32,428 bases of DNA from a virus. The translations under genes were made by a program, and so were the position numbers. Below the pieces are notes generated by a model. It was not told the DNA's origin. It saw only the letters and a list, made by a program, of their open reading frames with translations, and searched no databases. The stretch is from IMG/VR virus record IMGVR_UViG_3300042292_000230, positions 1-32,428 of that record, one strand, 5' to 3'. Below, in pieces: positions 1-32,428 of this stretch; the stretch's first letter is position 1; each line of letters opens with the position of its first letter.

Positions 1-1095
1 TGGCCATATTTATAGGAGGTAGCCAAATTGTAATAGTGCCCAAACTTCCAGCAGCTCCAAAGATAATGCTATCCGTAAGCCCAAGATAAGTGTCAATTTT
101 TACCTCTCGAACTGGGTACATAACTCCGTTAGTTTTAATTGGCATACCGAATGTAGACTTTTGAACTCCTACATTGCCCATAACTTCATGGCCGTCTGTT
201 ATACCTTGTGGCTTCGCAAAACAATTTCCTCTTTCTCCGTCACCATTCCAGTAATACCCAAAACGGAGGCAACAATCTTCGTCAATAGTTGCTGGGTTGC
301 CCTCTTCGTCCTCCCAGTTTATTAGAAAATTAGTGCTAACGCTAACTGGAGTAATGTTGCAAAGGTTGTTTATGTCAAGAATACGAATGAGTTTTACCTT
401 AGTTGCTTCCATACCTCCGACAACGTATTCGTTTATTTCCAGTATGCGCCAGTAGGAGTCCATTAGCCATATCTTGTCACTAAACTTAAAGGTAAGTATG
501 TCATTCAAAGTAAGCGTAAAATAAGCCTCCATTATTCGTGCTTGGCCGTCGTAAAGTTCTCTATAATAGTTGCGCCAGTATTTATTGTATAGGTTGTTAT
601 AAGGGTTGGCAACAATGGTATGCAGAGGAACTTCTGGAGCGAAGTTTAAGTCTAAGTCACCAACGTCTGCATTCATAGTTGAGTAGTTGTTTAGACACTT
701 AACTGATGTCGGAACAACTGCAGTACCATTGTGCATATTAACACTAAAATCTGCAAAGTAGTATAGTATTCGAGCCTTTGGTTTGACAAATTCACCTTGC
801 TCGTTTAGAAATCTGGGACATACAATATCGGTATTGCTTATTCCATTGCTGGGGGTACTGGCAAAAGCTAACTCTATTTTCTCTTCCCCAGAGGCAAAGT
901 CATTTTGAACGTCAAAGTCGAACTGGTCTATCTTGTATTCCCCAAACGTGCGCCCACTATCTGCATAAAACTTATTATAATAGTCTCCGTCTTGCGCATA
1001 GGTAAACTTAAATGAAGCCTTTTGTATGTCAGTAGTGGGGTATATCATTATATCCTTGCCTATGTCAATCTTCTGACTCCAGTCCCCTCCGTCCG
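1..1095. repeat. Diverged terminal direct repeat, left copy
   Basis: This stretch is collinear with 31334-32428 without any indel. The first 127 bases match exactly, then substitutions appear, mostly scattered, with a cluster near 220-240. The encoded peptides differ at roughly two dozen of about 350 residues, mostly conservatively. This is what a circular phage assembly would show if its two ends came from two alleles. A true second copy of the gene is the alternative. Confidence 0.9.
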
Positions 1096-2458
1096 TACTG
1101 GCAATATAGTTTACCATTGGCTCAATAAATAAGGAGTTAAGATTGTTGCGGTCTGAAACTATGGCCAGATTAAACATTTTTTGAATACTCTTTATGAAGT
1201 CCACTTGCAACATATCTGGCGCGTTGTTTACCATGTTACAGAAACCACTTGTTGACACAAAAGTTAATTCAAGGCCAGTATCTATTGTCGTTACATTTCC
1301 GTTAAGGTTAATATTGCCAGCGTAGTCTCCTTGCCATTCACCTATGACAAGTTCTAACTGGTCGCCTTCATTCATTTGAACGCTGGTTATTACCTCTCTA
1401 CTAAACGTATTTCCAGCACCGCAGTCTACGTCTATTTGATATAAGGCTTGGCCAAACCAACTTGTCGACCAGTCCGCAGAGGGAAACGTTTGACCAGTTA
1501 CTACATTTCGCAAAGCCATATACACTCCAAAGCAACAATTATCTGTCGTACCACTTGCTTTTATTTTGAAACCATAGCTACCAGTCCATTGTGCAGTAAA
1601 AATTCCAGCACTAACTTGGCCATTATAGTCCCAGAATGTAGCGGTTTGTGGCGCAAGGCTTATCTGATTAGCGGCAAAACTATACGGAGCATCAAGACCC
1701 ATACCCATAGCAATTTCTGTTAAGCCTAAAAAGGTATTAGGGTCTTTGCTATTTAACCATGGCACATAAACGTTTTCTAATAACTCTGCTTTTGCGTCAA
1801 AGGTGTAAGAGAAACCAGCTTCATTCATTATCTGGTCAAATATCCATAAAGCAGTTACCGCTGGTGTCATTTGATTAGGGTACAAAGGTTTATACCCCCA
1901 GTTGCCAACATTATATGCAGAGTATAAAGGCTGGAAACCAGCAGAGGCATCGTATGCAGTAAAGTTGTATTTGTCACATAGTGTTAAAATAGTATGGTCA
2001 TTAGGCTGCCCAACTACATTGGCATAATTAAAGTCAAAATTGAGGTCTGGTAACAGAGTAAGGTCTCTTAACTTTTTGTTCGTTAATGCCCTCCCTAACG
2101 AAGCCACTTCGCCAAAGAATGTAATCTCAAACTCGAATAGTTTGCCTTGTGTCCAATATACCTTTTTGACTTGTATGTGTCCGACTGCAATAGGTATGGT
2201 TTCGACATTAAGTGTACTGGGTACTTTCACACGAAAGTCAAACCAGCCGTCAAAGTTTACGTTATAAATACTGCCAAAGAACTCTATGTTACGCTCCGAG
2301 GCTGGCACTCTAAACTCTCTGGAATAATTACTGGAGGGTTGTAAGTCCATGATGTCATTGAACGCAAAGTTCATGTGCATTTTTTCCTCATTATAGAGGT
2401 CAAGCGTGACAGAGTTTCCGCTGGTATCTGTTACAAAGAGGTGAACTTGTTGCATCAT
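1..2458 (-). CDS. Large tail/baseplate protein, partial at window edge
   Basis: An open frame runs from an ATG at 2458 (a second ATG follows at 2455) to the window edge, more than 819 codons without a stop. Joined to the right end through the terminal overlap it gives 874 residues ending at 31167. The N terminus contains FRVPASERNIEFFGS, followed by beta-rich, aromatic-rich segments and no transmembrane helix. Its start overlaps the stop of the preceding tail gene, and the tape measure follows two genes later on the circle. Large proteins at this place in Bacteroidota siphophages are usually annotated as tail or baseplate proteins, so a hub or tail-tip role is an inference from context. No enzymatic motif is visible. 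The last 350 or so residues are the polymorphic part. Confidence 0.8.
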   Translation of the reverse strand, partial: MMQQVHLFVTDTSGNSVTLDLYNEEKMHMNFAFNDIMDLQPSSNYSREFRVPASERNIEFFGSIYNVNFDGWFDFRVKVPSTLNVETIPIAVGHIQVKKVYWTQGKLFEFEITFFGEVASLGRALTNKKLRDLTLLPDLNFDFNYANVVGQPNDHTILTLCDKYNFTAYDASAGFQPLYSAYNVGNWGYKPLYPNQMTPAVTALWIFDQIMNEAGFSYTFDAKAELLENVYVPWLNSKDPNTFLGLTEIAMGMGLDAPYSFAANQISLAPQTATFWDYNGQVSAGIFTAQWTGSYGFKIKASGTTDNCCFGVYMALRNVVTGQTFPSADWSTSWFGQALYQIDVDCGAGNTFSREVITSVQMNEGDQLELVIGEWQGDYAGNINLNGNVTTIDTGLELTFVSTSGFCNMVNNAPDMLQVDFIKSIQKMFNLAIVSDRNNLNSLFIEPMVNYIASTDGGDWSQKIDIGKDIMIYPTTDIQKASFKFTYAQDGDYYNKFYADSGRTFGEYKIDQFDFDVQNDFASGEEKIELAFASTPSNGISNTDIVCPRFLNEQGEFVKPKARILYYFADFSVNMHNGTAVVPTSVKCLNNYSTMNADVGDLDLNFAPEVPLHTIVANPYNNLYNKYWRNYYRELYDGQARIMEAYFTLTLNDILTFKFSDKIWLMDSYWRILEINEYVVGGMEATKVKLIRILDINNLCNITPVSVSTNFLINWEDEEGNPATIDEDCCLRFGYYWNGDGERGNCFAKPQGITDGHEVMGNVGVQKSTFGMPIKTNGVMYPVREVKIDTYLGLTDSIIFGAAGSLGTITIWLPPINMA

Positions 2459-3684
2459 ATTCCTACTGGTTGACTGAATTTAAGTTTAATTGTCAAGTTA
2501 AATAGTCTGGAGTATCTGTCGTCTTTGACAATGAAACTGCTTTCGTCCACAATAACTGGAATTTGATTGCCGTCGTCGTCAACAATAAAGACGTCATTAC
2601 TTATTAACAATGTCTTTAATAACTCAAACTCTCCTTTGCTTAACCAGTCACTATTTATAACTATTCCTTTGGTCGCAATTACCATGCGGTCTGTTATACC
2701 TCTGTCATGGGTATTGAAAGTAAAGTCTGTCTCTGCGTATGTACCTATGACTTGGGTATATTGTTTTCTGTCAAGAGTATAGTTTACTTCGCTTTTCTTA
2801 TTGAAGTTGAAGTAATCGACACCACCGCAAGTGTTAGTCCACATGAGACGTACATTGTCAAAGCGACAATCCGACGGCACTTTGTAATAAACATACGAAC
2901 GGCTCTGTCTGCCACCAAGGGCATCAATGCCAGTTAGAATGTAGTAATACCAGTCTGGAGGTAATACTCCGTCTGCGCCTAAGTTTTGAGGGTATATGCC
3001 AACATAGTTGTTATGGTCTGGTGCTCCAGAGTCTAAGTTGTATGTCACGCTACTTAAAGACGTTCCGTCTATGTCAAAGAACTCAATATACAAATCTGTG
3101 GCATCTGTTGTTAATGCAGAAGTAAAGATTACTGACATAATTATTCCCCAGTCCTCTTGCCTTGCTGGAATATAAATGCAATTATTATCTAAGCTAAATT
3201 CGGAGGCTTGTTGCCATGAATGAGTTTTTTCGGTGCGTTCACTTAATAAATAATCCTTAGGGTCATTTAGGGCATAACGTTCGTTTGGGTCTGGTTTGTA
3301 TCCGTTACTAATTTCATAGTTAGCCAGAAAAAATGCAATCTTAAACTTCGCTGGTTTTAAGCCGTCTGGGTTTTCTGTAAATATGCCTCCGACAAGCCAC
3401 CCCTCCAGAACATTTATTTCGTCGTTAAAATGCGCAGTATATTCTGCGTTAATGTTTACAGAGTTTGCCATAGCGGTATGTTTCAAACGTTCCCTTAAAA
3501 TAGGGCATAGGTCTAACATACCAGTTCCGCTGGGGTTAGGCTGCAAGTATAGTGTTACGTCTATACTGGGTATGCTTAATATGAAGCGGAAACCAGCATT
3601 GAGATAGTTGGTACTTGTCATACATACCATGAGTTTTTGTCCGACTGGGGTATAGTCGTATGGCTGGTCAGTTATTGTTATCAT
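2455..3684 (-). CDS. Tail/baseplate structural protein
   Basis: This 409-residue protein starts MITITDQPYDYTPVG and has a beta-rich, tyrosine- and aspartate-rich composition without transmembrane segments, cysteine clusters or catalytic motifs. The pattern near residues 290-300 (CGGVDYFNF) recurs, as far as I remember, in tail proteins of Flavobacterium-type phages. It starts inside the end of the gp10-like gene (17-base overlap) and ends overlapping the start of the large tail gene, so all three are translationally linked. A distal-tail or baseplate role is inferred from position between the gp10-like protein and the large tail protein. I cannot assign a precise function. Confidence 0.75.
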   Translation of the reverse strand: MITITDQPYDYTPVGQKLMVCMTSTNYLNAGFRFILSIPSIDVTLYLQPNPSGTGMLDLCPILRERLKHTAMANSVNINAEYTAHFNDEINVLEGWLVGGIFTENPDGLKPAKFKIAFFLANYEISNGYKPDPNERYALNDPKDYLLSERTEKTHSWQQASEFSLDNNCIYIPARQEDWGIIMSVIFTSALTTDATDLYIEFFDIDGTSLSSVTYNLDSGAPDHNNYVGIYPQNLGADGVLPPDWYYYILTGIDALGGRQSRSYVYYKVPSDCRFDNVRLMWTNTCGGVDYFNFNKKSEVNYTLDRKQYTQVIGTYAETDFTFNTHDRGITDRMVIATKGIVINSDWLSKGEFELLKTLLISNDVFIVDDDGNQIPVIVDESSFIVKDDRYSRLFNLTIKLKFSQPVGI

Positions 3685-4231
3685 TGTCGTCTGTTCTAAA
3701 TGTTTTTTCTAAACTAATTGTAAAGTCTTTTGCGTATGCTTCACTTAACTTGTCTGTAAATTCGTCAATAACAAGGCTAACGGCTTCGTCAAATGAACGT
3801 CTTGCTGGTATTCCGTCTTTACCTATCTTCTTGGCAATAAGGAACGCAACGGCTTTCTTTTGCTCTTGTGTCGACTTTGTAAATTTTCCTCTGGAGTCTC
3901 TTAACACTACTGGCTTTGCACGCATCCAAGCTAAGATTGAGTCAACTGGAGGTGCTTTTTTATTTTTACCACGTCCAAACTCTACTGCCTCATAGTAATT
4001 CTTTGCGTCTCCTTTGGCATAGACCATTATGTCTATTGAACTTCCCTTTATATTGAGGCGGTACGCTAATGACTTAACCAGAGTACCACTTGCCACCGCA
4101 CGTCTCTTTCTGTCACCTACTTGCTTCCAGCGTTTATAGTCCTCTTTCATGAGGTCAATAACTACCTTAGCCATTTCGTTAATGACTTTGAAATAGTTAG
4201 GCTTCGATAGTTCGTTGTTCTCGTCAGCCAT
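3668..4231 (-). CDS. HK97 gp10-like tail completion protein
   Basis: From the ATG at 4231 the protein has 187 residues and begins MADENNELSK. A longer start at 4288 is possible but would run through the small gene upstream, so the inner start is preferred. The middle reads YYEAVEFGRGKNKKAPP, followed by a basic stretch and IPARRSFDEAV. That is the layout of HK97 gp10-like neck or tail-completion proteins (EFG, then P.R.F). Such proteins join tail to head. The gene sits among tail genes downstream of the fibre, with an 8-base overlap to the small gene before it and a 17-base overlap with the tail gene after it. The acidic and asparagine-rich C terminus ends DDNDNNN. Confidence 0.7.
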   Translation of the reverse strand: MADENNELSKPNYFKVINEMAKVVIDLMKEDYKRWKQVGDRKRRAVASGTLVKSLAYRLNIKGSSIDIMVYAKGDAKNYYEAVEFGRGKNKKAPPVDSILAWMRAKPVVLRDSRGKFTKSTQEQKKAVAFLIAKKIGKDGIPARRSFDEAVSLVIDEFTDKLSEAYAKDFTISLEKTFRTDDNDNNN

Positions 4232-4364
4232 TGTCCTCTGTTGTTTCCTCTGGTATTTCCTCGAATATAGTTGTGTACATGAGGCCACTATTTATAGCCT
4301 CTTGCTCGTCAAGGGTTTCGATATACCCATTGTCAGTAAACATTCTGTGTTTCTTTAATATCAT
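4224..4364 (-). CDS. Small acidic protein, 46 aa, between fibre and gp10-like gene
   Basis: An ATG at 4364 overlaps the stop of the fibre gene as ATGA, and the frame ends at 4224, overlapping the ATG of the gp10-like gene by 8 bases. The 46-residue product begins MILKKHRMFTDNG and ends in an acidic tail (EEIPEETTEDNG). Both junctions are typical of translational coupling in this genome, which is the main evidence that it is real. No family is recognised. A small tail-assembly or fibre-associated protein would fit the place, but that is a guess. Confidence 0.6.
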   Translation of the reverse strand: MILKKHRMFTDNGYIETLDEQEAINSGLMYTTIFEEIPEETTEDNG

Positions 4365-6709
4365 CGTGCAGTTGTTAATATGTTTTCGTAACCTAAGTAA
4401 TCGCAGTAAACAAGTCTGGCAGTTGTTCCAAGTGTTTTATATATTCCTTGTTTAACAAGCACAAATCTATTATTTGAAGCAAGCGGAATGTTAGTTGTAT
4501 GTGTCGCAACCAAAGTACCATTGACATAAAATGCTGCCGACGTTCCAGTTGCATTTATTTCTATTCTTAATTTAGTCCACGCTCCATTAGTTACTGCAAC
4601 CGAAGTTGTGGTAAGTGTTCTTACTAAATTTGCAACTGAAACACATTGCCAATTTGGTGATGCAGCCGTACCATTTAAGGTGCCACCTTCGTCGTATGTA
4701 AAAAACACTCCGTCACCCTCTTGTGTATTTGCACCATTAGAACCAAAACCACTAAGCCAACGAAATCTATTTGTTGCGTCACTTAAAGTATTTATATTTA
4801 TTGATGTTTCAAAATTCCAAACTCCAGCGCCAAACCAAAGTATTGCAACACTTGCGTTTGTATGGTTAGCATAATTAGTTGTTGCAGTCGCAGTTGAATA
4901 ATACTGCACACCTTGCTGGTTAGTTCTGTTTGGAATTGATGTGCCACTATTTGATATTACACCTCCAGACGTTAATGACACTAATCCGTCAAGTGTTGCT
5001 GAATTTCCTATAAAGTCAGTAAAGAATGAAACCAGACGCTTTCCTCTGTCTATAAATGACATGGAATTTATAGCGTCTATTGTGGGGTACTTTGTTCCAG
5101 TTCCGTCTGTGGCCAGAGAGTTCTGTTTATTAGCAACGTTCTCTGCCGTATATCCGAGTGTGGACTGGTATAAGGTGTCAAAGTAAGTCTTTAAGGTCGC
5201 CTTTACATTTGCCCATGTCAGTTTCTTCCAGAGTAAGTTAGCGTCTGCACTATCGTATAATAGAACTGCGTCAGCGTCTATGGGTGTACTCTTGCTCTGG
5301 TCTGTTGCTACGTCATGCAATTCGTTAAGTTCGTATCCGTTCTGAATAGCCAAAACAATACGTCCCAAGTTTGGGTGGCTTCTGGCAACATAACCAATAA
5401 AGACAGAATGATTAGGCTCTGCTGGAGGGGTATTTGCTACCATGCCTCCAGCAATAGATGCGCTTAACCATAAAGTGTCTCCAGCACTAAAAGCAGAAGT
5501 ATTTAAGTCATGTAAAGTTCCATTTACTGCAACTTGTCCGTCTGAGTTATTCGCAATATTCGCAATAACAATTCCTATGGTCTTACTGCTTGTTGCCTCC
5601 GTATTAGCTTGCGCAAGAACTGCGTTTGGTCTGTTTCCAGTTGCCCCACTTAAATAGACAATCTGCCCTTTTGTTAGTGTTGTTCCAGTTGAATTGCGCA
5701 CAACTATTTGTATGCGTTCGGCACTATCTACTACTCCGTCTACGTCGGTGTCATAGACAGACTTAAACATGTCTCCAAAACCAGAAATATCTGGCTTATT
5801 CAATATCTCTGCTACTCCAGAGGTAGCACTCCAGTCACTATTAACTTGTGCCGCTGGTATAGTAGGTTTGTTTAATATCTCTGACAATCCACTTGTTGAA
5901 CTCCAGTCAGAATTTACTTGCGCAGCTGGTATTGTTGGTAAGTTGTCAAGGTCTCCATAGTCATTACTGAATGCAGTCGCTCCTAAGTCTGCGCTATTTG
6001 CTTTCAGTCCTATTTCGGTATTCATGTCAATAATAGTTTGACAATCTGGTAAGTCCTCGCACGTTAGTCCTCCAGCCTCTATTAGATGCCAGCCCCTAAC
6101 TCCTAATGCGTCCGTTCCATAGTAATAGTTAGGTAGTGGTTCTGCTAAGTCATTAACAAGGCTGACGTCTCCGTTGTCGTCAAGGTTAAGGCTATCTATG
6201 AAGTGCAAACGAAAGTATGTACCACTCTGCGAAGAGTAGCCAAAGTTGTTCCAGTCGGCTGGCACATTACAAGCGTCCCAGTAATAAGGCACTACTAATG
6301 TCATGGTTAATTTCCAGCCAGTAAGCGTGTGCTTATCCGCTTCCATGAACGGAGTAATACTGGCATTGGTCACGCTAATTAGACTTCCAAAGAATGTGTC
6401 GTCATTAGTTATGGTATTGATTAAGTCCTCTGCTATCTGCTGGAGGTCACTAAGCGTTTCGGCTTGGTACTCTGTTTTGGTCTCCTTGTCCCTTGGCAAA
6501 TCAGCAAAGACTATTTCAAACTGAAACTCCTTTGAGCCTTCCAGATATTGCACGACGCTGGGTATAACGTGCATAAAAGGGTAAACTGGAAATTTGAGTA
6601 AGTCCTCGTTGGTAATGAAACCATGACTAAATGCTTTTAGAATAAAATGACCTTCGGCAAAAGCCTTAAATCGAGTTAGAATTGCGTTGTAGGATTGTAT
6701 GCTTGACAT
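4361..6709 (-). CDS. Tail fibre fused to an N-terminal tail-completion-like domain
   Basis: The protein has 782 residues. Residues 1 to about 170 look like a compact tail-terminator or completion domain (FMHVIPSVVQYLEG, then FEIVFADLPRDKETKTEY). Residues 225-310 carry a heptad-like linker and two 24-residue repeats ending EILNKP. Residues 330-460 (TKGQIVYLSGATGNRPNAV) resemble fibre domains found in many phages. Residues 560-782 look like a lectin or concanavalin-like beta sandwich (LRIEINATGTSAAFYVNGT). Receptor binding is therefore expected at the C terminus. The gene follows the tail chaperone frameshift product, whose stop lies 44 bases inside this gene. The one-protein combination of tail completion and receptor binding is unusual, though the first domain assignment is by appearance only. 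Confidence 0.75.
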   Translation of the reverse strand: MSSIQSYNAILTRFKAFAEGHFILKAFSHGFITNEDLLKFPVYPFMHVIPSVVQYLEGSKEFQFEIVFADLPRDKETKTEYQAETLSDLQQIAEDLINTITNDDTFFGSLISVTNASITPFMEADKHTLTGWKLTMTLVVPYYWDACNVPADWNNFGYSSQSGTYFRLHFIDSLNLDDNGDVSLVNDLAEPLPNYYYGTDALGVRGWHLIEAGGLTCEDLPDCQTIIDMNTEIGLKANSADLGATAFSNDYGDLDNLPTIPAAQVNSDWSSTSGLSEILNKPTIPAAQVNSDWSATSGVAEILNKPDISGFGDMFKSVYDTDVDGVVDSAERIQIVVRNSTGTTLTKGQIVYLSGATGNRPNAVLAQANTEATSSKTIGIVIANIANNSDGQVAVNGTLHDLNTSAFSAGDTLWLSASIAGGMVANTPPAEPNHSVFIGYVARSHPNLGRIVLAIQNGYELNELHDVATDQSKSTPIDADAVLLYDSADANLLWKKLTWANVKATLKTYFDTLYQSTLGYTAENVANKQNSLATDGTGTKYPTIDAINSMSFIDRGKRLVSFFTDFIGNSATLDGLVSLTSGGVISNSGTSIPNRTNQQGVQYYSTATATTNYANHTNASVAILWFGAGVWNFETSININTLSDATNRFRWLSGFGSNGANTQEGDGVFFTYDEGGTLNGTAASPNWQCVSVANLVRTLTTTSVAVTNGAWTKLRIEINATGTSAAFYVNGTLVATHTTNIPLASNNRFVLVKQGIYKTLGTTARLVYCDYLGYENILTTAR
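5792..5935 (-). repeat. Two 24-residue tandem repeats in the fibre gene
   Basis: Residues 259-282 and 283-306 of the fibre are near copies, each running TIPAAQVNSDWS to EILNKP. The DNA copies have drifted at silent sites, so the protein sequence is under selection. This kind of repeat is a common fibre shaft element. Confidence 0.85.
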
Positions 6710-7432
6710 AGTTGTAATCTTTAATATAAGTCATATATGTAAATAGTTCCCATGCTTTCTTTTGGACAATGGTATCTAATTTAGTTAGGTCTCTGTCGCA
6801 AGCGTCCATTAGTACATGATACCAGCCGTACCTTGACAATGTATCTGCAAGTCCGTCGTCTACTGCGGTTGCGTGTTCTCCAGTTCCAGCAGTTCCTTTA
6901 TCTGTTGGCTTAAAAAGTCGCTCGAAATGTTGTGCAGTTCGTCGTGCAAAGTCGAAAAAAAAAGCATCGCTCCATTAAACACTTCAAGTGTCATAGCACT
7001 TATTTCGTCCTCTCGGAGTTCATTCTCTTTAATGCTATATGGCTCAATCTGGTATTGTTTATTGACACGAATAGTAATAGGTCGGTATAAGATACCAGCA
7101 ATCTTTACTATGTTCTTTTTGATGTCCTTTGCGTATTCTGTTAAGTCAATGTATTCACCAACGGAAATATCATATAAGTTTGGCATAAAGCCATATTCCC
7201 TTCCATTAAGAGTTATGGTCTGGAAATGCTTAGCACTTTCTTTACGGAGTCCGTCTGCAAATACTGCTATTAGTTCTCCATAGTGTCGAATAGGTATTTT
7301 TTCTGCCTCCTCTTTGGTAACAGAACATATTGCCATTATACGCTCCAGTTCGGTACTGGCCAAATGAAAGTCTTTGAACTGCTTAATGGTTATGCTCTCA
7401 TAGTCGCTGGGAATTTCTACACTTATTGCCAT
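6666..7432 (-). CDS. Tail assembly chaperone, long form made by -1 frameshift
   Basis: The short chaperone frame (7432 to 6860) can be joined by a -1 shift on a run of nine T residues (minus strand, 6963-6955) to a second frame that stays open until TAA at 6668-6666, giving 255 residues. The shifted part contains RYGWYHVLMDACDRDLTKLD and a helical C terminus, which resembles the T domain of tail chaperone pairs in Bacteroidota phages. The slip site reads T TTT TTT in the zero-frame phase, the ideal heptamer for a tandem -1 slip. The arithmetic is consistent: 767 bases plus one re-read base is 256 codons. Lambda G and GT are the model. The extension covers an otherwise empty gap between the short chaperone and the fibre gene. 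Confidence 0.8.
6860..7432 (-). CDS. Tail assembly chaperone, short form (gpG-like)
   Basis: This 190-residue protein starts MAISVEIPSDYESITIKQFK and is mainly helical and acidic. It has no transmembrane segment. In siphophages the short chaperone coats the tape measure during tail assembly and is made in excess over the frameshifted long form. Here it is followed by an in-frame U9 slip site at residues 157-159 and by a -1 frame extension, which is the strongest sign of the role. It has its own upstream TATATTTG box at 7453-7460. The beginning MTLEVFNGAMLF region lies just before the slip. The tape measure is not adjacent; several tail genes intervene on the circle. Confidence 0.75.
   Translation of the reverse strand: MAISVEIPSDYESITIKQFKDFHLASTELERIMAICSVTKEEAEKIPIRHYGELIAVFADGLRKESAKHFQTITLNGREYGFMPNLYDISVGEYIDLTEYAKDIKKNIVKIAGILYRPITIRVNKQYQIEPYSIKENELREDEISAMTLEVFNGAMLFFSTLHDELHNISSDFLSQQIKELLELENTQPQ
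6955..6963 (-). promoter_or_regulatory. Programmed -1 ribosomal frameshift site (U9)
   Basis: On the minus strand the codons read CTT TTT TTT TCG. A tandem -1 slip on T TTT TTT gives TTC GAC and opens the chaperone extension. I did not see an obvious strong pseudoknot downstream, but the nine-base run alone is very slippery. Confidence 0.8.
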
Positions 7433-7452
7433 TGGGTTGTTATTTAGTCAAG

Positions 7453-7460
7453 CAAATATA
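7453..7460 (-). promoter_or_regulatory. Bacteroidota-type -7 box before the tail module
   Basis: The minus strand reads TTTAGTATATTTG here, containing a perfect TAnnTTTG, 20 bases before the chaperone ATG. I do not see a TTG at the usual 20-base spacing, so the -33 element is weak or supplied by another factor such as the phage sigma-like protein. Confidence 0.55.
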
Positions 7461-7485
7461 CTAAATAAAGTTAGACAATAATTGG

Positions 7486-7578
7486 CTATCCTTTGCCAGA
7501 CATACTTCGAGACTGGTATTCATAGGACAAATACATGACCTCCAGTAACCAACGTTTGAACTTTTTATAGTTTGTCAT
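7486..7578 (-). CDS. Possible 30-aa basic peptide after the small terminase-like gene
   Basis: An ATG at 7578 lies 14 bases inside the end of the small-terminase-like gene, and the frame ends with TAG at 7486. The product begins MTNYKKFKRWLLEV and is basic and aromatic. Overlap with the upstream gene and coverage of an otherwise empty gap argue for it. Its shortness and the lack of any recognised family argue against it. Confidence 0.35.
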   Translation of the reverse strand: MTNYKKFKRWLLEVMYLSYEYQSRSMSGKG

Positions 7579-7924
7579 AAATCATAACTTGTAATGGGGC
7601 ATCATTTACTCCAGCAACCTCTTGTCTTTCGATGTAACCTCTTCGCTTGCCTTTGGTCTTTAAGAAAAATATAGTTGCAGTTGTGTCTCCGTCTAATATC
7701 TTCTTATGGAGTTGAGACTCTGCGAAGTCAAGGGTTACGTCGTTTAATGAGTCTACTGCTTCGCTATATGCTTCGTCGTCGTGCAACCAGCGGTAATGAG
7801 TCTTTCGGTCAATACCTACTGACTTACAAGCGGTTGTAACAATGCCAAGGCTCTTTTCGAGGGCTTGTAACATAGCCTCCTTTTTTAGTGAGGCATTTTG
7901 TGGCTTAGTTTCCTTCTGACTCAT
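7565..7924 (-). CDS. Terminase small subunit-like HTH protein
   Basis: This 119-residue protein carries a helix-turn-helix at about residues 27-47 (GIVTTACKSVGIDRKTHYRW), then an acidic helix, and DGDTTATIFFLKTKG followed by a basic GYIERQEV stretch. That order is typical of phage small terminases that recognise packaging sites. If so, it is far from the large terminase, which lies on the opposite strand at 18903. It overlaps the IbrB-like gene by 20 bases, so it is transcribed at the end of the modification cassette. A transcriptional regulator with the same HTH is the main alternative. Confidence 0.65.
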   Translation of the reverse strand: MSQKETKPQNASLKKEAMLQALEKSLGIVTTACKSVGIDRKTHYRWLHDDEAYSEAVDSLNDVTLDFAESQLHKKILDGDTTATIFFLKTKGKRRGYIERQEVAGVNDAPLQVMIYDKL

Positions 7925-8576
7925 GGTTGTCTTTGTATTCTTTTGCTAACTTTATTTGACGTTTGGTCTGCCAAGACTTGCGGTATTCTGCGTCTTTGAA
8001 TAGTTTAGAGAAACCAGTAAGGTGCTTTAATTTAAGTATCTCTTCTGGCTCCATGCCTAAGTGGTTGCATATCTCTTCGTCCTTCCAGCCGTTTTCTAAC
8101 ATTTGAAAGACCATGCTTGACATACCAGAGACGCTATGTGCCCCTCTTGCTCTGTTGTGGCGAACGGTTGCGGCCATACGTTCGTTAATATCCTTTTCAA
8201 TAACTACTATTGGCAATAGCCCCATATTGCGTTCGCTTATGTCAGCGTTCATCTTGCAAGTAAAGTACCTATGGAAGCCGTCTACTATGACATATTTCTG
8301 GGTCTCTTCGTCATAGATAGTAACAATAGGCTGGGTGTATCCGTCGTGCTTAATACTTTTGTATAGCAGACCCATTTCTATCTTGGCCACACTATTAGGA
8401 TTGTAGTCATTAGGTTGTACCATGTCTACTGGCACCCAACGAACAAAGTCAATAGGCTGGCTTCCAACTGGGGAAAGCGTGCGGTGTATAAATTCTCGAA
8501 GTTCGTTAATGAACTCTGCCTTGTTTTCGGCTTGCTCGAAAGCCTTATTTAGCTCTGTCTGGTAAGTATGCGCCAT
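7905..8576 (-). CDS. ibrB: IbrB-like ParB/sulfiredoxin-fold protein
   Basis: The 223-residue protein has a ParB/Srx-type domain at about residues 45-150: VQPNDYNPNSVA, then VDGFHRY at 98-104 (the G.HR signature) and RHNRARGAH at 139-147. A helix-turn-helix follows (WKDEEICNHLGMEPEEI). The match to IbrB is made safer by the neighbour, because IbrA and IbrB are encoded as a pair in E. coli and in many phages and islands. In E. coli the pair was reported to affect expression of Eib immunoglobulin-binding proteins. The biochemical reaction is unknown to me. The G.HR motif is shared with ParB proteins that use CTP and with sulfiredoxin-like enzymes. The start at 8576 overlaps the IbrA-like gene by 32 bases. 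Confidence 0.8.
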   Translation of the reverse strand: MAHTYQTELNKAFEQAENKAEFINELREFIHRTLSPVGSQPIDFVRWVPVDMVQPNDYNPNSVAKIEMGLLYKSIKHDGYTQPIVTIYDEETQKYVIVDGFHRYFTCKMNADISERNMGLLPIVVIEKDINERMAATVRHNRARGAHSVSGMSSMVFQMLENGWKDEEICNHLGMEPEEILKLKHLTGFSKLFKDAEYRKSWQTKRQIKLAKEYKDNHESEGN

Positions 8577-9720
8577 ATCTCATGTTTATTTCGTAATTCT
8601 CTGGGGTTATTTTGCCGTCAACGTACTTTTTGAGCGTGTTGAACTCTGGTCTTGTCACGAGGTTTATAATCTTAGTTCCGTCCCAGTCGCTTGACAGAAT
8701 GGAGTTAATCATGGTTCGGTAAAAAATACTTATTGCTTTGTCACTTATGAGGTACTTTTTATATCTTTCCGTCCATGAGTCGACAAGTGTGCGGTTTGTT
8801 TCCTCTTGTACTAAATGGTCTTTGAGGTACATGGCATATTCCTCCCAGTCTTGAAACATAGGGGGCAATACTTTGGGACAATGGTATGAGTTCTTTTTGA
8901 GGTGCTTAATAGTATTTGCTCCGTCAATACGCTTGGCAATACGCTCCCAAGTCTTAGGCTCTATTTCTTGCACTAACAATAGGTTCTGAATAGCGGTCTC
9001 ATGGTGCAGATTAGAAATGCGCATATCAATAACGTTCACTCCATGCCTATACATTTCGTCGTACACTCTATTGTAAGTCCATTTGTTGTCATGTATTGCT
9101 TTCCAGACGTCATTAACGCTCCAGTCATAAATAGGGTAAAAGGTATAATGCTCCTTAGCCTTGTTTAATACTTTGCCATAGGTTAGGTGCTTATAAGTTA
9201 AACCGCTTGTTAATGACATTAAACGTTTTGGAGACTCTTCGGTGCGCACCCCAGCTAAATAACAACTCTTTAAGTTGCCAAACTCTATTTTGAAGATAGC
9301 TTCGAATAGTTCGTGAAACCTCTCTGTGCCATATTTATTCTCTGTCTTGGCAATAGGGTCTTTGGGGTGTATCCATTTTTCCTCTTTGCCGTCCTCCCAG
9401 CAATGATTATAGCGTTCATAACTTGACGCATTGTTAGTAATGACCATTGGCATTTGAAACCAGTATGGGTCAACGTCTGGGTGGTGCATTACTTCGCTTA
9501 CTAAGTCCATAGTACCTTGCCACTCTGCCTCTTGGTCAATGAATAATACTTTGAGAGGTAATCTGTTTTTCTCCTTAGCCACTATGAGTGCTAAATTTAG
9601 AGTTATGGTGCTATCCTTGCCTCCAGAAAAGCCAACAACTATGTTTGGAAATTCGTCAAAGAGGTAACGTATGCGGTCTAACGCAGCGTCAAATACATTC
9701 TGTTTGTTAAATATGCGCAT
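8545..9720 (-). CDS. ibrA: IbrA-like PAPS reductase-family protein
   Basis: This 391-residue protein has the PP-loop SGGKDS at residues 32-37, the ATP-pyrophosphatase signature of the PAPS reductase family. FIDQEAEW, CYLAGVRTEESP and FYPIYDWSVNDVW follow as in that family, and the C-terminal part resembles the DUF3440 extension of IbrA. The family activates a substrate by adenylation or moves sulfur, as DndC does in DNA phosphorothioation. No cysteine desulfurase or other Dnd gene is present, so phosphorothioation in the classic sense is not supported. It is encoded directly upstream of its usual partner IbrB, in a run of DNA-modification-like genes. The substrate is unknown. Confidence 0.85.
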   Translation of the reverse strand: MRIFNKQNVFDAALDRIRYLFDEFPNIVVGFSGGKDSTITLNLALIVAKEKNRLPLKVLFIDQEAEWQGTMDLVSEVMHHPDVDPYWFQMPMVITNNASSYERYNHCWEDGKEEKWIHPKDPIAKTENKYGTERFHELFEAIFKIEFGNLKSCYLAGVRTEESPKRLMSLTSGLTYKHLTYGKVLNKAKEHYTFYPIYDWSVNDVWKAIHDNKWTYNRVYDEMYRHGVNVIDMRISNLHHETAIQNLLLVQEIEPKTWERIAKRIDGANTIKHLKKNSYHCPKVLPPMFQDWEEYAMYLKDHLVQEETNRTLVDSWTERYKKYLISDKAISIFYRTMINSILSSDWDGTKIINLVTRPEFNTLKKYVDGKITPENYEINMRYGAYLPDRAK

Positions 9721-9722
9721 GG

Positions 9723-10136
9723 TTAGAAATAAAAAGAGTGTTCAACAGAGGTAATACCATTTTTATATGTCTGCACCTCTTTGAAACCTAAGTCTTTGTA
9801 TAGATTAACTGACATAGTAGTACAATGCGCAGTTACTTTTCGAACTTTGAATTGGCTATAAACATAATACATTCGTGCGCTTAATAGCTTCTTGCCGTAT
9901 CCCTTTTGTCTTAAAGGCTCTGGGGTATAGTCACCCTTTAATAATGCCGTCTTGCCCTTTATAATGAAGCCACCAATAGCTTTAATTTCGTCGTCCTCCT
10001 TTAATACCATGTACTGCACACGTTTACTGGGTAAGATACCCTCCTTTTGAGAGGCATCTATTAAATGCGCTATGTCTTTTTGGTCGACAAGTTCGACATT
10101 GTATTTCAGAACGTCTGGAGGAAATGTTATAATCAT
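9723..10136 (-). CDS. GNAT-fold acyltransferase
   Basis: A 137-residue protein with the acetyl-CoA pyrophosphate loop RQKGYG at residues 76-81 and the late GNAT helix NLYKDLGF at 111-118. The preceding strand GGFIIKGKTALLKGDY fits motif D/A geometry. Substrate cannot be read from sequence. Position between a DNA methyltransferase and IbrA makes a DNA-base or DNA-modifying role attractive, since the Mom protein of phage Mu has a GNAT fold and alters adenine. Protein acetylation or a toxin-like role is equally allowed by the motif. Two bases separate it from the IbrA-like gene. Confidence 0.75.
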   Translation of the reverse strand: MIITFPPDVLKYNVELVDQKDIAHLIDASQKEGILPSKRVQYMVLKEDDEIKAIGGFIIKGKTALLKGDYTPEPLRQKGYGKKLLSARMYYVYSQFKVRKVTAHCTTMSVNLYKDLGFKEVQTYKNGITSVEHSFYF

Positions 10137-10141
10137 GGCTT

Positions 10142-10684
10142 TTATTTAATGACTTTAATGAGTTTAGCAAATCTTGCTGCGTTTATTTCACTACCGATAT
10201 ACTGCCAACCAGCTTTTTGAACTGCGTTAGCCGTTTGGCCAATTCCAGCAAAAGGGTCAAACGCTATTCCAGTACAACCTATTTGTTTTAATGACTCTGT
10301 TATTAATGCATATCCTTTAAGGTCTGGAATATGAATTGTATTATTGAAGTCATTGAATACCATTATGACATAAGGCCGTCCCATGCTTTGAGTGCGTTCG
10401 TAAACGGCATTAAGCGTATGTCCGTTACTAACCATACTTTGTATGAGTAGGTCTTGACCCTTAACACTATAAGCAATTATACATGGCTTTTTAGTGTCAC
10501 TTAGTTTTCCTAACTGGTTTAGAATTTCGTTTATAGTGTGGTACTTTTGTATGCCAGTATTCTTTTTAAGCATGGTCTGGAACATTGACAACGCTTGTTG
10601 TTGCCAAGGAGGGTCAGTACAAATGATGTCGTACTCTGGGAACGCCTCCCAGTCCATGATGTCTTGATTGAATGCTTTTACCAT
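10142..10684 (-). CDS. DNA methyltransferase (DPPW type, permuted)
   Basis: The 180-residue protein has the catalytic DPPW at residues 24-27 and the SAM-binding FDPFAGIGQT at 142-151, in that order. Catalytic motif before SAM motif is the beta-class arrangement of amino-methyltransferases, and DPPW points to methylation of an exocyclic amine (N6-adenine or N4-cytosine). It is short, without an obvious target-recognition domain, so specificity is unclear. It overlaps the glycosyltransferase gene by 7 bases, and the GNAT gene follows after 5 bases. It may protect phage DNA or prepare a base for further change by the neighbours. No restriction enzyme partner is seen nearby apart from the VRR-NUC protein. 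Confidence 0.85.
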   Translation of the reverse strand: MVKAFNQDIMDWEAFPEYDIICTDPPWQQQALSMFQTMLKKNTGIQKYHTINEILNQLGKLSDTKKPCIIAYSVKGQDLLIQSMVSNGHTLNAVYERTQSMGRPYVIMVFNDFNNTIHIPDLKGYALITESLKQIGCTGIAFDPFAGIGQTANAVQKAGWQYIGSEINAARFAKLIKVIK

Positions 10685-11394
10685 TTGAGATTGTCTGTTT
10701 TATCAAAGTATCTTTTGCTTAAATCTTGAAAAGGTCTGTTAAATTCTTTGTTCCAGTCTACTTCTGTGACGTCAAAATCTTCGTTGAAGCTAAATGAAGT
10801 ACGTTCATTGCCACCACAGACACGAGGATTGCCAAATAAACTGGAGTCAATACCTAAATGCTGGGACAATGTAGGAGTTACAACGTAAAGAGGAATGCCT
10901 TTGAAAGACATATATCTGCTTATTACTCCGTCCTCCGAATATCTTTTTAGGGTTACTTCGTTATTGTCATAAAAGTTGATTAAATCTGCTTCTAAGACTT
11001 TTGGAAAAGCGTGACATGGAAGCCAGAAATTACTAAATACTTTGACAACGTGGTGTCCACTTTCAACTGCCTCTCTATATTTCTTATTCGTGGGGTGAAA
11101 GAAACTGACAATGTTTTTCTGGAATGAATAACGAAGCACGTATTCAATTTTAGCAAATAGGTCTGACGTTATACTCATGTCGTCATGTAGAATTAGCTTC
11201 CATTTGTGCTCCGTCTGGTAACGAATGATTGACATGTAATTGTCTTTAAGTCCCTTGTACCTATTTTCGTCACGAGTGTCTTTGTAATCTGAATAGTCTG
11301 TAAAAACTTTGTATGGCCAACCTATTGCCTCCAGTTTTTCAACTTGGGCAGATATGTCACGCTTATAATGGTTCATTATACAGATTAGCATCAC
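10678..11394 (-). CDS. GT-A type glycosyltransferase
   Basis: The 238-residue protein starts with a Rossmann-like strand (LICIMNHYKRD). It has a DxD-like HDD at residues 70-72 within KLILHDDMSI, then YSEDGVISRY and PTLSQHLGIDSSLFGNP near the end. These are hallmarks of GT-A sugar transferases that use a metal-bound nucleotide sugar. No membrane segment is present, so a cytoplasmic acceptor is likely. Between a small unknown gene and a DNA methyltransferase, phage DNA is a natural acceptor candidate, as in phages that glucosylate modified bases. A virion protein or host glycan is the alternative. Confidence 0.75.
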   Translation of the reverse strand: MMLICIMNHYKRDISAQVEKLEAIGWPYKVFTDYSDYKDTRDENRYKGLKDNYMSIIRYQTEHKWKLILHDDMSITSDLFAKIEYVLRYSFQKNIVSFFHPTNKKYREAVESGHHVVKVFSNFWLPCHAFPKVLEADLINFYDNNEVTLKRYSEDGVISRYMSFKGIPLYVVTPTLSQHLGIDSSLFGNPRVCGGNERTSFSFNEDFDVTEVDWNKEFNRPFQDLSKRYFDKTDNLKW

Positions 11395-11660
11395 ACTTTG
11401 GCTCTGTTAATTATTCGAGTAATTGTCATATCATTACCCATTGTCCAATACTTATAACCATTGGCATAGAAATAAACAAAGGGTTTCTTAAAAAAGTATT
11501 CTGTCTTGCCATGTTCTCTCATGAATAGAACAACGTCTACAAATTCATTGTCGCTTGCCCACTCTTTTCTTTCTGACCATGCGTGAGGAATGTTTGCCAT
11601 TGTTTTAGCAAAGGTAAACTTTTGTTTTTCCAGTAACTCTGTAACTCTTTCGTTTGTCAT
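11391..11660 (-). CDS. Small conserved-looking protein with YKYWTMG motif, 89 aa
   Basis: The protein contains MANIPHAWSERKEW near residue 21 and ends with NGYKYWTMGNDMTITRIINR and a short basic tail. I remember short proteins with this pattern beside DNA methyltransferases in mobile elements, but I cannot name a Pfam family for it. It is cytoplasmic with many aromatic residues. It overlaps the glycosyltransferase start by 4 bases and is one base from the ParB-like gene, so it belongs to the modification operon. The function is unknown; a DNA-binding or accessory subunit would fit. Confidence 0.65.
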   Translation of the reverse strand: MTNERVTELLEKQKFTFAKTMANIPHAWSERKEWASDNEFVDVVLFMREHGKTEYFFKKPFVYFYANGYKYWTMGNDMTITRIINRAKV

Positions 11661-11661
11661 A

Positions 11662-12183
11662 TTATATACTAAATTCGTTTGCGCAATTAGGACAGATAAC
11701 GTCTGTCGTTTGTTGTTGACTTATCATTTGTTTGGCTAACTCCATTGCCTTTTGTTCTATTTCAGCTCTGGTAACTTCGCTGGTGTCAATATCTGGAGCA
11801 AGAAGTGGCTCATAGTCAACTCTGGGTACGTCAATACCCCATTCGCCTAAGTCTTTTGCCTCCCATTCGTTTGCCAATACGTCCCAGTCCCATTCGCCAA
11901 AAGAGGAATTGTCTTTAATGACAAACTCTTTTTGTTGCTCTTCGGTTAATTCAGAGGCTTGTATAATGTATATGTCCGTCAATCCAGCCTCTTTACACGC
12001 TCGGAGTCTCATATTACCTCCTAAGACAATCATTTCATTATTGACCACAATAGGACGTATGCGAAGCATATCTGGAAACTCTTTAATAGACTTAACAAGT
12101 TTACGGAATTTGTCATCTTTAATTACTCTGGGGTTTTCTGGGTTTGGTTTAACCTTACTAATCTTGACACTTTCAATTTTCAT
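11662..12183 (-). CDS. ParB/Srx-fold protein with C-terminal zinc ribbon
   Basis: The 173-residue protein has NPRVIKDDKFRKLVKSI, then VVNNEMIVLGGNMRLRACKE (GGNMRLRA at 55-62), and IKDNSSFGEWDWDVL at 89-103. This is the ParB-like domain found beside phage and island DNA methyltransferases. The C terminus ends CPNCANEFSI, half of a zinc ribbon (C164, C167). It is the first gene of the modification cassette and lies just below a TATATTTG box, with a leader of about 10-20 bases. Two ParB/Srx-fold proteins in one cassette, this one and the IbrB-like one, is notable. Role suggested: DNA-binding or nuclease/targeting component. Confidence 0.8.
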   Translation of the reverse strand: MKIESVKISKVKPNPENPRVIKDDKFRKLVKSIKEFPDMLRIRPIVVNNEMIVLGGNMRLRACKEAGLTDIYIIQASELTEEQQKEFVIKDNSSFGEWDWDVLANEWEAKDLGEWGIDVPRVDYEPLLAPDIDTSEVTRAEIEQKAMELAKQMISQQQTTDVICPNCANEFSI

Positions 12184-12198
12184 ATAAATAATTTAGTA

Positions 12199-12206
12199 CA
12201 AATATA
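12199..12206 (-). promoter_or_regulatory. Promoter -7 box for the modification cassette, in a palindrome
   Basis: The minus strand reads TATATTTG, 16 bases before the ParB-like ATG. It sits in the inverted repeat TTTAGTA-6-TACTAAA (12192-12211), which could be an operator. I see no TTG at 20-base spacing. The same box recurs at 12510-12517. Confidence 0.6.
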
Positions 12207-12209
12207 CTA

Positions 12210-12503
12210 AAATAATTGAATTTACCTAAGTATAGATGTACGAGTAGGAATGAGAGTGTCCTTCAAATAGCGTAAACTATCTGTCGGCATTCCTTACGAA
12301 TTTACCTCTGGTATGAGTGTTTTCGTGTAGGCTAAAGTGTCAATACAGACCTTTAACGTGGTGGCAACTGGTATAGAATGTATCTTCTATTGTACTCTTA
12401 CGACTTCCTCCTTAATGCTATCGTTGGCCTTTGGTACGTCCCCTTGTAAGCCTTAATCTAAACACGCAAGCGTTAATCCGTCCATGTCTAAATGAGTCGA
12501 AAC
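12210..12503 (-). ncRNA. Candidate structured noncoding RNA or long leader, about 295 nt
   Basis: The gap 12184-12555 holds no convincing gene in a genome where genes otherwise overlap. Minus-strand folding shows several hairpins: GAGT-UUCG-ACUC right after the presumed start (12494-12505), AACGC-UUGC-GUGUU (about 12462-12475), AUAGAA-GAUACA-UUCUAU (12373-12390), and AGGAAUG/CAUUCCU (12246-12252 with 12288-12294) enclosing AGAUAG-UUUACG-CUAUUU. Some stems contain G-U pairs that would be A-C mismatches on the plus strand, which favours the minus strand. A 10-base sequence AGGUAAAUUC occurs twice. TATATTTG boxes lie at both ends. It could be a free RNA or the 5' leader of the modification operon. 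No known RNA family was recognised. Confidence 0.5.
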
Positions 12504-12509
12504 TCGGTA

Positions 12510-12517
12510 CAAATATA
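12510..12517 (-). promoter_or_regulatory. -7 box upstream of the noncoding region
   Basis: The minus strand reads GGTTAGTATATTTG, a perfect TAnnTTTG within the extended TTAGTATA motif shared by other promoters here. The start of transcription would fall near 12503, just at the UUCG hairpin. No good -33 TTG is seen. Confidence 0.55.
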
Positions 12518-12555
12518 CTAACCTTATAACGAGTTAGCATATAAAGTTTTCAACA

Positions 12556-13023
12556 CTAAATTTCTGGAGTAGTTTCTTCTGCTGGGGGTGGCTCTGGAAG
12601 TTCTAAGTCTGGGAGGCTTGACAATATCTTGTTTATTGTCTGCTTTATACATGAACCACAAAACTTAGGTTTGGTTTGTTGGCTATAAAGACGGCTATAT
12701 AATTCATAAAGCCAAACAACTTCGTCTCTATTGGCAGAAGGCTTTTTATTAAACTCCAGCACAGACTTGCGTATCTCAATAATTTCCTCTTTTGAAAGTA
12801 TTGCGTCCCACTTACTTGCTGGACAACTCCAGATACCTTGTTTAGCTTTAAGTGGCATTACGCAACCGCATAAGTGAATTGACTTCTTTTTATACTTAAC
12901 TTCGGTAGTAACCTCTTTGCCAATAATTAGTGGGCCACAAGACTTCGTTGTTGGCTCGTAAAACTTGCAAGCATAACATATTGCCAGTCTGCGTTTATAT
13001 TCCTCTTGTTTAACAAATAGCAT
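12556..13023 (-). CDS. Cysteine-rich putative zinc-binding protein
   Basis: A 155-residue protein with C16-x2-C19, C29, C52-x-C54 and C67 in the first half (RLAICYACKF, SCGP, LCGCVMPLK, WSCPASKW) and a further CxxC at 122-125. The C terminus is proline- and glutamate-rich (ELPEPPPAEETTPEI). Proteins with this cysteine layout are common hypotheticals in Bacteroidota phages; I know no function. It overlaps the sigma-like gene by 14 bases and ends just before the noncoding region. A nucleic-acid-binding or transcription-related role is a guess from the company. Confidence 0.65.
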   Translation of the reverse strand: MLFVKQEEYKRRLAICYACKFYEPTTKSCGPLIIGKEVTTEVKYKKKSIHLCGCVMPLKAKQGIWSCPASKWDAILSKEEIIEIRKSVLEFNKKPSANRDEVVWLYELYSRLYSQQTKPKFCGSCIKQTINKILSSLPDLELPEPPPAEETTPEI

Positions 13024-13501
13024 TTTGTATTCTTTTTTTAGCGGTTTTGATTGTCGTATATAAATAGTCCTTTGGTATTCCAGTTTCCTTGCTCAATTTG
13101 TCATAAGAGAAATCTGTAAATATGTATTCCAGAAATACCATGCGTTCAAATTTAGGTAATCTTTGAATAAGCAAATCTAACTGCTCGTTAGTTAGCCTTG
13201 CTCCCAGCCACGTTGTGTCTAATTCTGGATAGTTATTATGTAATTCTCTTTTGTTGCGGTCATAGGCTATGTACTGCTTAAAAAACGTGCTTTTAGGAAA
13301 GTGTACCGACCTATACATTGCTTTAATGACATAAAACTCAAATTCATCTTTTGCTATAAGGTGTTCCAGTTTAGAGTTCTGCATTACAGACGCTAAACAT
13401 TCATGTAGTAAGTCCATGGCAAAGTCTTGTCCCCTTGCAATGTTATGTGCAACCTCTTTGAGTCTTTCATATTTACTTGCAATGTATTGGTTACGTTCCA
13501 C
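13010..13501 (-). CDS. Sigma-70-like RNA polymerase factor
   Basis: The 163-residue protein has a helical N-terminal half resembling sigma region 2 (ARGQDFAMDLLHECLASVMQ, then FYVIKAMYRS). The C-terminal part is like region 4: LIQRLPKFERMVFLEYIF, followed by FSYDKLSKETGIPKDYLYT and a basic KTAKKRIQ helix (residues about 107-160). This is the size and plan of ECF sigma factors. It follows the nuclease gene directly (stop 13502, start 13501) and comes before the late genes. A role in late transcription is likely, since late minus-strand promoters here have good -7 boxes but poor -33 boxes. Sequence divergence keeps this at moderate confidence. Confidence 0.7.
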   Translation of the reverse strand: MERNQYIASKYERLKEVAHNIARGQDFAMDLLHECLASVMQNSKLEHLIAKDEFEFYVIKAMYRSVHFPKSTFFKQYIAYDRNKRELHNNYPELDTTWLGARLTNEQLDLLIQRLPKFERMVFLEYIFTDFSYDKLSKETGIPKDYLYTTIKTAKKRIQNAIC

Positions 13502-13858
13502 TTAACGAAAGTATGACATTATTTCTTTGATTGCATCAATAGCACCATAACAAATTATTGCTTTATAACCTCGTTTGTTAAGTTCCTCTTGCCACCACTT
13601 TTGTTCTGGAGAAACTTTGCCACCCTTAGTTCGCTTCATTTCTATTGCTAAGCCTTTGAATTGTGCATTCGGTTCGTATAAAAATAAATCTGGAAAGCCA
13701 GCGACATAACCATTGGCCACCATTTTCTTAGCTTGTTTCCATGAAGTGCGCACCCCTCCGTTACTGGAGCAGAATAATGCCGTTGGAAAGTGTGTCTTTA
13801 TGAAACGTATTACTGCTTGTTGCTCGGTATCTTCCAGTCGTGGCTTAGGTTTTATCAT
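13502..13858 (-). CDS. VRR-NUC domain nuclease
   Basis: This 118-residue protein is almost entirely a PD-(D/E)xK fold of the VRR-NUC type. GFPDLFL has the catalytic D57, IEMKRTKGG has E73 and K75, and VSPEQKWWQEELNKRGY follows with Q86 as in the family. An N-terminal glutamate (EQQAVIRFI) completes the site. Stand-alone VRR-NUC proteins are frequent in phages and act on branched or structured DNA, for example in replication or before packaging. It is the first gene leftward from the divergent promoter, with a perfect TATATTTG at 13891-13898. Confidence 0.85.
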   Translation of the reverse strand: MIKPKPRLEDTEQQAVIRFIKTHFPTALFCSSNGGVRTSWKQAKKMVANGYVAGFPDLFLYEPNAQFKGLAIEMKRTKGGKVSPEQKWWQEELNKRGYKAIICYGAIDAIKEIMSYFR

Positions 13859-13890
13859 ATTGGCTTATTTATAATTAGTATAAATTAAGG

Positions 13891-13922
13891 CAAATATAAA
13901 AAAAAACTTGCATAGAGAACAA
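13891..13922 (-). promoter_or_regulatory. Leftward promoter of nuclease-sigma operon
   Basis: On the minus strand TTG (13922-13920) is followed 21 bases later by TATATTTG (13898-13891). The expected start lies near 13885, 27 bases before the nuclease ATG. It overlaps the rightward promoter, so the two may compete. Confidence 0.65.
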
Positions 13923-13938
13923 TGTTAGTATAGTTTAG
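13908..13938 (+). promoter_or_regulatory. Rightward early promoter
   Basis: TTG at 13908-13910, 20 bases, then TAGTTTAG at 13931-13938 (one mismatch to TAnnTTTG), inside the repeated GTTAGTATA context. The start would be near 13945, about 20 bases before the first early gene. Confidence 0.65.
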
Positions 13939-13965
13939 CCGACATAACCAATAACAATTAAAGAA

Positions 13966-14235
13966 ATGGAACAAAGCGCAATCGAAAAATTATTCGTAGA
14001 AAAGTTCAACAAGTTTACGAAGCCACAACAAGCTATAATAACTAAACTTTTGAAAGGTTACAGATTAACTAACGTTAATATAAGTAGAATGAAAAGCGAG
14101 TATAAGTGGGTCGTTCCAACGTCCTCATATTTAGAGCACGCTGGTCATGTTTATAAGGCTTTTTGGGGTATTGAATACTCAATATACAAGCTAACAAAAA
14201 CCAGAGTACAAATAGGAACTTTTTTCATAGTATAA
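13966..14235 (+). CDS. Early protein of unknown function, 89 aa
   Basis: The first early gene starts with an ATG after the leader ACCAATAACAATTAAAGAA. The product is basic, begins MEQSAIEKLFVEKFNKFTK and has a central KGYRLTNVNISRMKSEYKW segment, with no membrane helix and no cysteines. I do not recognise a family. First position behind a strong promoter is where phages often place host-takeover or anti-defence proteins, but nothing in the sequence shows this. Confidence 0.65.
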   Translation: MEQSAIEKLFVEKFNKFTKPQQAIITKLLKGYRLTNVNISRMKSEYKWVVPTSSYLEHAGHVYKAFWGIEYSIYKLTKTRVQIGTFFIV

Positions 14236-14256
14236 ACCAATAAAAAAATAGAAAAA

Positions 14257-14511
14257 ATGAGCAATGACTATTCAAGACCTTACAGAGTTCACCTTATGGG
14301 CAAATCTTATGTTACTCCAGACGACCACTTAGACGTAAAATACGACTTTAAGACCTATAAGGAGGCTACTGACAAATATCTGGAGTTAGTTTTAAGCCGT
14401 AGTGAGTTCCGCACTTTAATAGAGGGCCAAGACGTATTAGCTATGAGTCATTTAGGCGAAGAGCATGGTTTAGTCAAAATCTTGAAAACAATGGTAATTA
14501 ACGCAATTTAA
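14257..14511 (+). CDS. Early protein of unknown function, 84 aa
   Basis: An 84-residue soluble protein beginning MSNDYSRPYRVHLMGKSYVT, with mixed charge, an aspartate-rich DDHLDVKYDFKTY stretch and a helical second half. The leader before it is very A-rich (AATAAAAAAATAGAAAAA) and typical of Bacteroidota starts without a Shine-Dalgarno sequence. It lies 21 bases after the previous early gene and belongs to the same unit. No family or function is recognised. Confidence 0.65.
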   Translation: MSNDYSRPYRVHLMGKSYVTPDDHLDVKYDFKTYKEATDKYLELVLSRSEFRTLIEGQDVLAMSHLGEEHGLVKILKTMVINAI

Positions 14512-14537
14512 GTCAAACAATAAATACCCCCAAAAAC

Positions 14538-14828
14538 ATGAATTTATTAGAAGTTAATATCGAAAAAATGTTACAACTCAAAGCAGCCGACTATGAAAGT
14601 TGGTTGCTGGTTCAAAAGGCATACCGCCAAGAGTGTTGGGACGAAGCAATAATGGAGTGTGGTTTCAACGAAAATAGCGGTTATGTTTATATAGCACTTG
14701 AAAACGGCATAAGCATAGCGTCTTGTTTTGGTCAATCAGTTGACTACATAGTAACAGACTTTGAAAATGGAGACGAGCATTTTTTAGACACGTATAACGA
14801 AGCAGTAGAAACCCAAAATAACCTATAA
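14538..14828 (+). CDS. Early acidic protein of unknown function, 96 aa
   Basis: The product is strongly acidic and begins MNLLEVNIEKMLQLKAADYE. It has a beta-rich middle (NSGYVYIALENGISIASCFG) and ends with acidic residues. The leader is AATAAATACCCCCAAAAAC, similar to one at 16385-16403. Small acidic phage early proteins can be DNA mimics that inhibit host enzymes, but the charge pattern alone does not prove that. It is one base from the next gene. Confidence 0.65.
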   Translation: MNLLEVNIEKMLQLKAADYESWLLVQKAYRQECWDEAIMECGFNENSGYVYIALENGISIASCFGQSVDYIVTDFENGDEHFLDTYNEAVETQNNL

Positions 14829-14829
14829 T

Positions 14830-15300
14830 ATGTTAGAATTACTAAGAGAGGGGGTTGCCCTTACAAAAAACAACGCTAAGGAACACGCACAAGAGTTCGT
14901 CAACAAGGTCATAGAGGGCCACGCTTCCAGTCTGGAGTCATTAGTGGTTCTGGAATACCTAAGTCAAGTTTTGGACGACGCAAAAGCGCAGATACGCACT
15001 ATCGCAACAGAGGAACTCTCTGTTTATGGAGACGAAGCCAAAGTGGGTGTTAGCATTAAGGGAGTCCTATTACAGATTAAGGAGGTTGGCACACGTTACG
15101 ACTTCGCAAACACTTCAAACTGGATAGCATTAAAGTCACAAGAGGACGCTATTGCAGAGCGTCGCAAAGAACTGGAAGCGGTATTAAAGCCATTAACACG
15201 TTCTATGACAAACGTGAATGAGGAAACTGGAGAAATCAGTACCATGTACCCCCCAGTCAAGAGTAGCAAAACGAGTGTTGTTATATCAATACCAAAATAA
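14830..15300 (+). CDS. Early helical protein of unknown function, 156 aa
   Basis: A 156-residue protein with a long helical N-terminal half (EFVNKVIEGHASSLESLVVL), then GVLLQIKEVGTRYDFANTS and a second helix with KSQEDAIAERRKELEAVLKP. The layout resembles small phage proteins found near single-strand-binding or recombination genes, but I cannot name it. It ends the first block of the early unit; a new promoter follows at 15324. No catalytic motif is visible. Confidence 0.65.
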   Translation: MLELLREGVALTKNNAKEHAQEFVNKVIEGHASSLESLVVLEYLSQVLDDAKAQIRTIATEELSVYGDEAKVGVSIKGVLLQIKEVGTRYDFANTSNWIALKSQEDAIAERRKELEAVLKPLTRSMTNVNEETGEISTMYPPVKSSKTSVVISIPK

Positions 15301-15323
15301 TTTTGTAAATAAAGCAAAATAAA

Positions 15324-15355
15324 TTTGGAAAATAGAATAAGTTAGTATAAATTAG
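15324..15355 (+). promoter_or_regulatory. Second early promoter
   Basis: TTTG at 15324-15327, 20 bases, then TAAATTAG at 15348-15355 (one mismatch to TAnnTTTG), with the GTTAGTATA context. The start would fall near 15362, about 20 bases before the ATG at 15383. Confidence 0.65.
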
Positions 15356-15382
15356 CGTCAATAACCAATAAATAAAAAAGAC

Positions 15383-15595
15383 ATGGAAATTTTAATTCGT
15401 TTTAAGTCAATTGGCCAGAATGTATGTATTGTGGAAATCGACAGAGACTCATTTATTAAATCTTACGACACGTTAGTTGCAGAGATTAGCTACGTTACCG
15501 AGTCAATTAAGCCGTTAGGGTACTGGTCAAAAACCACTACTAAGCATATTAACATGGTAGCAAAAGAGTTGGGCTTCAAAGTAATTCAAAAATGA
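15383..15595 (+). CDS. Small early protein, 70 aa
   Basis: A 70-residue protein beginning MEILIRFKSIGQNVCIVEID, with a beta-rich first half and a helical second half ending LGFKVIQK. Leader ACCAATAAATAAAAAAGAC precedes the ATG. It overlaps the next gene as ATGA, so the two are translationally coupled. No family is recognised. It is the first gene behind the promoter at 15324. Confidence 0.6.
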   Translation: MEILIRFKSIGQNVCIVEIDRDSFIKSYDTLVAEISYVTESIKPLGYWSKTTTKHINMVAKELGFKVIQK

Positions 15596-15864
15596 AAATT
15601 CAAGTCAAACATTTAACATTCGAAGAGCATGAAATCAACGCACTTTGTGAAGCCATTATATTGGCACAAGATAGTCTCGGAGACAAAAGGTCTTTCGGAA
15701 AGAGTAACAACTGGGACGCAGAAATTACTCATAAAATTAACTTACTGGATGCCATACTTAAATCGGTTTATACCAGCGAATACCGAGAGTTGCCAGAGCC
15801 ACCAGAAACGGACAATAGTCTGTATAATGAGCAGCAGCAATCTTTACCCTTTAGCGACATTTAA
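15592..15864 (+). CDS. Small early protein, 90 aa
   Basis: The 90-residue product begins MKIQVKHLTFEEHEINALCE and has a central helix with IILAQDSLGDKRSFGKSNNW, then a proline- and glutamine-rich tail (LPEPPETDNSL, EQQQSLPF). It is coupled to the previous gene through ATGA. Its end may overlap a further tiny gene at 15827. Function unknown; the N-terminal helical part could be a protein-binding module. Confidence 0.6.
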   Translation: MKIQVKHLTFEEHEINALCEAIILAQDSLGDKRSFGKSNNWDAEITHKINLLDAILKSVYTSEYRELPEPPETDNSLYNEQQQSLPFSDI

Positions 15865-15946
15865 CGAAATTACTAACAACCTCGAAATGTACCAGCGCAT
15901 TAAAGTAGCACGTTGGAACGACGACTTAATAAAGCACAATCTATGA
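15827..15946 (+). CDS. Possible 39-aa gene inside the junction
   Basis: An ATG at 15827 lies in the end of the previous gene (38-base overlap) in another frame. The frame stops at 15946 in an ATGA overlap with the next gene. The product begins MSSSNLYPLATFNEITNNLE and contains RIKVARWNDD. It fills a 78-base gap that would otherwise be empty, and its downstream junction has the usual coupled form. It is short and unrecognised, so it may be chance. Confidence 0.45.
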   Translation: MSSSNLYPLATFNEITNNLEMYQRIKVARWNDDLIKHNL

Positions 15947-16311
15947 GTATGAAATTCTATAAATTCTTTCCAGAGTCAAACACCGCAATCATTGGTTCTA
16001 TCGCAGAAGCGCAATATGTTAGAAACTGGGTCTGGAGACAGATAGCAGAAGAGGGCAGTCCAGCAGCGGACAAGGTAGTTCTTCTGACTAACGTGGGCAT
16101 TCAGATTGAAAACGAAAGTTGTTGGGAGTTAGACTTCAAAGCACTCTGGGACAAGGACGACAACGGAGACTGGTATTTAGAAGTGTACCAGTCACGACTT
16201 GTTTTAGATAGTCCATTTGAGAGGCTCGATATTTTTTTAGAGTTGCCAGCCTCATGGTTTGAGTATAGCCCCCAGCAAAAAAGCATAGAGCAGATTTACG
16301 GCATCTTATGA
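15943..16311 (+). CDS. Early acidic protein, 122 aa
   Basis: I start it at the ATG 15943, which overlaps the upstream stop as ATGA, rather than at the TTG 15913 further up. An ATG at 15949 is another choice. The product reads MSMKFYKFFPESNTAIIGSI and has a tryptophan-rich, acidic middle (ESCWELDFKALWDKDDNGDW) and a hydrophobic FLELPASWF near the end. No known domain is recognised. The gene ends in an ATGA overlap with the OB-fold-like gene, so it is part of the replication unit. Confidence 0.6.
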   Translation: MSMKFYKFFPESNTAIIGSIAEAQYVRNWVWRQIAEEGSPAADKVVLLTNVGIQIENESCWELDFKALWDKDDNGDWYLEVYQSRLVLDSPFERLDIFLELPASWFEYSPQQKSIEQIYGIL

Positions 16312-16814
16312 GTCAATGGAAAGACGAACTACATCAGCATTTAGAGGCCATAGAGCGCCATGGAATATCAGTATATAAATCAATAATAAATAACCCCCAC
16401 AAAATGACAGAGAAAACGTCAAAGGTACTTAACGTACAAGCAAATGGAAGTTTCGACTCCCAGTATGGAACTTTTTATAAATTCGAGGTTGACTTCGAGA
16501 ACGGAGACGGAGGTCAGTATTCCGCAAAGACACCAACGCAAAATAAGTTTGTTGTCGGACAAGAGACGACATACACTATTGAGCAGAAAGGCCAGTTCTT
16601 TAACGTCAAGCCAGTAGCTACTAACTCATTCCCAGCCAAGTCTTTTGGAGGCGGCAGTAAGTCCCCAGAAGAGTCAAGACGTATAGCACGAATGAACGCT
16701 TTAACCAACGCAGTAAACTTTGGTACAAGCGGCAAAGACCTTTTGGTTTCGGACATACTAATTATAGCATCTTCGTTTGAGGCATTTATCATGGAGGGCA
16801 CAGAGTCAAAGTAA
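16308..16814 (+). CDS. OB-fold-like, possible single-stranded DNA-binding protein
   Basis: Residues from about 33 to 105 form a run of beta strands (KVLNVQANGSFDSQYGTFYK, then FEVDFENGDGGQYSAKTP and YTIEQKGQFFNVKPVA) that looks like an OB fold. A glycine/serine linker (SFGGGSKSPEESRRIAR) and a helical C terminus with an acidic end follow, the plan of many phage SSBs. The coupled ATG at 16308 gives 168 residues. An inner ATG at 16404, preceded by the leader AATAAATAACCCCCACAAA, would give 136 and fits the genome's start style better. Position in the replication module supports an SSB role, but no diagnostic motif decides it. Confidence 0.55.
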   Translation: MSQWKDELHQHLEAIERHGISVYKSIINNPHKMTEKTSKVLNVQANGSFDSQYGTFYKFEVDFENGDGGQYSAKTPTQNKFVVGQETTYTIEQKGQFFNVKPVATNSFPAKSFGGGSKSPEESRRIARMNALTNAVNFGTSGKDLLVSDILIIASSFEAFIMEGTESK

Positions 16815-17137
16815 TGAAAGAGTTTGACAACACCCAGAAGGTCGTGGAGCATTTGCTCCGCACCTTTCCTCAAACCAGAGATTGTGACCGCAAGCTATTA
16901 GCACGTTGCTGGGCAGAGACAATAGGCGAAGATACGCTTAGAGAAATGACGGCATACGACTTCATGGTACTATTCGTCACCAAAAAGAAACTACCTACTC
17001 CAGCAACACTAATCAGAGTCAGACGGAAACTGCAAGAGAAATTTCCAGAGTTACAAGGGACGACATACGTAGCACGTAAAAAAAGAGCAGAAAACGTTAG
17101 GCAATACTATTCCCCTAAAAACAACTTATTCGACTAA
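16814..17137 (+). CDS. Replication-module protein of unknown function, 107 aa
   Basis: A 107-residue basic helical protein beginning MKEFDNTQKVVEHLLRTFPQ. It contains TRDCDRKLLARCWAETIG and LPTPATLIRVRRKLQEKFPE with a lysine/arginine-rich end. A pattern of this type (a short acidic start, then TR.D..L, then IxRxRRKxQ) occurs in small proteins of phage replication modules in several bacterial groups. Its role there is not known to me. It is coupled on both sides through TAATG overlaps. Confidence 0.65.
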   Translation: MKEFDNTQKVVEHLLRTFPQTRDCDRKLLARCWAETIGEDTLREMTAYDFMVLFVTKKKLPTPATLIRVRRKLQEKFPELQGTTYVARKKRAENVRQYYSPKNNLFD

Positions 17138-17352
17138 TGACACATTACTACAATACCCCTTTCGGCAGACTCATTCGAAGAGAGTTTGTTACCTTAGATA
17201 AGTTCGCAGATTGTCTCGATATAAGCAGTCCTACTGCCAGACTTTACGCTATGAACCCCAGTCAAATGAGACTTGCAGACTTCCAGCGTATCTGCGAAAA
17301 GACGACCATAACCCCAGAGCAATTATATAGCACCATAGAAGAGCATGAATAA
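17137..17352 (+). CDS. Small helix-turn-helix-like protein, 71 aa
   Basis: The 71-residue product has a helical core FVTLDKFADCLDISSPTARL followed by a second helix MRLADFQRICEKTTITPEQL, the arrangement of Cro/XRE-type HTH proteins. The start overlaps the previous stop (TAATG). A transcriptional or replication regulator is plausible. It precedes the DnaA-like gene with an 8-base overlap. It is too short to assign with certainty. Confidence 0.5.
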   Translation: MTHYYNTPFGRLIRREFVTLDKFADCLDISSPTARLYAMNPSQMRLADFQRICEKTTITPEQLYSTIEEHE

Positions 17353-17947
17353 ACCAGAGGAATTGTACAAAGAATTAGTATCTATAATTGACACAAACCA
17401 CTTAGATAGGTTTGAAGAGGTTTGGAAAAAATTAGTCATGAAAAAGTATTTGACAAAGAGTGTTATTCAACACGAAATGCAATACATTCCAAAGCAAGTA
17501 CCTACGTTCTGGAGGGCAATAGAATATGAATGTGCTAACTATTATGACATATCTGTAACGGACTTATACCAGACGTCAAGGGTGCGCAAATTCATATACG
17601 CACGAAACATGATATACTGGATTGTTAGGACGCACTACCGACAAATAAGCCTCAATTTTATAGGCAAAACTTATGACAGACACCATTGTACTATTTTACA
17701 TGGAATAAGAAAGACAGACGACTTTTTAAGGTTATACGCTGACACAAGGGACATACTAAAAACCATTTGTGAGGCACTAACTTCCGCTGGTTATTTGGAA
17801 GCACAAGAAATTTATACTAAATTTGAAGAGCAACGTAAAAATGGAACATATAAACCTATTTCAAAAGATAGAGACTCTCGAAAAAAGAGTCGCAGAACTG
17901 GAAAGAATGCTAAAAACAAGCGTCCCAGAGGTAATAAAAAGCAGTAA
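17345..17947 (+). CDS. Stand-alone DnaA domain IV protein
   Basis: Residues about 57-130 match the DNA-binding domain IV of DnaA: a first helix ending YDISVTDLYQTSRVRKFIYA, then ARNMIYWIVRTHYRQISL, and the signature DRHHCTILHGIRK at 111-123, which parallels DHSTVLHAVRK of DnaA. No AAA+ domain is present. The first 50 residues are helical, and residues 160-200 are very basic (KKSRRTGKNAKNKRPRGNKK). It may bind DnaA boxes, recruiting or displacing host DnaA at the phage origin. I did not notice a clear cluster of TTATNCACA boxes in the window. It overlaps the next gene by 107 bases, which corresponds to the basic tail. Confidence 0.8.
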   Translation: MNKPEELYKELVSIIDTNHLDRFEEVWKKLVMKKYLTKSVIQHEMQYIPKQVPTFWRAIEYECANYYDISVTDLYQTSRVRKFIYARNMIYWIVRTHYRQISLNFIGKTYDRHHCTILHGIRKTDDFLRLYADTRDILKTICEALTSAGYLEAQEIYTKFEEQRKNGTYKPISKDRDSRKKSRRTGKNAKNKRPRGNKKQ

Positions 17948-18233
17948 GTTCGTACCTCCAGCAAAAGAGGACGTTGAAGATTATTTCATGGAAAGAGAGC
18001 CAACGGCCACTCTGGAAAACGCAAGTATATTCGCTGAAAAGTTTATAGCACACTATACCAATACGGACTGGAGGTATGGCAAGGGAGGACGGAAAATGAA
18101 GTGTTGGAAGTCTGCCATGATAAGTTCATGGAAAACAAGTGAATTTGTAAAAACTAATCAAATAACAATGCGAAATGGAAAATTCGACTCCAGCGAAGCA
18201 CTCAGAGTTTATCAAGAGTCCCTCAATTTATAA
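17841..18233 (+). CDS. Coiled-coil replication-module protein
   Basis: From the ATG 17841 the product has 130 residues (a TTG at 17823 would add six). It starts MEHINLFQKIETLEKRVAEL, a coiled coil, then FVPPAKEDVEDYFMERE and a domain with FIAHYTNTDWRYGKGGRKMK and ending SSWK. The second part resembles the C-terminal domain of phage replication proteins (WxxGxGxKMKxWxxxxxxW). Possibly a helicase- or primase-loading factor. Its first 107 bases overlap the DnaA-like gene in another frame, and its last 59 bases overlap the next gene. Confidence 0.7.
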   Translation: MEHINLFQKIETLEKRVAELERMLKTSVPEVIKSSKFVPPAKEDVEDYFMEREPTATLENASIFAEKFIAHYTNTDWRYGKGGRKMKCWKSAMISSWKTSEFVKTNQITMRNGKFDSSEALRVYQESLNL

Positions 18234-18906
18234 TCTGCTAATAGAGGCAGAGAGGTCACCTTATATGAGTGAACTCAAAGTTAGTGACTTTGTTAGGTCA
18301 TGTGCTAAGGTATGTGCCTTGTATGGTATAGCAATTCCAGACGCACTAATAATGCAAGAGTTACTGGAGTTCACCTCCCAGCGTTTCCATTGGTTGACTA
18401 TAAAGCATTTCGAGTTAGCCTTTAAGTTAAATGCCAGTCATGAACTGAATAAAAAAGTGGAGCACTTTGGAGCGTTTAGCATTACATTCATAGGTGACAT
18501 CATGAACTTATATCGACCTCTAAGAGACAACATGTATCTGCAAGAGAATAAACTCCCAGAACAAACTTTACTTATAGCAGACCAAAGCAAACAAATAACA
18601 AAAGAGCAGATACTACTTGACGACATTAAACTGGTTAAGGAGGGCAAGTCCCAGTTCGCTCTAATCAAAGGCGCATTTATGTTAGAATGGCTCGAAACGG
18701 AGGGCAAGATTGACGTCAATTCATTTACAGAACATGAGTATTCATTAGCAAAGAAAAACGGACTTAAAAGCGTTTATAACGAAAGAGGTTTGAGCAAGTT
18801 CAAAGTCTCTAAAATGAATGAAGGAGCAAGGCAATTACTCAAAGAGGCTATTGTTAGAGAGAGGCTTCGAGAGTTGTACGTCATTTACCTTAAAAAGCAA
18901 TCATGA
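18175..18906 (+). CDS. Conserved-looking phage protein upstream of terminase, 243 aa
   Basis: A 243-residue helical protein. Residues 30-110 (KVCALYGIAIPDALIMQELL, then FTSQRFHWLTIKHFELAFKL and FGAFSITFIGDIMNLY) resemble a type of protein often found in Bacteroidota phage replication modules, where I recall the pattern but not a function. The C-terminal half is charged with an ERGLSKFKVSKMNEGARQLL segment. It overlaps the previous gene by 59 bases and the large terminase by ATGA. A replication or packaging accessory role is suggested by place only. Confidence 0.65.
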   Translation: MENSTPAKHSEFIKSPSIYNLLIEAERSPYMSELKVSDFVRSCAKVCALYGIAIPDALIMQELLEFTSQRFHWLTIKHFELAFKLNASHELNKKVEHFGAFSITFIGDIMNLYRPLRDNMYLQENKLPEQTLLIADQSKQITKEQILLDDIKLVKEGKSQFALIKGAFMLEWLETEGKIDVNSFTEHEYSLAKKNGLKSVYNERGLSKFKVSKMNEGARQLLKEAIVRERLRELYVIYLKKQS

Positions 18907-20210
18907 TATACAAGCCAGAATATTTCCAGCGTCAAATAGAAGCGTTAGAACATTTGTCAACAGACTCCATAGTTGAGCAAGTGCTTTATGGAGGTGCAGC
19001 TGGAGGTGGCAAAACAAAACTGGGTTGTATGTGGCAAATTCAAAGACGGCTAAAATACGCTGGCACAAGGTCAGTAATAGGACGTTCTAAACTTGACACT
19101 CTAAAAAAGACAACTCTCAAAACATTCTTTGAGACTGCCAAAGACATGAACCTTATTAACGGCTTCCATTACTTTTTTAATGGCTCGAGTAATACTATTC
19201 GTTTTTTTAATGGCAGCGAAATTATACTAAAAGACCTTTTTGACTATCCGTCAGACGTCAACTGGGACAGCCTTGGGTCACTTGAAATCACAGACTACTT
19301 CTGCGACGAGGTAGCCGAAATAACAGAAAAGGCAGTCAATATACTTCATTCACGTTGCCGCTTCAAACTAAAAGAGTTTGGCCTCATTCCTAAGGGTTTC
19401 TTATCATGCAATCCGTCAAAGGGTTGGTTGTATAATGAGTTTTATTTGCGACATAAGAATAACGAACTACCAGAGCATAGAGCATTTGTACAAGCGTTGC
19501 CACAAGACAATCCGCATTTACCAGAGGCTTATCTTATTTCATTGTCACGACTTCCAGAATACGACAGAAAGAGACTGCTGGAGGGGAACTGGGACTTTGA
19601 CGACGACACAGATAAGCTATTTGCAACAGATAATTTAGCACGTTGTTTCCGTACTGAAATTGTGGGGAACGGCAAGAAATACATAACTGCAGATATTGCA
19701 CGTTATGGTAAGGACAGAACCATTATTTGTATCTGGGAGGGGCTGACTATAATTCGCATACATGAACTTCGTCGTGCGAACTTACAAGAGGTCGGAGAAA
19801 AGATACGTGCATTACAGAATGAACATGGTATTTCGCTCAATAATATACTGGCAGATGAGGACGGCATCGGAGGGGGTCTCATAGACCTCTATAAATATAG
19901 GGGCTTCGTTAATGGCAGTCGTCCTAAGAATTCTATGTACCAAAACCTCAAAACAGAATGCTATTATAAGCTGGCCAACTTTATTGAAGAGGGCAAGTTG
20001 ACAATCATGGATTATACCTATAAGGAACAAATCATGAAAGAGCTGGAAATGATTAAACGACATAGGTCAAACTCTGACGGCAAACTACAAGTGACTCCAA
20101 AGGATGTCATAAAACAAATGACTGGAACGTCTCCAGACTTAGCTGACGCAATCATGATGCGCATGTTCTTTGAGTTGAACCCCTCATTAGGTGTCTACGC
20201 TTATGCTTAG
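18903..20210 (+). CDS. terL: Terminase large subunit
   Basis: The 435-residue protein has the Walker A GGAAGGGKT at residues 30-38 and a Walker B-like YFCDEVAE at 132-139. The C-terminal RNase H-like nuclease has TADIARYGKD (D264), LADEDGIGGG (D318/D320) and SPDLADAIMM (D412, D415). It pumps DNA into the prohead and cuts it. It is the last large gene of the plus-strand unit, coupled to the previous gene through ATGA, whereas the small-terminase-like gene is on the other strand. Length and motifs are complete. No intein or interruption is seen. Confidence 0.95.
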   Translation: MIYKPEYFQRQIEALEHLSTDSIVEQVLYGGAAGGGKTKLGCMWQIQRRLKYAGTRSVIGRSKLDTLKKTTLKTFFETAKDMNLINGFHYFFNGSSNTIRFFNGSEIILKDLFDYPSDVNWDSLGSLEITDYFCDEVAEITEKAVNILHSRCRFKLKEFGLIPKGFLSCNPSKGWLYNEFYLRHKNNELPEHRAFVQALPQDNPHLPEAYLISLSRLPEYDRKRLLEGNWDFDDDTDKLFATDNLARCFRTEIVGNGKKYITADIARYGKDRTIICIWEGLTIIRIHELRRANLQEVGEKIRALQNEHGISLNNILADEDGIGGGLIDLYKYRGFVNGSRPKNSMYQNLKTECYYKLANFIEEGKLTIMDYTYKEQIMKELEMIKRHRSNSDGKLQVTPKDVIKQMTGTSPDLADAIMMRMFFELNPSLGVYAYA

Positions 20211-20221
20211 CCTTATTTAGA

Positions 20222-20243
20222 ATTAGTATAAATTAGTATAAAT
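20222..20243 (+). repeat. Tandem ATTAGTATAA repeats after the terminase
   Basis: ATTAGTATAA occurs twice in tandem at 20222-20241 and once more in similar form at 20272-20281 within the promoter. The TTAGTATA core is shared with promoters at 13925, 15342 and the minus-strand boxes, so this is probably a promoter or operator cluster. Confidence 0.6.
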
Positions 20244-20254
20244 AGCAAAATAAT

Positions 20255-20286
20255 TTTGGAATAACCAGATTGTTAGTATAAGTTTG
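20255..20286 (+). promoter_or_regulatory. Promoter for the small gene trio
   Basis: TTTG at 20255-20258, 20 bases, then TAAGTTTG at 20279-20286, a perfect TAnnTTTG. The expected start is near 20293, 18 bases before the ATG at 20311. Confidence 0.75.
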
Positions 20287-20310
20287 TAGCACAATAAAAA
20301 ACCAATAAAC

Positions 20311-20424
20311 ATGAAAAAAGCACTACTCTTTATAGCAATGTTAATTGCTGGAATGTTAATCGGAGGCAAATTCGATGACGACACTCGAAAACTGGAAGCA
20401 CAACCAAACCATATATCAAAATGA
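20311..20424 (+). CDS. Tiny membrane or secreted peptide, 37 aa
   Basis: An ATG behind the leader ACCAATAAAC opens a 37-residue frame that starts MKKALLFIAMLIAGMLIGGK and ends in a polar tail with DDDTRKLEAQ. The first 20 residues form one hydrophobic helix after two lysines, either a membrane anchor or a signal peptide. Its stop overlaps the next ATG as ATGA. A near-perfect promoter precedes it, which is strong evidence that it is real despite the size. Superinfection exclusion or a lysis regulator would fit, without proof. Confidence 0.75.
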   Translation: MKKALLFIAMLIAGMLIGGKFDDDTRKLEAQPNHISK

Positions 20425-20681
20425 ATAACAAGCCGATAAACGAACTGGAGCAAAAAGCATTAGACATGATAGTTGCTGGTATGTACAACGAAACGCATGT
20501 AAATTTCTACGGAGGTAATCAATACCCCAACGGACAAGTTGCCAGACGTTATATACGAATAGGTTACTGGAACGAAATAAGCGCAGAGAGAGTCCCTAAG
20601 GAGTTCTGGGACATAGTTCGTGAGGACACCATGTACGACGACGACTGCGGCTGGTTGTTCTCATATCATTTTTACGAATGA
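20421..20681 (+). CDS. Unknown small protein, 86 aa
   Basis: The 86-residue acidic, tyrosine-rich protein begins MNNKPINELEQKALDMIVAG and contains FYGGNQYPNGQVARRYIRIG and an acidic end with DDDCGWLFSYHFYE. It is coupled to the membrane peptide through ATGA and behind the same promoter. No family is recognised and it has no membrane segment. Confidence 0.6.
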   Translation: MNNKPINELEQKALDMIVAGMYNETHVNFYGGNQYPNGQVARRYIRIGYWNEISAERVPKEFWDIVREDTMYDDDCGWLFSYHFYE

Positions 20682-20685
20682 GGCA

Positions 20686-20716
20686 TTGTATAATTGGTAT
20701 ATTTAGCATATCTTTG
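20686..20716 (+). promoter_or_regulatory. Promoter of the ribbon-helix-helix gene
   Basis: TTG at 20686-20688, 20 bases, then a perfect TATCTTTG at 20709-20716. Transcription would start near 20723, about 10 bases before the ATG at 20733. Confidence 0.75.
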
Positions 20717-20732
20717 TACTAAATACAAGATT

Positions 20733-20882
20733 ATGACAGACCGAAAGACTCCAAAAAGCAAAACTAAACGTGGTATCTGCGTATTCCTCCCTAACGAAAT
20801 CTGGGACAAGATAGACGCAGACCGAAATACCAGCAGAAACAAGTTTATCGAAGAGAAATTGAGACAGACTATTTCTATTTAG
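20733..20882 (+). CDS. Ribbon-helix-helix DNA-binding protein, 49 aa
   Basis: I take the ATG at 20733 because it lies just behind a good promoter; a start further up would fall inside the promoter. The 49-residue protein has a basic N terminus (MTDRKTPKSKTKRG), a strand ICVFLPNEI, and two helices (WDKIDADRN and SRNKFIEEKLRQTI). This is the Arc/CopG plan. It has its own promoter, so it is probably a transcriptional regulator, perhaps of early promoters. Its end overlaps the end of the minus-strand lysis gene by 8 bases. Confidence 0.75.
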   Translation: MTDRKTPKSKTKRGICVFLPNEIWDKIDADRNTSRNKFIEEKLRQTISI

Positions 20883-21294
20883 TCAACAAGACAATAAGCA
20901 TTCCCTCCAGTATAGCAAATAAGGCGGTGCCAAGTATAACATGGTTTCGTCTTTTTACTTTGCTATCTAACTTTTCATTGTCATTACTTAACTTCGATAT
21001 GTCATTGGTTAAGCCTTCGACCTTCTTTTTGTAGGTAGCTTCATTTTGAAGCATTAGAGTAATGCGTTCCTCATATAAAGCCACATTTTTATCATGTATC
21101 CGTATCTGGTCAGACTGAATGTTGGCCAGTCCCCTCCAGTATTCCTCGCTGGCAATGAGTTTTTCAGTCAACCTTAATTGCTGGGGGGTTAAAGTATCCG
21201 TCCTTGTCTCGTTTGGCAAGTAAGTCAAAGAGACTATCCCCAAACTTTTTAGGGTTGTCAATAGTACGACGCTCAATAGTAATGACTTTCTCAT
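20875..21294 (-). CDS. Spanin-like coiled-coil protein with membrane ends
   Basis: From the ATG 21294 the protein has 139 residues. A start at 21336 would add a stretch that looks non-native. It begins MRKSLLLSVVLLTTLKSLGI, a hydrophobic signal or anchor, has a long coiled coil (KKVEGLTNDISKLSNDNEKL) and ends with a second membrane helix (GTALFAILEGMLIVLLTK). It overlaps the i-spanin-like gene by 131 bases in another frame, like Rz and Rz1. No lipobox cysteine is present near the N terminus, so a classical outer-membrane lipoprotein spanin is not supported. Role: probable outer-membrane disruption or tail of the lysis module. Confidence 0.55.
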   Translation of the reverse strand: MRKSLLLSVVLLTTLKSLGIVSLTYLPNETRTDTLTPQQLRLTEKLIASEEYWRGLANIQSDQIRIHDKNVALYEERITLMLQNEATYKKKVEGLTNDISKLSNDNEKLDSKVKRRNHVILGTALFAILEGMLIVLLTK

Positions 21295-21538
21295 GATATT
21301 TGTGCAATATGGTTTCTTTGGAGTTCTCAATGTCATATAACTGGAGTAGCAGTTCGTCTTGACTTTGTTTTATTTGCTTTATTTGCCCTTTGTTACTATT
21401 TATTAGGCTATCTAATTTGACGCTATTAGAGAGGGTATTGTCATTAGTCTGGTTGTTAGATATACAAACGCATAAAACGGCCACTAACAAGGCTATAATG
21501 ACGGCAAAGCCTATCTTAATTAGTTTTATCTGGGTCAT
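21164..21538 (-). CDS. i-spanin (Rz)-like protein
   Basis: The 124-residue protein has an N-terminal membrane helix (IGFAVIIALLVAVLCVCISN) and a periplasmic coiled coil (SLINSNKGQIKQIKQSQDEL and on), with a charged C terminus ending in PPAIKVD. That is the Rz plan. It lies after two holin candidates and the endolysin and overlaps the second spanin-like gene. It starts 23 bases inside the preceding gene. Membrane fusion in the last step of lysis is the expected role. Confidence 0.65.
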   Translation of the reverse strand: MTQIKLIKIGFAVIIALLVAVLCVCISNNQTNDNTLSNSVKLDSLINSNKGQIKQIKQSQDELLLQLYDIENSKETILHKYHEKVITIERRTIDNPKKFGDSLFDLLAKRDKDGYFNPPAIKVD

Positions 21539-21755
21539 TAGTTTTGTTTTTAGCGAATGCCTCTATAATTGTGCCTCCAAAAAGGCTTGCGCATAACAGA
21601 GCAAGAGTGTCATACATTGGTAACGGACATTGATATACGCTAAACATAGCAACGTAAGCAATAATAAGGAGGTTTATGGCAATGAGTATAGCCGTAACCC
21701 TCTTTGAACTGACGGCAGTCCCCTTGCTTATTAAGTCCTTGAACCAGTTTTTCAC
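21516..21755 (-). CDS. Putative holin, 79 aa, GTG start
   Basis: The start is GTG at 21755, overlapping the previous TGA as GTGA. The 79-residue protein has two membrane helices (AILIAINLLIIAYVAMFSVY and LALLCASLFGGTIIEAF) and an acidic, charged C terminus (KNKTNDPDKTN). Small size, two helices and position between endolysin and spanins fit a holin that permeabilises the inner membrane. The GTG start and the coupled stop may keep its level low relative to the 58-residue protein before it. Confidence 0.65.
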   Translation of the reverse strand: MKNWFKDLISKGTAVSSKRVTAILIAINLLIIAYVAMFSVYQCPLPMYDTLALLCASLFGGTIIEAFAKNKTNDPDKTN

Positions 21756-21928
21756 TTTCTATGTCTAAGCATTTTATAGATAGTAACAATGGAAGCTACT
21801 CCAGACAATAAAAGGCACGTTATTTTTAGTGCAAATTCAACGTCTAATAACCATGCTGGGACAGATAGCATAATACTGCTAATTGTACCCACTACTCCGT
21901 CTGCAACTTGTTGTTCGTGGTTACTCAT
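21752..21928 (-). CDS. Small holin-like membrane protein, 58 aa
   Basis: An ATG at 21928 overlaps the endolysin stop (TAATG) and the frame ends at 21752 overlapping the GTG of the next gene. The 58-residue product begins MSNHEQQVADGVVGTISSIM and has one or two hydrophobic segments (LSVPAWLLDVEFALKI, CLLLSGVASIVTIYKML) and a basic end (RHRK). A small holin or antiholin is likely. It is below many gene-finder length limits, so it may be missed in automatic annotation. Confidence 0.6.
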   Translation of the reverse strand: MSNHEQQVADGVVGTISSIMLSVPAWLLDVEFALKITCLLLSGVASIVTIYKMLRHRK

Positions 21929-22398
21929 TACTGCTTTAAGTATATAGTTCGACCCCCTTGCTTTGTGGCACGTAGTATTTGCTTTCGGTTATGAAGGCGG
22001 TTATAACTAACGTGCAACCAGTCTGGTTGTTTGTCATTACCAAACTCCCAGATTAACTGGTCAAACTCTAAATTGTCCTTAATGAACTTAAATAGTTCTG
22101 CGTTAGTTCCATTTCCAAACGTTGCGCAGTCAATATCTAAGGCTTCACCTTTCATGTGTTGGCTTGTTGGACTGCCACCTATCTTGGCATTCAATTTAGG
22201 TGAACGGAAACCAGAGTTAATACCTAATGGCCCTCCGACAAACTCTCTGCACTTATCAAAAACATGGGTACAAACCTCTTTTAAGTTGTCTTTTTGCTCA
22301 AAGTTAGGCTCGTTTACAATACCCAGTCTTAATGCGGTTGCACTTTTGGTTAGTTCTCCTAACGTAGCGTATTGACTAATTTTTTCTTTTGCGTTCAT
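21928..22398 (-). CDS. Endolysin, M15 D-Ala-D-Ala carboxypeptidase family
   Basis: The 156-residue protein carries the M15 signature SQHMKGEALDID with the zinc ligands H81 and D88, and the third ligand in WLHVSY (H129), with NSGFRSPKLN upstream. It cleaves peptide bonds in peptidoglycan stems and so acts as the phage lysin. There is no signal peptide, so a holin must let it out. Two holin-like genes follow immediately. Full length for a single-domain lysin of this type. Confidence 0.9.
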   Translation of the reverse strand: MNAKEKISQYATLGELTKSATALRLGIVNEPNFEQKDNLKEVCTHVFDKCREFVGGPLGINSGFRSPKLNAKIGGSPTSQHMKGEALDIDCATFGNGTNAELFKFIKDNLEFDQLIWEFGNDKQPDWLHVSYNRLHNRKQILRATKQGGRTIYLKQ

Positions 22399-22495
22399 TT
22401 TGTAATTTATTTTGTTCTGTCTTTTTGCGTTCTAAATAACTGGTAAACTTCTCCTCATATTTACGGAGCAATTCCATGTCCTTTTTACGAGCCAT
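22376..22495 (-). CDS. Small basic helical protein, 39 aa
   Basis: An ATG at 22495 sits 11 bases inside the end of the connector gene, and the frame stops at 22376, 23 bases inside the endolysin gene. The product MARKKDMELLRKYEEKFTSY plus a basic tail is a single charged helix. Coverage of an otherwise empty 86-base gap and overlaps at both ends support it. Function unknown. Confidence 0.5.
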   Translation of the reverse strand: MARKKDMELLRKYEEKFTSYLERKKTEQNKLQNERKRKN

Positions 22496-23078
22496 AAATA
22501 AAGAGTCTTATGCGGTCTAAATCAATATATCCTCTGCGTCCATTTCGGCCATTACTAAATGCGTAGTTATTACTCGGAAATATAGTAGGGTTTGACCAGA
22601 ACTGACCCTCTGTATTTGTCATAAACTCTGGAAAGAACTGCTGGTTTTGACAAATGTAATTTACTAACACTTTGCTATAATAAAGAGCCTTTTGTCTGGC
22701 TTCATTTCGGTAGTTAGTAAAGTCCTCTGTGCTTATTGACGTTGTACTTTCGCTGGTACGAATAACTAAACTTCCATTATCAGTTTTGATATACAAGTGC
22801 GGCAACATTTCATACATTGACCACCAACAAGTTGCCTTGCGCAAGTATTCGTCAAGTAAAGTCTTGTAATTGACATACGCTGGGTCACTAATATCCCCAG
22901 TCGAAATAAGGTCTTTGACTTTGTTAAACAAGTCTGTGCCAAGTATCTGTTGGACGTGTTCGTCTTGTGCAATATAGATGCTGGGGTACATGAGTAAAGG
23001 GTCAACGCTTCCATTGACATAGGTGTAACGCTTAATATAGTTTTCGTCAATAAATAGTATTTCCTCTGGTAGTGCCAT
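22485..23078 (-). CDS. Head-tail connector-like structural protein
   Basis: A 197-residue protein with helices and tyrosine-rich segments (MALPEEILFIDENYIKRYTY, YKTLLDEYLRKATCWWSMYE). The order portal, then this gene, then lysis, and the helical N-terminal half match neck or connector proteins in Bacteroidota phages. The C terminus is asparagine- and glycine-rich (NNYAFSNGRNGRRGY). It overlaps the Gp88-like gene by 32 bases. Adaptor protein that closes the portal is the inferred role. Confidence 0.6.
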   Translation of the reverse strand: MALPEEILFIDENYIKRYTYVNGSVDPLLMYPSIYIAQDEHVQQILGTDLFNKVKDLISTGDISDPAYVNYKTLLDEYLRKATCWWSMYEMLPHLYIKTDNGSLVIRTSESTTSISTEDFTNYRNEARQKALYYSKVLVNYICQNQQFFPEFMTNTEGQFWSNPTIFPSNNYAFSNGRNGRRGYIDLDRIRLFIYGS

Positions 23079-23673
23079 TTTTAGTGTTTTTCTGGTTGTT
23101 TAATAAGTAAAAGTTGACAAGAGGCTTTCTGGCTTCGTCGTCATTATAATCTACTGGCAAATCAATAGCTTGTTCTATTGAGTCAACGACAATAGTATGC
23201 TTTAAGTTGTACTCCTTAATCATGTCGTCAAACTTACCTCCATAACTGGCAGTTAATACGAGATTGTTTGGTATTTCTTGCAATCTTCTTACCCAGTAAA
23301 TGAGACTCTTTGTATATGCCCAAAATTCAACATTAGGATTGTCTCTACATATCTGCAACCACATGTCAAAATAAGACTGGGAGTAAAAGTCACCAGAGGC
23401 ATGAATACGAACTGCGGTGCATTTCTTTGGTAAAACTGGAATACCTCTTTGACGCACAAATTCAAAGTTTAACCAGCGGTGCTTTCTGACGGCTGGGAAA
23501 CGTTCGGCACTTGCCGCATAACATTTATAAGCACTACTCTGGTTGTCAAATTTTCCAGTTTCTCTATCGACCTTTACCAGACAATCCTTTGCAAACGGAC
23601 ACGAATAGCCAGTTGGTAAGTTCCACTCGTAAACAATGCCAGTATAATAGTTTGTCTTTTTAACAAATTTCAT
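23047..23673 (-). CDS. Gp88-like phage protein
   Basis: The 208-residue protein begins MKFVKKTNYYTGIVYEWNLP and has GYSCPFAKDC (C25, C31), YKCYAASAER (C51), then RIHASGDFYSQSYFDMW and EFWAYTKS. This cysteine pattern plus RxHxSGDFYS and YTKS is the plan of Gp88-like phage proteins known from mycobacteriophages and others. The function is unknown; the cysteines suggest metal or cluster binding. It sits two bases from the portal gene and overlaps the connector by 32 bases, so it is placed inside the head module, which is unusual for an enzyme-like protein. Confidence 0.7.
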   Translation of the reverse strand: MKFVKKTNYYTGIVYEWNLPTGYSCPFAKDCLVKVDRETGKFDNQSSAYKCYAASAERFPAVRKHRWLNFEFVRQRGIPVLPKKCTAVRIHASGDFYSQSYFDMWLQICRDNPNVEFWAYTKSLIYWVRRLQEIPNNLVLTASYGGKFDDMIKEYNLKHTIVVDSIEQAIDLPVDYNDDEARKPLVNFYLLNNQKNTKNGTTRGNTIY

Positions 23674-23675
23674 AG

Positions 23676-25385
23676 TTAGTTTTTTAGACTGCCTCTGCTG
23701 GGAGTGTTAATTGGTGCAATAGACTCTTTCCCTTGTTTACGAATTGTACTTGGCACTTTACCTTCAACTTCTACTTCGTTTGTCATTCCGTCATTAGGGA
23801 GGAACTTGCCGTTTTTACGCTTGCGCATATAAACCATGCGCTTCCAAAAATGATGGCAATAGACACCGCCTTTCCACTCCCAGATGCTATATGAATTTTC
23901 GCCAGTAGGTGCGAAGTCAGAGTTTACTCCGTCGTCACCCATTTCTATAATATCTTCATAGCGGAATAAAGCACCCCCACTTGACCAACGTACCATTTCT
24001 TTGCAAAAATCTCTGCTCTGGGTACTAACATTCTGGGAATAAGCGTAACGCACCTTATACAAACCTATGTCAGTAGAGGAACGTGGGTCTGGGTCAGCGT
24101 ATGAACGTGACGGCAAAGTATTCATGTACTCTCTTACTGCAAACTCTTCGTTGTGTGGGTCTGTCACCTCCGTTTCTGACACAAGCTCCCAGTCCTCCGA
24201 GTCAATGTATTCTGCCTTTGCCTCTAATCGACTTAACCAGTTATGTTGACATTCAGAGCTAAACTCTGGTGCGTCACCATTTTTTTTTTCAAAGGTTTCA
24301 ACACGCTTTGCAGCAATTTGTGCTGGGGCAGTCGTATCTTGAATAAGAGGTGTGTTAGGTATAATGGCCAAGTTAGATATAAGGCCACTAAAAGCATTAA
24401 CTATAATGCGCTGGTATGGTTGTATAACTTGACTATTAAAGATTTGCATAGCGACAATCATTTCGTCTTTGTTACTGCCTAAACCTCCAGAGTCTCTAAT
24501 ACCAAAAAGCAACGGAGACGTTACTCGGTGGCCAATCATGATTTGCTTTGAAGTCTCTTCGCTCAAAAACTGGTATTGCTTATCTGCATCTGTTAAAGGA
24601 AATGGAGTAATCTGCGGCACTCTGGTTGGGTCCTCGTCCCATGTCATAATGAACTTTCCAGAGTTGTTAGCACCACTTAGCATTTCCTCCCACTCACGCT
24701 TCATTGACTCTCTTCCTTGTCTATCTGGTACTCCGTTCAAAAAGTTAATAATGAATGACGGAAATAAGCCATTCAAAATGTTATTAACATGATATAAACC
24801 CATTTGATATGACAATTCAATATAATTCATTGCGCCAATATAATCTGGTTTAGCGTATTGAGTGCTTCCAGTTTTCATGACATGAGAATACACACATTGT
24901 CTGGGGTATTCCGCTGCGCATTTAGGGTCTGCAAAAGGAATGTAACATGGAGTGTTTTTTTCTTTGCGGTAATTGGCCCAGTCTTTACTATACCAGATGC
25001 CAGTAATTTCGTCCGTCTCCTTTTCATAAGCCAGACGGCATTGGTCAAAAGGCAAGTGGTTAATCTTAGCTATGGTCATTCCGTCCAATGCCCATATAAC
25101 CTCTGCCACGAATTGCCCTTGTAATTTTAAGTCAAGAGAGATGCCGTCAATAGCGTTGTCAAGAATAGAGTTTGTACCCTTTCCAGAAATCATAAACGCA
25201 ATACTATTGGTTAGCGCATTGTGAATAGGGCTGTTGTTATATAAACGAAGCAGTTGCAAAGGGTAATCATTTTGAGTTCCATAGTCAATCCAGCCTTTTG
25301 GGTTGTCCTTTTCGGTGCTCTCGGAGGGTATGTATTGCGATAGACTTAAAAAGTTTACTGCAGACTTGTCTTGTGGTGCTTCCAT
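23676..25385 (-). CDS. Portal protein with a C-terminal head-protein-like extension
   Basis: This 569-residue protein has a portal-like first two thirds (DNPKGWIDYGTQNDYPLQLL at the start, and SEETSKQIMIGHRVTSPLLF near 290). The last 150 or so residues (YAYSQNVSTQSRDFCKEMV, YSIWEWKGGVYCHHFWKRMV, KQGKESIAPINTPSRGS) look like the C-terminal domain of phage minor head (F-like) proteins. So two head functions seem fused. The protein forms the DNA entry ring and anchors the connector. It is preceded by the small structural gene two bases away. The charged loop DEDPTRVP lies in the middle. Confidence 0.85.
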   Translation of the reverse strand: MEAPQDKSAVNFLSLSQYIPSESTEKDNPKGWIDYGTQNDYPLQLLRLYNNSPIHNALTNSIAFMISGKGTNSILDNAIDGISLDLKLQGQFVAEVIWALDGMTIAKINHLPFDQCRLAYEKETDEITGIWYSKDWANYRKEKNTPCYIPFADPKCAAEYPRQCVYSHVMKTGSTQYAKPDYIGAMNYIELSYQMGLYHVNNILNGLFPSFIINFLNGVPDRQGRESMKREWEEMLSGANNSGKFIMTWDEDPTRVPQITPFPLTDADKQYQFLSEETSKQIMIGHRVTSPLLFGIRDSGGLGSNKDEMIVAMQIFNSQVIQPYQRIIVNAFSGLISNLAIIPNTPLIQDTTAPAQIAAKRVETFEKKNGDAPEFSSECQHNWLSRLEAKAEYIDSEDWELVSETEVTDPHNEEFAVREYMNTLPSRSYADPDPRSSTDIGLYKVRYAYSQNVSTQSRDFCKEMVRWSSGGALFRYEDIIEMGDDGVNSDFAPTGENSYSIWEWKGGVYCHHFWKRMVYMRKRKNGKFLPNDGMTNEVEVEGKVPSTIRKQGKESIAPINTPSRGSLKN

Positions 25386-25387
25386 GT

Positions 25388-25771
25388 TTAATAACCAGTA
25401 TAAATAATGTCAGTAGGAATGTCTTGCATATCTGGGTTGTAATAGATAATGTCACTACCTACTTCGCATGAACCTTGTTCAACCAGACCGACAACAACTG
25501 CGTCCTCTGGGTCTAAGTTAGTAGCACTATTTTGGCCATAAATGTAGTACGCATAGCGTCCATTTATAATCATTCCAGTTGCATCAATTTCTACTTTGGT
25601 GTAACGTTCGTTTTCGGTTATGACATTTAAGACTTGCTCAAAACTCTTGTGGCCAAGTTCACTTACCATAACCAGCAAGTAATTGGTGAATGCGGTACTG
25701 AAATAAGTGCGCCCTTCGTCAAGCGTTAAGTAGCGAAGTTGTGCTGGAGTGTTATTCTGTAAGTAAAGCAT
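25388..25771 (-). CDS. Small structural protein after the tail-tube-like gene, 127 aa
   Basis: The protein begins MLYLQNNTPAQLRYLTLDEG and contains ENERYTKVEIDATGMIINGR and SATNLDPEDAVVVGL, followed by YNPDMQDIPTDIIYTGY. I recall similar proteins with NERYT and TSTNLDP in Flavobacterium phage structural modules, where they are annotated as hypothetical. It follows a strong hairpin and precedes the portal gene by two bases. A neck or stabilising protein is possible. Confidence 0.65.
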   Translation of the reverse strand: MLYLQNNTPAQLRYLTLDEGRTYFSTAFTNYLLVMVSELGHKSFEQVLNVITENERYTKVEIDATGMIINGRYAYYIYGQNSATNLDPEDAVVVGLVEQGSCEVGSDIIYYNPDMQDIPTDIIYTGY

Positions 25772-25786
25772 TGTGCTAATATATAA

Positions 25787-25816
25787 AAAAAGGGAAAGCG
25801 CAAACCTTCCCTTTTT
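25787..25816 (-). terminator. Terminator hairpin after the tail-tube-like gene
   Basis: AAAAAGGGAA (25787-25796) pairs perfectly with TTCCCTTTTT (25807-25816) around a 10-base loop, ten base pairs with T-runs on both strands. It may act both ways. On the minus strand it would lower transcription from the highly expressed capsid and tail-tube genes into the portal gene. Confidence 0.75.
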
Positions 25817-25835
25817 AGTTTTGTGCTAAAATTGT

Positions 25836-26351
25836 TTATAAAGTGCTTGGAGCACCAGCGCAGAAATATGCACGTTTGTTACTCATGGCAACAATAGCGT
25901 TGGTATATCCGTTTAAGTCGCCAAGTTTTGTTCCAGTCGCACTCGTTGAAGTAGTAAAGTTTGCACTTCTTTCTAAGCCTACTAAAAACCAGTTGTTCAT
26001 TGCGTCAAGGACAAATACTGCTAATCTCATTTTAGCTGCCTCTTGTAACTCTTTGCGTTTCTCGGAGTCCAAAACGTGCATGTTGAAGTTAATTGTCTGG
26101 GTGTAGACAACCGTTCCATTGTCCTCATTTACGGCAATGGTCTCTTCAAAGTTAGCGGTTTGTGGAGGCAAGTTGTAAGTCTCTAAGTCACCAGCGGTAA
26201 GCGTTAAAGCAGTTACAATTTCGTCAGCATCTAAGGTGACTGCACCAACGCCATTAACGTTGTTCCAGTCTGTTAGAATAATGGTTTGAATTCCTCCGAC
26301 TCCTTTCTTGCAGTCGAGGTCAAATCCAGTGGTTAGCATGCAATCAGCCAT
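25836..26351 (-). CDS. Tail tube-like / major structural protein
   Basis: A 171-residue protein starting MADCMLTTGFDLDCKKGVGG, with beta-rich segments, VVYTQTINFNMHVLDSEKRK, AAKMRLAVFVLDAMNNWFLV, and ending KRAYFCAGAPSTL. Proteins starting with the CxxTxG..LDC pattern are the usual second abundant structural protein of Bacteroidota siphophages, most likely the tail tube. It lies between the capsid gene and a strong terminator, which fits high expression. The assignment is by position and general look. Confidence 0.65.
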   Translation of the reverse strand: MADCMLTTGFDLDCKKGVGGIQTIILTDWNNVNGVGAVTLDADEIVTALTLTAGDLETYNLPPQTANFEETIAVNEDNGTVVYTQTINFNMHVLDSEKRKELQEAAKMRLAVFVLDAMNNWFLVGLERSANFTTSTSATGTKLGDLNGYTNAIVAMSNKRAYFCAGAPSTL

Positions 26352-26372
26352 ATTTTTTTGTGTTTTGTCGAC

Positions 26373-26399
26373 AAAGAAAAGGGGTCTTTCACCTCCCCT
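26373..26399 (-). terminator. Weak hairpin after the capsid gene
   Basis: AGGGG (26380-26384) and CCCCT (26395-26399) can pair around a 10-base loop, followed on the minus strand by TTTTCTTT. Five base pairs is modest, so partial attenuation is more likely than full termination. Confidence 0.45.
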
Positions 26400-26417
26400 C
26401 CTCGATGTCTATGTTAA

Positions 26418-27311
26418 TTAGTCAAACCAGTAAACTGCAATCTCGTTTCCGAAACCATATTGTATTCCAGCAAAGAATTGTGCTTTGAAGCGAACGTTGT
26501 TCTCTGCGAATTGACCCATGTCAACAACTTGTACTTCGTTCCAGTTAGAAAGCAAATTCGTTCCGAACCATAGGTTGCTCTTCTGTGCAAACACCATAGA
26601 GTTAGCTGGCATACCAGCACATTCTACAATGTCGTACTGGCCATTCCATGTCATTTTCACGCTTTCACCTTGATATAGGTAGTAACCAGCGCCAAGTCCT
26701 AAGATAGCATTTCTGTATGACTCTGCCACGTCGCTTGACATATAGATAAGTGGTTTCTCATTCGCACGACGTACTGCCAATGGAAGAGTAGTTACTAACA
26801 ATTTAAGTTTGTCAATAACGTTACCCTCTGTAATTGCAACTGGTGTCGGTACGAAGTTTACACTTGCATCAGCACTAAACAATGTCAAAAAGCCGTCGTA
26901 TGAAGTAGCGGAAGAAACTCCAGTCCATATCATTTGCTCGTTGGTTTGACCCATGTTACCCAAAATAGCTGCAACAATATAGTCTGACAATGAAGTGTGA
27001 AGTTGTCCGTTCTGCTCCGACTTTGCCTCCCAGTCCTCTAAAAAGTCAAGTTTGCAAATCTCCAAAGCAATTTCATACTTTGCAATATCTAACCAACGCT
27101 CCGACAAAGTAACTTCGCCAGTTGGTGACCATGAACAAGTTGGTGCGTTGAAACCAGTATTGAAAATACCTTTGCGCACTACTTGGCGCCATTCGATATT
27201 CTCTTTTAAGGTAACGTTTTGTAGGGTGTCATTCGCTAGGAATGCAGCCTTAATGTATCCTCCAGCTACTTTACCAGCATATGAAGAGTTGACTGTTAAA
27301 TCTGTTGCCAT
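26418..27311 (-). CDS. Major capsid protein, HK97-type
   Basis: The 297-residue protein begins MATDLTVNSSYAGKVAGGYI and has the beta-rich, indel-tolerant look of a HK97-fold capsid (KLLVTTLPLAVRRANEKPLI, MSSDVAESYRNAILG, QYDIVECAGMPANSMVFAQK). The C-terminal NNVRFKAQFFAGIQYGFGNE is typical of capsids in these phages. It follows protease and scaffold genes, which is the classic order. No N-terminal delta domain is evident; the scaffold is separate. It builds the icosahedral shell and should be the most abundant virion protein. Confidence 0.85.
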   Translation of the reverse strand: MATDLTVNSSYAGKVAGGYIKAAFLANDTLQNVTLKENIEWRQVVRKGIFNTGFNAPTCSWSPTGEVTLSERWLDIAKYEIALEICKLDFLEDWEAKSEQNGQLHTSLSDYIVAAILGNMGQTNEQMIWTGVSSATSYDGFLTLFSADASVNFVPTPVAITEGNVIDKLKLLVTTLPLAVRRANEKPLIYMSSDVAESYRNAILGLGAGYYLYQGESVKMTWNGQYDIVECAGMPANSMVFAQKSNLWFGTNLLSNWNEVQVVDMGQFAENNVRFKAQFFAGIQYGFGNEIAVYWFD

Positions 27312-27336
27312 TTTTTCTTATTTATTGTTGTTGTTT

Positions 27337-27912
27337 TTATTTTTGTGCGTATTTACTCATATTAAACGCAACCTTTTCCTCATAAGACATTTTGTGAAAT
27401 GGCTTAGATGCTGGAGCGTTTTTTCCAAAGGCAACTGCGTTCTTATCCTTAACAGAATTGATTGCTGGTTGCTTAGATAGTTTAGTCACCTCGGTTGACA
27501 ATGAAGTGTTTTTGTCTTTTAGAGCCTTAATCTCTGCCTCCAAACCTTCAATGTGCTTCTGCAATACTTTCATATCTGCAGTCATTTCTGCTTCGGCTGG
27601 AGCGTCTGGAGTTTCTGTGTCAGACGTTTCTTCTGCCGCACTTGAAATCTCTGCTACTACTCCAGACATAACATTTAGTATTCCTCCGTCTGCCAATTCG
27701 TATTCTCCGTCTGGAAGAGGAACGTTGTTACCTTCTGCATCCTTAATGAAAGCACGAACTCCTACTGCCCAAGTGTCCGAGTCAGTAAAAATAGAACTTC
27801 CGTCTGCTAAGATGCCTTCGGCCATTAGTTGTGTCTCTGTTTTCTCTTCCGAGACTTCCAGATTGACATTGTATTTCTTAAAAATACTTTTGATGTCGTT
27901 TATTACTGACAT
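27337..27912 (-). CDS. Scaffolding protein
   Basis: A 191-residue acidic protein. Residues 1-90 have a beta-rich part (EYELADGGILNVMSG), then a run of Glu, Ala, Thr and Pro (ETPDAPAEAEM), then a coiled coil (MKVLQKHIEGLEAEIKALKD) and a basic C terminus. The order protease, scaffold, capsid and the coiled coil plus basic tail fit a scaffolding protein that guides capsid assembly and is cleaved by the protease. It is separated from the protease gene by a 154-base gap with a possible small RNA on the other strand. Confidence 0.75.
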   Translation of the reverse strand: MSVINDIKSIFKKYNVNLEVSEEKTETQLMAEGILADGSSIFTDSDTWAVGVRAFIKDAEGNNVPLPDGEYELADGGILNVMSGVVAEISSAAEETSDTETPDAPAEAEMTADMKVLQKHIEGLEAEIKALKDKNTSLSTEVTKLSKQPAINSVKDKNAVAFGKNAPASKPFHKMSYEEKVAFNMSKYAQK

Positions 27913-27966
27913 AAATAGATTGTTTTAGTTATGAGTTAATTGTATATGGCAAAAATGCACCATTTG

Positions 27967-28000
27967 TTTGCTTATTCCAAAAATAAATATGCTATCTTTG
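27967..28000 (+). promoter_or_regulatory. Possible plus-strand promoter in the late region
   Basis: TTTG at 27967-27970 and a perfect TATCTTTG at 27993-28000, 22 bases apart, two more than in the other promoters. It points against the surrounding late genes, toward a terminator 36 bases further. Confidence 0.4.
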
Positions 28001-28006
28001 ACGCTC

Positions 28007-28061
28007 CTATTCATTTTTATTGGTCATAAACAATTAAGGAGGTAAACGTACCTCCTTTTTT
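28007..28061 (+). ncRNA. Candidate 55-nt antisense small RNA
   Basis: A -7 box at 27993-28000 and a nine-pair terminator at 28036-28061 frame a transcript of about 55 bases that encodes no protein. It lies between the scaffold and protease genes on the opposite strand and would be complementary to their shared leader or junction in late mRNA. Alternatively the hairpin just stops stray antisense transcription. Confidence 0.35.
28036..28061 (+). terminator. Plus-strand intrinsic terminator
   Basis: AAGGAGGTA (28036-28044) pairs perfectly with TACCTCCTT (28049-28057) around AACG, followed by a T run. The AGGAGGT looks like a Shine-Dalgarno sequence but is the stem. On the minus strand the hairpin is followed by TTAATTG, a weaker terminator. 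Confidence 0.75.
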
Positions 28062-28066
28062 GTGTC

Positions 28067-28672
28067 TTATAATGAACTCGAATGCTCCTTTATAAGCACC
28101 TCTATTTCCTCCAGCATTAACTTAGTCTGGGTACTAAGATATTGTTCGTCTAATGCGTCAAATTCGCCCTCTATACTGAAACCAAAGACATCATTCTCTT
28201 CGACCTTAGCCCAAATGTCGTCATTTGAAACGTACATGCCACCGAACCATGTACCAACTGGAAGCGAAAAGCCAAAGTTCATGCTCTTGTCGTGGTCGCC
28301 TTCTATAAGCCAAGTTTCAACAAGGCTAACTCCGTCAATCTTTGACTCATGTTCATACGTCGCATTGTGTTGGCGGTTGTTCATGATATAGTTGTACGCT
28401 ATTTTGCGTATGGTCTCCTTTGTGAACTTGACATAATACTCTTCGTTGGTCTTTGGGTGCACTCTAAAAATGAACTGGTCTGGAATAAGTAGTGCTCCAT
28501 AAAGCATTCGTCTCTTTGACTCTTGCTCTTCGAACTTTACATAGTTCTTTTTATGGTCATTTAGCGCAATAAAGTTGACACCTATTGCTGGGTTTTCAAC
28601 AAGCGAAATGGCGAACACTCCGCTGCCCTCTTCGTTAATGTCATAGGTAATGACTTTTACTTTGTCTCTCAT
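28067..28672 (-). CDS. Prohead protease, XkdF-like (peptidase S78 family 2)
   Basis: The 201-residue protein contains YGALLIPDQFIFR, VKFTKETIRKIAYNYI, NATYEHESKIDGVSLVETWL and GTWFGGMYVSNDDIWAKVEE, the pattern of XkdF-like prohead proteases of family S78. The histidine in NATYEHE is a likely catalytic residue. It cleaves scaffold and capsid during maturation. It comes directly after the tape measure gene (4-base overlap) and before scaffold and capsid. That tail-before-head order is less common than head first. Confidence 0.8.
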   Translation of the reverse strand: MRDKVKVITYDINEEGSGVFAISLVENPAIGVNFIALNDHKKNYVKFEEQESKRRMLYGALLIPDQFIFRVHPKTNEEYYVKFTKETIRKIAYNYIMNNRQHNATYEHESKIDGVSLVETWLIEGDHDKSMNFGFSLPVGTWFGGMYVSNDDIWAKVEENDVFGFSIEGEFDALDEQYLSTQTKLMLEEIEVLIKEHSSSL

Positions 28673-30960
28673 AGTCTTGACTGGTTTTTTATTAGTTGTT
28701 GTGCTTCCATACTACTTGCTACTTGTCCGCTTACGACATACGCTTGGAACGGAGGTTGTTGCTGGTCTGGTCTGTTTCTTAAAAATGACATATCAATAGG
28801 AGGTACACTTCCAGCGCCACCACCTCCAGAGGAAGCAGTAGTGGGTGGGGTGCCGCCACCACCTCCTTCAAACTGGGTTGCGGCAATCTTCGCAAGAGTC
28901 GCTGCTCCAGTTATTCCTACTAAGGCAAGAGAGGCAATTCCAGCTGGGTTAGGAACTGGCCCTATGGCAACTGGAGATTGAGCAAGAGAGGCAACTGCCG
29001 CCTTTGCCGTATCTATTATTGCACCTCCTAATTGTAAAGCCTTGTTGAACTTAAATTGTTTGCGTCGCAAGTTTTCCTCTTCCTTGCTTCCTTTAACAAC
29101 GTTAGCTAATTGAGTAGCAAATACTGCGTCGCCTAAGTTCTGGAGGGCGGCAGCTCCCTTTTCTGCCCACTCTATTTGCGAGTCATGTTTGGCCTTTACT
29201 AACGCTTCATTCTTGTCTAACTCTTCTTTGTCGTACTTGTCATTGATGTCTTGTTTCTCTCTTCGCTCTGCTTCGACAAGTGCGCTGGTATCTAATTTCT
29301 GCGCCTCTGCCAGAGTCTTTAATTCGAAATACTTATCTTGAACAACACGCAGTTCTTGCTCTTGTGCTGAAAGTTTAGCGTTCTGGTTTTCCTCGTCTGC
29401 TTTATCAATTAAGGCTTGTAAGTCAAGGAGTTCTTGTTGCTTAATAACAATTCTGGCTTGTGCGTCCTCTTGCTCTTTTTTCAGTTTTTCCTTTGCCTTG
29501 TCCTCTTCTATTTTGTCATACTTATCCATGATAAGTTGCAACTCGAACTCATGTACCGCTTTTAAGTTTGCCATTTCTTTGGCACTCTTCTTAGCGTCTT
29601 GAAAGCGTTTTATCTCTGCAGCTTGAACTTGTCCTATACTAAATAACTCCTTTTCGTAGTCGTCCATTTGACTTCTAAGCACTTCGCTAATGCGTTGCTC
29701 AATTCCTTTGATGTCCTCCTTTAACTTTGCAGCAGCTTCTATTGCTTTCCTCTTTCTTTCCTCTGCTTTGGCTTGCGCATCCGCTTCGGCTTTTAATTGC
29801 TCTGCAGTTTTAATGCTTTCGTTTGTCTTATCAATACCAGCTTGTAATAGGTCTATTTCCTCCTTTTTATTTTCAACTGCTTGTTCTTGATATGACTTTT
29901 GTATTTGAAGTAATGTACCTTTTTTTTCTTCTTGCTTGTTTACTAATGCGCCATTCTTAATGTCTATTTTAGTTAAGTCAACCTTTTTATTATATTTGCT
30001 TAATTCATTTCCTATTAACTGGTCTTTCGTGTTTTGGTATCTAAGACTGGCCACCTCTTGCTCAACTATCTTTTCTTTTGCAGCAACCATTTCTTTTGTT
30101 GCCGCCTCTCTTTTCTTTAACGCATCATATTCTGGGTCTGTTATTCGTCTGGCATCTTCTAATGCTTTGTTAATCTTTCCTTGCTCTTCTGCTTGTAGTA
30201 ACTTAATGTCATAAACGGCTTGCTCTCTCTTTTCAATAGCAGTTGCCGCTGCCTCTGTGTCTCCTTTCAAATTGGCAATTTCGACCTCCTTATCAGCAGA
30301 TAGCTTTTTTGTTTGCAGAATTTTTAACTCTTGGTCATAGGTACTTTTATTATTTACGTCAAGTTTTTTCTGTATATTGAGTTGACGCTCCAAAGCAACG
30401 GCTTGTCCGTCAAGGGCTACTTTTGCTTTCTCCAGTTTATCAATCTTAGCACTATTCCATAACGCTTGTAAGTCGTCCCAGTACGCAATTATTCCTACAA
30501 TAGCAGCTGCAATAAGAAATATAGGGTTGGCAAGTAAAGCCTTCCCTAAATTAGCAAAGCCCTTTATTAAGCCACCTATTTCTGTCTGTAAGGTTTTGAG
30601 GTCTACTTTTTTTACATTAGAACCTACTGCGGTTAATGACTTTCCTAAGCCGTCAAAGTCAAGGTTCTGAATTTGGCCAGACATCATTCCGAATGTATTA
30701 TTCATACCTTCAAACGCTGGCCCAGTTTGAGACTTGACCGCATCAGCGGTTTCTGCCATTTGGTCTTTAAGGCTTCCTAACTTTGCCGCTACTTCGTCAT
30801 ATCTGGCATCTTCTGGGTCAAGACTTTGTAACTCTAAATTGAGTTCTTTCATTTGCTTGCGCAAACTATTAACACTTCCAGAGGTCTTTTCTGACTCTTT
30901 GCCTATCTTTTGAATAGTCGCACTTGCTCCGTCCTCAATAACTATTTTTGTCGTTGCCAT
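28669..30960 (-). CDS. Tape measure protein
   Basis: The 763-residue protein is mostly a long coiled coil. It begins with VIEDGASATIQKIGKESEKT and carries a hydrophobic stretch (ALLANPIFLIAAAIVGII, residues about 140-160). A repetitive, glutamate- and lysine-rich coiled coil follows from about 170 to 600. The second hydrophobic part is near 640-700 (LGGAIIDTAKAAVASLA, IASLALVGITGAATLAKIAA), ahead of glycine-rich linkers. Length sets the tail length; about 1.5 angstrom per residue would give a tail near 115 nm, an inference only. It overlaps the protease gene by 4 bases and follows a small membrane protein. Confidence 0.85.
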   Translation of the reverse strand: MATTKIVIEDGASATIQKIGKESEKTSGSVNSLRKQMKELNLELQSLDPEDARYDEVAAKLGSLKDQMAETADAVKSQTGPAFEGMNNTFGMMSGQIQNLDFDGLGKSLTAVGSNVKKVDLKTLQTEIGGLIKGFANLGKALLANPIFLIAAAIVGIIAYWDDLQALWNSAKIDKLEKAKVALDGQAVALERQLNIQKKLDVNNKSTYDQELKILQTKKLSADKEVEIANLKGDTEAAATAIEKREQAVYDIKLLQAEEQGKINKALEDARRITDPEYDALKKREAATKEMVAAKEKIVEQEVASLRYQNTKDQLIGNELSKYNKKVDLTKIDIKNGALVNKQEEKKGTLLQIQKSYQEQAVENKKEEIDLLQAGIDKTNESIKTAEQLKAEADAQAKAEERKRKAIEAAAKLKEDIKGIEQRISEVLRSQMDDYEKELFSIGQVQAAEIKRFQDAKKSAKEMANLKAVHEFELQLIMDKYDKIEEDKAKEKLKKEQEDAQARIVIKQQELLDLQALIDKADEENQNAKLSAQEQELRVVQDKYFELKTLAEAQKLDTSALVEAERREKQDINDKYDKEELDKNEALVKAKHDSQIEWAEKGAAALQNLGDAVFATQLANVVKGSKEEENLRRKQFKFNKALQLGGAIIDTAKAAVASLAQSPVAIGPVPNPAGIASLALVGITGAATLAKIAATQFEGGGGGTPPTTASSGGGGAGSVPPIDMSFLRNRPDQQQPPFQAYVVSGQVASSMEAQQLIKNQSRL

Positions 30961-30963
30961 TTC

Positions 30964-31170
30964 TTATATAAATAAATAGATTATACCCCATAGTACCAAT
31001 AGGTAAATGGCATAATTTACAATATTGACCGAGAATTTAATAGCATAATACGTTCTATTTTTCAGTTCGTATTGTCCGTCTGCGGTCTTTCCAGTTTTGG
31101 TCTCTGACTTAACCCCATACTTGACAAACTCAAAAGTACGGAGCATCTTGTTAATCTTAGTTTCTATCAT
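30964..31170 (-). CDS. Small membrane protein before the tape measure, 68 aa
   Basis: A 68-residue protein starting MIETKINKMLRTFEFVKYGV with a basic N terminus and one C-terminal membrane helix (NYAIYLLVLWGIIYLFI). Its ATG overlaps the stop of the large tail gene (31167-31170) and it ends three bases before the tape measure. A small helical protein here could be a tail-assembly or DNA-ejection accessory. Not recognised further. Confidence 0.65.
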   Translation of the reverse strand: MIETKINKMLRTFEFVKYGVKSETKTGKTADGQYELKNRTYYAIKFSVNIVNYAIYLLVLWGIIYLFI

Positions 31171-32428
31171 GATTTGCCAGTAAAATAGTATTTAGTTCCA
31201 TTACTTACAAAGTTAGCACTACTTGTGCCAACCATGTTTAAGACTGGCCCCCCTTCAATGTTGCCACCACCTTGTACTCTAATTGACAAAGTTCCAGCTG
31301 GGTCAATATTGCGTATTGTTATTTCTTGCCCTATGGCCATATTTATAGGAGGTAGCCAAATTGTAATAGTGCCCAAACTTCCAGCAGCTCCAAAGATAAT
31401 GCTATCCGTAAGCCCAAGATAAGTGTCAATTTTTACCTCTCGAACTGGGTACATAACTCCATTAGTTCTAATTGGCATACCGAATGTAGACTTTTGAAGT
31501 CCTACATTGGCAATAACTTCATGTCCGTCTGTTACTCCTTGTGGCTTAGCAAAACATGCACCCCTTTCACCTATGCCATTCCAGTAATACCCAAAACGGA
31601 GACAACAATCTTCGTCAATAATTGCTGGGTTGCCTTCTTCGTCCTCCCAGTTTATTAAATAATTAGTGCTAACACTAACTGGAGTAATGTTGCAAAGGTT
31701 GTTTATGTCAAGAATACGAATGAGTTTTACCTTAGTTGCATCCATACCTCCGACAACGTATTCGCTTAGTTCCAGTATGCGCCAATAGGAGTCCATTAGC
31801 CATATCTTGTCACTAAACTTAAATGTAAGTATATCATTTAGAGTTAGCGTAAAATATGCCTCCATTATTCTTGCTTGTCCGTCATATATTTCTCGGTAAT
31901 AGTCCCTCCAGTATTTATTGTAAAGGTTATTATAAGGGTTGGCAATAATGGTATGCAGAGGTACTTCTGGAGCGAAGTTTAAGTCTAAGTCACCAACGTT
32001 GGCATTCATAGTGGAGTAGTTGTTTAGACACTTAACTGATGTCGGAACAACTGCAGTACCATTGTACATATTAACACTAAAATTTGCAAAGTAATATAGT
32101 ATTCGAGCCTTTGGTTTGACAAATTCTCCTTGCTCGTTTAGAAATCTGGGACATACAACGTCCGTATAAGTAATGCCGTTGCTGGGTGTACTTGCAAAGG
32201 CTAACTCTATTTTCTCTTCTCCAGAGGCAAAGTCATTTTGAACGTCAAAGTCGTACTGGTCTATTTTGTATTCCCCAAAAGTGCGGCCACTATCTGCATA
32301 GAACTTATTGTAATAGTCTCCGTCCGACGCATAGGTAAACTTAAATGAAGCCTTTTGTATGTCAGTAGTGGGGTATATCATTATATCCTTGCCTATGTCA
32401 ATCTTTTGACTCCAGTCGCCTCCGTCCG
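31167..32428 (-). CDS. Large tail/baseplate protein, second allele, C-terminal part
   Basis: The frame is open from the right window edge to TGA at 31167. It is the same protein as the left-edge gene but with about two dozen residue changes over some 350 residues and no indel. An internal ATG (32381) exists but the frame continues upstream, so it is not the true start. The end (NMVGTSSANFVSNGTKYYFTG) is beta-rich. If the genome is circular, this is the end of the gene that starts at 2458. If not, it would be a paralogue with its start outside the window. Confidence 0.8.
   Translation of the reverse strand, partial: DGGDWSQKIDIGKDIMIYPTTDIQKASFKFTYASDGDYYNKFYADSGRTFGEYKIDQYDFDVQNDFASGEEKIELAFASTPSNGITYTDVVCPRFLNEQGEFVKPKARILYYFANFSVNMYNGTAVVPTSVKCLNNYSTMNANVGDLDLNFAPEVPLHTIIANPYNNLYNKYWRDYYREIYDGQARIMEAYFTLTLNDILTFKFSDKIWLMDSYWRILELSEYVVGGMDATKVKLIRILDINNLCNITPVSVSTNYLINWEDEEGNPAIIDEDCCLRFGYYWNGIGERGACFAKPQGVTDGHEVIANVGLQKSTFGMPIRTNGVMYPVREVKIDTYLGLTDSIIFGAAGSLGTITIWLPPINMAIGQEITIRNIDPAGTLSIRVQGGGNIEGGPVLNMVGTSSANFVSNGTKYYFTGKS
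31334..32428. repeat. Diverged terminal direct repeat, right copy
   Basis: Collinear with 1-1095 at a constant offset of 31333, without indels. Both copies stay in the same open frame over their whole length, and most residue changes are conservative (F/Y, D/N, V/I, K/R), so both alleles look functional. Confidence 0.9.

Follow-up and report, generated by a model that had tools for sequence, protein, structure and literature searches.

A far-diverged, pseudoknotted branch of the Betaproteobacteria-1 RNA superfamily at a phage locus whose counterpart in a related clade exchanges RNA bodies

Structured RNAs encoded by phages include the phi29-type pRNA, which acts as RNA. The Betaproteobacteria-1 RNA (Rfam RF02932) is a catalogued but uncharacterised family, described by an Rfam model of 120 positions. 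GOLLD and ROOL, whose function is poorly understood, are large ornate RNAs carried by phages and prophages, in many cases close to tRNA genes (PMC12286853). Here, we analyze a stretch of viral DNA of 32,428 nucleotides (IMG/VR record IMGVR_UViG_3300042292_000230; hereafter, the window) containing a gap that appears to encode an RNA of ~280 nt. Like pRNA, this RNA is structured and phage-encoded, but it has no constant link to a packaging ATPase gene, the similarity between the two being compared through Rfam only. It shares a genomic habit with GOLLD and ROOL, since five of its relatives have tRNA-like genes directly upstream, but those RNAs are far longer (~660–800 nt) and their Rfam families gave no match in the window. 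The closest likeness is to RF02932. The two share the order P1, P2, and an AAG-bearing P4 hairpin, as well as a P0 pairing kept by compensation. The loops have diverged: GUCGGG..ACGGCAG and ACUGUGGGA, letters largely imposed by the family search pattern, are replaced by GACGGA..ACGCUUG and ACAAGGGGA in the window. The window RNA is also over twice as long as the Rfam model and carries a 3′ domain (P6–P8) common to the Bacteroidota branch.

The gap (12184–12555) holds no open reading frame (ORF) of at least 50 aa and separates ORF 12556–13023(−), which ends at 12556, from ORF 11662–12183(−), which starts at 12183, bearing out the preliminary description of a region without genes. The same description had proposed minus-strand structure, and this also holds: the minus strand folds at −93 kcal/mol compared to −74.2 ± 5.1 for dinucleotide shuffles (z = −3.71), none of 100 shuffles folding as well, whereas the plus strand is unremarkable (z = −0.14). 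A tRNA/tmRNA search of the window returned none. The boxes reported at both ends of the gap are identical 15-mers, TTAGTATATTTGTAC, both on the minus strand, found exactly twice in the whole window, one per gap end (12507–12521 and 12196–12210); two copies were seen in one of 100 shuffles. The upstream copy is promoter-like, with a Bacteroidota −7 type element, TANNTTTG, that would place the start of transcription near 12505; TATATTTG is the −7 box type of Bacteroidota promoters, and most relatives have a comparable box, TATATTTG or TATCTTTG, ahead of the RNA locus. The second copy stands directly before the downstream ParB-like gene and, by eye, lies inside a 7-bp inverted repeat (TTTAGTA-CAAATA-TACTAAA, 12195–12214), a possible operator.

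The RNA body spans 12226–12497 on the minus strand, as judged by direct homology to one relative, L463; its 3′ end would fall between ~12245 and 12207. A UUCG hairpin, GAGUUUCGACUC, forms the presumed 5′ end (12494–12505). The conserved core (12398–12493) is the portion matched by covariance models built without the window. It opens with the P1 stem (12483–12493/12456–12466), which encloses the loop GACGGAUUAACGCUUG, the counterpart of GUCGGG..ACGGCAG in the wider family. From this loop, CUUG (12467–12470) pairs with CAAG (12443–12446) to form the P0 pseudoknot. P2 follows (12448–12452/12426–12430), with the loop ACAAGGGGACGUACCAA, and a second pseudoknot, P3, joins GUAC at 12434–12437 to GUAC at 12392–12395; with 4 bp, compared to 6 bp in the relatives checked, P3 is the weakest helix in the window. 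P4 (ACGA 12421–12424/UCGU 12400–12403) bears the conserved loop UAGCAUUAAGGAGGAAG, while a third pseudoknot, P5 (GGAGG 12407–12411/CCACC 12360–12364), contains one A-A mismatch and is perfect in relatives. Beyond the core lie a six-pair hairpin, AUAGAA/UUCUAU (12373–12378/12385–12390); the P6 hairpin, UUAAAG/CUUUAG (12332–12356); and P7 (12288–12294/12246–12252) around P8 (12277–12282/12265–12270), a unit spanning 12245–12296 and followed by the conserved AGGACACUCU. The hairpins named in the preliminary description, namely the UUCG and six-pair hairpins and the long-range stem with its enclosed hairpin (P7 and P8, both kept by covariation in relatives), all exist, but the central part, comprising P1–P4 and the pseudoknots P0, P3, and P5, had been missed.

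The preliminary description had asked for covariation among relatives, and it is present. P1, P0, P2, P4, P6, P7, and P8 pair at homologous positions in the window, in two further contigs, L463 and L473, and in the type C RNAs of a related clade (see below), despite differing letters. An alignment of 26 sequences contains double compensatory changes in 21 of 22 core pairs; paired cells amount to 88.6% compared to 57.7% in shuffles, and the covariation score is 0.756, as opposed to 0.188 in shuffles and 0.12–0.20 with slid partners, figures to be read with the fact that the alignments (A7, A9, A10) were fitted to the model structure. P0, which connects loop 1 and loop 2, is absent from both the fitted model and the Rfam structure. 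It reads CUUG/CAAG in the window, where most of the superfamily has GCAG/CUGU; all four positions pair in 26/26 sequences and three covary, L463 and L473 having been fetched by P0 letters and the window not. A descriptor derived from L463, L473, and type C has one match in the whole window, at the correct place, and matches one of 3000 shuffled gaps. These comparisons argue that the gap encodes a conserved, structured, strand-specific RNA. Together with homologues and the preceding promoter-like box, covariation lends support to the earlier suggestion of a free noncoding RNA of an unrecognised kind.

Homologues were not readily found. Direct blastn and nhmmer searches of the RNA against GenBank phages and the first relatives returned promoter or chance matches only, and the Cys-rich protein encoded upstream of the gap recovered no relatives as sole query. 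Related IMG/VR phages were reached through the ParB-like and portal proteins; ten portal relatives contain the sigma-like upstream gene, whose alignment gave 80 loci. Among the loci then collected, the best unselected match to the window RNA came from L168, whose syntenic RNA is of type C (nhmmer E = 0.003). The core of the window RNA then supplied a pattern, AACGCTTG..TACAAGGGGA, that retrieved L473 and L463. The latter, which has the same upstream gene order as the window, matches it on its own along 272 nt (12497–12226; nhmmer E = 2.5e-12), and L473 matches both the covariance model R1 (E = 4e-4) and type C (E = 6e-12). R1, which predates these bridging sequences, gave at best 2.7 bits (E = 0.17) in the gap and was set aside as a test model, being too strict, with invariant letters imposed by the search pattern.

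Two later models, both built without the window, find the RNA. R2 gives a sole match, at 12399–12493(−), with 22.2 bits and E = 5e-4 (next best 8.2 bits); a filtered R2 search of the window's own record, unlike the unfiltered search, found no match, probably on account of its loose first look. Fourteen other loci that carry the same 18 selected letters served as a control; L463 alone among them scored well (29.1 bits; next 11.7). R2, though blind to two further sets of relatives, groups D and E, recovers 11/11 group-D and 2/8 group-E loci tested. R3, a model of the Bacteroidota branch, scores 58.0 bits (E = 1.2e-10), the next best hit in 32 kb reaching 10.7 bits. A profile of 26 group-D and -E relatives matches the window at 12487–12249 (E = 9.8e-23), and separate profiles of groups D and E do so at 2.7e-13 and 4.5e-13, respectively. 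Because L463, L473, and groups D and E were fetched by patterns of 17–18 fixed letters from the window or from the window plus L463, these scores are inflated in those letters; the matches still span ~240 nt.

A final scan yielded 22 group-D and 14 group-E contigs. Upstream of the window's RNA lie, all on the minus strand, genes for a Cys-rich protein of 155 aa (12556–13023), a sigma-70 region-4-like protein (13010–13501), and a VRR-NUC nuclease (13502–13858), syntenic in relatives; the order VRR-NUC, sigma-like, Cys-rich protein, gap is common to the clade. Group D has visible upstream neighbours in 19/22 contigs, the others being too short; a sigma-like gene lies upstream in 18/22 and a Cys-rich gene in 21/22. 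Group E (L483, L487, L489, L528, and ten more) has the same kind of RNA in a different genomic context, with no match to the window's upstream neighbour genes; its RNAs start right behind a TATATTTA-like box, without a 5′ module. Elsewhere, the position of the window's UUCG hairpin is taken by other elements, either a pseudoknot with a U-tract or tRNA-like genes. An H-type pseudoknot (GYCAARNN pairing with NNYUUGRC across a C-run/G-run helix) and then a U-tract follow the promoter-like box at the 5′ end of type A, type C, and most group-D RNAs, as well as in L473, a module that looks like a promoter-proximal terminator or 5′ stability element. In L463 (5620–5850), L490, L509, L535, and L539, tRNA-like genes with the acceptor stems AGUCAGG/CCUGACU stand directly upstream of the RNA; default ARAGORN did not call those of L463.

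Rfam returned nothing at gathering score in the window and nothing in the gap even at E = 5, in keeping with the 'kind not recognised' of the preliminary description; the window RNA is tied to RF02932 through bridging sequences, namely type C, L473, L463, and groups D and E. Type C scores 26–31 bits with the RF02932 model, below the cut-off of 49.4. A pattern from the type C core led to many other phage contigs, six of which match RF02932 at 87–104 bits. Acidovorax phage AP1, where the RNA lies downstream of a primase gene, was the sole annotated phage found; real members also occur in contigs named Burkholderia, Kordiimonas, Acidobacteria, Bryobacterales, and Rhodospirillaceae. A pattern scan of genome contigs gave mostly chance hits, five of the 80 loci tested being real. 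The RF02932-like RNA is thus widespread among phages. An HMM from the near-identical type C set proved too narrow as a family model. Membership of RF02932 in the wide sense is indicated by a significant covariance match to models without the window (R2, R3); P1, P2, and P4 in order with compensatory changes; and the P0 loop–loop pairing. From sequence comparison, the window RNA thus appears to be, by descent, a far-diverged, pseudoknotted branch of the RF02932 superfamily in phages of Bacteroidota, the probable hosts, i.e., a new diverged branch of an RNA family already catalogued. As a separate observation, members L278, L295, L326, and L313 share GGUGGCGAAG..CGAA.RCUGRCG with 16S rRNA 721–755, matches that are individually near noise. 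We rejected 16S rRNA mimicry (GGUGGCGAAG..CGAA.GACUG.CG): it concerns one recurring site in several related members, but lies near shuffle maxima and is absent from the Bacteroidota branch.

Gaps in the clade related to the window are laid out alike: a TATATTTG box, at most loci an H-type pseudoknot and U-tract, and then a body of type A or C. Type C is marked by UCGUCGGGAGUAUUGAACGGCAG...ACUGUGGGA...AAAGGAAUAAGCC. Type A, marked by CUUCGUAAGUCAAAGCGAAGUAACC..., follows the Cys-rich gene in L134–L140, L145, L147, L149, L157, and others, and ends in a long conserved pyrimidine tract. Its hairpins covary (CUUCG..CGAAG/CUGCG..CGCAG and GCCCUU..AAGGGC/GCUUC..GAAGC), and it is a second conserved structured RNA. 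A small type A ORF (MTTLA...) was discarded as an explanation, since by eye L149 lacks its start codon, and a premature stop truncates it in L145 and L147-type sequences. Type B (L133, L139, L141, and nine more) occupies the same site on the opposite strand as a conserved element of ~400 nt; a TATATTTG box precedes its start, and by eye its 5′ end may form a pseudoknot, ACTCGTTAA/TTAACGAGT across TTGCCCC/GGGGCAA. Types A and B had no credible match in Rfam.

On the tree of the Cys-rich gene, the distribution of types A (41), B (12), and C (17) needs 21 changes, compared to a minimum of 2; shuffled labels need 26, and one of 200 shuffles is as low as 21. The types are therefore nearly, not wholly, free of phylogeny. 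Type C bodies are 95.5% identical, compared to 83.7% for the adjacent gene, and type A bodies 92.3%, compared to 84%. Among the records searched, C RNAs are absent from A and B genomes, and A RNAs from B and C genomes. These patterns indicate that one slot swaps unrelated RNA bodies between phages of the related clade, as distinct from the window's own closest relatives; neither this exchange locus nor types A and B found a counterpart among known systems. The preliminary description had held that unrelated filler in close relatives would speak against an RNA. Some members of the related clade do have such filler (types A and B), but there it is another conserved RNA-like element, and ~20 contigs keep the window's kind of RNA at the locus.

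The reading we favour, and consider reasonably probable, is a freestanding, trans-acting phage RNA of ~260–300 nt, with its own promoter, that belongs to a branch of the RF02932 superfamily, occupies a body-exchange locus, and plays an accessory role directed at the host or a rival. It would be transcribed from the minus strand, from ~12505, by a host-type (Bacteroidota) promoter. Its 5′ end would be protected by the UUCG hairpin in the window, and by a pseudoknot or a tRNA elsewhere, and it would fold into the core P1, P2, P4, and P0, with the further pseudoknots P3 and P5 and the 3′ hairpins P6–P8. Acting in trans, it may engage a component of the host or of a rival during infection, and bodies might be swapped because the opponent changes. 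Host takeover or counter-defence would be the likeliest role; the exchange pattern is as expected for host-directed or counter-defence factors, without proving them, and this functional part of the reading rests on exchange in the related clade and on there being no constant neighbour. More tentatively, the locus may be a socket for RNA: a single slot, often with a shared promoter-proximal pseudoknot/terminator-like module, where arms-race selection drives the swapping of structurally unrelated RNAs, at the least A, B, and the RF02932-like C/D kind.

Several observations would also suit a selfish or mobile RNA, of little benefit to the phage and spread by recombination or with a homing endonuclease: bodies are near-identical even where the phages have diverged, unrelated phages carry the RNA sporadically, and an HNH-like gene adjoins it in L473. 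We regard this as unlikely, given that the window's RNA is not directly followed by a nuclease or transposase gene, the same genes enclose the locus across deep divergence, and three different elements in one slot fit exchange at a selected site.

The downstream neighbourhood bears on a second alternative, a cis-regulatory leader or attenuator: the RNA would then form the 5′ untranslated region of the ParB-like/modification operon's mRNA and switch its expression. Directly downstream of the RNA, on the same strand, lies the ParB-like gene (11662–12183), and ParB-like genes also follow the RNA in L484, L498, L535, and L305. The gene opens a minus-strand cluster (7905–12183) that encodes two ParB-like proteins, a short N6/N4 methyltransferase fragment, a GNAT protein, and a PAPS-reductase/DUF3440 protein. 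Yet a perfect second promoter copy stands between RNA and gene, types A and B replace the RNA while the neighbourhood stays, and the downstream gene is not constant, being an HNH-like endonuclease in L473 and replication or other genes in proteobacterial phages; neither the constant downstream gene nor the uninterrupted stretch expected of a riboswitch or cis-leader is found. The L473 ORF (1702–2238(−)), identified by eye, lies near a capsid-like gene. A leader, which the preliminary description had offered as its alternative, is thus left without support and appears improbable. The exchange pattern, the varying downstream gene, and the second promoter argue instead for an accessory trans-acting RNA in an exchangeable cassette.

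We give little credence to a core role for the phage, for instance in packaging DNA (pRNA-like) or in priming replication. Primase or helicase genes do neighbour the RNA in L306, L313, L264, and Acidovorax phage AP1, and terminase genes are a few kb from the RNA in L296 and L312. However, the position relative to terminase and replication genes is inconstant, and replacement by unrelated A or B within a clade is hard to reconcile with an essential core role unless all three share one job. Finally, a DNA element (an origin, partition, or recombination site) with accidental strand bias is very improbable: the ParB-like gene next door and the adjoining tRNA-like genes of the five loci above, which could mark recombination sites, would suit it, but stable folding of one strand, G-U pairs, and a loop–loop pseudoknot with compensatory change are properties of a folded RNA.

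The window RNA connects an orphan Rfam small RNA with phages whose hosts differ widely, supplies pseudoknots and a long 3′ domain absent from the Rfam model, and reveals that current Rfam models miss the Bacteroidota-phage branch. Close relatives that exchange three types of element at a single site offer a natural experiment on phage RNA function. If the proposed socket is real, RNA cassettes would be an exchangeable weapon of phages, as anti-defence proteins are elsewhere.
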